From Verrucomicrobiota bacterium (lineage in GTDB: Bacteria; Verrucomicrobiota; Verrucomicrobiia; Verrucomicrobiales; Verrucomicrobiaceae), in the NCBI GenBank assembly GCA_017301975.1, contig JAFLEI010000003.1:62724-126723 (forward strand): 64,000 nt of DNA. Direction: 5' to 3'. The notes under the pieces were generated by a model. That model ran no database searches and was not told the DNA's origin. It saw only the letters and a program-made list of their open reading frames with translations. The position numbers and the translations under genes are program-made. Shown in pieces: positions 1 through 64,000 of this stretch. Position 1 is the first letter of the stretch. The number at the start of each line of letters is the position of its first letter.

Positions 1-1023
1 GATGTCCGCCAGGGAGCGCTGAGGATGCTGCACGGTGGTGATGCAGGAGGCGTTGATGCTGTGGGGATCGGGGCCGAGGAAGGTGAAGCCGAGGGGCTGG
101 AGTCCGGCGTGGAGGCGGGCTTTGAGCTTTAAGAGCTGGGCGCTGATGGTGGGGAGACCGACTTCGAGAATGAGGTCGATGCCGGCCTTCATGCCGAGGA
201 TGCCGGAGATGTTGAGCGCTCCGGGCTCGTAGCGGCGGCCACCGCGCTCGAAGGCGATTTCTTCTTGCGCGATGAAGTTGGGGCTGCGCACGTTCCAGGA
301 GCCGAGGAGGCTTGGGCGCAGCATGTCCTGCAGTTCTTCGCGCACGTAGAAGATGCCGGCGCTCATGGGGCCGAGCATCCATTTGTGGGAGTCGGCAGAG
401 AGGAAGTCGATGTGATCGACGCGGGTCTCGAAGGCACCGACGGTTTGAATGGCATCGAGGCAGAAGAGAATGCCGCGCTCGCGCAGCATGCGGCCGATGC
501 GGTCGATTTCGATGCGGTAGCCGCTGAGAAAATGGCAGGAGGCGAGGGCGACGAGCTTGGTCTTGGGCGTCAGCGAGGCTTCGACGAGTTCGGGCGTGAT
601 GGCACCTGGGGCGGCGGGCTGGAGGAGCTTTAAAACGACGCCGTGGCGTTCGAGGTCGGTCCAGGGATAGACGTTGGCGGGGTAGTCATCGAGGTAGCAG
701 ACGACTTCGTCACCCGACTGCCAGGGCAGGCCATTGGCGACGAGACTGAGGCCGACGGAGGTAGGGCCGATGAGGGCGATCTCGCTGGCTTTGGCACCGA
801 TCAATTCGGCAGCGACGACGCGAGTTTCGTTCACCGCTTTCCAAGCCTCAGGATACTCCTGCATGCGCAGGCAGCATTGCTCCAGGTAATCCTGCATCGT
901 GCGTGTGACGCGGCGCGGCAGGATGGTGACGCCGGCATGGGCGAGGAACAGGCTGTCCTTGATCACCGGAAACTCCTGCTGACGCAGGGCTTCATCGGAC
1001 AGGAGGGCATCGAGAGTGAGCAT
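1..1023 (-). CDS. Class V aminotransferase (cysteine desulfurase-like), C-terminus cut by the window edge
   Basis: PLP-dependent fold-type I enzyme of the class V aminotransferase family (NifS, selenocysteine lyase, isopenicillin epimerase group); the substrate cannot be deduced. Translating the minus strand from the ATG at 1023 gives 341 codons without a stop up to the window edge. The probable Schiff-base lysine is K214 in ADSHKWMLGP, and the PLP-ring aspartate is D190 in LFCLDAIQTVG. The N-terminus has no signal peptide, so it is cytosolic. The C-terminal end is missing. The next gene upstream on the same strand is the RelE-like ORF, 56 bases away. The family assignment is good; a specific name would be a guess. 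Confidence 0.8.
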   Translation of the reverse strand, partial: MLTLDALLSDEALRQQEFPVIKDSLFLAHAGVTILPRRVTRTMQDYLEQCCLRMQEYPEAWKAVNETRVVAAELIGAKASEIALIGPTSVGLSLVANGLPWQSGDEVVCYLDDYPANVYPWTDLERHGVVLKLLQPAAPGAITPELVEASLTPKTKLVALASCHFLSGYRIEIDRIGRMLRERGILFCLDAIQTVGAFETRVDHIDFLSADSHKWMLGPMSAGIFYVREELQDMLRPSLLGSWNVRSPNFIAQEEIAFERGGRRYEPGALNISGILGMKAGIDLILEVGLPTISAQLLKLKARLHAGLQPLGFTFLGPDPHSINASCITTVQHPQRSLADI

Positions 1024-1079
1024 GGCTAATACAACGAATGCCGGATGACCCAGGGTGACGAATTCGCCGTTCTGCGGGC

Positions 1080-1451
1080 CTAGGCGACCTTGAGGGTCTT
1101 GGCGCCTTCATCGATGAGGTGCCAGAAGCTTTTGGACTGGCTGAGGGCCTCGTCTTCTCCGCCACCAGGGAGGTTGCTGCGGAAGAGGAAATCGGTGAGG
1201 GTGTTTTTGTGCAGCACGCGGTGGACGCTCACGTTGCCATCGACCACGGCGAAGTAGATGCGGTGGTCGCCGGCACGGCAGCGGTAGAGTTTTTTGCCGC
1301 CGCGCTCGAGGACGCCGTAACGTTTGGCGAGAATGGCCTCTTCAATGTCAGCAGGCTGGATGTTCAGCGCTTCCAGCAGATGAAACTGCACCTGGGTGGG
1401 CAGGTGGGAGAGCTCGGCAGCGCTGATGTCATTGAAAACGATCTGGATCAT
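1080..1451 (-). CDS. RelE/ParE-superfamily small protein coupled to the SurA-like gene
   Basis: A 123-residue protein resembling the RelE/ParE cytotoxic repressor fold: the segment YRCRAGDHRIYFAVVDG (about residues 50-70) looks like the family's beta-strand core, with a basic centre (KRYGVLERGGKKLYRCR) before it. The frame stays open further upstream, but the ATG at 1451 overlaps the TGA of the preceding peptidyl-prolyl isomerase gene (ATGA, 1448-1451), which decides the start and implies translational coupling. No antitoxin gene adjoins it, so it may not be a working toxin. The acidic tail after residue 90 is longer than in typical RelE. Family call moderate, function unknown. Confidence 0.6.
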   Translation of the reverse strand: MIQIVFNDISAAELSHLPTQVQFHLLEALNIQPADIEEAILAKRYGVLERGGKKLYRCRAGDHRIYFAVVDGNVSVHRVLHKNTLTDFLFRSNLPGGGEDEALSQSKSFWHLIDEGAKTLKVA

Positions 1452-2458
1452 GGTGCGGAAGGGATGGGCGCGACAGGGGCGTTGGAGGGCTGGTAGCGTT
1501 TGATGACGTGCTTCTTGCGCACGGTTTCCACCCACTTGTCGATGTTGCCCTTGGATTTTTCCTGGTTGATCATTTTTTCGATTTCAGGGCGAAGCTTTTC
1601 GATGTCCGGGGCGGTGCCGAGCTTTTTGGCATCGCAGGAGACGATGATGAAGTTGGACTCCAAGTCGAGAACGGGGCTGATGCCGCCGGTTTTGAGCTCC
1701 ATCGCAGCATCGGCAATGGCGGGCATGAGGTCGGTTTTGGACATCCAGTCCCAAGAGCCGCCGTTTTCCGCATGGCTGTCCTGTGAGTTGGTCTTCGCCA
1801 CTTTGGCGAAATCGGCACCTTGAACGATTTTGGTGCGCAACTCCTGAGCGATCTTTTTCTGAGTTTCAGGAGTGGAGCCGGGTTCGCCAGTGAACTTGGG
1901 GATGGTGATGGTGGAGATTTTGATCTGATCTCCCTCACGCCACTTATCCACGTTTTTGTCGTAGTACTCCTGCACTTCGCGCGGGGTGGCCGGCGGGTGG
2001 TCGCCGGCATTGCGCGCACGCATGACGTTCATGATGACCATCTTTTCACGCAGTTCGCGGAATTTTTTCACGGTCATGCCGCTCTTGGTGAGCTCGTCCA
2101 CGAAGGCATCGCGGTCGCCTTTGAAGCTCTCGCGGATGATGCCATTGATGTCGTCATCGACATACTGGGGCTTGATGACACCGCCCATTTTGCGGAATTC
2201 TGCGAGCAGGATCTCACGATCGATCAGTGTTTCGATGGCGCCCTGGCGCAGGAGGGCGATCTCCTTTTTGATGCGGGCGGGGTCGTTGCGAAACTGAAAC
2301 TGGATGACCTGCTCCTGGGCCTTGATGGTTTCCTCCACCTCCGAGGAAGCGATGGGGACGCCATCGACGACGGCCGCAATGCTGTTGGTGTACTGCTGGG
2401 CGAGAACGCTGGAGCAGGCGGAGAGTAGGGCAAACAGGCTGATGCGCAGGGGAATCAT
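1448..2458 (-). CDS. SurA/PpiC-type periplasmic peptidyl-prolyl cis-trans isomerase
   Basis: Predicted periplasmic chaperone/isomerase for outer-membrane proteins, 336 residues. A signal sequence covers residues 1-21; it contains LLSAC, which could be a lipobox, or cleavage may follow VLA at about 21. A SurA_N-like helical region (about 25-160) is followed by a rotamase domain (about 175-290) with typical segments GADFAKVAKTNSQDS and ENGGSWDWMSKTDLMP. Only one parvulin domain is visible, whereas E. coli SurA has two. It overlaps the RelE-like gene downstream by four bases. Its upstream neighbour acs is divergent, so the 146-base gap 2459-2604 should hold both promoters; I see no clear consensus there. 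Confidence 0.8.
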   Translation of the reverse strand: MIPLRISLFALLSACSSVLAQQYTNSIAAVVDGVPIASSEVEETIKAQEQVIQFQFRNDPARIKKEIALLRQGAIETLIDREILLAEFRKMGGVIKPQYVDDDINGIIRESFKGDRDAFVDELTKSGMTVKKFRELREKMVIMNVMRARNAGDHPPATPREVQEYYDKNVDKWREGDQIKISTITIPKFTGEPGSTPETQKKIAQELRTKIVQGADFAKVAKTNSQDSHAENGGSWDWMSKTDLMPAIADAAMELKTGGISPVLDLESNFIIVSCDAKKLGTAPDIEKLRPEIEKMINQEKSKGNIDKWVETVRKKHVIKRYQPSNAPVAPIPSAP

Positions 2459-2604
2459 GACAAATGAGGGGCTTATCGTAAGGCTTCGGGCCGCTGTGGC
2501 AAGGTGAAGTTCGCCTGTCAGAAGCGGGTAGATGCAGCTTCACCTTGCACGCGGGCGGCTCCGGTTTCTACTCTGCGCCTCCCAATCGCCGACACCAACC
2601 CGCC

Positions 2605-4613
<2,009 letters not shown>

Positions 4614-4617
<4 letters not shown>

Positions 4618-5990
4618 TCTCGACTGACATCGGCTGGCTGCGGCATTTTCGGTTTTGAGAATGCCAGCAGCCGGACGGTCCAGAGAAGCAGCAATGCCAA
4701 GGCCAGCCATGGGGTCAGCCAGCCGGTGCGTGTGTAGAAGGTCAGATTGGTGCGGCGTTCAAGAGAACCGCTGATGACACCTGTTTTAAAGCATGTCAGC
4801 TCTCGGACTGCTTTACCGCGGGAGTCGATGAGCTGCGAGACGCCGGAGGATGCAGCCACCACCATGCTGCGCTGGTTTTCGGCGGCGCGTACGCGGAAAA
4901 GCTGGGAGTGCTGGATGTGCTGCCGCTCGGGCCAGCCTGCGGCGTCCATGGAGGGCACGGCAAAGAACTCCGCGCCTGCGAGAGTCATTTTCCGGACCAC
5001 GTCCTGGAAGTCGCAGTCAAAGCAGATCGGCGTGCCGATTTTACCGAGGGGCGTGATGACGGGCAGCGCGGTCCTGCCGTGCTCGCCATCGTTGAAGAAA
5101 TGTACGGTGTGATTTTTTCCGTGCTCTCCCAGCACCTTCGCTCCATCGACGGTCAGCGCGGTGTTCTGCCATTTCGGGCCCTCAAGGCGGGTCTGCGTGC
5201 CGAAGACGAGCAGAGTCTTGTGCTGCAAAGCGAAGGCCTGGACTTTGGCGAGCTCGCTTTTAGCGACATGCCGAACATCGATGGGAATTGTGTTCTCCGG
5301 CCAGACGATGATCTGCGTATCTGCAGGAGCCTGATTTGCCATTGCGATGCAGCTCTCGGTGGAGGCTCCTTCCGCTTGGACGGCCGCGACTGTGACGTCA
5401 GGGCTAGAATGAATTCGATCCGAAACGACCTGTGCATCAATCAGGATGATCAGCATCAGGACGAATGCAGTTCCTCCTGTTCTGCCAGCAAAAATGAAGG
5501 CCGCCAAGGTCAGGATACTCAAAAATCCCAATCCATACACGCCCACCCATGAGGCCATGGGCCATGGTTCAAGGGCGAGGCCGAGATTCATCCATGGAAA
5601 TTTCAGGGGCATGAGTTCACAGCGTAAAAACTCCGTCCCCGTCCAGGCCAGAGCGGTGAACAAGGCCAGCGGCCAGCCTGCTTTGACGCCGCGCTGTTGT
5701 GCCAGGCAGACAAGCCAGCCGAATAGGGCAGGGAAAACCGCCAGGAGGCCCCAGAGCAGAATGCTGAACGGGCCGAAGATCTCATAGATCCATGACAGGC
5801 CCGTGCCAAAGGCCAGCATGCCCCACCAAAAACCTGCGACGAGTCCGTGAACGGGGCGTGCATGATGGAGCAGGCCCGCCAGCACGCCCGTGCCAAGAAG
5901 CGCCAGCGGCCACCAGCCATATGGTGGGAAGGCAAATGCATAGGCGACAGCACTGGCCACCAGCAGAAGGATTCGGTTCGCATGGTCCAT
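4614..5990 (-). CDS. lnt: Apolipoprotein N-acyltransferase
   Basis: Inner-membrane enzyme that adds the third acyl chain to lipoproteins; 458 residues from the ATG at 5990. The ORF is open to an ATG at 6068, but those 26 residues are hydrophilic and precede the first membrane segment, so the inner start is preferred. Several N-terminal membrane helices (about residues 1-190) are followed by a periplasmic nitrilase domain with the expected triad: Glu in IIVWPENT (E232), Lys in [11 protein letters not shown] and Cys in TPICFDCDF, then one C-terminal membrane helix. It fits the several lipoproteins coded in this window. Confidence 0.92.
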
Positions 5991-6124
5991 ATTGATGATG
6001 AGGTTATGAGACTCTGTCCTCCATGCGCAAGCCTGTAATCGGCGGCGGTTTTTAGCTTCGATGTACATGGGAATGACATGAATGCCTGCTGGCTTACGTT
6101 CTATTCGCTTCCGACCCTTCCACC

Positions 6125-7366
6125 ATGAAACACTCCTTTCTCCTGATCTTTGCCCTGAGTTCGCTCGTCACGTTGCACGCCGAAAACTGGCCCATGTGGC
6201 GCGGGGCGAATGGCGATGGGACTTGTGCGGAGTCGAAGCTGCCGGAGAAGTGGAGCCAGACGGAGAATGTGGTGTGGAAGGTGGAGCTGCCGGAGCGGGG
6301 GAATTCGACGCCGGTGGTGTGGGGGGACAAGGTGCTGGTGACGCAGGCGATTGAGAAAGAGGGAAAGCGGCTGCTGCTGTGCTTTGATAAAAAGACGGGC
6401 AAGAAGCTCTGGGATGCGGGGACGATCTACCGGGAGCCGGAGCTCACGCATGGGACGAATCCATACTGCTCGGCCTCACCGGCGACGGATGGCGAGCGGG
6501 TGATCGTGTTTTTTGCTTCGGCGGGTGTGTTTTGCTATGACATGAATGGCAAGGAAGTGTGGAAGCGCACGGACCTGGGCAAGCAGCACCACATCTGGGG
6601 CAATGGGACATCGCCGGTGCTGGCGGGAGACCGGGTGTTTCTGAACTTCGGGCCCGGGGAGAACACGGTGATGTACTGCTTTGACAAAAAGACCGGCAAA
6701 ACGATCTGGCAGCACAAGGAGCCGGGCGGGGCCTCCGGCGAAGGTGCGGAAAAGAAGTGGCTGGGATCGTGGAGCGATCCGCTGCTGCGCAAGGTGGGCG
6801 CACGGTATGAACTGCTGATGAGCTACCCCCGGCGTGCCTGCGCCTTTGATCCGCAGACGGGCAAGGAGCTGTGGACTTCGGGTGGCCTGACCGACCTCGT
6901 CTACAATTCGCCGTTGTTTGCCGATGGGGTGATGATCGCCATGAGCGGCTACGGCGGTGCTGCGCTGGCGGTGAAGACCGGTGGGGATGGAGATGTGACG
7001 GAGAAGAACCGTGTCTGGCACCTGCCGAAGGTGAGTCAGCGCATCGGCAGCGGGGTGGTGCATGACGGCTATCATTACATCCTGAGTGATGGCGGGATCG
7101 TCGAATGCCGGGACCTCAAGACGGGGGCGATGGTGTTTCAGGAGCGCCTCAAGGGAAACAACTGGTCTTCGCTGGTGCTGAGCGCCGATGGCAAATGCTA
7201 CGCAGCGAATCAGATTGGCGACTGTTTTGTGTTCAAGGCCAGCCCGAAGTTTGAGCTGCTGGCCACGAATTCACTGGGGGAGAAGATCATTGGCTCCATC
7301 GCCGTGAGCGACGGCCAGCTTTTCATCCGGGGCTACAAGCACCTTTGGTGCATTGGGAAGAAGTAG
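6125..7366 (+). CDS. Secreted PQQ-like beta-propeller repeat protein
   Basis: A 413-residue exported protein with a signal peptide (about residues 1-20, ending in LHA) and a PQQ-type eight-bladed propeller. Typical blade motifs recur, for example FDKKTGKKLWDAG, FDKKTGKTIWQHKEP and FDPQTGKELWTSGG. The opening WPMWRGANGDG is the WxQWRGPxRxG-like motif seen in planctomycete and verrucomicrobial family members. No cofactor residues can be assigned, so it may be structural or substrate-binding. It has its own transcription unit between divergent lnt and the DUF4139 gene. Confidence 0.85.
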   Translation: MKHSFLLIFALSSLVTLHAENWPMWRGANGDGTCAESKLPEKWSQTENVVWKVELPERGNSTPVVWGDKVLVTQAIEKEGKRLLLCFDKKTGKKLWDAGTIYREPELTHGTNPYCSASPATDGERVIVFFASAGVFCYDMNGKEVWKRTDLGKQHHIWGNGTSPVLAGDRVFLNFGPGENTVMYCFDKKTGKTIWQHKEPGGASGEGAEKKWLGSWSDPLLRKVGARYELLMSYPRRACAFDPQTGKELWTSGGLTDLVYNSPLFADGVMIAMSGYGGAALAVKTGGDGDVTEKNRVWHLPKVSQRIGSGVVHDGYHYILSDGGIVECRDLKTGAMVFQERLKGNNWSSLVLSADGKCYAANQIGDCFVFKASPKFELLATNSLGEKIIGSIAVSDGQLFIRGYKHLWCIGKK

Positions 7367-7412
7367 TGCCGAGCTGGACTCTTGCTGGGTGGGAACCTGA
7401 ATCGGGCTTGGA

Positions 7413-7443
7413 TTGACATTTGCCTAGGTGCTGTTGTTATGAT
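7413..7443 (+). promoter_or_regulatory. Candidate sigma-70-type promoter before the DUF4139 gene
   Basis: TTGACA at 7413-7418 and TATGAT at 7438-7443 match both boxes well, but the spacing is 19 bases rather than 17. The ATG follows at 7455, so the leader would be very short. Confidence 0.35.
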
Positions 7444-7454
7444 TTCAACAAATC

Positions 7455-8999
7455 ATGAAAAAAAACCTATTTGGATTCATTCTCGTTGCGATGATGGGGC
7501 ACGGGCATGCGGAAACATCGCTCACCATCTACAATCAAAATTTTGGAGTGGTGAGGGATGTGGTGCCGCTCGATTTGCAGCCGGGCATCAACCAGGTGAA
7601 TTTTGCCAGTGCGACGGCGCATTTGGAGCCGGATTCAGTGATTCTACGGGATCCCAAGTCCGGCGTGAAGCTCAGCATCGTGGAGCAGAACTACCGCGCC
7701 GATCCTGTCTCTCAAGGGCTGCTGCTTCATCTCAATGAAGGCAAGGAAATCGAGTTCGCTGTGCGTGAGTCGAACCAGCCTGAACGCACCGTGAGGGGCA
7801 AAATCATACGCAGTGGCTATGAACGAGGAGGCAATGCAGTACAGCCGGTGATTGAAGTGGATGGAAAGCTGCAGTTCTCCCTGCCCGGTGAACCACGTTT
7901 CACTGCATTCGCCGATGACACGATTCTCAAGCCCACCCTCGAGTGGCGGATTTTTGCCGAGGAAGCCGCGAAGCTGGATGCTGAACTTTGCTATGTCACG
8001 CGCGGGATGAGCTGGGAGGCCAGTTACAATGTGGTTGCCCCTGAGGCAGGTGATGTGATGGATTTTACCGGCTGGATCACCATAGCGAACCGCAGCGGCA
8101 AGGAATTCAAGGATGCCCGGCTGCAGTTCATTGCCGGCGATGTTTCAAAGCTCAATGACGCGGAAAATTCAGTCTATGCAGCCGCGACTCCAATGCGGGG
8201 GAGCAATGTTATGTTTGATTACGGAGCACGCAGGGCCAAAGTGACCGAGGAAGCCTTTGATGAGTTTCATCTCTACAGCGTTCCAATGCCCGCAACCCTG
8301 CATGATGATGAAACAAAGCAGGTCGAATTTGCCAGGGCTGAAGCGGTCAAATCTCAGCGGATCTTCATCTATGACGGTGCCGACTTTCACGGGGAGATGA
8401 ATGCTGGCTGGGATCGTGATAGAATCCGTGGGAACAGCGATTATGGCACGGTGAGCAACCCCAAGGTATGGATCATGCGCGAGGTCAAAAACAGCGAGAC
8501 CAATCATCTGGGATTGCCGCTGCCCAAGGGCAAGGTGCGGTTTTACCGCAAGGATCGTGACGGTCGTCTGCACTTCACCGGTGAGGACAGGATCGACCAC
8601 ACTGCGCGAGACGAAACTCTCCGCCTCTATGCCGGCAATGCCTTCGATCTCGTCGGTGAGCGCAAGCAGACGAATTTCAAAAGCGACAGCTCCACCGGCT
8701 GGGTGACCGATGAATCCTTCGAAATCAAGCTGCGCAACCGCAAGAAGGACGAGGCGGTCGAGATCCGCGTGGTGGAGCACCTTTACCGTGGGACAAACTG
8801 GGAGATCCGTGACAACAGCGCCGATTTTACCAAAACGGACGCGGGGACCATCGAGTTTCGTGTGACGCTCAAGCCTGGCGAGGAACGGGTGATCAAGTAC
8901 ACGGCGCATTACATCGTGGCGCTGGCAAAAAAAGTCCCGGCAGGGCCGACGATGGGATCGGATCCGTTTGGGGCTCCCGTGCCTGCGCCGACGAATTAG
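7455..8999 (+). CDS. Exported DUF4139 domain protein
   Basis: A 514-residue protein with an N-terminal signal peptide (about 1-20, ending GHA). The remainder matches the DUF4139/DUF4140 architecture: an N-terminal beta region (LTIYNQNFGVVRDVV) and a long domain with characteristic ARLCYVTRGMSWEASYN-like and FTGWITIANRSGKEFKDARLQ-like segments, then SWEIKLRNRKKDEAVEIRVVEHL-like beta sandwich near residues 415-440. Biochemical role is unknown for the family. The C-terminal tail is proline and glycine rich. It appears monocistronic; lpxC/fabZ follows after 118 bases containing a GGGGGCT/AGCCCCC hairpin. Confidence 0.8.
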   Translation: MKKNLFGFILVAMMGHGHAETSLTIYNQNFGVVRDVVPLDLQPGINQVNFASATAHLEPDSVILRDPKSGVKLSIVEQNYRADPVSQGLLLHLNEGKEIEFAVRESNQPERTVRGKIIRSGYERGGNAVQPVIEVDGKLQFSLPGEPRFTAFADDTILKPTLEWRIFAEEAAKLDAELCYVTRGMSWEASYNVVAPEAGDVMDFTGWITIANRSGKEFKDARLQFIAGDVSKLNDAENSVYAAATPMRGSNVMFDYGARRAKVTEEAFDEFHLYSVPMPATLHDDETKQVEFARAEAVKSQRIFIYDGADFHGEMNAGWDRDRIRGNSDYGTVSNPKVWIMREVKNSETNHLGLPLPKGKVRFYRKDRDGRLHFTGEDRIDHTARDETLRLYAGNAFDLVGERKQTNFKSDSSTGWVTDESFEIKLRNRKKDEAVEIRVVEHLYRGTNWEIRDNSADFTKTDAGTIEFRVTLKPGEERVIKYTAHYIVALAKKVPAGPTMGSDPFGAPVPAPTN

Positions 9000-9117
9000 T
9001 GAACGGCGTGCTATCGTGTCTGGCGGGGGCTGGGTAGCCCGAGGACGGGAGCCCCCCTCCCTTGCATTTCCCTTTGACCCTGCCGGGGCGCGACGCTAAC
9101 GAACGCGCTCCCAGCCT

Positions 9118-10437
9118 ATGGCCGCTTCAGATCGTCAGCATACACTCGCCAAGTCCGTCTCGATGACGGGCACCTCGCTGCATACCGGCGAACAAGTCAC
9201 CCTCACCCTGCAACCTGCACCGGAGAACTTTGGCTTCAAATTTCGCCGCATCGATCTGGAGGACAAGCCCTTCATCCCGGCGCTGGTCGAAAAAGTCCAG
9301 AAAGTGGAGCGTGCCACGACCATCGCCGAGGGCGGGGTGAATGTGCATACCGTGGAGCACGTGATCTCCGCACTGGCGGGCATGGGGGTGGACAATGCGA
9401 TCATCGAGATGGATGCGAATGAGCCGCCCATCGCGGATGGCAGCTCGATGCCGTTTGTGGAGCTGATCAAGTCCGCCGGACTGCAGCAGCAAGAGGAAGC
9501 GCGCAAGGTTTTCGAAGTGCGTGAGCCGATCTACCAGGAGACGCGCGACGGCACGATCCTGACGATTGTGCCTGACAAGAAGTTCCGCATCTCCTGCACC
9601 AATGTGGGCCCGGGCGGACGCTTCACGCAGTATTTCAGTACGGAGATCAATCCGGAGACCTACGAGAAGGAGATCGCAGCGGCGCGTACCTTTGTGTACT
9701 ATGAAGACATCGCCCCACTGATGGAGAAGGGGCTGATCAAAGGCGGCACGCTGGAGGCGGCGGTCGTCATTCGTGGAGACACGCTGCTCTCGAAGCAGCC
9801 GCTGCGCTTTGCGGACGAGTTCGTCCGGCATAAGATTCTCGACATCGTGGGAGACTTGATGCTCTCCGGCAAGCGCATCCAGGGGCACGTCATTGCGGTG
9901 CGTCCGGGTCACGGGCCGAACACGGAGCTGGCCCGCGCCATCGTGGCGCAGTACAACCAGATGCGCAGCATGGTGCCGGCACCGGTGCACATCCCGGGTG
10001 GCGAGGCCGTCCTCGACATCAACGAGGTGATGAACATCCTGCCGCACCGCTATCCCTTCCTGCTGGTGGACCGCATCATCGGCTTTGAAGGCGAATCAAA
10101 GTGCACGGGCATCAAGAATGTCACGATCAACGAGCCGTATTTCCAAGGGCATTTCCCCGGCCATCCGATCATGCCGGGCGTGCTGCAGCTTGAGGCGATG
10201 GCGCAGGTGGCCAGCATTGTGCTGCTGCGCATGCCTGGGAACCAGGGCAAGATCGGCTACTTCATGAGCGCCAACAATGTGAAGTGGCGCAGGCCGGTGC
10301 TGCCGGGCGACACGCTCCTCATCGAGACGGAAATCCTCAAAACCAAGCGCAGCATCGCCAGTGGCATTGGCCGTTGCAGTGTGAATGGGCAGGTCGTTTC
10401 CGAGGCTGAGTTGATGTTCAGCGTGGTGGATCGTTAA
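9118..10437 (+). CDS. lpxC/fabZ: Bifunctional LpxC/FabZ: UDP-3-O-acyl-GlcNAc deacetylase fused to 3-hydroxyacyl-ACP dehydratase
   Basis: A 439-residue fusion. Residues 1-285 are LpxC, the zinc deacetylase committing UDP-acyl-GlcNAc to lipid A: TVEHVISALAGMGVDNA carries a zinc-ligand histidine and GTSLHTGEQV the N-terminal loop. Residues about 295-439 are FabZ, the dehydratase of fatty-acid elongation: NILPHRYPFLLVDRI with catalytic His and GHFPGHPIMPGVLQLEAMAQ with catalytic Glu. The fusion is known from Bacteroidota, Chlorobi and the PVC group and joins two enzymes that compete for the same 3-hydroxyacyl-ACP pool. lpxA follows after 18 bases, so both are probably one transcription unit. lpxD is not in the window. 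Confidence 0.95.
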   Translation: MAASDRQHTLAKSVSMTGTSLHTGEQVTLTLQPAPENFGFKFRRIDLEDKPFIPALVEKVQKVERATTIAEGGVNVHTVEHVISALAGMGVDNAIIEMDANEPPIADGSSMPFVELIKSAGLQQQEEARKVFEVREPIYQETRDGTILTIVPDKKFRISCTNVGPGGRFTQYFSTEINPETYEKEIAAARTFVYYEDIAPLMEKGLIKGGTLEAAVVIRGDTLLSKQPLRFADEFVRHKILDIVGDLMLSGKRIQGHVIAVRPGHGPNTELARAIVAQYNQMRSMVPAPVHIPGGEAVLDINEVMNILPHRYPFLLVDRIIGFEGESKCTGIKNVTINEPYFQGHFPGHPIMPGVLQLEAMAQVASIVLLRMPGNQGKIGYFMSANNVKWRRPVLPGDTLLIETEILKTKRSIASGIGRCSVNGQVVSEAELMFSVVDR

Positions 10438-10455
10438 AAGTTAGATTGTTCACGC

Positions 10456-11256
10456 ATGCCCGCCACGATTCACCCGACTGCCATCATTGATCCGACCGCC
10501 AAGATCGGTGCGGATGTCCACATCGGTCCGTATTGCATCATTGGCGCAGACGTGGAGCTCGGAGACGGATGCTGGCTGCAGCACCATGTGACGGTGATGG
10601 GGCCGTCGAAGATCGGGAAGAACAACAAGTTCTTCGCCTACGGGTCCATCGGCCAGCAGACGCAGGATTTGAAATACAGCGCCGAGCCGACCTGGCTGGA
10701 AGTGGGGGACAACAACACCTTCCGTGAGTTTTGCTCCGTGCACCGCGCCACCTCCGCCGGGGACAAGACGGTGATCGGCAGCCACAACAATTTTCTCTCC
10801 TACGTGCACATCGCGCATGACTGCATCGTGGGGAATCACGTCATCTTTTCCAATAATGGCACGCTGGCGGGCCATGTGGTCGTTGAGGACCATGTCATCA
10901 TCGGTGGTCTGACGGCGGTGCATCAGTTTTGCCGCATCGGCACGCGTTCGATCATCGGCGGCTGTGCCAAGGTGGTGCAGGACATCCCGCCTTTCTGCAC
11001 GGCGGATGGCAATCCGGCGCGTGCACGAGGCTTGAACATCGTGGGGCTGCAGCGTGCGGGTTTCACCCGTGAGCAGATGCGCTCCCTGCGTGAGGCGTTT
11101 CGGAAGGTCTATCGCAGCGGCTTGAACAACGCGCAGGCGGTGGAGGAGTTGCGTGGTGGAGAGCTTTCGCCTGAGGCGGCGGCTTTTACGGATTTCGTGG
11201 CCACGACGAAGCGCGGGATTATTCTTGGTGGCAAAGCCGAGGTGGAGGAAGAGTAG
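10456..11256 (+). CDS. lpxA: UDP-N-acetylglucosamine acyltransferase
   Basis: Cytosolic first enzyme of lipid A synthesis, transferring 3-hydroxyacyl from ACP to UDP-GlcNAc; 266 residues, normal length. Left-handed beta-helix hexapeptide repeats fill residues 5-180 (HPTAIIDPTAKIGADVHIG, LAGHVVVEDHVIIGG), with the catalytic His probably in SYVHIAHDCIVG. The C-terminal helical part (SLREAFRKVYRSGL) matches the family. It lies just behind lpxC/fabZ. Confidence 0.95.
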   Translation: MPATIHPTAIIDPTAKIGADVHIGPYCIIGADVELGDGCWLQHHVTVMGPSKIGKNNKFFAYGSIGQQTQDLKYSAEPTWLEVGDNNTFREFCSVHRATSAGDKTVIGSHNNFLSYVHIAHDCIVGNHVIFSNNGTLAGHVVVEDHVIIGGLTAVHQFCRIGTRSIIGGCAKVVQDIPPFCTADGNPARARGLNIVGLQRAGFTREQMRSLREAFRKVYRSGLNNAQAVEELRGGELSPEAAAFTDFVATTKRGIILGGKAEVEEE

Positions 11257-11423
11257 CCCTGTTCCTGCGGAAGAGGGGGTGGGCGCGTGGCAGGCACCAG
11301 TGCCTGGAGTATTGTGAGATGTGGGCGAGGCGGGGCCGTCCCTTGTTGCACAGCAACAAGGCTACTTTGACTGCATCCTTGCTTTCGTGCGGGCGCTGAG
11401 TCGTGCTAGAGTGGCTTTCTTCG

Positions 11424-12566
11424 ATGCAAATCCTATTAGTCACTGAACCCGGAGTGGATGGCGTGTTCCGGCACGTTGAGGCACTGGCGTCGTTTTTGAT
11501 TGAGCGTGGTCATCGCGTTCATCTGGCGTATTCGGATGTGCGTGGCTCTGATCGGCTGACGCAGCTGGTGGCGAAGGTTTCCGCAGCGGGTGGCAAGACG
11601 GTGAATCTCGCGGTGAGCAATGCGCCCGGCCCGGGGGATGTGAGGGCGCTGCTGAATCTGCGCAGGCTGGTGGCGGAGGCGCGGCCGGATGTGATCCATG
11701 CGCACAGTTCCAAGGCGGGGGCGCTGGCGCGGGTGCTGGTGTGGATGGGGGTGAGGCAGCCGGTTTTCTACACACCGCATGCGTATTACGGGCTGTCTGG
11801 CAAGGGCGGGATGAAGTCGGTGGTGTTCAATGTGGTGGAGACGGTGCTCGGGCGTGTGGGCACGACGATCAACCTGTCTGAGGGAGAGCGGGCGTTTGCG
11901 CGGAACACTTTGAAGATTCCGCAGGTGCGGCTGCGGTTGATTGCGAACCCGGTGGACTGTAAGCGATTTCGGCCTGCGGATGCAGCGAGGCGGAAGGAGA
12001 TTCGTGCCACTCTCGGAGTGCCAGAAGATGCCATCCTGCTGGGATCGGTGGGGCGGCTGGCGTTTCAGAAAGATCCGCTGACGCTGTATTACTCCTTTGC
12101 CAAAGCCTGCCAACAAAGGCCCGAGCTGTGGCTGTATCATCTGGGGGATGGCGAGCTTTCAGCGGAGTGCGCGGCGCTGGCGGATCAACTGGGCATTCGT
12201 TCGCGGATTGTGCGCCAGACTTACTTGTCGGAGCCGTTGTCGTTTTATCAGGCGCTGGATGGGATGATCCTGACGTCACGCTACGAGGGGCTGTCCTTTG
12301 CCGTGCTGGAGGCGCTGGCCTGTGACCTGCCGGTGATTTTGAGCCAGGTGCCGGGGAACAACGATTTCACGGAGATGGGGCTGTCGCATTGCTGGTCGGC
12401 GGGCAGGGAGGACGTGGATGGATTTGCGGAAGTGATCGGGCAATGGGCGATGGATTGTGAGATGGGGAGGGTTTCGAATCACCGGGAGATTGCGGAGACG
12501 AGGTTCAGCCAGGAAGCGTGTTTCGGGGCGGTGGTGCGTGAGTATGAGGGGTTTCTGGCAAAGTAG
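11424..12566 (+). CDS. Family 4 glycosyltransferase
   Basis: A 380-residue GT-B glycosyltransferase (GT4) that transfers a sugar from a nucleotide donor, probably in surface-polysaccharide synthesis. The N-terminal Rossmann domain starts QILLVTEPGVDGVFRHVEAL; DVIHAHSSKAGALAR is the typical acceptor-side loop. The C-terminal donor domain carries GSVGRLAFQKDPL and the EX7E-like region SRYEGLSFAVLEALACDLPVI (E at SRYEG and E in LEALA). A GTG at 11403 gives seven more residues, but the ATG at 11424 starts directly at the first beta strand. No membrane segments. Confidence 0.85.
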   Translation: MQILLVTEPGVDGVFRHVEALASFLIERGHRVHLAYSDVRGSDRLTQLVAKVSAAGGKTVNLAVSNAPGPGDVRALLNLRRLVAEARPDVIHAHSSKAGALARVLVWMGVRQPVFYTPHAYYGLSGKGGMKSVVFNVVETVLGRVGTTINLSEGERAFARNTLKIPQVRLRLIANPVDCKRFRPADAARRKEIRATLGVPEDAILLGSVGRLAFQKDPLTLYYSFAKACQQRPELWLYHLGDGELSAECAALADQLGIRSRIVRQTYLSEPLSFYQALDGMILTSRYEGLSFAVLEALACDLPVILSQVPGNNDFTEMGLSHCWSAGREDVDGFAEVIGQWAMDCEMGRVSNHREIAETRFSQEACFGAVVREYEGFLAK

Positions 12567-12570
12567 TGCC

Positions 12571-12623
12571 GAGCTTTGGCTCGTTCTGGGTGGCGCGCAG
12601 GGCTCCAGAACGAGCTAAAGCTC
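12571..12623. repeat. Long inverted repeat between GT4 and SGNH genes
   Basis: The 19-base arms at 12571-12589 and 12605-12623 are complementary with one mismatch and enclose 15 bases. The start, GTGCCGAGCT followed by CTGGGTGG, also recurs after the stop codon at 7367-7395, so it is probably a dispersed repeat used as a terminator-like element. Confidence 0.6.
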
Positions 12624-12693
12624 GTAAGTACTTTGGCAAGCCTAGGCGCGAAGCTTGATCTCGTGGGCGCAGGGGCTTAGCTTTTCGGCTTTC

Positions 12694-13395
12694 ATGTCAA
12701 TGTTCCGACGTTTTCTTGGTCTGTTCTGCCTTGCGGCTACGTGGGGGCATGCGGCGGAGGTGCCGTGGGAAGCTGCGATGCGGGATGACACGGCGTATTG
12801 GGCCGGAGTGGTGAGGGAGCAGGCGGAGACGATGAAGCGGGCGCAGGCGAAACTCATTTTCATTGGGGATTCGCTCACGGAGAGCTGGGACAAGGAGATC
12901 TGGCAGAGGCGCATCGCACCTGCGCAGGCGCTGAACTTTGGCATCGGGGGCGAGGGGCCGCAGCATGTGCTGTGGCGCATTGAGCATGGCATACTGGACG
13001 GGCCCTCGCCTGAGACTGTGGTGCTCATGATTGGCATCAACAACTTCTGGCGGCATTTCAGCGCTGCGGATACCACACGTGGCATCGAAGCCATTGTGGA
13101 GCGCATTCACACGCGGCACCCGACGACGCGCATCGTGCTGCTCGGGTTGCTACCGGTGTATGAGGCGGCATCGCCGATTCGTCCGTGGATTGCCGAGATC
13201 AATGGGCGGCTCAAAAAGCTCGATGGGCAGAAGAAGGTGGAGTTTTTCGATTTCTCACCCGCATTTTTGGAAACGGACGGCAATCAGCGGCTGCAGCTTT
13301 ATCAGGAGGATCATCTGCATCTTTCCAAGGCGGGTTATGTCGTGCTGGCTCGTGAGCTTACGCCTGTGCTCAAACTGCCTGCCGCCCTGCCATGA
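12694..13395 (+). CDS. Exported SGNH/GDSL hydrolase
   Basis: A 233-residue secreted esterase/acylhydrolase. A signal peptide (about 1-20, ending in GHA) precedes the four SGNH blocks: IFIGDSLTESW with the nucleophile Ser, LNFGIGGEGPQ (Gly), MIGINNFWRH (Asn) and EDHLHLSKAG with the Asp-x-x-His pair. The frame opens at a TTG upstream (12655); the ATG at 12694 was chosen because the signal peptide begins there. Its TGA overlaps the ATG of the acyltransferase-3 gene, so the two are probably co-translated and may act on O-acyl groups of the same glycan. Confidence 0.88.
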   Translation: MSMFRRFLGLFCLAATWGHAAEVPWEAAMRDDTAYWAGVVREQAETMKRAQAKLIFIGDSLTESWDKEIWQRRIAPAQALNFGIGGEGPQHVLWRIEHGILDGPSPETVVLMIGINNFWRHFSAADTTRGIEAIVERIHTRHPTTRIVLLGLLPVYEAASPIRPWIAEINGRLKKLDGQKKVEFFDFSPAFLETDGNQRLQLYQEDHLHLSKAGYVVLARELTPVLKLPAALP

Positions 13396-14429
13396 AGTCG
13401 ATCAATCCCACGCTGCGAATTGCTGAACTGGATGCTTTGCGCGGCATCGCGGCCATGGCGGTCATCTTGTTTCATTTCACCAGTGGCATAGCGAAGAACT
13501 GGACGTTTCATCTGTATGACCCGCCCTTTGAGTTTCCGTATGGCGGCACGGGGGTGGATCTGTTTTTCATGATCAGCGGCTTCGTCATTTTCATGACATT
13601 GGATCGTGCGAGGTCGGCGATGCACTTCGCGGTGGGGCGATTTTCGCGGTTGTATCCGACGTTCTGGGCATGTGCGCTCATCACGCTGCTGGTCACTGCC
13701 AACTATGGTCTGTCGGGGATGGGAGTCTCGCCGCGTGATGCGCTTTGGAACATCACGATGCTGCCGCGCTTTGCGCGTGCGCAGATGATTGATGGTGCGT
13801 ACTGGTCGCTGGAATTCGAGATCTTGTTTTATGTGGCCATGCTCATGCTGCATCGGCTGGGGGCGTTCAAGAAGCTGACAGTGCCGGTGCTGCTGCTGTG
13901 GCTGGGTGCGGCGGCTGCGGCGCACGGTTTGCTCACTTATGGGCAGCCGGAGTCATTGGTTTACCGACTGACGGGGAAGATCAAGGCGGTGACCAGTCTC
14001 GACTACATTCATCTGTTTGGTGTGGGAATGATCTTGTATGACGCGCATCGTCGGCGGGCGTGGAGCTTGGGGCACACGCTGGTTCTTGTGGCGTGCGCGG
14101 CGGTGGCGTGGTGGAAGGCTGCGTTTCCGCTGCACTTTGTTTTTGTCGTTGGCTTTGGGCTGCTACTGCATCTGGCGACGACGGGATGGCTGCCTTTTCT
14201 CAATGCGAAACCGCTGGTGTTTCTGGGGGCGATTTCGTACCCGCTGTATCTCATTCATCAGAACATCGGGTTGGTGCTGCTGAATGCGCTGGGTGGTGTG
14301 GTGGACTCGGCGTGGTTGCGTCTGGGCGTGACGGTGGCTGCGATGGTGGCTCTGGCGTGGGTGATCTCGGTCTGTATCGAGAGGCCGTCGATGCGCTGGG
14401 TGCGGGAGAGGATGAAGAGGTTTACGTGA
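13392..14429 (+). CDS. Acyltransferase-3 family membrane protein
   Basis: A 345-residue integral membrane O-acyltransferase (about ten helices) of the acyltransferase-3/OafA family, which acylates cell-surface sugars. The signature RIAELDALRGIAAMAVILFHF at the N-terminus contains the expected Arg-Gly and a catalytic-type His in LFHF; GVDLFFMISGFVIF follows at about 55-68. The gene overlaps the SGNH hydrolase by four bases; an acylase/acyltransferase pair is a common arrangement. The target glycan is unknown but could be the product of the adjoining polysaccharide operon. Confidence 0.88.
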   Translation: MKSINPTLRIAELDALRGIAAMAVILFHFTSGIAKNWTFHLYDPPFEFPYGGTGVDLFFMISGFVIFMTLDRARSAMHFAVGRFSRLYPTFWACALITLLVTANYGLSGMGVSPRDALWNITMLPRFARAQMIDGAYWSLEFEILFYVAMLMLHRLGAFKKLTVPVLLLWLGAAAAAHGLLTYGQPESLVYRLTGKIKAVTSLDYIHLFGVGMILYDAHRRRAWSLGHTLVLVACAAVAWWKAAFPLHFVFVVGFGLLLHLATTGWLPFLNAKPLVFLGAISYPLYLIHQNIGLVLLNALGGVVDSAWLRLGVTVAAMVALAWVISVCIERPSMRWVRERMKRFT

Positions 14430-14548
14430 GGGGGACGCGAAGCTTCTCGAACTGACCATGGGCTTTCACCTGCGCGACACAGAGGCCAGTGTGTTGGCGA
14501 GATGATTTGTGATGTTACTTGCGCCGTATGCAGACGACCTGCTGCGGA

Positions 14549-16501
14549 CTAAAGTCCGCGCTCCTTTTGGGCCTGCTGCCAGGCCTGGAACATGAGGATG
14601 TCCCAGAGGTAGAAGTGCCAGTTGCGGGTGCCGCTGAGGTGTTCCTGCCACTTTTGGCGGATGGGGGCGGGGTGGAAGAAGCCTTCACGTTTGAGGCGGG
14701 ATTCGCTGAGGAGATCCTCGGCCCAATCGCGCAGGGGGCCGCGCAGCCAGATTTCCAGGGGGATGCCAAAGCCCTGTTTGGGGCGGTCGATCAGGGACTT
14801 GGGCACGTGGCGGTAGAGCGTTTCGCGCATGAGCCATTTGCCTTTGCCATCGCGCACTTTCATGGAATACGGGATGGTCCAGGCGAACTCGATGAGGTTG
14901 GTGTCGAGCAGCGGGATGCGGCCTTCGAGACTGACGCCCATGGCGGCGCGGTCCACCTTCGTGAGGATGTCGCCGGGAAGGTAGGTCTCCATGTCGAGAT
15001 ACATCATGCGGTGGGTGAAGTCGCTCACACGCGGCCACGCCTTGGGATTGGTGATGGCGGTGACGGGATCTTTGCCGTCGATGACGATGTCCGTGGGCTT
15101 TTTCCAGTAGGACATGAGTGTGAGATAAAGAGACTCCATGCCGGGAGCCGCGACGACTTCGGCAAGCTTGTGCAGCTTGTCGCCGACAGGAATGTGGCGT
15201 TTGCTCTTGGACAGGAGCTTGGAGCCGAGGCTGTTCATCACGCTTGCGGGCATGACGGTGAGCGCGGCTGCGGCTGCCTTCTTCATGGCGGGGGGCATCC
15301 AGGCGAACTTGCTGTGGAGGCTGCGGCCCATGGCGTAGCGTTCGTAGCCGCCGAAGAGTTCATCGCCTGCATCACCGCTGAGGGCCACGGTGACGTGCTG
15401 CTTCGCCATCTTGCAGACGAGGTGCGTGGGGATCTGCGAGTAGTCGGCAAAGGGTTCGTCGTAGAGTGCGGGCAACTGGGGGATGACATTCAGGGCGTCT
15501 TCGCCGGTGACGTACATTTCGGTGTGCTCCGTGCCGAGGTGCTTCGCCACGCTCTTGGCGATCTCCGCCTCGTTGTACTGCTTTTCGTGGAAACCGATCG
15601 TGAAGGTGCGCACGGGGCGGGCGCTCTGCTTCTGCATCATCGCCACGATGAGGGAGGAGTCGATGCCGCCGCTGAGGAATGCACCGAGCGGCACATCGGA
15701 GATCATGCGCATGCCGACGGCTTTTTTGAGCATGGACTCAAAGGTGTCGATGGCTTCGGCTTCGGTGCCCTTGAAGGGATGGTCGAGGCCGCGTTCCACG
15801 ACGTGCGGCAGGCTCCAGTAGTAGCCGGGTTGCGGGCGGTCGGAGGGAGCTTTGAAGCTCAGCATGGCGGCGGGTGGCAGCTTTTTGAAACCTTGATAGA
15901 TGCAGAGTGGATCTGGTATGTAATTGAAGCGCAGCAGTGAGGTGAGGGCTTCACGATCCACGGCGGCGTTGAAACCGGGGAAGCGCTGGATGGCTTTGAG
16001 TTCGGAGGCGAAGACGAAGGTTTCGCCGATCCAGCCGTAGTAGAGGGGCTTTTCGCCCATGCGATCGCGGGCGAGATGCAGCATGCGTTCCTGCTTGTCC
16101 CACACGGCAAAGGCAAACATGCCGTTGAAGCGTTGGGTGGCTGCGATGACACCCCACTGGCGGAAGGCGGCCAGCATGACTTCGGTGTCGGAGTGGCCGC
16201 GCCAGGTGTGGCCGAGGGGTTCGAGTTCGGTACGCAGATCCTGGAAGTTGTAGATTTCACCATTGAACACGATGACGAAACGGCCATCCGCGCTGTTCAT
16301 CGGCTGGTGGCCGAGTGGTGAGAGATCGAGAATGGAAAGTCGGCGATGGCCCAAGGCGATGCCGCTGGATGAATCGACCCAGGCGCCGGCGTCATCGGGG
16401 CCGCGCAGGATGATGGCGTCCGTCATCGCGGTGACGATGGAGGTCATCTCGTGCCCGGGGCACGCTGAGGGGGGATTGAAGAAGCCTGCGATGCCGCACA
16501 T
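14549..16501 (-). CDS. asnB: Asparagine synthase (glutamine-hydrolysing)
   Basis: A 650-residue class II glutamine amidotransferase plus ATP-pyrophosphatase. Catalytic Cys2 starts the mature enzyme (MCGIAGFF); glutaminase segments RGPDDAGAW and VFNGEIYNF follow. The synthetase domain carries the P-loop LSGGIDSSLIVA at about 265. It lies 3 bases behind the double glycosyltransferase and is the last gene of the polysaccharide operon; such AsnB homologues in capsule/exopolysaccharide loci may amidate sugars instead of making free asparagine. A small hairpin GCGGAC/GTCCGC spans the stop codon. Confidence 0.88.
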   Translation of the reverse strand: MCGIAGFFNPPSACPGHEMTSIVTAMTDAIILRGPDDAGAWVDSSSGIALGHRRLSILDLSPLGHQPMNSADGRFVIVFNGEIYNFQDLRTELEPLGHTWRGHSDTEVMLAAFRQWGVIAATQRFNGMFAFAVWDKQERMLHLARDRMGEKPLYYGWIGETFVFASELKAIQRFPGFNAAVDREALTSLLRFNYIPDPLCIYQGFKKLPPAAMLSFKAPSDRPQPGYYWSLPHVVERGLDHPFKGTEAEAIDTFESMLKKAVGMRMISDVPLGAFLSGGIDSSLIVAMMQKQSARPVRTFTIGFHEKQYNEAEIAKSVAKHLGTEHTEMYVTGEDALNVIPQLPALYDEPFADYSQIPTHLVCKMAKQHVTVALSGDAGDELFGGYERYAMGRSLHSKFAWMPPAMKKAAAAALTVMPASVMNSLGSKLLSKSKRHIPVGDKLHKLAEVVAAPGMESLYLTLMSYWKKPTDIVIDGKDPVTAITNPKAWPRVSDFTHRMMYLDMETYLPGDILTKVDRAAMGVSLEGRIPLLDTNLIEFAWTIPYSMKVRDGKGKWLMRETLYRHVPKSLIDRPKQGFGIPLEIWLRGPLRDWAEDLLSESRLKREGFFHPAPIRQKWQEHLSGTRNWHFYLWDILMFQAWQQAQKERGL

Positions 16502-16504
16502 GGG

Positions 16505-18643
16505 TCAGGAATGGGGAAGGGGAGTGGCGTGAGGATGCGGCACCGGGGCTACGGGAGCTGCGGCGGATTCGTGAGATGCGTGCAACAAGGCGGCGAATTT
16601 TTGCAGGACGCTTTCGATGGAGAACTGCTGCTCAATGCGGGTGCGGGCGGCGTGATCCTGCATGATACCAGAATCAAGCATTTCGATGCAGGCTTTCGCA
16701 AGTGCGGCGGGATCGCACGGCGGCACGAGGTGGCCGGAATCTCCCGTGACCCAGCGGGTGTCGCCGATGTCGGTGGCGACAACTGGGACGGCGCAGGCCA
16801 TGGCTTCGCCGACGACGTTGGGGAAGCCTTCGCCAAAGGCGGATGATGACACGGCGATATTGAGCGAGGCGGTGAGTTCGGGCAGATCGTGGCGCTCGCC
16901 GAGGAGCTGGATGCTTGGAGGTACATCGAGTGTTTCGGTGTCTGCACCGACGATGATGAACTGAGTGTCTGGCCGCTGCTGGCTGATGAGTTTCGCTGCG
17001 GCGATGAAGGTGGCGTAGTCCTTCATGGGAGCATTGCGGCCAAAGCGACCGATGCGTCCGGGGACGGGCTTGCCGGGCTGCCATTTGGCGAGATCAAAGC
17101 CGTTCGGAATGAGCTGCGTTTTGCTGGCGCGGAAGCCGATGGCCTCATGCTGACGCGCACCTGTCTGCGTGTTGTAGGTGATGCACTGCGGCAGCCAGGA
17201 CAGTTTGGCGAGAGCACGGATGACGAACGCGGAGCCGCGCTTTTCGTGCTTCAGATCGTAGAGGCTCTGGCGCACGTTCCAGATGATGGGGACGCGCTTG
17301 AAACGCATGCAGCGTGCGAGCACGGCGGCGAAGCAGCCATGGTACATCCAGCCCATGAGCACATCTGCGCGGGTCTGCCGGACCCGTTTGAACAAGCGCC
17401 AGAGGGAACTCAGCGTGGGCTTGCCAGCGGGCATGTCCAGGCTGTGAACCTCGATGCCAGCTTCGCGCAAAGCGGTGGCGTGTTTGCCGCCTGCGGTGAG
17501 GGAGATGACGACATGCTGAAACTGCGGCAGGCCGCGAATGAGCTGCACCAGCATCATCTCCGCGCCGCCGCTGCCGAGGCCGGTGGTGAGCCAGAGCACT
17601 TTCTTGGAAAGCAGGCGGCTGGTGCGTTCGATGAGCTTCGCGACGCTGAATTCATCCACGATGCGCTGGCGAGGGTTGTGCGGGTGGAAGGAGAGCATGC
17701 ACTGGGCAAGCGCGGCGTGATCTCCCACGGGGAAGACCTGCGTTTTGTCGCCGATGATCCAGGCGCTGTCTCCCACGTTGCTGGCGATGCAGGGCACGCC
17801 GCAGGCCATGGCTTCGCCAATGACGTTGGAGAAGCCTTCGCCAAAGGCGCTGGAGTTTACGAGGCAGTCGAACTTCGCATAGACGGCGGGCATGTTATTC
17901 TGCGCAGGCATCCAGGTCAGACGGTTGGTGAGTCCGAGGCGGGTGGCGAGGTTGCGCATCTGCTGCTCGTAGGCGGCATCCCCCGAGCCGACGATGAGGA
18001 ACCTGGCATGCGGATCGAGTGCGGCCGCATGGAGAAAGGTGGCGTGGTCCTTCATCGGATTCATGCGACCGACGAGTCCGAAGGTGAGCTCCTTGTTCGG
18101 AGTGCGCGGCTGCGGCTGGAAGCGTTCGGTGTCGATGCCGTTGGGTATGACGTGCATCTTTTGCAGCGGATAACCCCGGGCGGCGTAGTAGTCGCGCCCG
18201 GCCTGCGAATTGCAGATGATGACATCGGCGAAGCGGGCGAGGAGGCAGTTCAGGCGGAAGCTGAGCCTGCCTAGGAGGCCCCAGAGATGCGCGTCAGTCT
18301 GGGAGTCGCGCACGCCCCAGACGACGCGCGGGAAGCCGCAGAAGGGCTTCAAGAACAGCGCCATGAGATTGGATTCTGCGAGGTAACCATGGAGCACCTC
18401 GGGGCGGAGGCTGCGTGCTGCTTTGACGAGGCGGAGGAAAAAGCCCGCGAGATCCCAGCGGCTTTTTTTGCCAACGCAGATCGTCTTCACGCCACCGGAT
18501 TCGAGCTCAGCACGGAAGGGGCCCTCATAGAAATGCAGCACGCTGACCTCATGGCCTTCCTTGACGAGTCCGATGGCGAGCAGCACGAGCTGGCGCTGGG
18601 CGCCGCCGTGGCCGAGATCGCGGATGATGAAGGCGATCTTCAT
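16505..18643 (-). CDS. Two family-4 glycosyltransferases fused in one polypeptide
   Basis: A 712-residue protein with two complete GT-B modules and no stop or ATG between them. Module 1 (residues 1-345) begins KIAFIIRDLGHGGAQRQ and ends with a donor domain (FGLVGRMNPMKDHATF; SSAFGEGFSNVIGEAMACG). Module 2 (about 346-712) begins KKVLWLTTGLGSGGAE and has the matching donor segments GRFGRNAPMKDYATF and SSAFGEGFPNVVGEAMACA. The start is fixed by the ATG at 18643 overlapping the TGA of the ligase gene; the frame stays open far upstream but that part is antisense noise. It probably adds two successive sugars to a lipid-linked repeat unit. Confidence 0.85.
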   Translation of the reverse strand: MKIAFIIRDLGHGGAQRQLVLLAIGLVKEGHEVSVLHFYEGPFRAELESGGVKTICVGKKSRWDLAGFFLRLVKAARSLRPEVLHGYLAESNLMALFLKPFCGFPRVVWGVRDSQTDAHLWGLLGRLSFRLNCLLARFADVIICNSQAGRDYYAARGYPLQKMHVIPNGIDTERFQPQPRTPNKELTFGLVGRMNPMKDHATFLHAAALDPHARFLIVGSGDAAYEQQMRNLATRLGLTNRLTWMPAQNNMPAVYAKFDCLVNSSAFGEGFSNVIGEAMACGVPCIASNVGDSAWIIGDKTQVFPVGDHAALAQCMLSFHPHNPRQRIVDEFSVAKLIERTSRLLSKKVLWLTTGLGSGGAEMMLVQLIRGLPQFQHVVISLTAGGKHATALREAGIEVHSLDMPAGKPTLSSLWRLFKRVRQTRADVLMGWMYHGCFAAVLARCMRFKRVPIIWNVRQSLYDLKHEKRGSAFVIRALAKLSWLPQCITYNTQTGARQHEAIGFRASKTQLIPNGFDLAKWQPGKPVPGRIGRFGRNAPMKDYATFIAAAKLISQQRPDTQFIIVGADTETLDVPPSIQLLGERHDLPELTASLNIAVSSSAFGEGFPNVVGEAMACAVPVVATDIGDTRWVTGDSGHLVPPCDPAALAKACIEMLDSGIMQDHAARTRIEQQFSIESVLQKFAALLHASHESAAAPVAPVPHPHATPLPHS

Positions 18644-19920
18644 GGCTGTGGCAGCGGCGAATGGGGAGCCGACGGGGAGCTGGCAGGTGCTCTGAGCACG
18701 AGGCGGAAGCGGCCGGTGTAGACCAGATTGCAGCAGACGGCGGCGGCGAACCAGTAGTGCGGGGATTCCACCAGGATCTGGCTGCAGGGGATGAACAGCC
18801 ACAGAGGCACCAGGCAGTAAATGCCACGCATCTTGACCAAGAAACAGCGGAAGGTCATCAGCAGCAGGCTGCCGATGTAGAGCAGCACGCCGGGGATGCC
18901 GATGTCGATCCAGAGGGAGACGATTTGATTGTGCGGCTTCCACACGCTGGTGCCCGCACCGGTGCCATGACCCCAGAGCGGTCTTTTGCCAGCGGCCTCC
19001 CAGCCGTCCTGGAGATCCTTGCCGCGTTCGGGAGATTTGATGCGCTCGAAGTCGAGTTCGTAGATGGCCTTGAGACGGTCCGTCGTGTCCTTGTTGGTCA
19101 CAATGCCGACCTTGGAGGACGACTGGGCCAGAATGGCCACGCCGCCGATGGCGAGAGGAACGCTGATGACCACGATGAGCAGCATGCCCATGAAATGCTT
19201 GCGCAGGTTTCCAATGATGTAGCAGAGCATCAGGCAGGAGTACACGGCCATGCCGCTGCGGCTGAGCGTGAGGGCGATGGCTGGCGAGACAAAGCCGATA
19301 AGCGCGACGTTCCACCAGAAACGGGGATTTAGCGTGAGGATGACCGAGAGCATCAGGGTGATGATGATCGGCGGGTCATTGGGATCGTCGGGAAAACCAG
19401 CCATGCGGCCTGGGATGCGCGTGAAGGCGCGGAAGCCCATCCATTCGTAGTACACACATCCGGCGGAGAGCAGCGCCGTGCAGACGCCCGCCCACAGGGC
19501 CACGCGCCGCCACGGTTCTGTGGAAAGCAGCAGCACGGTGGTGAAGGTCACGAGGAAATTGGAGAGGAGGGACATCACCACGATGCTGTGATCCCCCAGA
19601 GCGGTGATGGTGAAGCGCTGCAGAAAGGCGGCATCCAGCACGCGGAGCAGCGGCACGATCAGCATGAAAAACGCGGGCGGGCAGATGCTGGGCTTGTTGA
19701 GCAGTGACATCGTCCCGGCGGCGGCGAGCGTGAGCAGGGTGTAGTCGCGCGGTTTGAAGGGGATGACGCCTGCCCCGTCTGCCCAGTAGAGGGCCTTGGT
19801 CATGGCAGGCACCAGCAGGGCGAGCGCGGCCAGGAGGAGGAACTTCACCAGTCGCTCGCGGCGTTTCGCGGCGATCTGCATGTATGCCGGCAGCATGGGG
19901 GCGGCGGGCGCGGCGTTCAT
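18640..19920 (-). CDS. O-antigen ligase / Wzy-type polymerase
   Basis: A 426-residue polytopic membrane protein (about ten to twelve helices) of the Wzy_C/WaaL superfamily, which polymerises or ligates lipid-linked oligosaccharide at the periplasmic face. The large periplasmic loop has the family pattern AAGKRPLWGHGTGAGTS followed by VWKPHNQIVSLWIDIG, with the His-Asn that is functionally important. It overlaps its neighbours on both sides by four bases (ATGA), so flippase, ligase and double glycosyltransferase are one operon. Polymerase versus ligase cannot be separated from sequence. Confidence 0.85.
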   Translation of the reverse strand: MNAAPAAPMLPAYMQIAAKRRERLVKFLLLAALALLVPAMTKALYWADGAGVIPFKPRDYTLLTLAAAGTMSLLNKPSICPPAFFMLIVPLLRVLDAAFLQRFTITALGDHSIVVMSLLSNFLVTFTTVLLLSTEPWRRVALWAGVCTALLSAGCVYYEWMGFRAFTRIPGRMAGFPDDPNDPPIIITLMLSVILTLNPRFWWNVALIGFVSPAIALTLSRSGMAVYSCLMLCYIIGNLRKHFMGMLLIVVISVPLAIGGVAILAQSSSKVGIVTNKDTTDRLKAIYELDFERIKSPERGKDLQDGWEAAGKRPLWGHGTGAGTSVWKPHNQIVSLWIDIGIPGVLLYIGSLLLMTFRCFLVKMRGIYCLVPLWLFIPCSQILVESPHYWFAAAVCCNLVYTGRFRLVLRAPASSPSAPHSPLPQP

Positions 19921-21296
19921 GCGGCCTCCTTTCGGCGGATCACCAGCAGGCAGGTGGCGCAGGTGGCGAAGGCGCAGATGCAGTGCACGATGGTGGTGGA
20001 AAGCGCGATTCCCGCAGCCCCGAGGTGGCGCATGAAGAGCCAGTTGAGCGAAGCATTGAGAAAGAGAGCGCTGAAGGCGATGGTGAGCATGTAGCGCGAG
20101 GCCTGCAGGGAGATGACGATGCGTGCGGCCACGGTGCCGAGAATGTAGAAGGGAATCTGGAAGGCCGCGTAGCGCAGCACTTCAGCCACGCGCTGGGTGT
20201 CCTGCGGCCCGAAGGCGCCGCGTTCAAACAGGATGCGGACGATCCATGGGGCCAGGAAGCACATGGCCAGTGTCATGGGCAGCGCGGCGCTGCCGATGAT
20301 CCCGGCGCTGGTGAAGAGCCGCTTGCGCAGGCCGTTCCAATCACGGCGGGCGACGAGTTCGGCGAAGTGGGGGAAGAGCACGTCCGAGGCGGGTCCGGCG
20401 GTGACGGCGAGCACGATGGCGCAGACTTTTTCCGAATAGCCCAGCACGGCGACGGAGCCGGCGGTGAGCCAGGCCGCCATGGTTTGATCCACCACCACCG
20501 CACTGCCAAAGGCGACGCCGCCGATGAGGAAGGGCGCGGCATTGCGCAGCACCACGCGCAGTCCGGGCTCCCGATGGCGCAGAGTACAGCGCCACCAGCT
20601 CAGCCTGCGTGGCAGGCGGCGGATGATGGCGACCAGCAGCACCGCGAGATGCGCCACTGCGCCCCAGACCGTACCATGCACCAGCGTCCAGGCATTGACC
20701 TGGCTTCCAGAGATCAGCAAGGCGATGACGATGCCGAGGGGGACGAGCATCGGTGCGGAGGCGGCCAGCAGAAAGGTTTTCCCGGCACGCAGCCATGCGC
20801 CCAGGTGCTGGGCCACGCCAAAGCAGAGCAGGAAGGGCAGCAAACCGCGCAGCAGGCTGACGGCGAGCACCTGCTTGGCAGGATCAAAGCCCTTCGTAGC
20901 CCATGCGACCACCCACGGAGCCGCCAGAGCCAGCAGGCCACCACAGATCAGCAGCGCAGCGAAATGCGATGCGACGCTCTGAATCGCAAGGCGGAAGGCG
21001 CGGCGCAGACCCCGGCGCTCGCGCAGCTCGGCGTAGGCGGGCACGAAGGATTCGGGGATGCCGCCCCCGAGCACCGAGCTGATGAAGGTGTAAAAGCCGA
21101 ACACGAGCATGAAGGCGTCCAGCTCGCTGGCAGTGCCGAGCTTGTTGGCCACGAGGGCGTCCTTGGCAAAGGCGACGATCTTGCCCACCATTGTGAGCAC
21201 CGCGACCAGCAGGAAGCCCGAGACCATGGCCGATCCGGCCCCGCGTGCGAAAAAAGCACGAAGGGGGGCTGGCAGGGCGAGGCGGATTTCAGGCAT
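19917..21296 (-). CDS. MurJ/MviN-family lipid-linked saccharide flippase
   Basis: A 459-residue membrane protein of the MOP superfamily with about 12-14 helices; the N-terminus (SGFLLVAVLTMVGKIVAFAKD, ANKLGTASELDAF) is MurJ/MviN-like. Position as first gene of a polysaccharide operon argues for a Wzx-like role, flipping an undecaprenyl-linked glycan, rather than the housekeeping lipid II flippase. The ATG at 21296 lies close to the end of the repeat-rich gap 21297-21719, which should contain the operon promoter. Confidence 0.82.
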   Translation of the reverse strand: MPEIRLALPAPLRAFFARGAGSAMVSGFLLVAVLTMVGKIVAFAKDALVANKLGTASELDAFMLVFGFYTFISSVLGGGIPESFVPAYAELRERRGLRRAFRLAIQSVASHFAALLICGGLLALAAPWVVAWATKGFDPAKQVLAVSLLRGLLPFLLCFGVAQHLGAWLRAGKTFLLAASAPMLVPLGIVIALLISGSQVNAWTLVHGTVWGAVAHLAVLLVAIIRRLPRRLSWWRCTLRHREPGLRVVLRNAAPFLIGGVAFGSAVVVDQTMAAWLTAGSVAVLGYSEKVCAIVLAVTAGPASDVLFPHFAELVARRDWNGLRKRLFTSAGIIGSAALPMTLAMCFLAPWIVRILFERGAFGPQDTQRVAEVLRYAAFQIPFYILGTVAARIVISLQASRYMLTIAFSALFLNASLNWLFMRHLGAAGIALSTTIVHCICAFATCATCLLVIRRKEAA

Positions 21297-21408
21297 TCTA
21301 GTAAACTATAAACACCATAAAACGATTCGGCAAACTTGAGGTCGGGATATTTAGGAGGGAAACTGGATTCTCTTGGTCCCTGGTTGGGAAGAGTGGTGGG
21401 TGAACGCG

Positions 21409-21453
21409 GCGCGTGGAGGGATCAGGATGATCCCTCTCCTGTGGGGGCGCTGG
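21409..21453. repeat. REP-like palindromic element, copy 1
   Basis: A 45-base unit identical to the one at 21646-21690. Its core GGGATCA-GGA-TGATCCC is a perfect 7-bp inverted repeat (21418-21434). Arms and flanks (GCGTGG before, GGGGGCGCTGG after) are conserved between the copies. Confidence 0.75.
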
Positions 21454-21552
21454 GTGGGGAGTCAGAGGCGGGACGCCTCGATCCGTTGACAGGCGGGGAC
21501 GCCTGTCCTTCGGGGGTATGCAGGCGCTGGGTGGTTTGGAAGGAGTGGGACC

Positions 21553-21647
21553 ATCTTGGTCCCTCACGCTCCGTTCACGTCATCCCGCCCCGCGTTGACA
21601 GGACGGGGCTTGCCGTGATTCTCGCTGACGCTTCCGCTTGCGTCAGC
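21553..21647. repeat. Two further hairpins in the same gap
   Basis: GGGACCA/TGGTCCC forms a hairpin near 21547-21563, and GCTGACGC/GCGTCAGC (21624-21631 with 21640-21647) an 8-bp perfect hairpin. The gap 21297-21719 has no gene I can support; it appears to be a cluster of palindromic repeats between flippase and glgX. Confidence 0.55.
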
Positions 21648-21690
21648 GCGTGGAGGGATCAGGATGATCCCTCTCCTGTGGGGGCGCTGG
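21646..21690. repeat. REP-like palindromic element, copy 2
   Basis: Identical to copy 1 at 21409-21453, with the same GGGATCA/TGATCCC core. A variant with loop AGA lies at about 25273-25303. Confidence 0.75.
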
Positions 21691-21719
21691 CCTTGGTCGA
21701 GAATATTTTGCGGCCGGCC

Positions 21720-23939
<2,220 letters not shown>

Positions 23940-23973
23940 GACGCTCACAACGCACAACGTTTGCCATGCCGCC

Positions 23974-25197
23974 ATGATTTATCGCCATTTCCCCGTCCTT
24001 TTTTTGCTGCTGCTCACCCCTTGGGCGTTTGCCCTCAAGCCAGCGGACCCGGGGCGCTTTGAAAAGGCCATCCAGGCTTTTGAGGCGGAGGATGCGGCCA
24101 AGGCCCCGCCGAAGGATGTTACGGTGTTTGTCGGCGCATCGAACATCCGCCGCTGGCAGTCGCTGCCGGAGAGGTTCAAGAAAACGCCGGTGCTCAATCG
24201 TGGCTTTGGTGGTTCGCAGATCAGCGATGTGGTGCATTTCGCCGAACGCTGCGTCATCAAATACCAGCCGAAGCAGATTTACCTCAACGCCGGTGGCAAT
24301 GATTTGCATGCAGGTCTCGAACCTCAGGATGTTCTGGCTTCGTTCGAGAATTTTGTGACGAAGGTGCGCGCGGCACTGCCGAAAACAGGGATCTCCTTTA
24401 TCTCGATCCCGGCTTCTCCCGCACGGTGGGATGAAGTGGCGAAGGTCAGGCAGGCCAATGCGCTCATTGCAGCCTCCTGCGCGAAGCAGGGGATTGAATT
24501 TATTGATGTGTTTTCGCTGCTGCTGGGTGCGGATGGCAAGCCGAGGTCTGAGCTTTACGTGGAGGACAAGCTTCACTTTAGCGAGGCCGGGTATGATGTG
24601 GTGACATCGGCGATTCGCTGGCAGAAGGACATCCGGGCCTTTGCGAAGAAGGATGCGGAAAAGGCACCGCCGGAGAATCCCATCGTGTTCACCGGCAGCT
24701 CCAGCATTGTGAAGTGGAAGACGCTGTCGGAGGATTTTCCGGGACTGCCGGTGATGAATCGCGGTTTTGGCGGCTCCGAGGTGTTTGATTCATTCAACTA
24801 CGCGCACCTGACCGTGATCCAGTACAAGCCGAAGCTGGTGGTGATGTATGCCGGCAGCAATGACATCGCCGCTGGTAAAACGCCGCAGCGTGTGCTGGCG
24901 GATTTCAAAGCCTTCGTGGCCAAGGTGTGGGCGGCGCTGCCGGAGTGCCGCATCAGCTACATTTCGAATGCGCCCAATCCGAAACGCTGGAGCATGGTGG
25001 CGCAGATGCAGGAGGCCAGTCGTCTGGTGGAGGAGTACACGAAGACCGACAAGCGGCTGCAGTTCATCAATGTGTATCCGCACATGCTCGGGCCCGATGG
25101 CAAGCCGAAGTCGGACATCTTTGTGAGCGATCAGCTGCACATGAATGCCAAGGGATATGTGATCTGGAAGGAAGTGGTGGGGCCGTATTTGAAGTAG
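23974..25197 (+). CDS. Exported protein with two tandem SGNH hydrolase domains
   Basis: A 407-residue protein: signal peptide (about 1-22) then two SGNH domains of about 190 residues. Domain 1 has VTVFVGASNIRRW (block I, GAS), NRGFGGSQISD, NAGGNDLHAG and EDKLHFSEAGYD. Domain 2 has IVFTGSSSIVKW, NRGFGGSEVFDS, MYAGSNDIAAG and SDQLHMNAKGY. Both keep the Ser, Gly, Asn and Asp-x-x-His positions, so both could be active esterases. An internal duplication is the simplest explanation. The frame extends upstream to 23746 inside antisense glgX; the ATG at 23974 begins the signal peptide. Confidence 0.85.
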   Translation: MIYRHFPVLFLLLLTPWAFALKPADPGRFEKAIQAFEAEDAAKAPPKDVTVFVGASNIRRWQSLPERFKKTPVLNRGFGGSQISDVVHFAERCVIKYQPKQIYLNAGGNDLHAGLEPQDVLASFENFVTKVRAALPKTGISFISIPASPARWDEVAKVRQANALIAASCAKQGIEFIDVFSLLLGADGKPRSELYVEDKLHFSEAGYDVVTSAIRWQKDIRAFAKKDAEKAPPENPIVFTGSSSIVKWKTLSEDFPGLPVMNRGFGGSEVFDSFNYAHLTVIQYKPKLVVMYAGSNDIAAGKTPQRVLADFKAFVAKVWAALPECRISYISNAPNPKRWSMVAQMQEASRLVEEYTKTDKRLQFINVYPHMLGPDGKPKSDIFVSDQLHMNAKGYVIWKEVVGPYLK

Positions 25198-25272
25198 GCC
25201 TGTCACACTGCAGCAGGAGGAGGAAGATCATCCTGATCGCCGGTTTGGGAGGGCTGGGTGATGGCGGAGCGG

Positions 25273-25303
25273 GGAGGGATCAAGATGATCCCTCTCCTGA
25301 CAG
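25273..25303. repeat. REP-like palindrome, variant copy
   Basis: GGGATCA-AGA-TGATCCC with the same CTCTCCTG flank as at 21409 and 21646. It lies between the convergent SGNH and response-regulator genes, where it may also terminate transcription. Confidence 0.6.
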
Positions 25304-25317
25304 CCGCTCTGCGCTTG

Positions 25318-25959
25318 CTACACCAGCCCCTCCTTCACCGCCTTCGCAATCGCGCTGCCACGGCTGCGCACTTGCAGCTTCACATATACGCTGCGGATGT
25401 ACTCGTCCGCCGTGTAGTAGCCGATGCCGAGCTGGGCGGCGGCGTCCTTGATGGTACTGCCGCTGACGAGAAGCTTCAAGATGTCCTGCTCGCGCCGGGT
25501 GAGGCCGTAGTCTTTCTGCGGCACGTTGGCCTTGGAAAACATCTCCAGCACGCGGCGTGCGATGTGGGGATTGATGGGGGAACCCCCTGCGGCTGCGCTG
25601 CGGATGGCAGCGGCGATGTCCTCGGTGTTGGATGTTTTTAAAAGATAGCCAGCGGCACCGGCGCAGATGGCGCGGAAGATTTTGTCATCCTCTTCAAACA
25701 CGGTGAGGATCACGATGGCGGTGCCGGGGGCAAGCTGGCGCAGGCGTGTGATGCCTTCGATGCCATTCATGCCGGGCAGGCCGACATCCAGCAGGAGCAC
25801 CTGCGGCGCGGGCTCCGTGCCCAGTGCGGCAAAGGCATCTTCACACGCGGTGAAGCGCTGTGTGCAGGCGATGCCGTCGATGCGGTTCAAGGCGCGGGCG
25901 AGGCGCTCGCCATAGATCTTGTGATCTTCGATGATCCAGAGGTGGATGGGGTCAGGCAT
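25318..25959 (-). CDS. NarL/LuxR-family response regulator
   Basis: A 213-residue two-component regulator. The receiver domain (1-125) has the acidic pair in IIEDHK, the phospho-acceptor Asp in VLLLDVGLPGMNG (about 57) and the conserved Lys in AGYLLKTS. The C-terminal LuxR-type helix-turn-helix (about 150-213) contains LTRREQDILKLLVSGSTIKD and a recognition-helix region YYTADEYIRSVYVKL. Its start overlaps the end of the histidine kinase gene by eight bases, so kinase and regulator are translated from one message. Confidence 0.92.
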   Translation of the reverse strand: MPDPIHLWIIEDHKIYGERLARALNRIDGIACTQRFTACEDAFAALGTEPAPQVLLLDVGLPGMNGIEGITRLRQLAPGTAIVILTVFEEDDKIFRAICAGAAGYLLKTSNTEDIAAAIRSAAAGGSPINPHIARRVLEMFSKANVPQKDYGLTRREQDILKLLVSGSTIKDAAAQLGIGYYTADEYIRSVYVKLQVRSRGSAIAKAVKEGLV

Positions 25960-27922
25960 GCAGCGGCAGGGTGAGAGTTAAAACGGTGCCTTGGGGCGAT
26001 GAGGTGATGTCCGCACTGCCTTGATGCTTGGCGGCACGGCGGTGCAGATTGGTGAGGCCCATGCCGGTGTGTTTGGCGGTGGTGTCGAAGCCGTGGCCGT
26101 TGTCGCGGAGGGTGAGGATGATGTCGTTGTGCGTTTGCTTGAGCGTGATGTGCACCTCCGTGGCGGCGGCGTGGCGGGTGATGTTGTGCAGCGCCTCTTT
26201 GAACATCAGCATGAGATCGCGCTGGCGATCCACCGAGAGGCGGCGGGTCTGGGCGTGGTCGTCGAGATCGAGGGTGTGCGTGATGCCGCGCAGCATGCGG
26301 TCGGCGGTTTCGCGCAGGAGCGTGGGGAGGTCGTCGGTGCCGTAGCGCTCGCTCTGCATGAGGCGGGTGATGTCGCGCATGGCGTCCACGGTTTCAGCGG
26401 CGATCTCCCGGATCTCGGTCAAATCTTCGCGTGCCTGACCGCTCTGCATGCCCTCGGCCAGGATGTCCTGCGCGATGAGCGCGATGCTGCCGAGGCTGCT
26501 GCCGATCTCGTCATGCAGATCCTGGGCTATGCGCTCGCGCAGGCGTTCGAGCTCTCCGCGCCGAATGCGCCGCTGACGCTGCAGCCACAGGAGCAACACA
26601 ATGACGCCTGCGACGGCCACGCCGATGAGCAGCCACAGGGCGTTCTTTTGCCATTGCTGCGTGAGGGCCTCCCGCTTCTTCGTGATCACACCGAGCTGGT
26701 GCTCCGCCTCACGCCGCTGAGAGAGCGCCGTCAGCCAGCCGGGCCAGTCCACGATGTCTGCACCGCTGGCAAAGGCGTCCACCAGGGCGGTGCGCGACCA
26801 GCCATCCTGCTCCGTGGAATTGGGCGAATTCACATCGCAGCCTATGGCGATGTTTTTGCCTTCGGACCAGATCTGCATCTCCGCCATGGCGAGCACGACG
26901 GAGCCATTGCTCACATGCGGATCGAGAACCTGCAGACGCACAAAGCGAGCGCGATGGGCACCGACGAGGGTGACCACGTTGTCTCCCGGCAGGGCATTGT
27001 AACTGCCGGACTGTGGCGCGGGAAGGAGGCGGGGCTCGTCATTGTCCTCCTCCCGCAGCTCGATCTGATAGCGCACTGGAAAACCGTAGCCGTGGCTGTG
27101 AGAGAACTGCGGCGGGTGCGCGGGGAAGAAGCGGATTTCGTCGATGGGCCGCACCGTGCCGAGATCAAGCTCGACCCATGGGTTGTTATATGGGCGGCCT
27201 TCGCTGGTGGGCACGCTGCGAAAGCCGAGCGTGGGACTGCGGCGCGTGCCGAGCGGCGGGCCGAGCACGCTGTGGCCGTCCACGAGATTGATGCGGCCCC
27301 AGTCGGGGCGGGTGCCCTGGCTGCTGCTGGCACGCACGGAATTGGGGCCGATAGCCTCCAGTCGTGCGCCGAGGTTTTGTTTTCCATGCAGCAGCATCAC
27401 TTCGCCGAAGGCGCAGAAACTGCGCTCGCCAGTGGTGCAGAGGCGTGTCGCGGTGATGCGCACCTTTTGCGCCATGCGTCCGCCTGCGGGGATCACCACG
27501 GGGAGCAGTCCTGGATTGGGAAAATCCGCGCCGGTGTAATCGGCGATGACGGTGCGCTCATTGTCCTCACCCTCGTCCAGCAGCTCGACGTAAAAGCGGA
27601 TGGGAAAGCCATAGCCTTTGCCCACGGTGGCACCATTGGGCGGCGGGGCGATGAGCACCACGGAGTCAATCTGCTGCGCCTGCCCGAGATTTAGCTCCAC
27701 CCATTCAGCCTTGTCGGGAGAGGTGGAGTAGAGGCTGTGCCAGCCGAGGCGCTGAGTGAGTTGCACCTCGGGTGCGGCAGGCATGGCGCTGAGCTTTTGC
27801 TGCAAAGCGGCGCGGTCTACTTCTAACGCCCGCACTTCGGGGATCCATGCCGTCACCTCGCCACAGGCCGTCCCGCCCCACAGCAGGAGGACGCCAAAGC
27901 ATGGATGGAGGAGATGCCGCAC
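25952..27922 (-). CDS. Sensor histidine kinase (HisKA_3) with periplasmic discoidin-like domains
   Basis: A 656-residue membrane sensor. The most likely start is the GTG at 27922 (product starts MRHLLHPCFG), giving a signal-like segment with TACG; the frame remains open beyond but overlaps the divergent gene. Two F5/8-type-C-like beta-sandwich domains (WVELNLGQAQQIDSVVLI at about 75; WVELDLGTVRPIDEIRFF at about 250) suggest carbohydrate sensing. One membrane helix (about 408-430), then HisKA_3 with the phospho-His in IAQDLHDEIGSSLGS, and HATPase_c with EALHNITRHA and LRDNGHGFD. Cognate of the overlapping response regulator. Confidence 0.85.
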   Translation of the reverse strand: MRHLLHPCFGVLLLWGGTACGEVTAWIPEVRALEVDRAALQQKLSAMPAAPEVQLTQRLGWHSLYSTSPDKAEWVELNLGQAQQIDSVVLIAPPPNGATVGKGYGFPIRFYVELLDEGEDNERTVIADYTGADFPNPGLLPVVIPAGGRMAQKVRITATRLCTTGERSFCAFGEVMLLHGKQNLGARLEAIGPNSVRASSSQGTRPDWGRINLVDGHSVLGPPLGTRRSPTLGFRSVPTSEGRPYNNPWVELDLGTVRPIDEIRFFPAHPPQFSHSHGYGFPVRYQIELREEDNDEPRLLPAPQSGSYNALPGDNVVTLVGAHRARFVRLQVLDPHVSNGSVVLAMAEMQIWSEGKNIAIGCDVNSPNSTEQDGWSRTALVDAFASGADIVDWPGWLTALSQRREAEHQLGVITKKREALTQQWQKNALWLLIGVAVAGVIVLLLWLQRQRRIRRGELERLRERIAQDLHDEIGSSLGSIALIAQDILAEGMQSGQAREDLTEIREIAAETVDAMRDITRLMQSERYGTDDLPTLLRETADRMLRGITHTLDLDDHAQTRRLSVDRQRDLMLMFKEALHNITRHAAATEVHITLKQTHNDIILTLRDNGHGFDTTAKHTGMGLTNLHRRAAKHQGSADITSSPQGTVLTLTLPLHA

Positions 27923-28043
27923 GATGGGCGAAGCGTAGCGAGGCGGGCGCGGCACTGCCACCGGGTTCTGCTGCCATGGGCTCCCCCGAACATTCGGGGG
28001 CGGCGCATAAAGGCGGGTTTGGCAGCGTTTGAACTCCAGACTG

Positions 28044-30440
28044 ATGACTCGCTTCCTGATCCCTGCGCTGACCTTTTGCGCTATTCTGACCTCCCATGTG
28101 ACTCTGGGGGCGGAGTCGCGTGAACTGACCGGCCTTGTACGCCCCTTCTTTGAGCAGCACTGCAACAACTGCCACGGTGCCAAAAAGCAGAAAGGAGATC
28201 TGCGCGTGGACAATCTCATCGTGGATCTGCAATCGCCGAAGATCATGGGCCACTGGGAGGAGATCATGAGCCGCATCAACTCCGGCGACATGCCTCCGGA
28301 TGACGAGGCGAGGCCGAAGCCGGAGGTGATCTCGCTGGTGGCGGACTGGATCGTGCTGCAACTGCGTGAGGCAGAATCCGTGCGCCAGTCCTCCGCAGGC
28401 GAGCGCGTGGCCTTTCGCAAACTGACGCGTGATGAGTATGGCAACACGATCCGCGATCTGCTGGGTGTGAACTTTGATGTCAAAGCGCCGAGCGGGCTGC
28501 CGGAAGATCCCGATTGGAAAGGCTTTGAGCGCATCGGCTCCGTGCTGACGCTCTCGCCTGCGCATGTGGAGAAGTATTTGTCCGCTGCCGATGCGATTCT
28601 GGATGAGGCGCTCTCCTTGCGGCCGGAGCCGAAGCGCGAGGTGATCCGCTGGGAGGCCTTTGACATGCGCTGGAAGGGCTTCAAGGAGGAGTATCAGGCA
28701 CGTGGCATTGCCGACAAGGTGCGCATCGAAATCGTGCCGAGGAACTACACCACGGACTCCTGGAACATCGAGATCAAGACCACGGGCGATTACATCCTGC
28801 GGCTGAAGCTTAGCGGTCTGCGCCCTGCTGGGGGCCGTGCGCCGCGCCTGAAGGTGTACATGTCGAGCATCAACACCACGCTGATCGAGCAGGACATCGA
28901 TGCGCCGGAAGACAAGCCCATCACTGTCGAAGCGCGGGTGCATCTCGTCGCGGGCAAGTATCCCGTGCGCATCATCAACTCCGTGCCGGGACCGAATCCC
29001 GAAGGCCGGCGCTCGCGCCACAGCGGCACGCCGAACGCCTTTACCAACACCCGCAGCCGCGTGCCATGGCAGCTCAAGCTGACCGATGATGACTTCAAGC
29101 CGATCCAGCCGACGCTGATCGTGGACAGTGTGGAGTGGGACGGGCCCATCGTGGACTCCTGGCCGACGCAGGCGCATCAGAAGATCTATGTGAGCCAGGA
29201 CGCGCGTGAGATTTTGACAAAGTTTGCCGCGCGTGCCTGGCGCAGGCCGGTGCAGGCGAAGGAGATCGAGCGGTTGATGAAGCCGGTGGAGAAGTCGCTT
29301 GAGCTTGGCGACTCGTTTGAAGTGGCGGTCAAGAACGGGCTCATCGCCGTGCTGTGTGCGAAGAGCTTTCTTTACCTCGAAGAAGGGGGTGCTGCGAAGG
29401 CTGCGCCGACGCTGAGTGATTACGAGCTGGCCTCGCGCCTGTCCTACTTCCTCTGGAGCTCGATGCCGGATGAGCGCCTGCTTGACCTCGCCAAGCAAGG
29501 CATGCTGCACGACTCCAAAACGCTGCGTGCCGAAGTGCAGCGCATGCTGCGCGATCCCAAGGCGCAGGAGTTTGCCGAGAGCTTCCCGCGCCAGTGGCTG
29601 CAACTGCGCAAGGTGGGCATGTTCCCGCCGGACAAGGAGCTGTATCCTGATTACGACGAGAACCTGGAGCAGAGCATGGTGGCGGAGACGCTGGGCTTCT
29701 TTGGCGATGTGCTGAAGCGCAATGGCAGCCTGCGCGAGTTTCTCGACTCCGACTGGAGCATGATCAACGAGCGGCTGGCCATGCACTACGGCATTGAAGG
29801 CGTGCGCGGTGACCAACTGCGGCGTGTGGCGCTCAAGCCGGAGGATCATCGCGGGGGACTGCTCACGCAGGCGGCGGTGCTCAGCCTCACCTCCGACGGC
29901 ACGCGGCATCGTCCGGTGCATCGTGGAGTGTGGATGCTGGACTCGATCATCGGCAGGCCTGCGCCGCCACCACCTGCCAACGTGCCCGCGCTGAGCACGC
30001 CGGATGCGAAGGCCAAAAAGACGACGGTGCGCGAGAAGCTGGAACTGCACCGCTCCGACCCGAACTGCACCGCCTGCCACAACAAGATCGACCCGCTGGG
30101 CATCGCCTTTGACAACTACGACGCCATCGGCCGCTGGCGCACGGTGGAGACGATCAAGGACGGCACAGGCGGTGACCCGAAGCTCGATCCCAGCGGCGTC
30201 CTGCCGGACGGGCGCGCCTTCGCCGATTCCGTGGCGCTGAAGAAGATCCTGCTCGATGACGAGGACAAATTTGCCGCCGCATTCACCGAGAAACTCGCCA
30301 CCTACGCCCTGCGCCGTGGCATGACATTTTCGGATCGTGAGGAGCTGAAGCGCATCGCTGAATCCTCCAAGGCAGGCGGCTACAAGCTCGCATCGTTGAT
30401 TGAATCTCTCGTCGCCAGTCCGCTGTTTTTGAAACGTTAA
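28044..30440 (+). CDS. Exported cytochrome-c-containing DUF1587/1592/1588/1585 protein
   Basis: A 798-residue protein of a family abundant in Planctomycetota and Verrucomicrobiota, function unproved. A signal peptide (1-23) is followed by a haem-c motif CNNCHG (about 38-43), then DUF1587 (FRKLTRDEYGNTIRDLLG), DUF1595, DUF1592 (LSYFLWSSMPDERLLDLA), DUF1588 with a second CxxCH (CTACHNKIDPLG, about 675) and DUF1585 at the end. Start: the ATG at 28044; a TTG at 28029 only adds five residues before the signal peptide. DUF1552 follows after 11 bases, the standard partner. Confidence 0.9.
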   Translation: MTRFLIPALTFCAILTSHVTLGAESRELTGLVRPFFEQHCNNCHGAKKQKGDLRVDNLIVDLQSPKIMGHWEEIMSRINSGDMPPDDEARPKPEVISLVADWIVLQLREAESVRQSSAGERVAFRKLTRDEYGNTIRDLLGVNFDVKAPSGLPEDPDWKGFERIGSVLTLSPAHVEKYLSAADAILDEALSLRPEPKREVIRWEAFDMRWKGFKEEYQARGIADKVRIEIVPRNYTTDSWNIEIKTTGDYILRLKLSGLRPAGGRAPRLKVYMSSINTTLIEQDIDAPEDKPITVEARVHLVAGKYPVRIINSVPGPNPEGRRSRHSGTPNAFTNTRSRVPWQLKLTDDDFKPIQPTLIVDSVEWDGPIVDSWPTQAHQKIYVSQDAREILTKFAARAWRRPVQAKEIERLMKPVEKSLELGDSFEVAVKNGLIAVLCAKSFLYLEEGGAAKAAPTLSDYELASRLSYFLWSSMPDERLLDLAKQGMLHDSKTLRAEVQRMLRDPKAQEFAESFPRQWLQLRKVGMFPPDKELYPDYDENLEQSMVAETLGFFGDVLKRNGSLREFLDSDWSMINERLAMHYGIEGVRGDQLRRVALKPEDHRGGLLTQAAVLSLTSDGTRHRPVHRGVWMLDSIIGRPAPPPPANVPALSTPDAKAKKTTVREKLELHRSDPNCTACHNKIDPLGIAFDNYDAIGRWRTVETIKDGTGGDPKLDPSGVLPDGRAFADSVALKKILLDDEDKFAAAFTEKLATYALRRGMTFSDREELKRIAESSKAGGYKLASLIESLVASPLFLKR

Positions 30441-30451
30441 CCTGCATCACC

Positions 30452-31849
30452 ATGAGCAACATCCAATCCCAACGCTGGCTTCTCAACCGCCGTCACTTTC
30501 TGCGTGGTCTCGGCACCACCATGGCGCTGCCTTTGCTGGATGCGATGGTGCCTCTGCGTGCCAGTGCTGCTGCGACGGCAAAGCCGCGCCGCAGCGTGTT
30601 TGTGTATATTCCGAACGGTGTGAACGGGATGACGTGGCAGTGCAAGCAGGCGGGACGTGGCTATGAATTGTCTCCTTCGCTGAAGCCGCTGGCGAAGCAT
30701 CAGGAGGATTTCACCGTGTTCAGTGGACTGCACCATCCGAATGGTCTGGGGCAGGCGCATGTGTGCGCGGATACGTGGCTCACGGGGGCGAAGATCGACG
30801 CGCAGGGCGGGCGTAAGTACGAGAACAGCATCTCCTGCGACCAGATGATGGCGGAGGTGGTGGGGCAGCAGACGCGGTTCAATTCACTGGAGCTTTCCAT
30901 CTCCACCGGCACCGGGCAGCCATTTAACTCCAACACGCTGGCCTTCTCACGCGATGGCGTGCCGCTGCCGGCGGACGACAATCCGAAGATCATTTTCAAC
31001 CGCCTGTTTGGCGAGGAAGTGGGTGGCATCGGAGCGCAGCGGGCGCGTCTCACCAAGCGCCGCAGCGTGCTGGATGCCGTGCTCGATGATGCGAAGTCTC
31101 TGCGGGTGGCACTCGGCACGGATGACCGAACCAAGCTGGATGAATACATGCACGCCGTGCGTGATGTGGAGCAGCGCACCGAACGCCTGGACGCGTGGCT
31201 GGACATTCCGAAGCCCGTGGTTGAAAAAAATCTGGCGGCACCGTTTCAACGCGATGTTCCCAAGGCGCAGGCGGGTGAATACTGGCGCACGATGTTTGAC
31301 CTTATCGTGCTGGCGCTGCGCACGGACATGACGCGCGTGGTCACGTACATGAACGGCAGCGAGGGCAACGGCCTCGCCATTCCTGAGATTCAGATCACGC
31401 AGGCACGGCACAATCTTTCCCATCACAACGGCGATCCGGTGGTGCTGGATCGTCTGGCGAAGAGTGATGCCTTCATCATGAAGCAGTTTGCGCATTTTCT
31501 CGACGAACTGCGTGAGGTCAAAGACGGTGATGAACCGCTGCTGGACCGCACGATGGTGCTCTTTGGCAGCGGCATGAGCTACGGTCACAGCCACTGCAAC
31601 AGCAACCTTCCCATCCTCCTAGCAGGCGGCAAGGGGCTGGGTCTGAAGCACGGTCAGCACCTCGACTACAACCGTCCGCATCTCAAAGAGGACTACAAGC
31701 TGAGCTACGACGAATGGCGCAGCCTCTGCGGCAAGCCCAAGGACGGCAAAGCCCGCCTGAGCAATGTGCTGGTGACCATGCTGCAAAAGATGGAGGTCAA
31801 TGCCGAGACCTTCGTGGACAGCCTCGGACCGGTCAGTGAGATCGTGTGA
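30452..31849 (+). CDS. DUF1552 protein with twin-arginine-type signal
   Basis: A 465-residue exported protein. The N-terminus has RRHFLRGLGTTMALP, a twin-arginine signal, implying export in folded form. The rest matches DUF1552 (alkaline-phosphatase-like fold; SVFVYIPNGVNGMTW, TVFSGLHHPNGLGQAHVCAD, MVLFGSGMSYGHSH). It is nearly always next to a DUF1592-type cytochrome protein, as here, and the pair probably forms a periplasmic oxidoreductase or hydrolase of unknown substrate. Same transcription unit as the genes before and after. Confidence 0.88.
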   Translation: MSNIQSQRWLLNRRHFLRGLGTTMALPLLDAMVPLRASAAATAKPRRSVFVYIPNGVNGMTWQCKQAGRGYELSPSLKPLAKHQEDFTVFSGLHHPNGLGQAHVCADTWLTGAKIDAQGGRKYENSISCDQMMAEVVGQQTRFNSLELSISTGTGQPFNSNTLAFSRDGVPLPADDNPKIIFNRLFGEEVGGIGAQRARLTKRRSVLDAVLDDAKSLRVALGTDDRTKLDEYMHAVRDVEQRTERLDAWLDIPKPVVEKNLAAPFQRDVPKAQAGEYWRTMFDLIVLALRTDMTRVVTYMNGSEGNGLAIPEIQITQARHNLSHHNGDPVVLDRLAKSDAFIMKQFAHFLDELREVKDGDEPLLDRTMVLFGSGMSYGHSHCNSNLPILLAGGKGLGLKHGQHLDYNRPHLKEDYKLSYDEWRSLCGKPKDGKARLSNVLVTMLQKMEVNAETFVDSLGPVSEIV

Positions 31850-31895
31850 TCGTAAACCCTGCCAAACCCTGCAATCCTTTTCCCAACCACACTAC

Positions 31896-32897
31896 ATGAA
31901 ACCCACCCTCGCATTCTTCACTCTGCTGTCTTTCATCGCTGCCATTCCCGCCCTGGCTCTGGACCCCCATGTTGAAGCTGTCACCAAGATCGTTGAGGCG
32001 GCGAAGGGCAAGGTCGAAAAGACCGAAGACGGACAGAGTCTGAAGCTTGTGGATCTGGCCGTGCCAAACACAGGGCCGCATGATCACCGCAAGGAAGATC
32101 CGTATGATGCTGCATTCTTTGAGCATCTCGGGCATATCACCACGCTGGAGTCGCTGAATGTCATCTCCACGAAGTTTAATGATGAGTGGATGCCGAACAT
32201 CGCGAAGCTCACCAACCTGAAGACCCTGCGGTTTACCAACAACGGTTCGCTGACGGATGCGGGAATGGAGCAGCTCGCGGGATTGAAGAATCTCGAATCG
32301 TTCTCCTTCGTCGGTACGAAGATCACCGGACGTGCCTATGCGAAGTTTGAGGGCTTTACGAAGCTGATCAAGGTGAGCCATCGTGGCAGCAGCATCGACG
32401 ACGAGGGTTTGAAGGAGCTGTGCGATCATTTGCCGAATCTCGAAAGCATCAGCCTCGCGCATGCGAAGTTCACGGATGCGGGGGCACCGAATCTGGCCAA
32501 GCTGACGCAGCTCAAGGGGCTGGAAATCGGCGCGCATGCGACGCCTGCCGCACTGAAGAACATCACTGCGCTGCCGCTTGAGTCTTTGCAGCTTGGCGAA
32601 GGCTTCGACAAATCCGAGTCGCTGCCAATCGTGAAGGAGATCAAGACGCTGAAGCGTCTTACGCTGACGAACTGCAAGACCACCACCGACGACGATCTCA
32701 AGGTGCTCGCCACGATGACGCAGCTCGAATCTCTCGAACTCGGCAGCCCGGCCATGCCTGAGGAGCGCCTGCCGCTGCTGCAGGGCTTTGCCTTCCTCAA
32801 GGAGCTGAAAATCATCGACCGCCAGAAGGGCTATCCGGAAGAGACGCAGGCCAGGATCAAGGCGCTGCTGCCGAAGGTGGACGTGAAATTCAAGTGA
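31896..32897 (+). CDS. Exported leucine-rich-repeat protein
   Basis: A 333-residue protein, signal peptide about 1-19 (ending ALA). Irregular leucine-rich repeats of 23-26 residues run from about 75 to 320 (for example HITTLESLNVISTKFNDEW and LTNLKTLRFTNNGSLTDAG). LRR proteins of this kind in the PVC group are thought to mediate binding; no enzymatic motif is visible. The open frame reaches back to 31800 inside the DUF1552 gene, but the ATG at 31896 begins the signal peptide. It follows DUF1552 by 46 bases. Confidence 0.82.
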   Translation: MKPTLAFFTLLSFIAAIPALALDPHVEAVTKIVEAAKGKVEKTEDGQSLKLVDLAVPNTGPHDHRKEDPYDAAFFEHLGHITTLESLNVISTKFNDEWMPNIAKLTNLKTLRFTNNGSLTDAGMEQLAGLKNLESFSFVGTKITGRAYAKFEGFTKLIKVSHRGSSIDDEGLKELCDHLPNLESISLAHAKFTDAGAPNLAKLTQLKGLEIGAHATPAALKNITALPLESLQLGEGFDKSESLPIVKEIKTLKRLTLTNCKTTTDDDLKVLATMTQLESLELGSPAMPEERLPLLQGFAFLKELKIIDRQKGYPEETQARIKALLPKVDVKFK

Positions 32898-32917
32898 TCA
32901 GATCCAGCCGAAACCTC

Positions 32918-34363
32918 ATGCGACTCCTCCGCGCCCTTCTCCTTGCCTCGGTCCTGCCTTTGTCCGCAGGCTCGATGGAGTTCCCCTCGCTCGGCGATGC
33001 CAAACGCATCCATGGCGAACTGGTGAACGTGGATTTCATTCTCCGCAAAGGCGAGTTCCGCGCAGACGATGGCAGGCTGATGAAGTTCAGCATGCCGCCT
33101 TACGCGATCATGAAGTGTCAAGGCGTGGAGGCAGATCTGCGCGAGGTGCCGCTGGGGACGAAGATGGACTTCCTCATGCTGCCGGATGAGGAGGGGCAGC
33201 TTACGCGTCTGGTCACCACGGATGACGGCCAGCCGGCGGATGCGGCGCATTTGAAAAAGTTCCGCGAGTTCACGGAGAAGCGCGGCATCGCCGGATGGAT
33301 CGACAAAACCGAAGGCAACATGGTCACGGTGACGTTTTTCAGCGCTGATCCGGCGGCGTTTCAGGAGGCGTATAAGGAACTGCTCGTGGCGGGCAAAGAA
33401 GCGAGGCTTTGCGTGGCGAACGACGAACTGCGTACCTGGAATCCTGGTGTGGACGGCGAGCGTGGCACCATCACGGAGGTGAACAAGGTGCCCACGGAAT
33501 ATTTCGGCAGCAGCGGCGTGCAGGTGACGCTGAAGGTGAGCAACATGCTCGAAGGCTTTCGCCGTGGACGTGTGGTGCGTGTCTTTCTCGCCGGATGGAA
33601 GGCGCAGGACCAGTTCTATGGCGAGAGCCTGATGGGCTACGGCTTTGGCCGCATGCTGAATCAGGAGCTGGTCGAAAACGTTGCCAAGGAATACCCGGAG
33701 CAGTTTCCTTTCCGCACAGACTTCAGCAACGCGCATCTGCCGTGGTATCAGCTCAAGGACGAGGTGAAGCCGCCGCCCTTTTCCGAGCACGTGGTGTGTG
33801 GCGAACTCGTGGAGGCTGACGCCAAGACCGGCAGCGGGCGATTCATTGCGGAGCTGACCGGCGAGGAAGTGAACTTCACACTCATCAAGCGCCACACCTT
33901 GAAATATCTCGGTGCTGATCCTCAGTTTGCGCAGTTGCCCACGGGTCAGCGCTACCATTTTCATCTGTATCAGGATGCGAAAGGCGCCTTCACCCGAGTG
34001 AGCTTCATCAGCGATGACTTCAGCCACGCCAGCGCGAACGCCAGCACGGCACGCGTCACCGCCATTCAAGGCGATCAAATCCACGTCGGCTGGCAGCTTC
34101 CACTGGTGAAGGACTACAATGGTGACATGCAGCGTGCGCCGGACATTGCGAGCTGCATTCTTCGAGTGAACGATGCCACCCGTGTGTGGAAGGCGGACCA
34201 GCAGGTGAAACTGGCAGATCTGAAAGTGGGTGATGTGCTGCTGTTCAACCGCACCGCAGAACTGCCCGGCAAACGGTCACACTGCACCGACCTTTGGATT
34301 GGAGAAGAGACGCACAAGCTGGTGACGGAGAAGCAGAGGAAGCCTGCGGTGGCGAAGAAGTAG
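32918..34363 (+). CDS. Exported protein of unknown function
   Basis: A 481-residue protein I do not recognise. The ATG at 32918 begins a signal peptide (about 1-19, ending SAG). A GTG at 32894, overlapping the stop of the LRR gene (GTGA), would add eight residues and might be used for coupling. The mature part has repeated beta-rich modules of about 100 residues that each begin with an IHGELVNVD- or VVCGELVEAD-like segment and contain LKVGDVLLFNRT-type strands, suggesting tandem small-barrel domains. The last residues are Lys-rich. Last gene of the DUF1592-DUF1552-LRR unit, so probably secreted with it. Confidence 0.6.
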   Translation: MRLLRALLLASVLPLSAGSMEFPSLGDAKRIHGELVNVDFILRKGEFRADDGRLMKFSMPPYAIMKCQGVEADLREVPLGTKMDFLMLPDEEGQLTRLVTTDDGQPADAAHLKKFREFTEKRGIAGWIDKTEGNMVTVTFFSADPAAFQEAYKELLVAGKEARLCVANDELRTWNPGVDGERGTITEVNKVPTEYFGSSGVQVTLKVSNMLEGFRRGRVVRVFLAGWKAQDQFYGESLMGYGFGRMLNQELVENVAKEYPEQFPFRTDFSNAHLPWYQLKDEVKPPPFSEHVVCGELVEADAKTGSGRFIAELTGEEVNFTLIKRHTLKYLGADPQFAQLPTGQRYHFHLYQDAKGAFTRVSFISDDFSHASANASTARVTAIQGDQIHVGWQLPLVKDYNGDMQRAPDIASCILRVNDATRVWKADQQVKLADLKVGDVLLFNRTAELPGKRSHCTDLWIGEETHKLVTEKQRKPAVAKK

Positions 34364-34393
34364 GCGCGGGACGGCGAAGGTGCCTGCACTAGC

Positions 34394-34494
34394 CGCGTCA
34401 GCGTCCTGGAGTGCTCCAGTCCTCTGGAGCTTTTCGCAGGCCGATGAACGCTCGAAAGCGCCGGAGGACCGGCGAACTCCAGGACGCTGACGCG
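34394..34494. repeat. Cruciform-forming inverted repeat between convergent genes
   Basis: 19-bp perfect arms at 34394-34412 and 34476-34494 (arm GCGTCAGCGTCCTGGAGT preceded by C) enclose two smaller hairpins, GCTCCAG/CTGGAGC and CGCCGG/CCGGCG. The whole folds as a four-arm structure of about 100 nt. Position between convergent stops suggests a bidirectional terminator or a mobile palindromic repeat. Confidence 0.7.
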
Positions 34495-34531
34495 ATGTTC
34501 TTCTACACAGACCTGTGGTGGACGCGCTGAC

Positions 34532-35332
34532 TCACTTGACCACTTCAGCCTCCTTCGCGTTCTCATCATAGCGGTGCAGGGGACGCACCCAGATGTTGCG
34601 GTAGCGGGTCGGGTTGTGGTGGTCCTGCAGGGCGAAGACGACTTCCTGCATCTTGGTTTCGAGCGGTGCGGCATGCTGCACGATGATACCATTCTGCAGC
34701 ACGGTGATGCGGGCGGGCTGCACCACGGCGCCTTTGTCATCCAGCTTGGCGCATTCGCAGATGATGTCGTAGCTCTGCCATTCGCCGGGTTTGCGGCAGG
34801 CATTTACCAGCGGCGGGTAGTTGTGGTAGATGGCGCCGGCCTGGCCGTCGGGGTAGGTGTCGTTTTCATAGGAGTCGAGCACCTGCACCTCGCCCCAGCC
34901 GTGGATGAGCACGCCACTGTTGCCTCGGCCCTGGCTTTTGCCCACGACTTCGGCGGGCGTGGCCCATTCGAGGTGGATCTGGCAGGAGCCAAACTTGTCG
35001 CGGATTTCGATGTCGCCACCCTTGGGCTTGATTTCTGCATAGCCGTTTTCGACTTTCCAGTTGGGCACGTCGCTCTGATCCGGATCGCCTTTGCGAGGCT
35101 TGCGGATGAACCTGGAGAGGTCTGTGCCGTCAAAGAGAACGACCGCGTCGCTCGGTGCGGTGGTCGCTGTGGGAGGCGTGATCACCGTGGGGCGGGGGCG
35201 CTGCATGTCGCCCTCGCGGTAGATGCCTCCGGGTGTGAAGGGCTTTTCTTTTGGGGGTTCAGGCTGCTTTGCCGGTTCGGCGGTGTAGGCGAGGGTGGCA
35301 AGCAAGGGAAGGGTGAGAAGGAGGCGATGCAT
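34532..35332 (-). CDS. DUF1080 (3-keto-disaccharide hydrolase-like) secreted protein
   Basis: A 266-residue secreted protein with a concanavalin-like beta-jelly-roll of the DUF1080 family; some members hydrolyse 3-keto-glycosides. Signal peptide about 1-18, then a proline-rich linker (20-55), then the domain beginning VVLFDGTDLSRF, with typical FGSCQIHLEWATP, GNSGVLIHGWGEVQVLDS and DHHNPTRYRNIWVRPL segments. All expected family motifs are present. It is followed downstream by no gene on the same strand until the convergent cluster, and preceded by the PVC dehydrogenase after 95 bases with a terminator between. Confidence 0.9.
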   Translation of the reverse strand: MHRLLLTLPLLATLAYTAEPAKQPEPPKEKPFTPGGIYREGDMQRPRPTVITPPTATTAPSDAVVLFDGTDLSRFIRKPRKGDPDQSDVPNWKVENGYAEIKPKGGDIEIRDKFGSCQIHLEWATPAEVVGKSQGRGNSGVLIHGWGEVQVLDSYENDTYPDGQAGAIYHNYPPLVNACRKPGEWQSYDIICECAKLDDKGAVVQPARITVLQNGIIVQHAAPLETKMQEVVFALQDHHNPTRYRNIWVRPLHRYDENAKEAEVVK

Positions 35333-35370
35333 AGGGCGTTAACGAATCTAATCAGATGAATTTGCGGGCA

Positions 35371-35400
35371 AAAAAGAAGGCCGGCGCAATCGCCGACCTT
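35371..35400 (-). terminator. Rho-independent terminator of the PVC dehydrogenase gene
   Basis: On the minus strand AAGG-T-CGGCG / CGCCG-G-CCTT forms a nine-pair hairpin with an ATTG loop and is followed by five T. It lies 28 bases after the stop codon of the gene. Confidence 0.75.
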
Positions 35401-35427
35401 CCAGAATCCAGTTGCGGCGCAACTGGG

Positions 35428-38400
35428 CTACTTTTGGAACGCCTTGTCCTTCGCGTTCCCGCCGCTGACGAGGTAGGCGAGGAGATTCAGCAGTTCGTCC
35501 TGATTGAGCGAATTGATGAGGCCGGGGGGCATCATGCTGACTTTGCGGGTGCCCTTCTTGGCGATGTCGCTTTCGTTGATGGCCATGTGGTCGTTGGGGG
35601 CGAAGGGATTGGTCATGATGAAGACCTTGCCGTTTTCTTCGACGACGATGCGGCCGATGATGACGGTGCCGTCTTTCTTGGTGATCTCGTGGCTGTCGTA
35701 CTGGTCGGAGATGACTTTGCTGGGATCAATGATGTTTTCCATGAGATCGCGCATGGTGTAGCGATTGCCGACTCCGGTAAGGTCGGGGCCGATGCTGCCG
35801 CCGTCGCCGTTGAAGCGGTGGCAGGTGGCGCACATGATGCTGCGGTACATGGCCTCGCCATTGGTGAAGTCGCGGCCCTTTAGGCCGCCGGTGGTGAGGG
35901 CGACGACTTCATCGACCGTCCAGTTCTTGCCCGGGCCTTTCGGGGCGACGTAGTTGGGGATGGAGGTGCTGGCTTCGACCTTGTTGCTGAGGGCATCGAG
36001 GGAGGCGAGTTCTTCCTGTGGCACAAAGGTGGCGAGGGCGTCCTTGCGGATGTTTTCGATGAAGCCTTTGAAGCTGTTGCCGCCCTTCCAGGTGCGGGCG
36101 TGCGGGAACCAGGAAAAGTAGGTCTGGCGATGCTCGGGCGTCCAGCCGGCGGTGGCGTTGCGCAGGGCGGCCATGTAGCTGATCTGCTGCGCATTGGGGC
36201 GGCTGCCGGCGGCGGCACGGGCGGCGCTGGCGTAGCCGTCGTTGCGGCTCAAAACAGCATCGGTGGCGACTTCCTGGAAGTCGTCTTTTGCCGTGGCCAT
36301 CATGGCGAGTGTTTTGGACACAACGGTGGGGGAGTCGATGGCAACGAGGATCTGGCAGAGCTCACGGTTCGCGAAAGGATCCGCGGCGGGATAGACGAGA
36401 TCCAACGCCGTGGCGATTTTGGAGCAGACGTCAGCGTCGGGCTTGCCAAGACGGATCAAGATGAGCTCCAAAGCACGGAGAGCTGCGAGCTGCTGGTCGA
36501 GCGGGAGTTTGGCACCCGCCAGTTTTCCCAGGGCGAGAAGCATGCGGCCCTGGAGTTCGGCGTTCTCAGGCGAAACATTGCCGATGGGCTCCGAAGAGGT
36601 GCCAGTGGGCTTGGCTGCAGGTCTGCCACCTTCATTGCCGGTTTTGGCGCCGGTGACACGTGCAAGGGCGATGAGGCCTTCGATCAACGCTGCGGGCTGT
36701 GTTTCGCTGAAAACTTTTTCCTTCCAGAGGGCGACGGGGAGTTTTTCGATCGCGACACGTGCGGCGTAGCGAATGTGACGGTCGCTGTGGCCGAGGTTTG
36801 TCCAGGCATCCTGAAGGGCCTTGGCCGCATCGACCTTGCCGGTGTGGTAGGCTTCCAGAGAGGCGCGCAGTTTGAATTCGGCATCGACCGGCGCGGCTTT
36901 GACCGGGGCGGTGGATTCAGCTCCCACATAGGTCACGCGATAGACACCCGATTGCGTTTTGCGGCCGCCGACGGCGAAGTACATGGCACCGTCCTGCGGG
37001 TGGATGACGACGTCGGTGAGGGGAAGGGGTTTGCCGAAGACGAATTCCTCCTTGGTGGCGGCGTAGCTGGCACCTTTGGCCTCCAGGTTGATGGCCCACA
37101 TGGTGCCGTAGGTCCAGTCGTTGATGAAGATGGCGTGCTGGTACTTGGCGGGGAATTTCGCGCCGGTGCCGGCGACGACGCCTGTGGGGCTGCCGGGGCC
37201 GATGTCGAGCGTGGTGGGCAGCGAGTCTGCATAGTAGTTCGGCCATTTGCCGCTGCCGCTGCGCCAGCCGTAATCCGCGCCGCTGACGCAATGGTTCACA
37301 CGGGTGGGGCGGTACCAAGGGCTGCCGATGTCCCACTCCATGTCGGCGTCATAGGTGAAGAGCTGGCCCTGGTCGTTGAAGCAGATGTCGAACTCATTGC
37401 GGAAGCCGTAGCAGAAGAGCTCCAGGCCGCTGCCGTCCGGGTTCATGCTGCAAATGTAGCCGCCGGGGGCGAGGATGCCGCGCGCATGGCCATTCGCATC
37501 CCACAGGCGCGGGAGGATGTGGTCTTCGCCCCAGATCTTGGCAGGGCGGCTGTTGGTGAGACCTTCGGGCAGCTTGGTGTGGTTCCCGCAGTTGAAGAAG
37601 ATGCGTTTGCCATCCGGGCTGACGGTCATGCTGTGCAGGCCGTGCTCGCCGCCGCCGGCCATGGTATGCAGCTTGGTGGTCTTGTCGTACTGGTCGTCGC
37701 CATTGGTGTCCTGCAGGCGGTAGAGACCGTTGTTTTTGCCGTCTTCATTGACCATGACGTAGAGGCTGTCGAAGGCGGCGAGCAGGCCGTGGGCCTTGCC
37801 CAATTCGATGGAGAGCTTTTCCGGTTTGAGATTCTCGGTTTTGCCAATGGCTGGAACGCCCATGCGATAGATGCTGCCATACTGATCGCAGGCGATGAGG
37901 CGGCCCGTTGGGTCGACCGTAAGCGCCACCCAGGAGCCTTCCTGGTCCTTGGGGACGTTGTAGAGTTTCTCGACCTTGAAGCCCTTGGGCACGGTGACCT
38001 CGGAGGCCGCGATGCTTTCTGCCGGACCGCTATTTCTGCCGCCACCCGGTTTGCCATCCAGCGCGAGCCCCCAGGGGCCTTTGCCGTAGTCGTTGATGAC
38101 GAGGGCGGGCTGCCAGGCTTCTGTGCCGGTCTTGGTGGCCTCCCATTTGCCACTGGTCTCGATGACGACGTTTTCGCGCCCCTGCGGCAGTTTCAAGGTC
38201 AGGCGGGCGATGAGCGCCGCTACGCCGCCTTTGTTGCGCGCGTTGACGATGATTTCGTTTTGCTCGCCACGTTTGATGTCCTTGCTGACATCCGCCTTGG
38301 TCGGCTCCTGCCAGTCCGGATTGGTGAGAACCTTTTTACCGTTCAGGATGGCGTCAGCGCCGTTGTCGCAGGTCAGTTCCAGGGTGGCGAGCTGGGCATT

Positions 38401-38544
38401 CTGCGGGACGTCAAAACGATAGCGGAAGGTGACCTGCGGGTCTTTGTTGCCATCCTTGGACAGCCAGATCCACTGGGGAGCGGCAGAGGCGGAGTTCAGC
38501 AGGATGGCGAAAGCAGCGAGCGTGGAGAAAATACGAGGCAACAT
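35428..38544 (-). CDS. PVC-type membrane-bound dehydrogenase with cytochrome c domain
   Basis: A 1038-residue exported protein. Signal peptide about 1-21; an N-terminal beta-sandwich (25-130, APQWIWLSKDGNKDPQ); a six-bladed propeller of glucose/sorbosone-dehydrogenase type (about 170-500, with GLHSMTVSPDGKRIF and FCYGFRNEFDICFNDQG); a helical HEAT-like region (550-860); and a C-terminal haem domain with CATCHRFNGDGG at about 899 and PPGLINSLNQDELLNLLAYL. Probably a periplasmic sugar or alcohol dehydrogenase feeding electrons to the haem; the substrate is unknown. Confidence 0.88.
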   Translation of the reverse strand: MLPRIFSTLAAFAILLNSASAAPQWIWLSKDGNKDPQVTFRYRFDVPQNAQLATLELTCDNGADAILNGKKVLTNPDWQEPTKADVSKDIKRGEQNEIIVNARNKGGVAALIARLTLKLPQGRENVVIETSGKWEATKTGTEAWQPALVINDYGKGPWGLALDGKPGGGRNSGPAESIAASEVTVPKGFKVEKLYNVPKDQEGSWVALTVDPTGRLIACDQYGSIYRMGVPAIGKTENLKPEKLSIELGKAHGLLAAFDSLYVMVNEDGKNNGLYRLQDTNGDDQYDKTTKLHTMAGGGEHGLHSMTVSPDGKRIFFNCGNHTKLPEGLTNSRPAKIWGEDHILPRLWDANGHARGILAPGGYICSMNPDGSGLELFCYGFRNEFDICFNDQGQLFTYDADMEWDIGSPWYRPTRVNHCVSGADYGWRSGSGKWPNYYADSLPTTLDIGPGSPTGVVAGTGAKFPAKYQHAIFINDWTYGTMWAINLEAKGASYAATKEEFVFGKPLPLTDVVIHPQDGAMYFAVGGRKTQSGVYRVTYVGAESTAPVKAAPVDAEFKLRASLEAYHTGKVDAAKALQDAWTNLGHSDRHIRYAARVAIEKLPVALWKEKVFSETQPAALIEGLIALARVTGAKTGNEGGRPAAKPTGTSSEPIGNVSPENAELQGRMLLALGKLAGAKLPLDQQLAALRALELILIRLGKPDADVCSKIATALDLVYPAADPFANRELCQILVAIDSPTVVSKTLAMMATAKDDFQEVATDAVLSRNDGYASAARAAAGSRPNAQQISYMAALRNATAGWTPEHRQTYFSWFPHARTWKGGNSFKGFIENIRKDALATFVPQEELASLDALSNKVEASTSIPNYVAPKGPGKNWTVDEVVALTTGGLKGRDFTNGEAMYRSIMCATCHRFNGDGGSIGPDLTGVGNRYTMRDLMENIIDPSKVISDQYDSHEITKKDGTVIIGRIVVEENGKVFIMTNPFAPNDHMAINESDIAKKGTRKVSMMPPGLINSLNQDELLNLLAYLVSGGNAKDKAFQK

Positions 38545-38639
38545 GGTGGGCGGAAAGTACGCACCAAATCACCGTAGGTTGCACGCGATTACCAGCCTTT
38601 GGCGAATGCGTGCCTGCTCAGGCCTTCCGAATGACCGTG

Positions 38640-38978
38640 CTAAACGTTTGTGCCATTCAATGCCTGGGCGCCATTGACTTTTTGCACCGACAGCGCCGCG
38701 ACGCGGGACTTGAGCTCCTTGCTGGGCTTGAAACGCACGACGCAGCGGTCAGGGATCATCACCTCAGAATTTGGCTGCTTGGGGTTGCGGCCGATTTTGC
38801 CACGTGCCACGCGCAGGTCAAAGGTGCCGAAAGTGCGCAGCGTCACTTCGTTTCCTTCAGCTAGATTCTTCGAGACCAGCTCCATAAAGGCTTCCACCAT
38901 GGCCAGTGTGTCGGCATGCTTGATTCCCGTTGCGTTGCTGAGTTCCGCAACCAAATCTTTTTTGGTGATCGTGGTCAT
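38640..38978 (-). CDS. HU/IHF-family DNA-binding protein
   Basis: A 112-residue nucleoid protein, dimeric DNA-bending histone-like family. Start at the ATG 38978 (MTTITKKDLVAEL); the ORF opens at 39014 but those residues lack similarity. Helical N-terminal half, then the beta-arm with FGTFDLRVARGKIGRNPKQP and the DNA-contacting GRNP-type motif, ending FKPSKELKSRV. A C-terminal tail of about 15 residues is longer than in E. coli HU. Single gene, flanked by convergent/divergent units. Confidence 0.92.
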   Translation of the reverse strand: MTTITKKDLVAELSNATGIKHADTLAMVEAFMELVSKNLAEGNEVTLRTFGTFDLRVARGKIGRNPKQPNSEVMIPDRCVVRFKPSKELKSRVAALSVQKVNGAQALNGTNV

Positions 38979-39064
38979 AACATGGTGACTAGCGAGACGA
39001 TTAGCAGGGTGCAACTAATTTCTGTGTCGAATTATCATCTCTACCTACGATGAACTCAGTAGGT

Positions 39065-40003
39065 TTATTTGGGACGATCCGAAACTATCCGGGATAGGAC
39101 CTCGGACGAGGTCCGAAAATGCATCTTGCACAAGGTTGGCAAAACATCACTGCCGTGCTGTTCTACGAGCTTGATGGCCGTTTGTTTCACGCCTTCTGAG
39201 ACTCCCTTGGGGAATTCCATGCCAAATTTCTGGCCTTGGGACCTCAGCCAGGCCACAAAACCCTCGCGGGCCAGAATGGAGGCGGCGGCTACGGCGGGAT
39301 CGCTTTCCGCCTTGGTGCGCTGGACGAGTTCGATTTCCTTGCCGCGTGTCTGCATGGCGCGCTGCAGCACGGCGGGATTGGCAAACTGATCTGAAATGGC
39401 TCGTTGGCAGCCGGGGACGCGCTCCAGCAGGTTTTCGATGATACGAGCGTGTCCCCAGGCGAGAAGCCGGTTCAGATTGCCAAATTTGGTGTACAGCTCG
39501 TTGTACCGCCCGGGGTGAATGGCAATGACCTCCCAGGCAAGGCCGGGAATGCTGCGAATATCGGCGGCGATCTTGAAAATGCGTGCATCACTGCTGATGC
39601 GCTTGCTGTCCACCGCCCCGATCTCACGCAGGCGGCGGGTGACATCGCCATCGACATAAACACCCGCAATGACCAGCGGGCCGAAGAGGTCTCCCTTGCC
39701 GCTCTCATCCACGCCGATGTGGGGCTGAAACATTTCCGGGTGGAGCACTTCTTCGTAGCCGAGCTTGGCTTCGCCGAGCACCTGGGGTTCGAGCAGGTTG
39801 GTGATGAAATCTTCGGTTTCCTTGCCCTGCACGACGATCTTGGGGCCCTTTTCATACACGCAGACATTCACCTTCGATTTGGCGGCGGCGTAAAGGCAGT
39901 AGGGTTTGGTTTGAAACTCAAAGCCGCGCTCCTCCAGCAGGGTGCGCAGCTTCGCTGCTTGAGTGGAGGTGAGCGCATGGGTGTAACTTGTCAGGGCTGG
40001 CAT
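39065..40003 (-). CDS. rnhC: Ribonuclease HIII
   Basis: A 312-residue enzyme that cuts the RNA strand of RNA-DNA hybrids. The N-terminal TBP-like domain (1-90) marks RNase HIII, followed by the RNase H fold with the DESGKGD motif in HIGVDESGKGDLFGP (about 95-110) and TKAESDPAVAAASILARE near 235. Gly-Lys-Gly in the first motif distinguishes it from RNase HII. Divergent to mutY with 73 bases between starts; both are genome-maintenance genes. Confidence 0.95.
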   Translation of the reverse strand: MPALTSYTHALTSTQAAKLRTLLEERGFEFQTKPYCLYAAAKSKVNVCVYEKGPKIVVQGKETEDFITNLLEPQVLGEAKLGYEEVLHPEMFQPHIGVDESGKGDLFGPLVIAGVYVDGDVTRRLREIGAVDSKRISSDARIFKIAADIRSIPGLAWEVIAIHPGRYNELYTKFGNLNRLLAWGHARIIENLLERVPGCQRAISDQFANPAVLQRAMQTRGKEIELVQRTKAESDPAVAAASILAREGFVAWLRSQGQKFGMEFPKGVSEGVKQTAIKLVEQHGSDVLPTLCKMHFRTSSEVLSRIVSDRPK

Positions 40004-40076
40004 GGGCGTGATTTTAATCGCAGGCGTGGCGAAAGACTCATGAAAAATGCGCCGGATCGTTCATAAGTGAGGCACG

Positions 40077-41114
40077 ATGCCCCCCAAAACTGCCAGGCCC
40101 GATCCGCATGCCATCGCCGCCGAACTCGTGAACTGGTTTGGGCATCACGCGCGTGATTACCCCTGGCGGCGCACGCGCGATCCTTATGCCATTCTCATTT
40201 CGGAGGTGATGCTGCAGCAGACGCAGATCGCGACGGTGCTGGACCGTGGGTTTTATGCGCGCTGGCTGGAGCGGTTTCCTGATTTCAAGACGCTGGCGGC
40301 TGCGCGTGAGGAGGAGGTGCTTAAGGCCTGGGAGGGGCTGGGCTACTATCGGCGGGCGCGTAATTTGCAACGGCTTGCCCAGGAGGTGATGGCGCAGCAT
40401 GGCGGGGTGTTTCCCCGTGAGCATGCGGTCATTCTCGAGCTGCCGGGAGTGGGGCCCTACACGGCAGGTGCGGTGGCCAGCTTTGCGTTTGGTCAGGCGG
40501 AGTCCATTGTCGATGGCAACATCGCACGGGTGCTTTCGCGCATTTACAATGATGTCACGCCCGTGGATTCCACGGCTGGGACCAAGCTGCTGTGGGAACG
40601 CTCGAAAGCGCTGGTGCAGGCGACTGATGATCCGCGTGCCTTGAACTCGGCGCTGATGGAGCTCGGGCAGACCCTCTGCACACCGACGAAGCCGGCCTGT
40701 GACCTCTGCCCGGTGCGCGCCCACTGCCGCGCGACTGAGCCCGAAGCGCTGCCCGTGAAGAATGCGCGCCAGCAGATCACCGCCGTCACGGAGCGTGTCA
40801 TTTTTTTGCGCACCAGCGCCGGGGTGCTGCTGGAGCTTGAGACCGGGAAGCGGCGCACGGGTTTGTGGAAGCTGCCCGCGCTGGACCCCATGCATGAACA
40901 TGCGCCGCCGCCTGTGCTGCTGCGGATGCAGTACGGCATCACACGGTACAAGGTCACGCTCTGGGTGCATGAGCCGCAAGTGCCTGCCGGGGAGTGGCCT
41001 GATACGCACCGGATGATACCCGTGGCTGATCTTGAATCCACGCCAATGCCCGCGCCGTATCGAAAGGCATTGAACGATCTGCTCCAGCGCGGAGACTTCC
41101 ATCTCAGTGCGTGA
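40077..41114 (+). CDS. mutY: A/G-specific adenine DNA glycosylase
   Basis: A 345-residue base-excision enzyme that removes adenine opposite 8-oxoguanine. HhH-GPD domain: ISEVMLQQTQIATV with the catalytic Glu, LELPGVGPYTAGAVASFAFG and the Asp in SIVDGNIARVL. The [4Fe-4S] cluster cysteines follow in CTPTKPACDLCPVRAHC (about 200-216). A shortened NUDIX-like domain (about 235-345, RRTGLWKLPALDPM) recognises the oxidised base. Start ATG 40077. Confidence 0.95.
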   Translation: MPPKTARPDPHAIAAELVNWFGHHARDYPWRRTRDPYAILISEVMLQQTQIATVLDRGFYARWLERFPDFKTLAAAREEEVLKAWEGLGYYRRARNLQRLAQEVMAQHGGVFPREHAVILELPGVGPYTAGAVASFAFGQAESIVDGNIARVLSRIYNDVTPVDSTAGTKLLWERSKALVQATDDPRALNSALMELGQTLCTPTKPACDLCPVRAHCRATEPEALPVKNARQQITAVTERVIFLRTSAGVLLELETGKRRTGLWKLPALDPMHEHAPPPVLLRMQYGITRYKVTLWVHEPQVPAGEWPDTHRMIPVADLESTPMPAPYRKALNDLLQRGDFHLSA

Positions 41115-41166
41115 ATTGTGAGTTTGCCATTGACTTCCCATGCCCTACCAGATGCCATTACCTTTT

Positions 41167-42102
41167 ATGAAAAAGCGCACTCTTCTTTTCTCCTGCCTCG
41201 CCATCGCTCTCGCGGGCTGCAAACCGTCCGCGGAGACGCCCGCCGCCAAACCTGCCGAAGGCACGGCGCCTGCCAAGTCCGGCAAGCCGCAGGTGCTGGT
41301 GGCGAACTACCCGCTGCAATATTTTGCCCAGCGCATCGCGGGAGATGCTGTCGATGTGCGCTTCCTGGCGCCGAAAGGGGAGGACCCTGCATTCTGGCAG
41401 CCGGATGAGGCCGCCATCACGGCCTTTCAAGCGGCCGATCTGATTCTCATGAACGGCGCGGGCTATTCCAAATGGGCGGACAAAGTCACGCTGCCAGAGT
41501 CGAAGGTCGTGGACACCTCGGCCGCCTTTGCCAACAACTTGATTGAAGTGCGCGATGCTACCACCCACAGCCATGGCCCGGCCGGTGCGCACAGCCATAA
41601 TGGCACCGCATTCACCACCTGGATCGACTTCAAGCAGGCCTCCATGCAGGCGGAGGCGGTCGGTGACGCCTTGGCCGGACTGGTGCCGGCGGCCAAAGAT
41701 TCCATCCGCAAAAACACGGATGCTCTCAAGGATGAACTGGAGTCGCTCGATGAACGCATGAGCGCGCTGAGCCGCCGCCTGGTGCAGCATCCGCTGGTGG
41801 CCTCGCACCCGGTCTATCATTACCTGGCACGTCGCTACGGCATGGATGTGAAGTCTGTGCTTTGGGAGCCGGACACCGTGCTGGATGAGAAGGCGCTCAG
41901 CGACCTCCATGAGATCCTCGCCGGGCACCGTGCGCGATGGATGATCTGGGAAGGCGAGCCCAGCAAGGACAGCGTGGACAAGCTCGCTGCACTGGGACTG
42001 CAAAGCGTGGTCTTTGATCCATGCGGCAATGTGCCTGACAGCGGTGACTTTATGACGGTGATGAAAGGGAATGTGGAGGCGATGGAAAAGGCGTTTCCAT
42101 GA
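41167..42102 (+). CDS. ZnuA-like metal-binding substrate-binding lipoprotein
   Basis: A 311-residue periplasmic cluster A-I solute-binding protein (PF01297) for Zn2+ or Mn2+. The lipobox LAGC places Cys at about 18, start ATG 41167 chosen for this signal peptide. The domain starts VLVANYPLQYFAQRIAGD; metal ligands are expected in EDPAFWQPDEAAI and the short His loop THSHGPAGAHSHNG at about 130-143, plus ASHPVYHYLARRYG. No permease or ATPase gene adjoins it, which is unusual for this family. The gap after it begins the tRNA-array leader. Confidence 0.85.
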   Translation: MKKRTLLFSCLAIALAGCKPSAETPAAKPAEGTAPAKSGKPQVLVANYPLQYFAQRIAGDAVDVRFLAPKGEDPAFWQPDEAAITAFQAADLILMNGAGYSKWADKVTLPESKVVDTSAAFANNLIEVRDATTHSHGPAGAHSHNGTAFTTWIDFKQASMQAEAVGDALAGLVPAAKDSIRKNTDALKDELESLDERMSALSRRLVQHPLVASHPVYHYLARRYGMDVKSVLWEPDTVLDEKALSDLHEILAGHRARWMIWEGEPSKDSVDKLAALGLQSVVFDPCGNVPDSGDFMTVMKGNVEAMEKAFP

Positions 42103-42171
42103 GGTGTTTGAGTTTTAGGTGTGAAAACACCCTTGGAAACTGACCGAATAAGAAAAATATAGAATATCGTG

Positions 42172-42200
42172 TTGACGGCCTAATAAGGCTGTGTCATCAT
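42172..42200 (+). promoter_or_regulatory. Candidate promoter of the leader and tRNA array
   Basis: TTGACG at 42172-42177, 17 bases, then CATCAT at 42195-42200, four of six bases of the -10 consensus. It is the best promoter-like pair between the upstream gene and the first tRNA. Activity is inferred. Confidence 0.35.
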
Positions 42201-42206
42201 CCGTTA

Positions 42207-42451
42207 CCTTCATTACAAGCCATGAAAACCAACCAGACACATCTTAACTCATCCGCGCTGAACGCGCGTCGGGGAGAGATTTTGTGTGTGAGACTCGGTC
42301 TTGGCTTTATGCCCGCCTATCCAGCACAAGATTGGAGTCTCCCCACAAAGAGATACAACGAGCAGGGTGCTCTGACACCCCATTAGGCCCCGAAGGCCAG
42401 TTTCCGAAGGAAGCCCTGCTCGCCCACTCCAAGGCGGCAGGGCTTTTTTTT
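42207..42451 (+). ncRNA. Structured leader RNA ending in a switchable terminator
   Basis: No ORF is supported. GAGACTC and GAGTCTC (about 42290-42345) form a stem with GGGGAGA/TCTCCCC as alternative partners. CGAGCAGGG (42359-42367) pairs perfectly with CCCTGCTCG (42414-42422), while GCCCTGC (42413-42419) can instead pair with GCAGGGC (42437-42443), giving a terminator followed by eight T. The two pairings share bases, as in attenuators. It may be a stand-alone ncRNA or the leader of the tRNA array. I recognise no known riboswitch or T-box consensus. Confidence 0.45.
42413..42451 (+). terminator. Strong Rho-independent terminator upstream of the tRNA array
   Basis: GCCCTGC/GCAGGGC plus inner CGCC/GGCG make an 11-bp hairpin followed by eight T (42444-42451). 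It is competed by the upstream CGAGCAGGG segment. Confidence 0.8.
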
Positions 42452-42531
42452 GGCCGCGAAACAAACCAAACATCTCTATTCCAAACTCATTGATTGAACT
42501 CGCGGTCCTTTGACCGCTTCCCGCATAGCAC

Positions 42532-42567
42532 AAAAAACCCCGGCATCCGCGCTAACGGACACCGGGG
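42532..42567 (-). terminator. Terminator-like hairpin facing left
   Basis: CCCCGG-CA-TCCG / CGGA-CA-CCGGGG (42538-42567) is a strong hairpin. On the minus strand it is followed by six T (42532-42537), so it would stop leftward transcripts, for instance read-through from the MFS gene crossing tRNAs 1-9, or an unannotated minus-strand RNA. Confidence 0.55.
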
Positions 42568-42868
42568 CAAGGCCAGCCAAGCTGACTCCCGGAGGAGTCG
42601 TTTAGAGACGCAAGAGCAAGACCTGCAGACAGGTTTGCACCCTCCTACCGAATGTCAACTGAAGCAGCCATCAAATACGCAATATTCCTACGTCGAGGCG
42701 AGGAATGCGGGAATTCATTGCCCATTTTTGACATCACGAAACGGCTTCCCCGGGAGGTGTGCCATAAACACCGAAACATCCGCCGTGAAATACCTGCGGG
42801 TGCGACGCCAGCGATGGAGTGATCTACACACTCCATCCCGTGCGTGGCAGCGGTGTTCGTTCTTTATT
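42568..42868. other. Gene-free stretch with several hairpins, content unresolved
   Basis: No convincing ORF. Hairpins: GACTCC/GGAGTC near 42584-42600; ATTCCT/AGGAAT (about 42683-42706); GGTGT-GCCATAA-ACACC (7-nt loop resembling an anticodon arm, near 42756-42774); and a perfect 9-bp stem GATGGAGTG/CACTCCATC around an ATCTACA loop (about 42812-42837). GGGTGCGACGCC just before the last one resembles the T-arms of the array. I could not fold a full tRNA, linear or permuted, from it. Confidence 0.4.
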
Positions 42869-42991
42869 TGGCAGATCACCTCATCACGAGGCTGATCTGC
42901 CATTCAAGGGCGCGGAGCACGGCAACAAGTGGTGTAACCTTGGGAGAGTGTGTACAGTGGCGAGGCCGTCTCCGTGTCCTTGAATGGCAGA
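42869..42991 (+). promoter_or_regulatory. Mutually exclusive helices just upstream of the first tRNA
   Basis: TGGCAGATCA (42869-42878) pairs with TGATCTGCCA (42893-42902), extended by CCTC/GAGG. The same TCTGCCA continues as a 14-base arm (42896-42909) that pairs perfectly with CCTTGAATGGCAGA (42978-42991). Only one of the two can form, so the RNA has two alternative folds. Confidence 0.5.
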
Positions 42992-43009
42992 ACGGGAAGA
43001 TTTTCCAAT

Positions 43010-43144
43010 ACGGCGGTGGCAGACAAGCAATGCACGGGCCTCCAAAACCCGCAGATGTGGGCGCGATATTGCGCTGCGCGCCATGCGAAGAGGCTTCGCG
43101 TGGAAGCAACCGCTCACGCGGTATGGCATTCACCCGCCGTGCCA
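43010..43144 (+). tRNA. tRNA-Trp(CCA) with T-loop insertion
   Basis: Acceptor ACGGCGG/CCGCCGT pairs fully, G73 (correct for Trp) and CCA. Anticodon CCA at 43042-43044 in loop CTCCAAA; the 31-39 pair is C-A. T-stem GTGGG/TTCAC (two G-U pairs), T-loop CGCGATA (43062-43068). A 60-nt insertion (43071-43130, two-base placement ambiguity) separates loop and 3' stem. The D-loop has A18 G19 C20 A21. Confidence 0.85.
43071..43130 (+). other. Structured insertion in the T-arm of tRNA-Trp
   Basis: P1 GCGC/GCGC (43071-43074, 43078-43081); P2 ATGC/GCAT (43083-43086, 43126-43129) enclosing P3 GAAG/CTTC and P4 ACCGC/GCGGT (43109-43113, 43118-43122). Ends in ATT like the other two inserts end in RTT. Confidence 0.65.
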
Positions 43145-43161
43145 ATTTCCAAATCAAGAAC

Positions 43162-43248
43162 GCGGCGGTAGATCGTTAAAGAGGCGACCTGGACTGTAAC
43201 TCCAGTGCTCCCAGGGCCCGTACGGAGTGTTACCATGACGCCGCACCA
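43162..43248 (+). tRNA. tRNA-Tyr(GTA)
   Basis: Acceptor GCGGCGG/ACGCCGC with a G-A mismatch at 7-66, A73, CCA. Anticodon GTA at 43196-43198, stem CTGGA/TCCAG. Variable arm 43206-43220 is long, as expected for Tyr. T-loop AGTGTTA (43226-43232): A54, G55 and T56 replace TTC; T-stem TACGG/CCATG has one mismatch. D-stem only three pairs. Confidence 0.8.
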
Positions 43249-43260
43249 TTTTTTTCAAAC

Positions 43261-43333
43261 TGCAGGGAGAGCCAGTGCTCTGACGGGTCTCATAAGCCTG
43301 TCTTGGTTGGTGCAACTCCATCCCCTGCTTCCA
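43261..43333 (+). tRNA. tRNA with CAT anticodon (elongator Met or Ile2)
   Basis: Anticodon CAT at 43291-43293 in loop CTCATAA. The acceptor has six pairs GCAGGG/CCCTGC with T-T at the end, T73, then CCA. The D-arm is a perfect AGAGC-CAGT-GCTCT hairpin with only four loop bases. T-loop TGCAACT, G55. The anticodon stem lacks the three G-C pairs of an initiator. U8 is replaced by A. Confidence 0.75.
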
Positions 43334-43341
43334 ATTTTCAT

Positions 43342-43416
43342 GGGCTTGTAGTGTACAAGGCAGCACGGCTGGGTGGCACCCAGCAGGAGACGGAGCGTTA
43401 CCGTCCTCGTCCACCA
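43342..43416 (+). tRNA. tRNA-Ala(GGC)
   Basis: Anticodon GGC at 43375-43377, stem GCTGG/CCAGC. The acceptor GGGCTTG/CTCGTCC keeps the G3-U70 alanine identity pair but has mismatches at 5-68 and 6-67. A73 and CCA. T-stem GACGG/CCGTC, T-loop AGCGTTA (43394-43400), G55. The D-loop contains GG, so the A18 change is not clear here. Confidence 0.8.
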
Positions 43417-43423
43417 GTTTCAT

Positions 43424-43500
43424 GGTCCGTTAGCTCAGTTCAGTAGAGCGCCCGCTTGTCGAGCGGAGGGTCGCGGGAGCAAAGCCCGCACGGACCGCCA
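43424..43500 (+). tRNA. tRNA-Asp(GTC)
   Basis: Acceptor GGTCCGT/ACGGACC fully paired, G73, CCA. Anticodon GTC at 43458-43460. D-stem GCTC/GAGC, D-loop AGTTCAGTA with A18 G19. T-stem GCGGG/CCCGC, T-loop AGCAAAG (43478-43484), A54 G55. 27-43 is C-A. Confidence 0.88.
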
Positions 43501-43508
43501 GTTTCCAT

Positions 43509-43583
43509 GGGACCGTAGTGTAGAAGGCTGCACGGCTGTTTTGCAATCAGCAGGCGACGGAGCATTACCGTCCGGCTCCACCA
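43509..43583 (+). tRNA. tRNA-Ala(TGC)
   Basis: Anticodon TGC at 43542-43544. Acceptor GGGACCG/CGGCTCC with G3-U70 retained and an A-C at 4-69; A73, CCA. T-stem GACGG/CCGTC, T-loop AGCATTA (43561-43567), G55. A close relative of the Ala(GGC) gene two positions upstream. Confidence 0.82.
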
Positions 43584-43591
43584 TTTCAGAA

Positions 43592-43665
43592 TCCTCGGTG
43601 ATCTAGCAGTAGGATGCCGCTCTGTTAAAGCGGCTGCGTTGGTGCGACTCCAACCCGAGGAGCCA
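43592..43665 (+). tRNA. tRNA-Asn(GTT)
   Basis: Acceptor TCCTCGG/CCGAGGA, G73, CCA. Anticodon GTT at 43624-43626, stem CCGCT/AGCGG. D-loop AGCAGTA: A14 G15 C16 A18 G19 T20 A21. T-stem GTTGG/CCAAC, T-loop TGCGACT, G55. All stems pair well. Confidence 0.9.
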
Positions 43666-43672
43666 GTTTCAT

Positions 43673-43813
43673 GCCCGCAAGGTGTAATAGAATATGCATA
43701 CGCCGCTTCTAACGGCCGTGGTTCCAGGTGCAAATGGCTGCTTGCAGCCTACGCATCAAGGCTTCGCTCTGATTATTGCGCTATCGCGCATGGCGTTCCT
43801 GGTGTGGGCACCA
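43673..43813 (+). tRNA. tRNA-Arg(TCT) with T-loop insertion
   Basis: Acceptor GCCCGCA/TGTGGGC, A73, CCA. Anticodon TCT at 43708-43710, stem GCCG/CGGC plus C-C at 27-43. T-stem CCAGG (43724-43728) pairs with CCTGG (43798-43802); T-loop TGCAAAT (43729-43735) is followed by a 62-nt insertion 43736-43797 before the 3' stem. U8 is A. Confidence 0.85.
43736..43797 (+). other. Structured insertion in the T-arm of tRNA-Arg(TCT)
   Basis: P1 GGCTG/CAGCC (43736-43740, 43745-43749); P2 ACGC/GCGT (43751-43754, 43793-43796) enclosing P3 ATCA/TGAT (43755-43758, 43770-43773) and P4 TGCGC/GCGCA (43777-43781, 43786-43790). Same layout as in Trp and Ser, different sequence, ends GTT. Confidence 0.7.
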
Positions 43814-43821
43814 TTTCAAAA

Positions 43822-43975
43822 GGAGCACGTCCGGCATAGACGAGGAAACGGTCTCGAAAACCGCTGCGCTCCGCAAAGGCGTCCAGAGTGCGATTGCCTC
43901 TTCCGAGGCTTGGCCAAATGCGCCGAGCGCTCAAATGATGCGCTATCGCGCCAGCCATTCTCTGGTGCTCCGCCA
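43822..43975 (+). tRNA. tRNA-Ser(CGA) with T-loop insertion
   Basis: Acceptor GGAGCAC/GTGCTCC, G73 (correct for Ser), CCA. Anticodon CGA at 43855-43857. A long variable arm (43865-43883) as in class II tRNAs. T-stem CAGAG (43884-43888) pairs with CTCTG (43960-43964); T-loop TGCGATT (43889-43895) is followed by a 64-nt insertion. Five bases separate it from the stop codon of the inverted MFS gene. Confidence 0.83.
43896..43959 (+). other. Structured insertion in the T-arm of tRNA-Ser(CGA)
   Basis: P1 GCCTC/GAGGC (43896-43900, 43905-43909); P2 TGGC/GCCA (43911-43914, 43954-43957) enclosing P3 GCGC/GCGC (43920-43923, 43927-43930) and P4 GCGC/GCGC (43940-43943, 43948-43951) with the same TATC loop as in tRNA-Arg. 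Ends ATT. Confidence 0.7.
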
Positions 43976-43980
43976 TTTCG

Positions 43981-45165
43981 CTAAACCCTGCGGTCAAACC
44001 GAAGCAAGACTTCGTGAGTGATCAGCAGCCCTGCCGCCATGGCAACTGTGGACATTGCCACGGCCTCAAGGCCACGCAATTGAGCCAGCCATCCGCAGGC
44101 GCTGGGCAGGACTGCCGCGCCAACCATCGCCGCGCTGACCTGAAAGCCGATGGCATGGGCTGCACGCCCTTTGCCCAGCCGCTGGGGCGTCCGTGTCATC
44201 AGGCAGGGATAGATGGACGCAAGCCCCAGACCTGTAAGTGCCAGCGCTCCAGCTGAGAAAGGCAGGTTTGCCGCAAACAGCGCGGTGCCTGTCACCGCTG
44301 CCAGCATGCTCAGGCGCAGCAGCAGATCGATGCCCAGCCGCTCAATGATGAAGCCAAACACCACGCGACCCGTGGTGATGCTGGCCCAGTAAATCGTCAC
44401 CCACAGGCCGGCGCTTTCTTTGCTCATGCCGCGTGATTCCGTCATCACCGTGAAGCTCCACTGGCCCACGGTGACCTCGAGCCCGGTGTAGATGAAAAAA
44501 AGCGCGATGTGAGCCCATGTGCCGGTATGTTTTAAGGCATCAAGCATGCCCACGGAGGCCTCTGCTTCCAAAGCTGCATCCGTTGTTTCGGCTGGAGTGT
44601 CCCAAAGCTTTCGAGTGTAAAGAAACAGACCTGTTAGCAGGAGAAGCAAAGAGCCGACCGTTGCATAACCCGCCCGCCACGATCCCAGCGAAACCAGCAT
44701 GGAGGTCATGCTCAGCGGCCCCAGGGTGGCGCCAATGCCGTAGCAGGCATGCAGCCAGTTCATGTGTCGCGGCGAAAAATGATTCGCCACATAATGATTC
44801 AGCCCGGCATCAATGGCACCGGAGCCAAGCCCATGCAGCAGCGCACAAGCTGCAAACAAGCCCCATGCAGGTGCAGCCGAATAGCCCAAGGCACTCGCCG
44901 TCACCAGGAGGCTGCTGCCACCCAGCAGAAGCCCGATGCCAAAAGACTTGAGCAGTTTTCCCGTGAGCAAACCTGAAACGAAATAGCTGGCTCCTGCGCC
45001 GAAAAAGATCCACGCGATGTCACTCTGCTGCCGCCCGAAAAAATCCCGCACCGAAGGCCAGGCCACACCGATGAGCGTGTCCGGCAGCCCAAGGCTGATG
45101 AAGCCCAGATAGGCTGTCACTAGCAGCAGGCGGCGGGTAAAAGATGGAGTGTTGGAGGCCTGCAT
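43981..45165 (-). CDS. MFS transporter inside the tRNA array
   Basis: A 394-residue major facilitator with 12 predicted helices. SWRAGYATVGSLLLL and GLTGLGLASIYPCLMTRTPQRLGKG-like segments fit MFS_1/FucP-type carriers; an early PDTLIGVAWPSVRDFFG segment between helices 1 and 2 is typical. The substrate is unknown. The gene is antisense to the flanking tRNAs: its stop lies 5 bases from tRNA-Ser(CGA) and its start 90 bases from tRNA-Ile. The frame and hydrophobicity are intact. It may have been inserted into a once continuous array. Confidence 0.85.
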   Translation of the reverse strand: MQASNTPSFTRRLLLVTAYLGFISLGLPDTLIGVAWPSVRDFFGRQQSDIAWIFFGAGASYFVSGLLTGKLLKSFGIGLLLGGSSLLVTASALGYSAAPAWGLFAACALLHGLGSGAIDAGLNHYVANHFSPRHMNWLHACYGIGATLGPLSMTSMLVSLGSWRAGYATVGSLLLLLTGLFLYTRKLWDTPAETTDAALEAEASVGMLDALKHTGTWAHIALFFIYTGLEVTVGQWSFTVMTESRGMSKESAGLWVTIYWASITTGRVVFGFIIERLGIDLLLRLSMLAAVTGTALFAANLPFSAGALALTGLGLASIYPCLMTRTPQRLGKGRAAHAIGFQVSAAMVGAAVLPSACGWLAQLRGLEAVAMSTVAMAAGLLITHEVLLRFDRRV

Positions 45166-45255
45166 TTTTGAGCACGGTAGTCTGGTGCAGAAGCTTCGTT
45201 TGTCACTGCCGCCTTGGGTGCAGTTGCACCTGCTTTCGGGCTTCTATTTTTTCAT

Positions 45256-45329
45256 CCCTCTGTAGCTCAACAGCAGAGCAGCCGGTCGATAACCGGCAGA
45301 CCGTGGAGCGTCACCACGCTGAGGGACCT
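45256..45329 (+). tRNA. tRNA-Ile(GAT), C33
   Basis: Anticodon GAT at 45288-45290 in loop TCGATAA, so the invariant U33 is C. Stem GCCGG/CCGGC. Acceptor CCCTCTG/CTGAGGG with T-T at 6-67, A73, then CCT, so CCA is not encoded. D-loop AACAGCA with A18 G19. T-stem CGTGG/CCACG, T-loop AGCGTCA, G55. Confidence 0.8.
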
Positions 45330-45340
45330 TTTTTAATTAA

Positions 45341-45415
45341 CGCTGGATGGCTCAGACAGATGAGCGGCGGATTGAAGATCCGCAGAGGTGGGCGCGCTAC
45401 CCACTCCAGCGGCCA
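45341..45415 (+). tRNA. tRNA-Phe(GAA)
   Basis: Acceptor CGCTGGA/TCCAGCG, CCA, but G73 where Phe normally has A73. Anticodon GAA at 45374-45376, stem GCGGA/TCCGC. D-loop AGACAGAT with A18 G19 and T21. T-stem GTGGG/CCCAC, T-loop CGCGCTA, G55. Confidence 0.86.
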
Positions 45416-45423
45416 TTTCATTT

Positions 45424-45498
45424 GCGGCATTGATGTAACAGCAAGCATGCCTGTCTTCCAAACAGGGCGAGTCGGGGCAGCACCGACATGCCGCACCA
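45424..45498 (+). tRNA. tRNA-Gly(TCC)
   Basis: Acceptor GCGGCAT/ATGCCGC, A73 (bacterial tRNA-Gly usually U73), CCA. Anticodon TCC at 45457-45459, stem CCTGT/ACAGG. D-loop AACAGCAA with A18 G19. T-stem GTCGG/CCGAC, T-loop GGCAGCA: G54 G55. Confidence 0.86.
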
Positions 45499-45507
45499 TT
45501 TCCAGAC

Positions 45508-45583
45508 TCCTCCGCGGCCGACCAAGAAAGGCACCTGTCTTGTAAACAGGTTTATGTGAGCGCGAATCTCACCGGAGGATCCA
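45508..45583 (+). tRNA. tRNA-Thr(TGT)
   Basis: Acceptor TCCTCCG/CGGAGGA, T73, CCA. Anticodon TGT at 45541-45543, stem CCTGT/ACAGG. D-stem GCC/GGC, loop containing AAGAAA. C at position 8. T-stem GTGAG/CTCAC, T-loop CGCGAAT, G55. Confidence 0.86.
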
Positions 45584-45591
45584 TTTCAAAC

Positions 45592-45666
45592 TCCCTTCAT
45601 AGTGTAACAGCAGCATTCTTCGTTGTGAACGAAGCGGTGCCGGGGCAGAACCGGCTGAGGGAACCA
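45592..45666 (+). tRNA. tRNA-His(GTG) without the G-1:C73 pair
   Basis: Anticodon GTG at 45625-45627, stem CTTCG/CGAAG. The acceptor TCCCTTCA/TGAGGGA contains one extra T and ends with A73, CCA; the G-1 to C73 identity pair of bacterial tRNA-His is absent. D-loop with AACAGCA. T-stem GCCGG/CCGGC, T-loop GGCAGAA, G55. Confidence 0.78.
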
Positions 45667-45677
45667 TTTCAAAAATT

Positions 45678-45753
45678 CGTGCGCACGGCGAAGTCGTCGA
45701 GCCAGTGGTTTGCAAGTCCACATTACCCGGTGCGAGTCCGGGGCGCACGTCCA
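45678..45753 (+). tRNA. tRNA-Cys(GCA)
   Basis: Acceptor CGTGCGC/GCGCACG, T73 (the Cys identity base), CCA. Anticodon GCA at 45712-45714, stem GTGG/CCAC plus T-T. D-stem GGC/GCC with an 11-nt loop. A at position 8. T-stem CCCGG/CCGGG, T-loop TGCGAGT, G55. Confidence 0.84.
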
Positions 45754-45763
45754 CTTTTCAAAT

Positions 45764-45839
45764 CGGATACGAGAGAGCCAGCGAACTCGCTTGGTTTGGG
45801 ACCAAGACAGGCCCGGGGCAGCACCGGGGTATCCGACCA
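45764..45839 (+). tRNA. tRNA-Pro(TGG)
   Basis: Acceptor CGGATAC/GTATCCG, A73, CCA. Anticodon TGG at 45797-45799, stem CTTGG/CCAAG. D-stem GAG/CTC, loop with CAGCGA. G at position 8. T-stem CCCGG/CCGGG, T-loop GGCAGCA, G54 G55. Confidence 0.86.
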
Positions 45840-45846
45840 TTTTCAC

Positions 45847-45921
45847 TGGTCTGTAGCTTAACAGTAGAGCGTCGGGCTCATAACCCGCAGGGTGCTGGTG
45901 CAAGTCCAGCCGGACCGACCA
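45847..45921 (+). tRNA. tRNA with CAT anticodon, initiator-like (fMet?)
   Basis: Anticodon CAT at 45879-45881. The anticodon stem ends GGG/CCC, the three G-C pairs of initiator tRNAs, and the 1-72 pair is a weak T-G (TGGTCTG/CGGACCG). A73, CCA. D-loop AACAGTA with A18 G19. T-stem GCTGG/CCAGC, T-loop TGCAAGT, G55. Confidence 0.85.
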
Positions 45922-45929
45922 ATCAAAGT

Positions 45930-46005
45930 AGCCTTGTAGCTCAATCAGCAGAGCATCCGCCTTTGAAGCGGAGAGTTGGTGGTGCAAACCCACCCGAGGC
46001 TGCCA
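45930..46005 (+). tRNA. tRNA-Gln(TTG)
   Basis: Acceptor AGCCTTG/CGAGGCT, G73, CCA. Anticodon TTG at 45963-45965, stem TCCGC/GCGGA. D-stem GCTC/GAGC, D-loop AATCAGCA with A18 G19. T-stem GGTGG/CCACC, T-loop TGCAAAC, G55. Confidence 0.88.
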
Positions 46006-46014
46006 GTTTAAAAT

Positions 46015-46089
46015 GCCCATGTAGTCCAATGCAGAGACAACCGCCTCAGAAGCGGTCCAGTGCAGGTGCGAGTCCTGCCATGGGTACCA
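46015..46089 (+). tRNA. tRNA-Leu(CAG) with short variable loop
   Basis: Anticodon CAG at 46047-46049, stem ACCGC/GCGGT. Acceptor GCCCATG/CATGGGT, A73, CCA. The variable region is only CCAGT, although bacterial tRNA-Leu is class II with a long arm. D-stem GTC/GAC. T-stem GCAGG/CCTGC, T-loop TGCGAGT, G55. Confidence 0.84.
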
Positions 46090-46096
46090 GTTTCAC

Positions 46097-46169
46097 GCCT
46101 GTGTAGTCCAACAGCAGAGACAGCCGCCTCAAAGCCGGCGCAGTGCGAGTGCAACTCTCGCCGCAGGCA
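46097..46169 (+). tRNA. tRNA-Leu(CAA) with short variable loop
   Basis: Anticodon CAA at 46130-46132, stem GCCG/CGGC plus C-C at 31-39. Acceptor GCCTGTG/CGCAGGC, A73; followed by CTTCCA, so CCA is not directly encoded. Variable region five bases. D-loop with AACAGCA. T-stem GCGAG/CTCGC, T-loop TGCAACT, G55. Confidence 0.82.
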
Positions 46170-46179
46170 CTTCCATCAT

Positions 46180-46255
46180 GTCTCCGTAGCTCAGCAGACA
46201 GAGTGGCTGATTACGAATCAGCAGGCCGCAGGTGCGAATCCTGCCTGAGACACCA
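46180..46255 (+). tRNA. tRNA-Arg(ACG)
   Basis: Anticodon ACG at 46213-46215, stem GCTGA/TCAGC; A34 would need deamination to inosine as in normal tRNA-Arg(ICG). Acceptor GTCTCCG/CTGAGAC (C-T at 6-67), A73, CCA. D-loop AGCAGACA with A18 G19. T-stem GCAGG/CCTGC, T-loop TGCGAAT, G55. Confidence 0.87.
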
Positions 46256-46262
46256 TTTCAAT

Positions 46263-46338
46263 GCTCCCGTAGCTCAATCTATAGAGCACCGCGCTTCGAA
46301 CGCGGAGGCTGGAGGCGAAAGTCCTTCCGGGAGCACCA
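46263..46338 (+). tRNA. tRNA-Arg(TCG)
   Basis: Acceptor GCTCCCG/CGGGAGC, A73, CCA. Anticodon TCG at 46296-46298, stem CCGCG/CGCGG. The D-loop AATCTATA differs from the others, and the T-loop CGAAAGT has A56 as well as G55, so both elbow partners changed here. T-stem GGAGG/CCTTC. Confidence 0.86.
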
Positions 46339-46347
46339 ATTCAACAA

Positions 46348-46441
46348 GGAACGCCAACCGGACAAGCGTGCCGGGACTCGGTGCTAACGAGATCGTGCCA
46401 CCATCGCGTGGCATGAGGAGCATGTCCTCGGCGTTCCGCCA
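46348..46441 (+). tRNA. tRNA-Ser(GCT)
   Basis: Acceptor GGAACGC/GCGTTCC, G73, CCA. Anticodon GCT at 46383-46385. Long variable arm with stem TGCCAC/GTGGCA, as expected for Ser. T-stem TGAGG/CCTCG, T-loop AGCATGT (46419-46425), G55. C at position 8. Confidence 0.85.
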
Positions 46442-46452
46442 TTTTTTCAAAT

Positions 46453-46529
46453 GACCCTGTCGTCTAACTGGCCAAGGCACCCGACTTTCTATCGGGATAT
46501 TGCGGGTTCAAATCCCGCCAGGGTTGCCA
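46453..46529 (+). tRNA. tRNA-Glu(TTC), the only canonical tRNA of the array
   Basis: Acceptor GACCCTG/CAGGGTT, G73, CCA. Anticodon TTC at 46487-46489. D-loop AACTGGCCA has normal G18 G19 and the T-loop TTCAAAT (46507-46513) the normal T54 T55 C56. It is a useful internal control showing that the deviations in its neighbours are not a sequencing artefact. Confidence 0.93.
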
Positions 46530-46536
46530 TTTCAAT

Positions 46537-46612
46537 GCTCGCGTAGTCCAACAGCAGAGACACGACGTCGAGAGCGTCGCCAGTGCAGGTGCGACTCCTG
46601 CCGCGAGCACCC
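46537..46612 (+). tRNA. tRNA-Leu(GAG), C33, short variable loop
   Basis: Anticodon GAG at 46570-46572 in loop TCGAGAG, with C33. Stem CGACG/CGTCG. Acceptor GCTCGCG/CGCGAGC, A73, then CCC instead of CCA. Variable region CCAGT. D-loop with AACAGCA. T-stem GCAGG/CCTGC, T-loop TGCGACT, G55. Confidence 0.83.
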
Positions 46613-46617
46613 TTTTT

Positions 46618-46692
46618 CGGTCCAAAGCTTAGACAGCGAAGCAGCCGGCTTTTAACCGGCATAGCAGGGTGCATGTCCCTGTGGACCGACCA
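46618..46692 (+). tRNA. tRNA-Lys(TTT)
   Basis: Acceptor CGGTCCA/TGGACCG, A73, CCA. Anticodon TTT at 46651-46653, stem GCCGG/CCGGC. D-stem GCTT/AAGC, D-loop AGACAGCG with A18 G19 and G21. A at position 8. T-stem CAGGG/CCCTG, T-loop TGCATGT, G55. Last of the array, 36 bases before the RlaP gene. Confidence 0.88.
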
Positions 46693-46728
46693 TTTTTTAA
46701 CCCGCCATCCCCTAGAAAGAAAACTCCC

Positions 46729-47505
46729 ATGAAAACCAATGATGTGTCCCAACGTGTGCGCGGTGCGCTTACCCGTCTCGAAGCCGAGCAGGACGTCCGT
46801 GTGCTTTATGCCTGCGAAAGCGGCAGCAGGGCCTGGGGTTTTGCCTCGCAGGACAGCGACTACGATGTGCGCTTTCTGTACGTGCACCGTCGTGAATGGT
46901 ATCTCTCCATCGAGAGCCGGCGCGATGTGATCGAGGAACCGCTGACGGACGAGCTCGATGTCAGCGGCTGGGAATTGCGCAAGGCGCTGCGCCTGCTGCG
47001 GAAGAGCAATCCGCCGCTCCTTGAATGGATGAAGTCGCCGGTGGTTTACCACCATGATCCGGACTTCACCCGTGAGTTCGAGGAGCTGGCCGGGATGTTT
47101 TATTCGCCACGCCGCTGCTTTGCGCACTACCTGCACATGGCATCCGGCAACTGGAAGAGCTATCTGGAGGGCAGGGATCAGGTGAGCCTGAAAAAGTACC
47201 TCTATGTCTTCCGGCCGCTGCTGGCCTGCCGCTGGATCGAGCGTTCTCTGGGCCAGGTGCCCATGCTCTTTCAGGAACTGGTGGATGCCGTGCTCGATGA
47301 GCACGAAGTCCGCGCTGCTCTGGAGGCTCTTGTAGCCCGCAAGCGTTCAGGGAATGAGCTCAGCAAATCCGCTCCGGATGAAACGCTCTCGCGCTTCATC
47401 GTCACGGAACTGCAGCGGCTCAAGGCGCTGAACGATCCAGAGGACTCCATGGGTGACCTGGATGAACTGGATCTGTTCTTCCGGCGCTATGCTCTGCGGA
47501 ACTGA
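46729..47505 (+). CDS. RlaP-type nucleotidyltransferase (RNA-ligase-associated pol-beta family)
   Basis: A 258-residue protein matching the pol-beta-fold nucleotidyltransferases formerly COG3541 and later called RlaP, which are encoded next to RNA ligases in RNA-repair loci. The nucleotidyltransferase signature GSRAWGFASQDSDYDVRFLYV (about residues 28-48) contains the GS and the Asp-x-Asp metal ligands; LDVSGWELRKALRLLRKSN and YLHMASGNWKSYLEG follow as in the family. The start is ATG 46729. It lies 36 bases after the last tRNA and before rtcB, with a terminator between, so it could be co-transcribed with the array. Inferred role: end-healing or nucleotide addition on broken RNA. Confidence 0.85.
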   Translation: MKTNDVSQRVRGALTRLEAEQDVRVLYACESGSRAWGFASQDSDYDVRFLYVHRREWYLSIESRRDVIEEPLTDELDVSGWELRKALRLLRKSNPPLLEWMKSPVVYHHDPDFTREFEELAGMFYSPRRCFAHYLHMASGNWKSYLEGRDQVSLKKYLYVFRPLLACRWIERSLGQVPMLFQELVDAVLDEHEVRAALEALVARKRSGNELSKSAPDETLSRFIVTELQRLKALNDPEDSMGDLDELDLFFRRYALRN

Positions 47506-47529
47506 GATCTCAACCAATCAACCAACCAC

Positions 47530-47572
47530 GGCGGCCTGGAGGGGCTGAACACCTTCCAGGCCGCCATTTTTT
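47530..47572 (+). terminator. Rho-independent terminator after the RlaP gene
   Basis: GGCGGCCTGGA/TCCAGGCCGCC (47530-47540, 47555-47565) is an 11-bp stem followed by ATTTTTT. It separates the tRNA-RlaP unit from rtcB. Confidence 0.85.
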
Positions 47573-47637
47573 GCCAAGAACGAACACCGCTGTCGGGAGG
47601 GCCGTGCCCGCATTTCAGCATCTCATTCTATATCATC

Positions 47638-49056
47638 ATGCAAACTCAAGAACTCACACGCCTTGGCGTAAGCCAGGGCGCAGCGCTCAAGTCTGGCATG
47701 GAATTCATAGCGAATTTCATCTCCCAAGGCGGTGAGTCCGCGCGCCTGGAGGAAGAACTTGCCGCCATTATTTCCAAGCCGGAATCATTCCTCGGCGATC
47801 CTTTGCGGGAGGCCTTCGCTCGTGATCTCTATGCGCCTGCCTACAAGCAGCGCGATCAAATTGCGCCCTGGCATCAATGGGGTGTCGGACTCGATGCGAG
47901 CGCGGTGCAGCAACTGGCGAACGCCTGTGGGCTGCCCGTCGCAGTGGCGGGAGCACTCATGCCGGATGCTCATTCAGGCTACGGCCTGCCGATTGGTGGC
48001 GTGCTGGCGACGGAGGACTGTGTGATTCCTTATGCCGTCGGTGTGGACATCGCGTGCCGCATGCGCCTCACGGTCTATGATCGCAAGGCCAGCACTATCG
48101 CGGGGCAGAAGGACCGGCTGGCGAACATCATCGAAAGCGAAACCCGCTTTGGCATGGGCTGTGAATTCAAGCAGCGCCGCCAGCACGATGTGATGGACGA
48201 GGACTGGAGCGTGTCTCCGATCACACGCCGTCACAAAGACAAGGCGTGGGCGCAGCTTGGCACCAGCGGCTCGGGAAATCATTTTGTGGAGTTTGGTGCG
48301 TTCACCGTGTCGGCAGATGATGCCGTCGCGTTGAAGGAGTCCGGCTTCGACATCAAGCCGGGCGAGTACATCGCGCTGCTCTCCCACAGCGGTTCACGCG
48401 GTGTGGGCGCGCAGGTATGCCAGCACTACAGCCGCATCGCCATGGATCGACGCTATGATTTGCCGAACGAGATGCAGCATCTCGCGTGGCTCACCTTTGA
48501 GGAAGAGGCCGGTCAGGAATACTGGGCGGCCATGAACCTCATGGGCCGCTACGCGGAGGCCAATCATGCGCTCATTCACAGGCATATCGCGAAGAAGGTG
48601 GGTGCTCATGTCATGCTCGACATCGAGAACCATCACAACTTTGCATGGAAGGAAACGCATGTGGTGAACGGCGAATCGCGCGAAGTCATCGTGCACCGCA
48701 AAGGTGCCACACCTGCGGGCGCAGGTGTGCTGGGTGTGATCCCGGGCTCGATGGCGACGCCGGGTTTTGTGGTGCGAGGGAAGGGGAACGCCGAGTCGCT
48801 CCACAGCGCCTCTCACGGCGCAGGTCGGGTGATGAGCCGCAGCCAGGCGCTGCAGAGCTTTGCCTGGGGAAACGTGAAGAGGCAGCTCGCCGCCGCTGGT
48901 GTTGAGCTGCTCAGCGCCGGTCTTGATGAAGTGCCGGGTGTTTACAAGGACATCCACAGCGTCATGGCCGCGCAGACAGATCTTGTCGAAGTGCTCGGCA
49001 AGTTTGAGCCGCGCATCGTCAAGATGTGTCCGGCTGGAGAGAAAGCAGAAGATTGA
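47638..49056 (+). CDS. rtcB: RNA-splicing ligase RtcB
   Basis: A 472-residue GTP- and Mn2+-dependent ligase joining 2',3'-cyclic-phosphate or 3'-phosphate RNA ends to 5'-OH ends. Mn-binding residues are visible: MPDAHSGYGLPIGGV (Asp, His), GVDIACRMR (Cys), GTSGSGNHFVE and LLSHSGSRGVG (His). Guanylate-binding and the guanylylated His lie in HSASHGAGRVMSRSQA; NHHNFAWKE is also typical. All catalytic positions are present. Length is close to the usual 400-480. Start ATG 47638. No archease gene accompanies it. An HNH gene follows after 3 bases, implying one operon. Confidence 0.95.
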   Translation: MQTQELTRLGVSQGAALKSGMEFIANFISQGGESARLEEELAAIISKPESFLGDPLREAFARDLYAPAYKQRDQIAPWHQWGVGLDASAVQQLANACGLPVAVAGALMPDAHSGYGLPIGGVLATEDCVIPYAVGVDIACRMRLTVYDRKASTIAGQKDRLANIIESETRFGMGCEFKQRRQHDVMDEDWSVSPITRRHKDKAWAQLGTSGSGNHFVEFGAFTVSADDAVALKESGFDIKPGEYIALLSHSGSRGVGAQVCQHYSRIAMDRRYDLPNEMQHLAWLTFEEEAGQEYWAAMNLMGRYAEANHALIHRHIAKKVGAHVMLDIENHHNFAWKETHVVNGESREVIVHRKGATPAGAGVLGVIPGSMATPGFVVRGKGNAESLHSASHGAGRVMSRSQALQSFAWGNVKRQLAAAGVELLSAGLDEVPGVYKDIHSVMAAQTDLVEVLGKFEPRIVKMCPAGEKAED

Positions 49057-49059
49057 AAA

Positions 49060-49662
49060 ATGAAGTTCAAGAAAGGTATGAAAGACCTCCTCACTAAATC
49101 CACCGTTCTGGTGCTCAACCGCAACTGGCAGGCCATCGCCGTGAAAACGCCGCTGGAGGCCTTCAGCATGATCGCCACAGGCGCGGCCACAGCGCTCGAC
49201 ATCGAAACGGATGGAAACATCCGCCCGGTGACATGGAAGGAATGGCTGGGCCTTCCAGTACGTGAAGGCGACAACACCATCGGCACCGTGAACGGTCCGG
49301 TGCGCGTGCCTTCCGTGCTGGTGCTTGCCCGTTATGACAGAGTGCCGAAGAAACGGCCCAAGTTCGGCGTGCGCGGCATCTGGGAGCGCGATGGCGGCCT
49401 GTGCCAGTACACCGGTCGCAAACTGCGCCCTCACGAAGGGAACATCGACCACGTGGTGCCGCTGTCCCGTGGCGGGCCCACCTCCTGGGAAAACTGTGTT
49501 CTTGCCGACAAGCGCGTCAACAGTCGGAAAGGCAGCAAATTGCCTGAAGAGGCCGGCCTGAAGCTGCTGCGAAGCCCCGTCCAACCACGCGAACTGCCCG
49601 TGACCCTCCTGATTCACAACACGCATCAGGTGCGGGATTGGGAGATGTTTCTGGCCAAATGA
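49060..49662 (+). CDS. HNH endonuclease-like protein 1
   Basis: A 200-residue protein. The N-terminal half (STVLVLNRNWQAIAVKTPLE) is shared with a family of PVC and other HNH proteins; the HNH module is at about 125-170 with DGGLCQYTGRKL (one metal Cys), HEGNIDHVVPLSRGG containing the catalytic DH, SWENCVLADKRVN with N and C, the last Cys of the zinc pair. It follows rtcB by three bases, so it should be translated from the same message. Whether it cuts DNA or RNA is unknown; in this setting an RNA substrate is a possibility. An ATG at 49078 could be an alternative start. Confidence 0.82.
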   Translation: MKFKKGMKDLLTKSTVLVLNRNWQAIAVKTPLEAFSMIATGAATALDIETDGNIRPVTWKEWLGLPVREGDNTIGTVNGPVRVPSVLVLARYDRVPKKRPKFGVRGIWERDGGLCQYTGRKLRPHEGNIDHVVPLSRGGPTSWENCVLADKRVNSRKGSKLPEEAGLKLLRSPVQPRELPVTLLIHNTHQVRDWEMFLAK

Positions 49663-49666
49663 CCTA

Positions 49667-49690
49667 TGCCGCCGGGGCGCCCCGGCGGCA
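49667..49690 (+). terminator. Perfect palindrome after the first HNH gene
   Basis: A 24-base perfect palindrome (TGCCGCCGGGGC and its complement) followed by TTTGGG; terminator-like for the rtcB-HNH unit. A second hairpin TCTTGGC/GCCAAGA follows at 49719-49744. Confidence 0.6.
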
Positions 49691-49830
49691 TTTGGGCTGT
49701 TTTGCGGCGGAGAAACGATCTTGGCACTTGGCAAACGGCCAAGACTCGCCAGCATAGGGGTCCAACATCAAGGAACGATCACCGCGAGTGTGAGTTCCTT
49801 CGTGCCGAAATTCCAACTTAGGAGCTGTGC

Positions 49831-50436
49831 ATGAATGAAACGTTGACCAAAACGACCGTACTGGTGCTGAATCGGCACTGGCAGGCCATCGACTCTAAAA
49901 CGCCCGTGGAGTCCTTTAGCATGATGGCGGCGGGCAATGCGACCGCGCTGGACATCCAAGCTGCGGGGGACATGCGACCTGTGACCTGGGAGGACTGGCT
50001 GAAGCTGGAGGTTCGCGAAGGCGACAACAGCATTGGCACCGTGCACGGCCCTGTTCGAGTTCCCTCAGTGCTGGTGCTGGCCCGCTTTGACAAGGTGCCC
50101 AAACGACGGCCCAAATTTTGCGCGAAGGCGATCTGGGAGCGTGATGGTGGGATGTGCCAGTACACGGGCCGCAAGCTGCGACCGCATGAGGGCAACATCG
50201 ACCACATCGTTCCGGTCTCCCGTGGTGGCGCGAGCAACTGGGAAAACTGCGTGCTGGCAGACCGCCGGGTGAACAGCCGCAAGGGGAACAAACTGCCGGA
50301 GGAGGCGGGGCTGAAGCTCCTGCGGCGTCCCGTAGTGCCACGCGAGATCCCGGTGACGCATCTCATCAAAAACCACCACCGCGTGCGCGACTGGGAGATG
50401 TTTCTCGCGGGCGGAACGGGAGTGTTTGAAGTTTGA
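49831..50436 (+). CDS. HNH endonuclease-like protein 2, paralogue of the preceding one
   Basis: A 201-residue protein clearly duplicated from the gene at 49060: shared segments include TTVLVLNRHWQAIDSKTP, GPVRVPSVLVLARFDKVPK, CQYTGRKLRPHEGNIDH and RVNSRKGNKLPEEAGLKLL. HNH residues are kept (DHIVPVSRGG, WENCVLADRR). A 168-base gap with hairpins (49719-49744 and 49774-49802) separates the two copies, so the second may have its own promoter. Retention of both copies suggests diverged targets. A 12-bp hairpin terminator follows at 50449-50487. Confidence 0.82.
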   Translation: MNETLTKTTVLVLNRHWQAIDSKTPVESFSMMAAGNATALDIQAAGDMRPVTWEDWLKLEVREGDNSIGTVHGPVRVPSVLVLARFDKVPKRRPKFCAKAIWERDGGMCQYTGRKLRPHEGNIDHIVPVSRGGASNWENCVLADRRVNSRKGNKLPEEAGLKLLRRPVVPREIPVTHLIKNHHRVRDWEMFLAGGTGVFEV

Positions 50437-50448
50437 GCTGAACAGGCG

Positions 50449-50487
50449 AAAGGGCAGGAGCAGCTCTGAGAGCGACTCCTGCCCTTT
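50449..50487. terminator. Bidirectional terminator between HNH 2 and the sugar isomerase
   Basis: AAAGGGCAGGAG (50449-50460) pairs with CTCCTGCCCTTT (50476-50487), 12 perfect pairs with inner GCTC/GAGC. Located between convergent genes, with T or A ends suiting both strands. Confidence 0.8.
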
Positions 50488-50516
50488 GACAGATTCTTGA
50501 ATTTCCGAGCTCTAAC

Positions 50517-51434
50517 TTAACCCAGCTTTGCGCCGAGTTTCTTCAACATCGTCTCCAGCATGCGGCCGTATTTGATGTAGCTGTCGTATTGCTCCTTGGC
50601 CTTCTGCTCAGGAGAAAGGTCATCCGCTGCACCTGCGCCGTGGAAGACGACGGCGACATGAGGCTCGATGCTGATGTAGCCTTCGTAGCCGGTCTCAATG
50701 AGATCCTTCATGATGCGCTCGGTCTGGCCTTCGCCTTCGCCGGGGAAGGTGTAAACGGCGTCGTTCTTGGTCTTGTCCCAGATGCCGTCTTTGACGTGAA
50801 CATGGGCCATGAAGGGCTTCACGGCCTGGTACATTTCCCACGCGTCCTGCTTGTGGCCGGGTTTGTCGCGGTCGTCGATGAAGACGGGGTTGCCGGTGTC
50901 AAAGACCCACTTCATGCCGGGAACGGCCTCGGCCATGCGCTTTACGTAGGTGGGGCTCATACCGCCCCAGTTCATGCAGTTTTCATGGACGACGGTGAGG
51001 CCGGCGTCAGCGAAGCGCTTGTTCACTTCCGTCATGCGCTTGATACGCTCCGGAGCGAACTGCTCCTCCAGGTCCTTGCCGCCTTCGTCTTTGCAGACGG
51101 CGTAGCTCATGACGCGGATCAGCTTGGCACCGAGGCGCTGCATGCGCGGGATGGCGCGGCTGATTTCGGCCTCGGTGATGCTGAAGTCGTCGGTGATTTT
51201 CTTGGCCCAGTTGCCGATGAGGGAGCCGAAGCCGCTGATGTGCATGTTTTTTTCCGCGAGACGTGCGACGACCTTGTCGAAGACGGCGTCGGGGATTTCA
51301 TGCAGGTTACCCTTTACGCCGTCGAATTCGACGGCACGTGACTCGATGCTGTCCCAGCCGAGTTCCTGGTGGGCCTGGATTTGCACATCCAAGGATGCGC
51401 CTGCTTCATCTGCGATGCCGGTGAGTTTGATCAT
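50517..51434 (-). CDS. Sugar-phosphate isomerase/epimerase family TIM barrel
   Basis: A 305-residue (beta/alpha)8 protein of the xylose-isomerase-like superfamily (AP_endonuc_2). Metal-site segments: LTVVHENCMNW (Glu), MKWVFDTGNPVF (Asp), PFMAHVHVKDGIWD (His) and GYISIEPHVAV (Glu). Substrate unknown; hydroxypyruvate isomerase- or inosose-isomerase-like enzymes are possible. The ATG at 51434 (MIKLTGIADEA) was chosen over an upstream start at 51491 with non-homologous residues. The divergent gap 51435-51605 shows no clear promoter. Confidence 0.85.
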   Translation of the reverse strand: MIKLTGIADEAGASLDVQIQAHQELGWDSIESRAVEFDGVKGNLHEIPDAVFDKVVARLAEKNMHISGFGSLIGNWAKKITDDFSITEAEISRAIPRMQRLGAKLIRVMSYAVCKDEGGKDLEEQFAPERIKRMTEVNKRFADAGLTVVHENCMNWGGMSPTYVKRMAEAVPGMKWVFDTGNPVFIDDRDKPGHKQDAWEMYQAVKPFMAHVHVKDGIWDKTKNDAVYTFPGEGEGQTERIMKDLIETGYEGYISIEPHVAVVFHGAGAADDLSPEQKAKEQYDSYIKYGRMLETMLKKLGAKLG

Positions 51435-51605
51435 GGTCGGGGAAGGGAATTTGGGTGGGGAGATTGATGGATGCAGAGCGCTGGAGCGCAAGGTTCGGCT
51501 TTGACAAAATGACCGGCTGCTGAGTGGAAGTGGGTTCAGCCGCTATTCTCGAAAGCGGAGGAGTCTTTTCTTGAACTTGCGTAGTGGGAGCGTCATACCT
51601 GAAAA

Positions 51606-53000
51606 ATGGCCGACCCAATCTCTGGCTCTGAACATTCCATTGCCAACAGCGTTACCGGTCAGCACTCCGGACTGACGATTCTTGGTGGCGGTCCTGCGGG
51701 ACTGGCCGTGGGGCATTTTGCGCGCAAAGCAGGGCTCGAATTTCAACTCCTGGAGGCTTCCCCCCGTTTTGGCGGCAATGCGACAACCTTTGTGGAAAAC
51801 GGGTTTCGTTTTGATTCAGGCGCGCACCGTCTGCATGACCGGGACAAGGCCATGACGCAGGTAGTTAAAGAGCTGCTGGGGGATGATTTGCTGGAATGCA
51901 ACATTCCGAGCCAGATTTATCACCATGGAAGCTTTGTCGATTTTCCGCTGTCGCCGTTGAACCTGATTCGTGCTCTGGGCGTGCCTTCCAGCGTCCGGGC
52001 ATTGGGTTCTTTTATCTCCGCGAGGATGTCGCGACGCGGCGCATCGCATTCGTTCGAGGCGCAGGCGATCCGGGCCTACGGCCGTGATATTGCGGATCGT
52101 TTTCTGCTGCGTTACTCGGCCAAACTGTGGGGGCTGCCCTGTTCGCAGCTTTGTCCTTCCGTTTCAGGCAAGCGTCTGCAGGGCCTGGATTTGCGTACGT
52201 TTCTGCTGGAGGCGTTTCGTGGCCGGAGCGCCAAATCTGCGCACCTCGACGGCCATTTCTATTATCCTCGGCATGGCTTCGGCATGATTACGGAAGGGCT
52301 GGCCGCCTCCTGCGGGAGGGAGCGCCTGCGTGCCAACGCGCGCATCACCGGCATGCAGCATGATGGCCGGCGCATTCTCTCGCTGCAAATCAATGGGGAA
52401 GAAACCGTCCCGGTGGAGCGGATCATCAGCACCCTGCCGCTGCCGTTGATGGCCAGTCTGCTTGCTTCAGGGCTGCCAGACTCAGTCGCGCAGGACGTCG
52501 GAGGTCTGAAGTTTCGCAATGTCGTGCTGGTGGCCTTGTATTTGAACAGGGCTTCCGTCACGAAGGTGGGGTCGGTGTATTTCTCCGATCCAGATTTCCC
52601 CATGACTCGCGTCTATGAACCCCGGAACCGGAGTGCTGCCATGGCACCTGCCGGGCAGACGATGCTGGCGGTCGAAATTCCGTGCAATGCGGCCGATGGA
52701 GTGTGGCGGCAGGATGAGGCGGAACTGGTCCGCATGGTGGCGGACAAGCTCAAAGTCTGCGGGTGGTTTCGCGAGGACGAAGTGCTGGGGGGCTGCGTGA
52801 AGCGTCTGCCCGCCGCCTATCCGGTTCTCGAAGAAGGCATCCGGGGGCGGGTACAACGGATTATGGATGCGCTTTCCCGGTTTGAAAATCTCACCATCCT
52901 GGGCCGCAACGGAGAATTCCGCTACACCCACACGCATGACATGCTGCGTGCAGGGCATGATGCCGTGGCAGCACTGGTGCAGACGCAGCAGCCGATATGA
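51606..53000 (+). CDS. FAD-dependent amine-oxidase-like oxidoreductase
   Basis: A 464-residue protein with an N-terminal FAD-binding Rossmann motif ILGGGPAGLAVG (about 26-37) and the adjacent ribose-binding LLEASPRFGGNATTF. RHGFGMITEGLAASC in the middle and the C-terminal LTILGRNGEFRYTHTHDMLRAG are typical of the protoporphyrinogen-oxidase / UDP-galactopyranose-mutase-like group; the latter type often precedes membrane glycosyltransferases. Start ATG 51606. It overlaps the membrane gene by four bases, so it belongs to a three-gene operon. Confidence 0.82.
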   Translation: MADPISGSEHSIANSVTGQHSGLTILGGGPAGLAVGHFARKAGLEFQLLEASPRFGGNATTFVENGFRFDSGAHRLHDRDKAMTQVVKELLGDDLLECNIPSQIYHHGSFVDFPLSPLNLIRALGVPSSVRALGSFISARMSRRGASHSFEAQAIRAYGRDIADRFLLRYSAKLWGLPCSQLCPSVSGKRLQGLDLRTFLLEAFRGRSAKSAHLDGHFYYPRHGFGMITEGLAASCGRERLRANARITGMQHDGRRILSLQINGEETVPVERIISTLPLPLMASLLASGLPDSVAQDVGGLKFRNVVLVALYLNRASVTKVGSVYFSDPDFPMTRVYEPRNRSAAMAPAGQTMLAVEIPCNAADGVWRQDEAELVRMVADKLKVCGWFREDEVLGGCVKRLPAAYPVLEEGIRGRVQRIMDALSRFENLTILGRNGEFRYTHTHDMLRAGHDAVAALVQTQQPI

Positions 53001-54001
53001 GGGCCGGCGCTTCTGAAGCCCGAACGACCCGGCAGGTTCGCTGGATATGGGCGATTCTGCTGGGAGGGCCTGCTGCCGTTTTACTGGGGTCGTATGTGCT
53101 GCTGGCAATACATCATGGGGTTTGGAATGTATTTCCAGTCGTGGTGCATGAGAATGGTCGTTACACGCTCACGGAAACCATTTTCTATTTCAGGCATTTC
53201 GTGCGCGAACTGCCGGTGAATACACTCATCGCCATGGGGCTGGGGATGCTGGCTGGGCTGCATTCGCCGCTGGAGCGGGCCGGCGCCGCGCAGGGGATAA
53301 GCGCATGCCGCCGTGCCGGTCTGGCCGCTCTGCTGATGGCAGCAACTGCGATCGTCATCACCTGGGGGCAATATGACCGGAACGAAGCCTGGACCGAACT
53401 CGCCCAGTATCGTACCCGGGATGAACTGGCCGAATTTGGTTCCCATTGGCGCTACCATCTCCTGCACATTGTGGACAGCTTCCTGTTTTGCCTGGGCATG
53501 CTGCTGGTGATCCGCGGACTGACGAATGCGGGTGGGTTGAATCGAAGAGCGCTGGGCTGGCTGGCGGTCCTGGGGGTGGCTTTTGTCATGATCACTCTGG
53601 GATTTGGATCGCCGCTCAGGGGGCTGACAGATCCGCTTTACCTCGCGCATCAGGCACGCGAAATCGAGACTCACCGGATATTGACGCTCTGTCCGGCGAT
53701 GGCCTGCTTGTTGTTGATTGATCTGCGCCTTGCCGCTTCATCCAAGTTGTCAGTGGTCAATCGGAGGATGATCTGGCTGGGGGTGGGCTGGATTGTCCTG
53801 GCCACGCTGATCCCGCTTTGGATTATCTGGCGGCTGAGAGAGGTGAACATCGGCTCCCTGGCGCAGCGGCAGACAGGTCTATGGCAGATTGCAGCAGCGC
53901 ACCATTTTGAACATCTGCTGGATTCTGTTTATGTGACTTTGTTGTCGGTATGGGCCTATCTGGCCGTGATGCGCAGGCGCACATCTGCCAATTCACCATG
54001 A
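52997..54001 (+). CDS. Polytopic membrane protein of unknown function
   Basis: A 334-residue protein with about eight hydrophobic helices (for example AILLGGPAAVLLGSYVLLAI, AGLAALLMAATAIVITWG and LALALLMIWL-like segments); no signature motif I recognise. Overlaps both neighbours by ATGA, so expression is tightly coupled to the FAD oxidoreductase and the GT87-like protein. A role in the same lipid-linked sugar pathway is inferred from position only. Confidence 0.6.
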   Translation: MRAGASEARTTRQVRWIWAILLGGPAAVLLGSYVLLAIHHGVWNVFPVVVHENGRYTLTETIFYFRHFVRELPVNTLIAMGLGMLAGLHSPLERAGAAQGISACRRAGLAALLMAATAIVITWGQYDRNEAWTELAQYRTRDELAEFGSHWRYHLLHIVDSFLFCLGMLLVIRGLTNAGGLNRRALGWLAVLGVAFVMITLGFGSPLRGLTDPLYLAHQAREIETHRILTLCPAMACLLLIDLRLAASSKLSVVNRRMIWLGVGWIVLATLIPLWIIWRLREVNIGSLAQRQTGLWQIAAAHHFEHLLDSVYVTLLSVWAYLAVMRRRTSANSP

Positions 54002-55290
54002 GGCGTTACTTGTTCCAACCTTTGCTGCTGCGGATCATTCGAGTGGGGGCCGTTTTGTTTGCCGCCGCTTTTTTGGGTGTGGGAGCATTCTTTGCTCTGG
54101 GTGAACCCCGGGGCTTTGAAGGAAATGTACGCAACGCGTTGTCCGGCTCACAAGATCTCCTGCTGCGTCACAATGAGGTGCGCATGCTCTTGATGGGAGA
54201 GAATATTTATCAAACCGAGCCCCTCAAAGACCTGAGTCTGCGCACCGCGAGCCTGCTTGGCCCGGGCCAGTTGGTGGGCGCAGATTACTTTCCATCCACG
54301 TTGCTGCCCGTTCTGCTGATGGCCAGGCTGCCTTTCGATGCAGTCAAAACATTGTGGCTCATCATCAGCATGGGCTCATTGGTGCTCCTCGTTTTTACCC
54401 TGCGCTGGATGATGGCTGCAGGCGGCCCGTCCAATGCGGACCAGATGCTGATGACCTGTCTCTGGATCTGTGGCATTCCCTTTTGGAGCTGTCTTGCCAT
54501 GGGACAGGCGTCGATTTTTTCTGTGGCGTTCACTCTGGCGGCCTTTCGTGCCGACTGCGCCCGGCGGCCCCTGCTGGCCGGAGTGCTGCTCGCCTTTGGG
54601 GTGTTTAAATATGCGCTGATCTGGCCCTTGGTGCTGTTTTTCTTCATCATGCACTGGCGCTGGTGCTGCCTGCTGGTCGGAGGGGGGATTCACCTCGGAG
54701 TGCATCTGGTGCTATGTCGGATCATCAACGCGAATCCGATCACGATTTTCGCAGATGTCCTCAGCGGCAACACGAAGGTCTTTAACTACAACAGCCTGCC
54801 GACGGTCTGGATGCCGTTTCGCTCATGGAACGAAATGTTTCCGAGCCTTGCTGTTCCGGCCAATCTTTGTGGTGCCATGCTCCTGTTGCTGGTGGTGGGC
54901 GGGCTCCTGTGGCTTTGGCTGCGCAGAAAAAGAACCGATCAGCACAACTTGACTCGCTGGACGGCGGTGTTGCTGCTGCTGTCTCTCCTGACCGTCAGTT
55001 CGCGAATTTTTTCCCACATGTATGGCTTGCCGGTGCTGTGGATCGCCTGCTCTCCCGCGCAGCCTTCGCTGTCTTGGTTCCAGCGATTTCGTCTCATCGT
55101 TTTGGTTCTCTATCTTTGCTATGTGCCGAGCGGGGTGGATGATCTCGGCTTGTCGGAGCAGGTTCTGCAGGCGTTGCGAATTGGGTTCAATCTGGTGTTC
55201 GCCGCTCTGGCGGTTGACCTTGGCAGGCTGCTGCTGGCCGGTGAACGATCTGCTGCTCAACCCAGCAAGGTGGCCGCATTGCGCTCTTGA
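53998..55290 (+). CDS. GT87-like (DUF2029) polyprenyl-phosphate-dependent glycosyltransferase
   Basis: A 430-residue membrane protein with about ten helices. Segments such as ENIYQTEPLKDLSLRT, DYFPSTLLPVLLMARLP and FNYNSLPTVWMPF fit the GT87/DUF2029 glycosyltransferases that use polyprenyl-phosphate sugars, with acidic residues in the first periplasmic loop. Start at ATG 53998 overlapping the previous stop; an upstream start (53950) lies inside the neighbour. Its 3' end overlaps the convergent TIM-barrel gene by 34 bases. The sugar donor is unknown. Confidence 0.7.
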   Translation: MRRYLFQPLLLRIIRVGAVLFAAAFLGVGAFFALGEPRGFEGNVRNALSGSQDLLLRHNEVRMLLMGENIYQTEPLKDLSLRTASLLGPGQLVGADYFPSTLLPVLLMARLPFDAVKTLWLIISMGSLVLLVFTLRWMMAAGGPSNADQMLMTCLWICGIPFWSCLAMGQASIFSVAFTLAAFRADCARRPLLAGVLLAFGVFKYALIWPLVLFFFIMHWRWCCLLVGGGIHLGVHLVLCRIINANPITIFADVLSGNTKVFNYNSLPTVWMPFRSWNEMFPSLAVPANLCGAMLLLLVVGGLLWLWLRRKRTDQHNLTRWTAVLLLLSLLTVSSRIFSHMYGLPVLWIACSPAQPSLSWFQRFRLIVLVLYLCYVPSGVDDLGLSEQVLQALRIGFNLVFAALAVDLGRLLLAGERSAAQPSKVAALRS

Positions 55291-56081
55291 ACTGCCTGCG
55301 TTTGCACTGGATCGAGCGCAGACTCCTGCATTTTCAGGCGGGCGGACTCCCAGTAGAACACGGGCGAGAATGAGCCGAACACGAGCCGCTCCAGAGGCCA
55401 GGTTTTGAGCAGGTTTTCCACGCCGCCCACGCCTTCGATCATCGCGAAATCGACCCAGACGTTCGGGCATTCCTGCAAATGGCGAAGCAGCATGGCGCTA
55501 TTGGCATTCAGCAGCATGAGGCGCGATTCCTTCATTTCCTGCAGGATTCCTGAAAGCGGCTTGAGATCGACCGGGGCTACACGCACCTGCGGGTTTTGGG
55601 TGCGTTCATCCTCCATCTGGACCACCAGTTGCACCAGCAAACGGTGCTTTGCCGCGAGGGGAAGCAATTGGCGAAAGGCTGGAGCCTGCAAGTCGTAGCC
55701 GTGATAGTTCGGGTGCAGGCGAATTACGCGCATGCCGTGCTCTTCGGCGCAGCGTTTGACGTCATCCTGCCAGTCTGGAAGCGAGAGATTGACCGTGCCG
55801 CAGGGGCGAAGAATGGAGTTTTGGCAGGTTTTGGCGAGCTCACGGTTCACGTTCGCCACATCACGCCGCAGCAGGCCTTCAAAGGCTCCTGCCCAGGCTT
55901 CGGTGACGCCGCGCCGGCTCAGGCGTTGAATGAATCCCTGCGGATGTTCTGCTTCGAGCTGACGGAACGGATAAGAGCCCAGATAGACGTGGCAGTCGGT
56001 CAGTTTCAATTCATCCACTGCAGGCAGTGACGTGGCCGCGAACGCAGCGGTGGAGCTCAGGATGAAATTCCGACGGTTCAT
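55257..56081 (-). CDS. Exported amidohydrolase-like TIM-barrel protein
   Basis: A 274-residue protein. MNRRNFILSSTAAFA looks like a twin-arginine-type signal, so it is probably exported folded. The remainder resembles amidohydrolase-2 family TIM barrels (LKLTDCHVYLGSYPF, MRVIRLHPNYHGYDL, FAMIEGVGGVENLL), but the usual HxH at the end of strand 1 reads CHVY, so a metal site is uncertain. Start at ATG 56081; the upstream frame lacks similarity. Its 3' end overlaps the GT87-like gene. Confidence 0.6.
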   Translation of the reverse strand: MNRRNFILSSTAAFAATSLPAVDELKLTDCHVYLGSYPFRQLEAEHPQGFIQRLSRRGVTEAWAGAFEGLLRRDVANVNRELAKTCQNSILRPCGTVNLSLPDWQDDVKRCAEEHGMRVIRLHPNYHGYDLQAPAFRQLLPLAAKHRLLVQLVVQMEDERTQNPQVRVAPVDLKPLSGILQEMKESRLMLLNANSAMLLRHLQECPNVWVDFAMIEGVGGVENLLKTWPLERLVFGSFSPVFYWESARLKMQESALDPVQTQAVQERNAATLLG

Positions 56082-56172
56082 GCGGGCAGTTTGAATGATT
56101 TGGCGGCAGTGAAAAGCATTTCCTCCTGCCTTGCGCAGTTTTGAGGAGTGCGTAGCCTTGCGGTACATTGCG

Positions 56173-56523
56173 ATGAACTGGTACTACAACAACGCTGGCG
56201 CAGCCGAAGGTCCGCTGGACGACCAGGCCATGACCGAACTGGTCCGTGCCAAAAAACTGGCTTCGGACTCCCTCGTCTGGCACTCAGGGCTGGAGGCCTG
56301 GCAGACGGTGGCCGTGCTGGCGCCTGCCTGGTGGGCGGCGTCGCTGCCTACCCCGGCAGGCAGACCTGCGGCGGTGGCTGCCAAGAAACCTGCCGTAGAA
56401 AAATCGGACTCAGGTGCTCGCAGGTTGTCCGGGCCGAACGCTCCAAACATTGAAGCCGCCGAGGCCAAGTCAGGCGGTGGGTTCTTGCGGCGACTTTTTG
56501 GCTTCGGCAAAAAGAAGGACTGA
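56173..56523 (+). CDS. Small GYF_2-domain (DUF4339) protein
   Basis: A 116-residue protein beginning MNWYYNNAGAAEGPLDD, the GYF_2/DUF4339 signature (WYY...G..GP), with DSLVWHSGLEAWQ at about 35-47. An Ala/Pro-rich linker is followed by a basic Gly/Phe/Lys tail (GGGFLRRLFGFGKKKD). No membrane helix. GYF_2 domains bind proline-rich partners; the partner is unknown. The ATG at 56173 was chosen since the fold starts there. Confidence 0.8.
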   Translation: MNWYYNNAGAAEGPLDDQAMTELVRAKKLASDSLVWHSGLEAWQTVAVLAPAWWAASLPTPAGRPAAVAAKKPAVEKSDSGARRLSGPNAPNIEAAEAKSGGGFLRRLFGFGKKKD

Positions 56524-56526
56524 TGG

Positions 56527-57312
56527 TCACGCTTTGATGCCCTTGGCCTGCAGGATGGGCAGCATGAGGCCGCGCAGATTGTCGCAGAAGATCTTTTGTT
56601 TGTCGGCATCGCTGATCTGCGCGCCGTGGACTTTCGCCAGCTGGCTGGCGAAGCTGCGTCCGCCGCAGTCGCTGCCGTAGATGACGCGCGCAGCACCGAG
56701 CTCACGCACCGCCATCTCCGTGAAGCCTGCGGTGGGATCTGAGCCAGCGAGATCGGCATAGAGATTGGTTTGAGCGCGAATGGCCCGAATACCCAGTTCC
56801 CAGGTGCCGCCGGTGTGGCCGCAGATGATGGGCACATCGGGGAAACGTTTTGCCAGTGCGACGAGTTCGTCCGGTGTCGATTCCCCGGGGTAGTTGGCGG
56901 TGGTTTTGAACCAGGTGTGCTGGAAGATGACGGCTTTCAGCTCAGCGGCGCGGCGGATGATCGAGTCGATGGCGGCTACGTTGCATCTTTCCGCCACCCA
57001 AAGTTTCACGCCCACCATGGGTCCATTGGCCACACAGCGCTCCAGTTCCGCGAGGCTTTCTTCAGGATGCTTGGCGCTGAGATAGACAAATCCAAAGGCC
57101 CTATCTGGGAATTTGGCGATGGCGCGCAGCACTTCGTTGTTCTGCTGCACCAGATCAGCGGGAGAGGGGTCCTGCGACCATTTCAATCCCATGTAAACGC
57201 ACAGCCGCTCGATGCCCATGCGGTCGGCATAAACGAGCAGCGCCTTGAGGCGTTCCTCCGGTGTTAAGCCGGGGACACCGGACATGTGGCAGTGCAGATC
57301 CCAGATTCGCAT
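56527..57312 (-). CDS. Amidohydrolase-2 family metal-dependent hydrolase
   Basis: A 261-residue cytosolic TIM-barrel hydrolase (TatD/amidohydrolase-2-like). The N-terminus IWDLHCHMSGVPG has the metal-binding HxH; other likely ligands are in VIFQHTWFK (His), PIICGHTGGTWE (His) and VIYGSDCGGRSF (Asp). Typical for lactone/aromatic carboxylate hydrolases. Start at ATG 57312 rather than 57342, which adds residues upstream of strand 1. It is divergent to the enolase-superfamily gene, whose function may be linked to sugar-acid degradation. Confidence 0.82.
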   Translation of the reverse strand: MRIWDLHCHMSGVPGLTPEERLKALLVYADRMGIERLCVYMGLKWSQDPSPADLVQQNNEVLRAIAKFPDRAFGFVYLSAKHPEESLAELERCVANGPMVGVKLWVAERCNVAAIDSIIRRAAELKAVIFQHTWFKTTANYPGESTPDELVALAKRFPDVPIICGHTGGTWELGIRAIRAQTNLYADLAGSDPTAGFTEMAVRELGAARVIYGSDCGGRSFASQLAKVHGAQISDADKQKIFCDNLRGLMLPILQAKGIKA

Positions 57313-57389
57313 GGGAAGAATGAAGCGGAAGCCCATCGCCACGGCAATGTTTTCTTTGCGAGCCTGCCGAGGCGCTTCATTTTGAACTC

Positions 57390-58790
57390 ATGCCCACCAC
57401 CAAGCCCACTGACGTCCGAGTCACCGCCACCGAAGTTTTCTTCCTGCCTGTCACGATGCGGGTGCCGCTGAAGTTTGGCCCGGAAACGGTGACCAGCGCC
57501 GTCTGCCTGCGGGTGCGCGTGACTGTGGCGGACCGGAGTGGCAAAACGGCGCAGGGCTGGGGTGAGACCCCGCTCAGCGTGTCATGGGTCTGGCCCAGCA
57601 GCCTGAGTGTGGCGGTGCGTGCACAGCGCATGCAGGATTTTTCCACGCTGCTGGCCAAGCGGCTGGTGGAGAGCGGCTTCACCGGTCATCCGATGGAGAT
57701 TGGCCAGGATTTCATGCACGGTCCGCTGGCGGCTACCTTGAAGGAGGCCAACGCAGCTGCGGGCGGGGATGAGATGCCCTACCTCGGCTCGCTGGTGGCC
57801 TTCAGCGCCTTCGACATTGCCGTGCATGATGCGTATGGCGTGCTGCACAACCGTGACATCTACTCCACGTACAATGCGGAGTTCATGAACCGGGATTTGT
57901 CTGCGTTCATCACACCGGAAGTAGGCAGCGGCATTGATTTCAAGGGACGCTATCCGCAGGACTACCTCGTGATGGATGCGCCGAAGCAGCTGCCGGTGTG
58001 GCATCTCGTGGGCGGTGTGGATGCGCTGGAAGCAGCGGATTTGAACGGCACGGAGCCGAAAGACGAGCACCCGCTGCTGCTGGCAGACTGGATCAAACGC
58101 GACGGCTTGAAATGCCTCAAAGTGAAACTGCGCGGCACGGATGCAGCATGGGATTTTGAGCGCATGCAGCGCATCGGCCGCATTGGTTTCGCCGGCGGCG
58201 TCCAGTGGCTCAGCGCTGACTTCAACTGCACCGTCAAGGAGCCTGGGTATGTGAATGACATCCTCGACCGACTGCTGCGTGATGAGCCGGAAATTTTTGC
58301 CCGCACTTTGTATGTGGAGCAGCCGTTCCCTTATGATCTCGAAGCGCATCAAATTGACGTGCGCAGCGTCTCAGCGCGCAAGCCGTTGTTCCTCGATGAA
58401 AGCGCGCATGACTGGGAGTTTGTGCGCCTGGGCCGCCGACTTGGCTGGTCCGGCGTGGCCTTGAAGACCTGCAAGACTCAGACGGGCGCCCTGCTGAGCC
58501 TGTGCTGGGCCAAGGCGCATGGCATGCCGCTCATGGTGCAGGATCTGACGAACCCGATGCTGGCGATGATTCCGCACGTGCGCCTGGCCGCCCATGCTGG
58601 GACGATTCAAGGCGTGGAGTGCAATGCGATGCAGTTTTATCCGGATGCTTCGCTGCCGGAGCAGGAGATTCACCCCGGTCTGTTCCAGCGCCGCAATGGC
58701 ATCGTGGACCTGAGCACGCTCAGCGGTCCGGGATTTGGCTATCGCGCGGATGAGGTTAAGCGTGTGCTTACGGCAGCTCCTCAATCGTGA
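57390..58790 (+). CDS. Mandelate-racemase/enolase-superfamily enzyme
   Basis: A 466-residue protein of the enolase superfamily (muconate cycloisomerase/mandelate racemase fold). Catalytic Lys region LKVKLRGTDAA (KxK), metal ligands Asp in LSADFNC, Glu in LYVEQPFPYD, Asp in LFLDESAHD, and a C-terminal Lys region SGVALKTCKTQTG are visible. It is longer than average by about 80 residues, mainly at the N-terminus. Probably a sugar-acid dehydratase or epimerase; substrate unknown. Its 3' end overlaps the convergent cNMP-FHA gene by 23 bases. Confidence 0.85.
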   Translation: MPTTKPTDVRVTATEVFFLPVTMRVPLKFGPETVTSAVCLRVRVTVADRSGKTAQGWGETPLSVSWVWPSSLSVAVRAQRMQDFSTLLAKRLVESGFTGHPMEIGQDFMHGPLAATLKEANAAAGGDEMPYLGSLVAFSAFDIAVHDAYGVLHNRDIYSTYNAEFMNRDLSAFITPEVGSGIDFKGRYPQDYLVMDAPKQLPVWHLVGGVDALEAADLNGTEPKDEHPLLLADWIKRDGLKCLKVKLRGTDAAWDFERMQRIGRIGFAGGVQWLSADFNCTVKEPGYVNDILDRLLRDEPEIFARTLYVEQPFPYDLEAHQIDVRSVSARKPLFLDESAHDWEFVRLGRRLGWSGVALKTCKTQTGALLSLCWAKAHGMPLMVQDLTNPMLAMIPHVRLAAHAGTIQGVECNAMQFYPDASLPEQEIHPGLFQRRNGIVDLSTLSGPGFGYRADEVKRVLTAAPQS

Positions 58791-59547
58791 TCGTATAACG
58801 GTGCGGGCTGTCGGCGTTGCCGAGGATGATCTTATTTTCACCCGTCTTCAGCAGGCTGGTGATGCATCCGGCATCGACGCTGACATGCTCGCCATTCACC
58901 CAGGAGCCTAGCTTGCTGCCGCGGTCACGCAGGACGAAATGGCCGTGCTCGAAATCAATCTCGCAATGATTGCGCGAGAGCTGATGTGGAGGCGCGTCAT
59001 CAATGGAAAGATCATTGCGTGCGAGCGATGACACGGCCGTGTCGAAGTAGGAGCGGCCGATGCGGAAGGGGAGCTTGGTGATTGTTTTTTCCACCTGCGG
59101 ATGTTTGAAGCCGGTTTCATCGTAGTGAGAGCGAAGCTTCACGCGGAAGACAGGTTCCTTGGCCTGTTTGGGTTTCGTCACCAGTGGAACGGTGGCATTG
59201 GTGGTGGTGGTCAGCAGCAGGTCGGTCCTGCGGATGCGCTCAAACAGGGTGGCGAGATACACATGCAGACGGTCAGAGCGCTGGATGATCTGCTGTTCAA
59301 AATCGTCTTCGGCGATGGTTTCAAGCGTGGTGTTTTCCAGCGCGGTGGCGGTGGCGGAGCGCGGGCGGTCCATGATCATGCCCATCTCCCCGAAGATTTC
59401 ACCCGGGCCGATTTGGGCGAGTGACTGGACTCCATGGGAGGTGTTGATGGAGATTTCGACCAACCCACTGACAATGAAGTAGGCCTCCTTGGATTTGTCG
59501 TTTTCACGGAAAATGACCTGACCTCGTTGGAAATGCTCGGTTGCCAT
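58768..59547 (-). CDS. Cyclic-nucleotide-binding protein with FHA domain
   Basis: A 259-residue protein: N-terminal cNMP-binding domain (about 1-110, FIVSGLVEISINTSHG, GEIFGEMGMIMDRPRSATATA with the phosphate-binding cassette) and a C-terminal FHA domain (about 150-259, PFRIGRSYFDTAV, LSRNHCEIDFEHG, GSKLGSWVNGEHV) that reads phospho-Thr. No DNA-binding helix is visible, so it is a signal integrator rather than a transcription factor. Start at ATG 59547 was chosen. Minus-strand gene convergent with the enolase-superfamily gene. Confidence 0.88.
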   Translation of the reverse strand: MATEHFQRGQVIFRENDKSKEAYFIVSGLVEISINTSHGVQSLAQIGPGEIFGEMGMIMDRPRSATATALENTTLETIAEDDFEQQIIQRSDRLHVYLATLFERIRRTDLLLTTTTNATVPLVTKPKQAKEPVFRVKLRSHYDETGFKHPQVEKTITKLPFRIGRSYFDTAVSSLARNDLSIDDAPPHQLSRNHCEIDFEHGHFVLRDRGSKLGSWVNGEHVSVDAGCITSLLKTGENKIILGNADSPHRYTITIEELP

Positions 59548-59600
59548 GAGTGCGGAGGATATGGGGTGGCCCTGCAAGGTCAAGCCTCAGGTCGGATAGT

Positions 59601-60248
59601 TTAGAGGCGGGTGATCACCACGTTACGGATGCGTGACTGCGTGGCGTAGCTGGCAAAACCGAAGGGGAGGCATTTTTCAATGTCACCGGTCCGGAGTCCG
59701 AGCCTGTGACCTTTGGTGCTGGTGTTGACGAAGAGCTTGTCATTGATCCAGGCCCGCAGTTCGTCATCGCGCACCTCGATGCGCACCTTGTGCCAGCGGT
59801 TGTTTTCAAAGTAGGCGTTGCCGCGGGTGTTGTTCTCGCTGGCGTCCATTTCGTCGATGCTGGAAATGCCCACCAGGGTGCCGCCCCAGCCGCCAACCAC
59901 GAGTGACACGTGCGTGTCATTCACCGGGAATGTGACGGTGCAGAAAAAGTCATTTCCCGCCACGCGCATGGCCTCGTATTCGATGCGATAGCGCATCAGC
60001 GGCAGTTTGGCTGGCTGCCACGCGCCAAAACGTATGCCGGTCATCGGCTGGCCGGGATGCAATGTGATCTCGCCATCCTTGATTGAAACGCTGCCTTCTT
60101 GGGGGATGTCGGCGGCTTTCCAAGCAGGTGCAAACTCGCCCGCGAGCAGTTGCCATTCGAGGCGGGGCGGCTGCCCGCACTGCGTGAGCACAAAAAAGAG
60201 GCAGAGCCATGCGGCCCTGCCTCCGAGAGATTTGATGAAACTGCGCAT
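59601..60248 (-). CDS. Exported LamG/DUF1080-like lipoprotein
   Basis: A 215-residue protein with a signal peptide ending LTQCG, a possible lipobox (Cys at about 24). The mature part reads as a jelly-roll of the LamG/DUF1080 type (FFCTVTFPVNDTHVSLVVGG, YFENNRWHKVRIEVRDDELRAW, INDKLFVN). Its start overlaps the stop of the PQQ gene by one base (TGATG), so both are probably co-translated. Function unknown. Confidence 0.68.
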   Translation of the reverse strand: MRSFIKSLGGRAAWLCLFFVLTQCGQPPRLEWQLLAGEFAPAWKAADIPQEGSVSIKDGEITLHPGQPMTGIRFGAWQPAKLPLMRYRIEYEAMRVAGNDFFCTVTFPVNDTHVSLVVGGWGGTLVGISSIDEMDASENNTRGNAYFENNRWHKVRIEVRDDELRAWINDKLFVNTSTKGHRLGLRTGDIEKCLPFGFASYATQSRIRNVVITRL

Positions 60249-61657
60249 CAGCTTTTCACATCGTAGCAGGAGATGAACTCCTGGTCACGCAGATAGAGCT
60301 TGCCGTTGCTGATGACGGGATGCGTCCAAATTTTGCCTTTCGGATTGCGTTGTGAAGAGGTGGCTTCGAGCTTGAAGCTGCTGACCATCTTCCAGCCACT
60401 TTTGGACACTTCGACAAGGGCGATGGTTCCATCATTTTCCGCCTGGCAGTAGAGCATGCCGTCTGCGCTGGTCACGGCTCCTTTGCCGATGCCTTTGTCC
60501 TGCCAGACGATGTCGCCGGTTTTGAAATCCTGGCAGGTCCAGCCGCCTTTGTCGGAGTGGCCGTAAAGCAGGCCGTCGATCAGGATCACGCCGCCATGAT
60601 GGTTGACCATGTTGGTATTGGAATACACTTCGGTGACGTTGCCACCGTCGATCTTGACCGCCTTGCAGCCGACGCCGTAACCGGCTGCCACATAGACCTG
60701 GCCGTCATTGTAGATGGGAGTCGGGATTACAGCGGTTTTGCCAGGAAATTCGGTCTTCCAGAGCACCTTGCCTTTGTTGGAGACGCCCAGGATGCTGGTC
60801 ATGAGCAGTTGGACGTATTCGCGTTCGCCTCCCTGAGTGATGGGGATGACGGAGGAATACTGCGCGTTTTCTGTCACGTCGCTGGTCTGCCACGCGACCT
60901 TGCCGGTCTTGGCATCCAGTGCGGCGACGGCACCTTTATCACCACCGGGTGTCACGATGACGAGATCGCCATCCACGAGCGGAGATTCCGTGTAGCCCCA
61001 GCCCTGAATTTTGCCGCCGAGGTCTTTGGTCATGCTTTTCGTCCACAGCGCTTTTCCGGTGGCCGCATCAGCGCAGAGGATCTCACCCGTGCCGCTGGTG
61101 GCATAGACCATGCCGTTGGCGACAGTGGGAGTGGCACGTGGGCCATCTCCCCAGCCGTTTTTCAAAATCGGCCCGACGGCAGCTTCCCAGAGCTTCTTGC
61201 CCGTGGCAGTGTCGATGCAGATGAGTTTCTCCTCGGCATCGTAGAGACCCATGGTGTAAAGCTTGCCTCCTACCACGGCGAAGCCGGAATAGCCGAGACC
61301 GGCGTCTTCATTCACCCACACACGTTTGGGGCCCGCAGCAGGCCACTTTTTGAGCAGGCCGGTTTCTTTCGAGACATCGTCGCGGGCTGGGCCGCGCCAC
61401 TGAGGCCAGTCGCCCGGAGCGCCGCCAGCGCTGCTGGAGCCGCCGCCCAGGAGAGCCTGGTCAGCCTTGCTGAGGGAGGCGACCGCCAAAGTGAGCAGGG
61501 TGCCATCTTCACGCTTCAGGGTGACTTTGCCTCCTGCGACGCTGACGAGTTCGGCTTTGATTTCGTGGACACCTGAGGCGTCCTTCCAGGTGCGGATTTC
61601 AGCGCTGGCCCCGAGAGTGAGGCAAAATAAGAAAAGGGCGGTGGTGGTGATCTTCAT
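60248..61657 (-). CDS. Exported SHD1-PQQ beta-propeller protein
   Basis: A 469-residue exported protein: signal peptide about 1-20 (ending ASA), an SLA1-homology domain 1-like segment (about 22-75, WKDASGVHEIKAELVSVAGG), then a PQQ-type propeller with WPQWRGPARDDVSKETGLL and repeats such as IDTATGKKLWEAAVG, ADAATGKALWTKSM and LDAKTGKVAWQTSD. SHD1 domains fused to propellers are common in the PVC group. Start at ATG 61657; an upstream start at 61702 precedes the signal peptide. Role unknown. Confidence 0.88.
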   Translation of the reverse strand: MKITTTALFLFCLTLGASAEIRTWKDASGVHEIKAELVSVAGGKVTLKREDGTLLTLAVASLSKADQALLGGGSSSAGGAPGDWPQWRGPARDDVSKETGLLKKWPAAGPKRVWVNEDAGLGYSGFAVVGGKLYTMGLYDAEEKLICIDTATGKKLWEAAVGPILKNGWGDGPRATPTVANGMVYATSGTGEILCADAATGKALWTKSMTKDLGGKIQGWGYTESPLVDGDLVIVTPGGDKGAVAALDAKTGKVAWQTSDVTENAQYSSVIPITQGGEREYVQLLMTSILGVSNKGKVLWKTEFPGKTAVIPTPIYNDGQVYVAAGYGVGCKAVKIDGGNVTEVYSNTNMVNHHGGVILIDGLLYGHSDKGGWTCQDFKTGDIVWQDKGIGKGAVTSADGMLYCQAENDGTIALVEVSKSGWKMVSSFKLEATSSQRNPKGKIWTHPVISNGKLYLRDQEFISCYDVKS

Positions 61658-61745
61658 GGTTAGGGTGAAATAGACGGCACCCATCAAACGGGGGATGGGC
61701 ACCCTGTTTTAGCATAGACTGCGACTTTCGCTGAAGTGGAGCGCT

Positions 61746-63356
61746 TTAACCGCCCATTTCCTTGAGCAGGGATTCGGCGGCGGCACGGGCGGGCAGCGCT
61801 GTAAAGCGGTCGTCTTTTAGCATTTCGCGCAGCAGTGTACGCGTGGCATCGGCTTTCTCACTGCGGCGGAGCATTTCGGCACGATAAAGTCTCAGGCGCA
61901 GCAAGTCGGCCGGATCCTGGGTGGTGGATTCCGCGTGTTCTAACAGGTCGATGGCCTGAGGCTGCTTGGACTGAAGAGCGGACAGCAGGGCGGTGAGTTC
62001 GAGGAGACGCAGTCTGTGGCGTTTCTCGGCAAACTCCGTGAGTGCTGTTTTGATGTGGCCATCCGGCTCACCGGCCAGCCGCAGCGCCATGCCTTGATAG
62101 AGCGCGTAATCGCGGTCGGCGCCTTCGCCCAGCTTCGTCCCGATGCCTTTGCCAAAGGGGCGGTACAAGGGATCTCCCAAGACGACGTTCATCCACGACA
62201 GCGCGGGTGTGGCATTCCATGCGGCCTCACTGACAGTGAAGCCTTCAAGGAGGCGCTTGTTGAAGATGTCGAAGTGCATCGTGAGCGCAAGGTAGGGCTC
62301 AAACACATTGCCAAAGGTGACGGCGGCCCCGTGGGAGAGGAGCGGACCGGCCCAGGCCTTGTCATGCGAACGGATGACGCTGGCGCTGAAGGAATGCAGA
62401 TGGCAGGCGATGGCACCACGTTTGAAATGGAAGCCGGGTGAAGCGAGCGCGCCGATGATGTGATCGGTGTACCAGCCGAAATAAAGAATCGTGTCTGGCA
62501 GCGGCCAGCCCTCACGCAGCACCTCTGCCGAGCGGTCGATGAACACAGGAATGCCGGCGCGGCGATAAGATTCGGCGCTGTTCTTGAGCCAGTCCTCGCC
62601 TTCCTGATATGCTCCGTTTTTTAGGGCGAGATCAATGACGGCGCGGCCAAGCAGCCCGGTTTGCTCGGCGTAGATCGCGTCATCGATCATGCGTTTCACA
62701 GTGGCGTCATCAGGTCCGTCGAGCCGGCCGACGAGCAGGAGTCCGGACGAATTTTGAGCCTGGGGAAAACGTGTCTGCTGGTCGAAGTAAGGATTGCGCA
62801 ATCCGCCTTTGACGGGCGGTTTGTTGAGGCCGAGCACCGTCAGCTCTGAATCCACGCTGGCCTCGTCTTCTTCAGACTGCCTGGGCTTTTGCGCCGCACG
62901 GCGAATTTGAAAAGGGACGCCGCGCATGAGCACCAGCACACGCACCTTGCTGGAGTTGGTTGCTGTGGGGGCGAGGATGTCTCCGGTGAGCGGCTTGCCC
63001 GGCATGGGGGGCTCCGCGTTCCACCAGCGCCTGGATTCAAAGAGCTGGAGCAGCGGGCCGCGCAACTGGGATTCAAATTCACCACGTGAGATGGAGTCTT
63101 CCTTCGAGCAGCGCAGGCCGATGACGCGTTCCTTGGGGATGTGGCGCTGTTCAGCGTAGTAGGAGGCCAGTTCCGCAGAGCCGGGAAAATCGGGATTGAA
63201 GATGACGGCGGTTTCGGCGGCGGCATCCCAGTCGGCGATGAGCTGGGCGCGAGCGGAAAGTGTGAGCAGCAGTAGGAGGCAAAAATGCCAAAGGGTTGCT
63301 CGCGCAGGAGCGCTGCGGCTTGTCTTCTGATTCAGGTTTGAAATCCCTGGCCTCAT
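61746..63356 (-). CDS. TIGR03790-family exported protein
   Basis: A 536-residue protein. An N-terminal hydrophobic segment (about 24-37, ending ARA) is a signal or anchor. The sequence matches the TIGR03790 family of PVC and myxobacterial proteins: ETAVIFNPDFPGSAELA, YYAEQRHIPKERVIGLRC, SGLLLVGRLDGPDDATVKRMID, and GNVFEPYLALTMHFDIF with conserved acid and basic residues. A helical C-terminal tail (about 430-536) is extra. Function unproved; the fold resembles caspase-like peptidases in places, which I did not confirm. Confidence 0.8.
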   Translation of the reverse strand: MRPGISNLNQKTSRSAPARATLWHFCLLLLLTLSARAQLIADWDAAAETAVIFNPDFPGSAELASYYAEQRHIPKERVIGLRCSKEDSISRGEFESQLRGPLLQLFESRRWWNAEPPMPGKPLTGDILAPTATNSSKVRVLVLMRGVPFQIRRAAQKPRQSEEDEASVDSELTVLGLNKPPVKGGLRNPYFDQQTRFPQAQNSSGLLLVGRLDGPDDATVKRMIDDAIYAEQTGLLGRAVIDLALKNGAYQEGEDWLKNSAESYRRAGIPVFIDRSAEVLREGWPLPDTILYFGWYTDHIIGALASPGFHFKRGAIACHLHSFSASVIRSHDKAWAGPLLSHGAAVTFGNVFEPYLALTMHFDIFNKRLLEGFTVSEAAWNATPALSWMNVVLGDPLYRPFGKGIGTKLGEGADRDYALYQGMALRLAGEPDGHIKTALTEFAEKRHRLRLLELTALLSALQSKQPQAIDLLEHAESTTQDPADLLRLRLYRAEMLRRSEKADATRTLLREMLKDDRFTALPARAAAESLLKEMGG

Positions 63357-64000
63357 TCAAGTCCACTCCAGTTTAAGTCCATCGTAAGCGATGTTCACTC
63401 CGGATGGGAGTTTTGGGTCTTCCACAGCATGCATGATCTCACACTGAATGTGGGTGAACCAGGTCTGGCGCGGCTGGAGCTCGCGCTGAACGGCCAAGCT
63501 TTCCTCAAAGCTCATGTGCGTGGGGTGCGGCGTGTGGCGCAGGGCATCGATGATGAGCGTATCGACCCCTTTCAGCAATTCAAGCGTATGGGGCAGCAGG
63601 GTTTTGCAGTCCGGGATGTAGGCGCAGAGTTTCTTGCCGCTGCGTGAGAATAGATAGCCGATCGTGTCCACCTTGCCATGCTGCACGGGCAGGGGGGTGA
63701 TGGTGGTTTCGCCCAGATGAAACGGGCCGTGAACGGGTTTCGGGAACGGCTTCAAATAGCCACGGTAACGGTTCTCTCCATTGAAGGCGTAGATGAACAT
63801 GCGCTCCAGAACGGCGAGGCACTCAGGAGTGCCGTAGATCGGCAGGAAATGATCTGCCTCGGTGGTGAAGCGACGCAGGTCATCGAAGCCGGTGAGGTGG
63901 TCCATGTGGGGATGCGTGAAGATCGCGGCATCCAGGCTGCGGATGTTTTCACGCAGGCACTGCATGCGGAAGTCCGGCCCGGTATCCACCACCCATGCGG
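63357..64000 (-). CDS. MBL-fold metallo-hydrolase, N-terminus outside the window
   Basis: At least 211 residues of a metallo-beta-lactamase-fold phosphodiesterase or hydrolase (PhnP/RNase Z-like). The zinc motif FTHPHMDHLTGFDDLR fits HxHxDH apart from the first position THPHMDH, HFLPIYGT follows, and a later Asp occurs in CAYIPDCKTL; IQCEIMHA is near the end. The frame continues across the right window edge (63992 is only an internal GTG). Its stop directly abuts the start of the TIGR03790 gene. A phosphonate or cyclic-phosphate substrate is possible. Confidence 0.8.
   Translation of the reverse strand, partial: AWVVDTGPDFRMQCLRENIRSLDAAIFTHPHMDHLTGFDDLRRFTTEADHFLPIYGTPECLAVLERMFIYAFNGENRYRGYLKPFPKPVHGPFHLGETTITPLPVQHGKVDTIGYLFSRSGKKLCAYIPDCKTLLPHTLELLKGVDTLIIDALRHTPHPTHMSFEESLAVQRELQPRQTWFTHIQCEIMHAVEDPKLPSGVNIAYDGLKLEWT

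What the first reader, a model, noticed from the sequence alone, without database searches (positions are those of the whole stretch)
43010..46692. 25 of 26 arrayed tRNAs carry G55 in place of the invariant U55
The T-loops read NGCRNNN (TGCGACT, AGCATTA, CGCGCTA, GGCAGCA and so on), never TTCRANY, except in tRNA-Glu. U55 is near-universal and is the pseudouridine made by TruB; it pairs with G18 to build the tRNA elbow. At the same time most D-loops show AG where G18 G19 is expected, i.e. a possible A18-G55 replacement of G18-U55 with G19-C56 retained in most. The one canonical tRNA has both GG and TTC, so the two changes covary. Stems and many identity elements are intact, arguing against decay. 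Staphylococcal cell-wall tRNA-Gly carry G-U-G-C for G-T-Psi-C and avoid EF-Tu; by analogy these tRNAs may work outside ribosomal translation.
Basis: partly seen in the sequence, partly recalled or inferred. Interest (0 to 1): 0.96.

Follow-up and report, generated by a model that had tools for sequence, protein, structure and literature searches.

The report
Phage-style tRNA set with rewired elbows
Besides its normal tRNA genes, this bacterium carries a second, almost complete set of tRNAs in which a near-universal contact at the bend of the molecule has been swapped for a different one; the same swap fills tRNA sets on some uncultured virus contigs, so the set likely keeps protein synthesis going when ordinary tRNAs are attacked.

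Summary
Confirmed: 25 of 26 tRNAs at 43010-46692 have G55; only Glu keeps TTC. The same genome has separate housekeeping tRNAs, 42 of 42 distinct ones with U55 and GG in the D-loop, and TruB. In 21 related loci 309 of 331 array tRNAs have G55. D- and T-loops change together (GG in 20 of 21 U55 tRNAs, 16 of 309 G55 tRNAs), 56 changes with 19, and stems show compensatory changes: a rebuilt elbow, not decay. The set covers 19 amino acids and adjoins RlaP, RtcB and two HNH genes. The same elbow fills tRNA sets on three large uncultured virus contigs (33 of 34, 32 of 35, 29 of 34). Controls, six isolated phages and six plasmid arrays, are nearly all canonical (130 of 131, 143 of 149). Best reading: a reserve translation set of the known long-array kind, likely phage-derived, predicted to escape enzymes that read the usual elbow. 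Work outside translation is weakened: marks of staphylococcal cell-wall tRNA-Gly are not enriched. Function is untested.

The parts
43010..43144 (+). tRNA-Trp(CCA), G55, T-loop carries an insert of about 60 nt
   Evidence: fit; uninserted orthologue in L068
43162..43248 (+). tRNA-Tyr(GTA), long variable arm, T-loop AGTGTTA (G55, U56)
   Evidence: read by hand against L069 orthologue
43261..43333 (+). tRNA-Met(CAT) no. 1, no Watson-Crick 1-72 pair, T-loop TGCAACT
   Evidence: read by hand; orthologue L069:4579
43342..43416 (+). tRNA-Ala(GGC), G3-U70 present, T-loop AGCGTTA
43424..43500 (+). tRNA-Asp(GTC), AGCAAAG
43509..43583 (+). tRNA-Ala(TGC), G3-U70 present, AGCATTA
43592..43665 (+). tRNA-Asn(GTT), TGCGACT
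43673..43813 (+). tRNA-Arg(TCT), G55, T-loop insert of about 60 nt
43822..43975 (+). tRNA-Ser(CGA), G55, T-loop insert of about 60 nt
   Evidence: uninserted TGCGATT in L062
45256..45329 (+). tRNA-Ile(GAT), C33, AGCGTCA
45341..45415 (+). tRNA-Phe(GAA), CGCGCTA
45424..45498 (+). tRNA-Gly(TCC), GGCAGCA
45508..45583 (+). tRNA-Thr(TGT), CGCGAAT
45593..45666 (+). tRNA-His(GTG), GGCAGAA
45678..45753 (+). tRNA-Cys(GCA), TGCGAGT
45764..45839 (+). tRNA-Pro(TGG), GGCAGCA
45847..45921 (+). tRNA-Met(CAT) no. 2, GGG/CCC in the anticodon stem, TGCAAGT
45930..46005 (+). tRNA-Gln(TTG), TGCAAAC
46015..46089 (+). tRNA-Leu(CAG), short variable loop, TGCGAGT
46097..46172 (+). tRNA-Leu(CAA), short variable loop, TGCAACT
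46180..46255 (+). tRNA-Arg(ACG), TGCGAAT
46263..46338 (+). tRNA-Arg(TCG), CGAAAGT (G55, A56) facing U19
46348..46441 (+). tRNA-Ser(GCT), long variable arm, AGCATGT
   Evidence: T-arm re-read by hand
46453..46529 (+). tRNA-Glu(TTC), the only canonical elbow: GG with TTCAAAT
46537..46612 (+). tRNA-Leu(GAG), C33, short variable loop, TGCGACT
46618..46692 (+). tRNA-Lys(TTT), TGCATGT
42751..42870 (+). conserved leader RNA element upstream of the array (function unknown, no Rfam match)
46729..47505 (+). RlaP, RNA-repair nucleotidyltransferase
   Evidence: Pfam PF10127, E 5.5e-91
47638..49056 (+). RtcB RNA ligase
   Evidence: Pfam PF01139, E 3.8e-86
49060..49662 (+). HNH protein of a family that also lies beside plasmid tRNA arrays
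49831..50436 (+). second, related HNH protein

Best explanation
The array is a second, near-complete tRNA set of the long-tRNA-array kind whose D-loop/T-loop contact has been switched from G18-U55 to A18-G55, and it likely serves as a phage-derived reserve for translation when ordinary tRNAs are cut or withheld, the changed elbow being predicted to hide it from enzymes that read the standard elbow. Shown from sequence: the joint 18/55 switch, the kept 19-56 pair, intact stems, 19 amino acids covered, conservation in relatives, RNA-repair neighbours, and the same elbow in virus tRNA sets. Inferred: that the tRNAs are charged and used by ribosomes; that expression is induced by damage or translation stress, as for the Anabaena array; that the elbow was selected to escape a tRNA-targeting enzyme (a nuclease, or a modification enzyme such as TruB); that RtcB and RlaP repair the cut tRNA pool meanwhile. 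G19-C56, the outer face that ribosome and RNase P contact, is kept, so the set should still pass through the translation machinery, while the inner G18-Psi55 contact is replaced.
For: Housekeeping control, same genome: 42 of 42 distinct tRNAs have U55 and GG. Arrays of 21 related loci: of 331 seven-base T-loops 309 G55, 21 U55, 1 A55; GG in the D-loop in 20 of 21 U55 tRNAs and 16 of 309 G55 tRNAs (Fisher p 2.7e-21, sequences related). Within one isoacceptor the loops switch together: Arg-TCT is GG/TTC in L069 and L099, AG/TGC elsewhere; Leu-CAG is GG/TTC in L094 and L096. Of 18 tRNAs with 56 not C, 17 have a Watson-Crick partner at 19 and one has G-U, 18/19 assigned by eye. 161 of 537 stem-pair columns show compensatory change. 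Neighbours RlaP, RtcB, HNH; relatives add TROVE and an RNA ligase, and GOLLD in 2 of 7 loci scanned. Virus contigs: 32 of 35, 33 of 34, 29 of 34 G55, with portal and head protease on one and tail-fibre genes on another; two short contigs join a G55 array to terminase and RtcB, one of them with RlaP. Anabaena's silent 26-tRNA operon is induced by translation stress and shares a repressor with rtcB; an HNH gene rises with them (PMC10272220 passages). G18-Psi55 is a one-hydrogen-bond pair and the G19-C56 face is the one recognised (PMC4810234 passages).
Against: No expression, charging or cleavage data. No enzyme reading the G18-U55 contact is identified here; cleavage by the tRNA nuclease AriB does not need Psi55 (PMC12409363 passages). 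Most phage and plasmid array tRNAs checked keep UC at 55-56: 130 of 131 in the stretches fetched from six isolated phages and 143 of 149 in six plasmid arrays, so being a spare or phage set does not require G55. Repair genes are not obligatory: RtcB in 3 of 13 and RlaP in 1 of 13 virus records, none on the three large ones; L094-L096 arrays come from genomes with only distant RlaP relatives. On the 275 kb virus contig none of five proteins tested matched a phage family. Val is missing here and three tRNAs are interrupted. The virus contigs were found with a Leu pattern that itself asks for A18-G19, so their share is not a frequency.
Confidence: 0.5

Rival explanations
1. The elbow was changed so that the set works without modification: A18-G55 would hold the elbow without Psi55, letting a burst of emergency tRNAs fold before TruB and TrmA act. 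Escape from nucleases plays no part.
For: U55 is lost in nearly all members although TruB is present in the genome; T54-A58 is kept in 95 of 202 array tRNAs and in all 94 G55 tRNAs of three virus sets.
Against: Stretches of six isolated phages with many tRNAs keep UC in 130 of 131; two cyanobacterial plasmid arrays, of the kind that is stress-induced in Anabaena, keep it in 34 of 36 (L078, L079). Anabaena's own array was not seen (one search failed).
Confidence: 0.2
2. The array tRNAs are decoys: structurally tRNA-like RNAs that soak up tRNA-cutting toxins or effectors, without taking part in translation.
For: The tRNA-like part of YrlA RNA in a repair operon has been proposed as a competitive inhibitor of the nuclease (PMC7790460 passages); RNA-repair neighbours.
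Against: At least one tRNA for 19 amino acids, Ala G3-U70 kept, CCA encoded in most members here (not in the large virus sets), a Met tRNA with initiator-like marks; decoys would not need this.
Confidence: 0.12
3. Non-ribosomal use: aminoacyl donors for cell wall, lipids or peptides that avoid EF-Tu.
For: G55 and loss of GG resemble staphylococcal cell-wall tRNA-Gly (GTGC recalled, not from a call).
Against: Weak EF-Tu pairs not enriched and 18-19 is AG, not UU or CU; 19 amino acids is more than I would expect such pathways to use; no aminoacyl-transferase family among the ten neighbouring ORFs scanned.
Confidence: 0.07
4. Relaxed selection: a dying, silent array drifting away from consensus.
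For: Three of 26 tRNAs are interrupted, Val is lost, Tyr and Met-1 have a T-stem mismatch.
Against: The same isoacceptor-specific loops recur over many genomes; compensatory stem changes in 161 of 537 columns; coupled 18/55 and 19/56.
Confidence: 0.05

Closest known systems
Long tRNA arrays (L-arrays, tRNA array units) of cyanobacteria and mycobacteria, e.g. the Anabaena PCC 7120 trn operon
   Same: 20 or more packed tRNAs redundant to the housekeeping set, mobile, HNH gene alongside, GOLLD RNA in some (passages); Anabaena's is stress-induced and shares a repressor with rtcB (passages)
   Different: T-loops of the six plasmid arrays checked are nearly all canonical: 143 of 149 UC at 55-56, 3 GC; here 25 of 26 G55. 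RlaP and RtcB sit next to the array
Phage-encoded tRNAs that evade tRNA-cutting defences (van den Berg 2023; retron and PARIS work)
   Same: redundant tRNA sets on phages, linked to tRNA damage (listing, passages)
   Different: the escape described there is through anticodon-loop changes; here the constant change is in the elbow. C33 occurs in 37 of 309
Rtc RNA-repair operons with RtcB, Ro60 and Y RNA (Salmonella rsr-yrlBA-rtcBA)
   Same: RtcB, and TROVE in relatives; proposed to act on cut tRNAs (passages)
   Different: carries a full tRNA array and RlaP; no RtcA among the ten neighbouring ORFs scanned
Staphylococcal non-proteinogenic tRNA-Gly
   Same: altered 18-19 and, as recalled, G55
   Different: strong T-stem pairs kept, A18-G19 rather than UU or CU, a whole set rather than one amino acid

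Membership tests
Long tRNA array / tRNA array unit | 20 or more tRNA genes at high density | tested here: met
   26 in 3.7 kb, one gene inserted; threshold from PMC5966550 passages
Long tRNA array / tRNA array unit | supernumerary to a housekeeping set | tested here: met
   42 distinct housekeeping tRNAs for 19 amino acids in this 96%-complete draft; Ile(GAT) and Ala(TGC) were not found, perhaps in an unassembled rRNA operon
Long tRNA array / tRNA array unit | HNH gene of the array-linked family nearby | tested here: met
   two HNH genes; same family beside arrays in 6 of 8 plasmid loci opened, of 65 matching records
Long tRNA array / tRNA array unit | carried by mobile elements | tested here: inconclusive
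   met for relatives: arrays with terminase or portal genes; for this window no phage family among the ten ORFs scanned with Pfam
Long tRNA array / tRNA array unit | silent normally, induced by translation stress | not testable with these tools
   no RNA data
Staphylococcal non-proteinogenic tRNA-Gly type | weak EF-Tu pairs A49-U65 and A51-U63 | tested here: not met
   4 and 41 of 309, against 6 and 12 of 42 housekeeping
Staphylococcal non-proteinogenic tRNA-Gly type | UU or CU at 18-19 | tested here: not met
   mostly A18-G19
Phage anti-defence tRNAs | insensitive to a host tRNA-targeting enzyme | not testable with these tools
   needs cleavage assays
Phage anti-defence tRNAs | anticodon-loop changes at nuclease sites | tested here: inconclusive
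   U33 to C33 in 37 of 309, mainly Ile-GAT and Leu-GAG; no nuclease known here
Rtc RNA-repair operon | RtcB ligase in the cluster | tested here: met
Rtc RNA-repair operon | RtcA cyclase or RtcR regulator alongside | tested here: not met
   absent from the ten neighbouring ORFs scanned; not searched genome-wide

The most novel reading that the evidence does not exclude
A18-G55 defines a parallel tRNA dialect: phages and the bacterial arrays derived from them have rebuilt the elbow of whole tRNA sets, keeping the 19-56 face for ribosome and RNase P but dropping the G18-Psi55 contact, so that a near-complete translation-ready set is invisible to TruB and to immune enzymes that recognise the standard elbow, and is paired in some lineages with RlaP and RtcB to repair the ordinary pool.
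Probability: 0.3. Interest if true: 0.92.

Novelty: new variant of a known kind. Interest (0 to 1): 0.82.

Why it matters
U55 is treated as a near-constant of tRNA. A natural, conserved, near-complete set that has dropped it, with the partner base changed in step, gives a ready experiment on what G18-Psi55 is for, on which enzymes read the elbow, and on why phages and some bacteria carry whole tRNA sets. If the escape reading holds, it adds an elbow-level way of evading tRNA-targeting immunity to the known anticodon-loop way, and points to tRNA bodies that do not depend on Psi55.

Tried and rejected
Misplaced loops: rejected by covariance-model alignments. Organism-wide G55: rejected. Decay: rejected for the family. 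Recent duplication from housekeeping genes: for the 19 array tRNAs compared, best identity to any housekeeping tRNA is 64-76%, and to one of the same anticodon, where found, 53-72%. Similarity searches with array DNA in phages and plasmids gave matches to single tRNAs or short runs, none covering 80% of the query. GOLLD or a Y RNA in the window's leader: no Rfam hit above its cut-off. T-loop inserts as introns: considered because RtcB is adjacent; not favoured because related inserts occur in both orientations, which points to a small mobile DNA element; not excluded. Defence-system models: only weak HNH matches. One sigma-70-like match upstream, against 0.4 expected, is no evidence of a promoter. 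Papers: the NAR 2021 L-array paper and Burroughs and Aravind 2016 are not held, so I cannot say whether they mention G55; what I say of the NAR paper is recall or comes from PMC10272220. No title or abstract start listed reports G55 arrays, and PMC7912444 has no occurrence of G55 or A18. In all papers I saw listings or passages, none whole.


Full report
What was claimed and what is there. The finding says that 25 of 26 arrayed tRNAs carry G55. I re-read the region and fitted cloverleaves. There are 26 tRNAs: Trp, Tyr, Met, Ala-GGC, Asp, Ala-TGC, Asn, Arg-TCT, Ser-CGA, then an MFS gene on the other strand, then Ile, Phe, Gly, Thr, His, Cys, Pro, Met, Gln, Leu-CAG, Leu-CAA, Arg-ACG, Arg-TCG, Ser-GCT, Glu, Leu-GAG, Lys. 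That is 19 amino acids; Val is missing here, but a Val-TAC follows Lys in five of the ten related arrays. G55 holds in 25; Glu is TTCAAAT. Tyr, Met-1 and the Ser-GCT T-arm were read by hand. ARAGORN finds 9 of the 26 and Rfam 11 with its fast filters or 14 with laxer ones above its cut-off, as expected of loops that are off consensus.

The housekeeping control. The same genome (6.9 Mb, 95 contigs, 96% complete) gave 55 Rfam tRNA matches, 11 of them in the array. Around the other 44, ARAGORN finds 42 distinct tRNAs: 42 of 42 with UC at 55-56 and 42 of 42 with GG in the D-loop. They cover 19 amino acids; Ile(GAT) and Ala(TGC) were not found, perhaps because an rRNA operon is unassembled. One TruB gene is present. 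The other refuting outcome is excluded too. Array tRNAs are only distantly related to these (best identity 64-76% for the 19 compared).

Conservation. A scan with RlaP, the gene just downstream, found 15 named loci. Ten (L061-L069 and L073, Prosthecobacter-like and other Verrucomicrobiaceae assemblies) have the array upstream; five do not (L070, L071 Chthoniobacter flavus, L072, L074, L075). The T-loops are isoacceptor-specific and recur: Phe CGCGCTA, Ile AGCGTCA, Pro GGCAGCA, Lys TGCATGT, Arg-TCG CGAAAGT. With ten further loci, three of which hold only one or two fitted tRNAs, the tally is 337 fitted tRNAs in 21 loci; six had long T-loops and were dropped; of 331 the base at 55 is G in 309, U in 21, A in 1. 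The other four of the fourteen regions showed no array (L103-L105) or repeated one already counted (L097). L101 comes from a one-contig genome of another genus, so assembly error is not the cause.

Coupling of the two loops. GG occurs in the D-loop of 20 of 21 U55 tRNAs and of 16 of 309 G55 tRNAs; several of the 16 read AGG, i.e. A18 G19 G20. Fisher p is 2.7e-21 but the sequences are related. The switch occurs inside isoacceptors: Arg-TCT is GG/TTC in L069 and L099, AG/TGC elsewhere; Leu-CAG is GG/TTC in L094 and L096 only; Glu is GG/TTC in most, but G55 in L063, L066, L073, L098, L099, L101 and L102. These could be gene replacements rather than point changes. Position 56 is not C in 18 tRNAs; by eye, 19 is then the Watson-Crick partner in 17 (U19-A56 in 13 Arg-TCG and one Gly; A19-U56 in one Arg-TCG and two Pro-TGG) and G-U in one. 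I chose 18/19 with the partner in view, so this count leans towards pairing. The three GC loops among 149 tRNAs of six plasmid arrays also sit with D-loops that read AG, not GG. In 288 sequences of 26 groups, 161 of 537 stem-pair columns show compensatory change and 5829 of 5948 cells pair; the pairing percentage is inflated because the fit selects for stems. The elbow is rebuilt and maintained.

Neighbourhood. RlaP, RtcB and two HNH proteins follow the array. In relatives a TROVE (Ro60) protein (L065) and an RNA_ligase protein (L064, L069) lie in or beside the array, a TROVE protein also follows it in L101, and GOLLD RNA lies inside it in L069 and L064, 2 of 7 loci scanned. A leader element upstream has a nearly invariant core in ten loci and is found in 6 of 288 genomes sampled from the phylum, this one included. 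The HNH family lies beside tRNA arrays in 6 of the 8 plasmid loci that I opened, out of 65 records matching; HNH and GOLLD in mycobacterial arrays are known (passages of PMC5966550 and PMC6582537). The 39 fitted array Leu tRNAs all have variable loops of 5-6, while the five housekeeping Leu are 83-86 nt long.

Virus contigs. One pattern from the array's Leu D-arm matched 13 IMG/VR records. Because the pattern asks for A18-G19, the records are biased towards this elbow. ARAGORN on the fuller arrays gives G55 in 32 of 35 (275 kb contig), 33 of 34 (131 kb), 29 of 34 (160 kb) and 10 of 40 (137 kb). D-loops without GG: 27 of 32, 27 of 33 and 21 of 29 of the G55 tRNAs in the first three; all eight of their U55 tRNAs have GG. 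Three short contigs have 27 of 28, 27 of 28 (near-identical arrays) and 29 of 31; the other six are mixed or canonical. Portal and head-protease genes are on the 160 kb contig and tail-fibre genes on the 131 kb one; none of five proteins tested from the 275 kb one matched. A 26 kb contig joins the array to terminase, portal and RtcB, and a 27.5 kb one joins array, terminase, RtcB and RlaP. In the two large sets with U55 Met tRNAs, four of the five have the GGG/CCC stem of initiators; in the Prosthecobacter arrays the Met with that stem has G55, so this is not a rule. Stretches of six isolated phages: 130 of 131 tRNAs UC, one UU.

How it most likely works. Known L-arrays are spare, mobile tRNA sets; Anabaena's is silent until translation is stressed and shares a repressor with rtcB, an HNH gene rising with them (PMC10272220 passages). 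Phage tRNA sets are thought to replace tRNAs cut by host defences, and array units have been called putative antidefence systems (PMC10264068, PMC12803027 passages). The elbow's outer pair G19-C56 is what the ribosome, RNase P and others contact, whereas G18-Psi55 is an inner, single-hydrogen-bond pair (PMC4810234 passages). A set that keeps the first and changes the second would still be processed and translated but could escape enzymes tuned to the standard elbow. That last step is inference; no such enzyme is identified here, and AriB cleavage does not depend on Psi55 (PMC12409363 passages). Independence from modification is the main rival for why G55 was chosen.

Non-ribosomal use is weakened: the EF-Tu-weakening marks of staphylococcal tRNA-Gly (review passage PMC4052509) are not enriched (A49-U65 4 of 309 against 6 of 42; A51-U63 41 of 309 against 12 of 42). 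GTGC in those tRNAs is recalled.

Verdict. Real and conserved. I found no report of it in the searches named under Tried and rejected, with the caveat that the main L-array paper was not available. A new variant of the long tRNA array, with a broader and bolder reading open. Checking the draft against the calls changed some counts (143, not 144, of 149 plasmid-array tRNAs with UC; 19, not 20, housekeeping amino acids; ten, not eleven, further loci); none of these required a change of odds.

Noticed in passing
window 43010-43144, 43673-43813, 43822-43975; L061, L062, L063, L064, L065, L066, L098, L100: Structured inserts of about 60-67 nt interrupt T-loops of array tRNAs, present in some genomes and absent in others at the same tRNA; related in sequence and found in both orientations. 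A small mobile element with a taste for T-loops, or removable inserts.
   Followed up: partly
window 42751-42870; L069 4078-4228; L073 4436-4580: A leader RNA with a nearly invariant core (GGAGGTGTGCCnnAAACACCGAAACATCCGCCG...TGGCAGCGGTGTTCGTTC) upstream of the arrays, by eye with two mutually exclusive pairings and without an Rfam match; a near copy of its 3' part lies inverted at 47579-47594 between rlaP and rtcB. Possibly a switch sensing tRNA or repair state.
   Followed up: partly
window 42898-42988: A long hairpin just before the first tRNA, with stem bases changed on both sides in L069; by eye the shape recalls a Y RNA.
   Followed up: partly
L069 8291-8719; L064 5054-5477: GOLLD RNA inside Verrucomicrobial tRNA arrays, before tRNA-Glu or before Leu-GAG.
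   Followed up: no
array Leu tRNAs, window 46015-46172 and 46537-46612: Array Leu tRNAs are class I (variable loop of 5-6), unlike housekeeping Leu; Leu tRNAs of similar short length also occur in plasmid arrays of other phyla.
   Followed up: partly
L152 4441-5349, 7495-8391: A TIR-domain protein lies between RtcB and RlaP, and an unknown 298 aa protein between RlaP and the array, on a phage contig; the unknown protein's start resembles one inside the L073 array.
   Followed up: no
window 45256-45329, 46537-46612: C33 instead of the near-universal U33 in Ile-GAT and Leu-GAG, recurring in relatives.
   Followed up: partly
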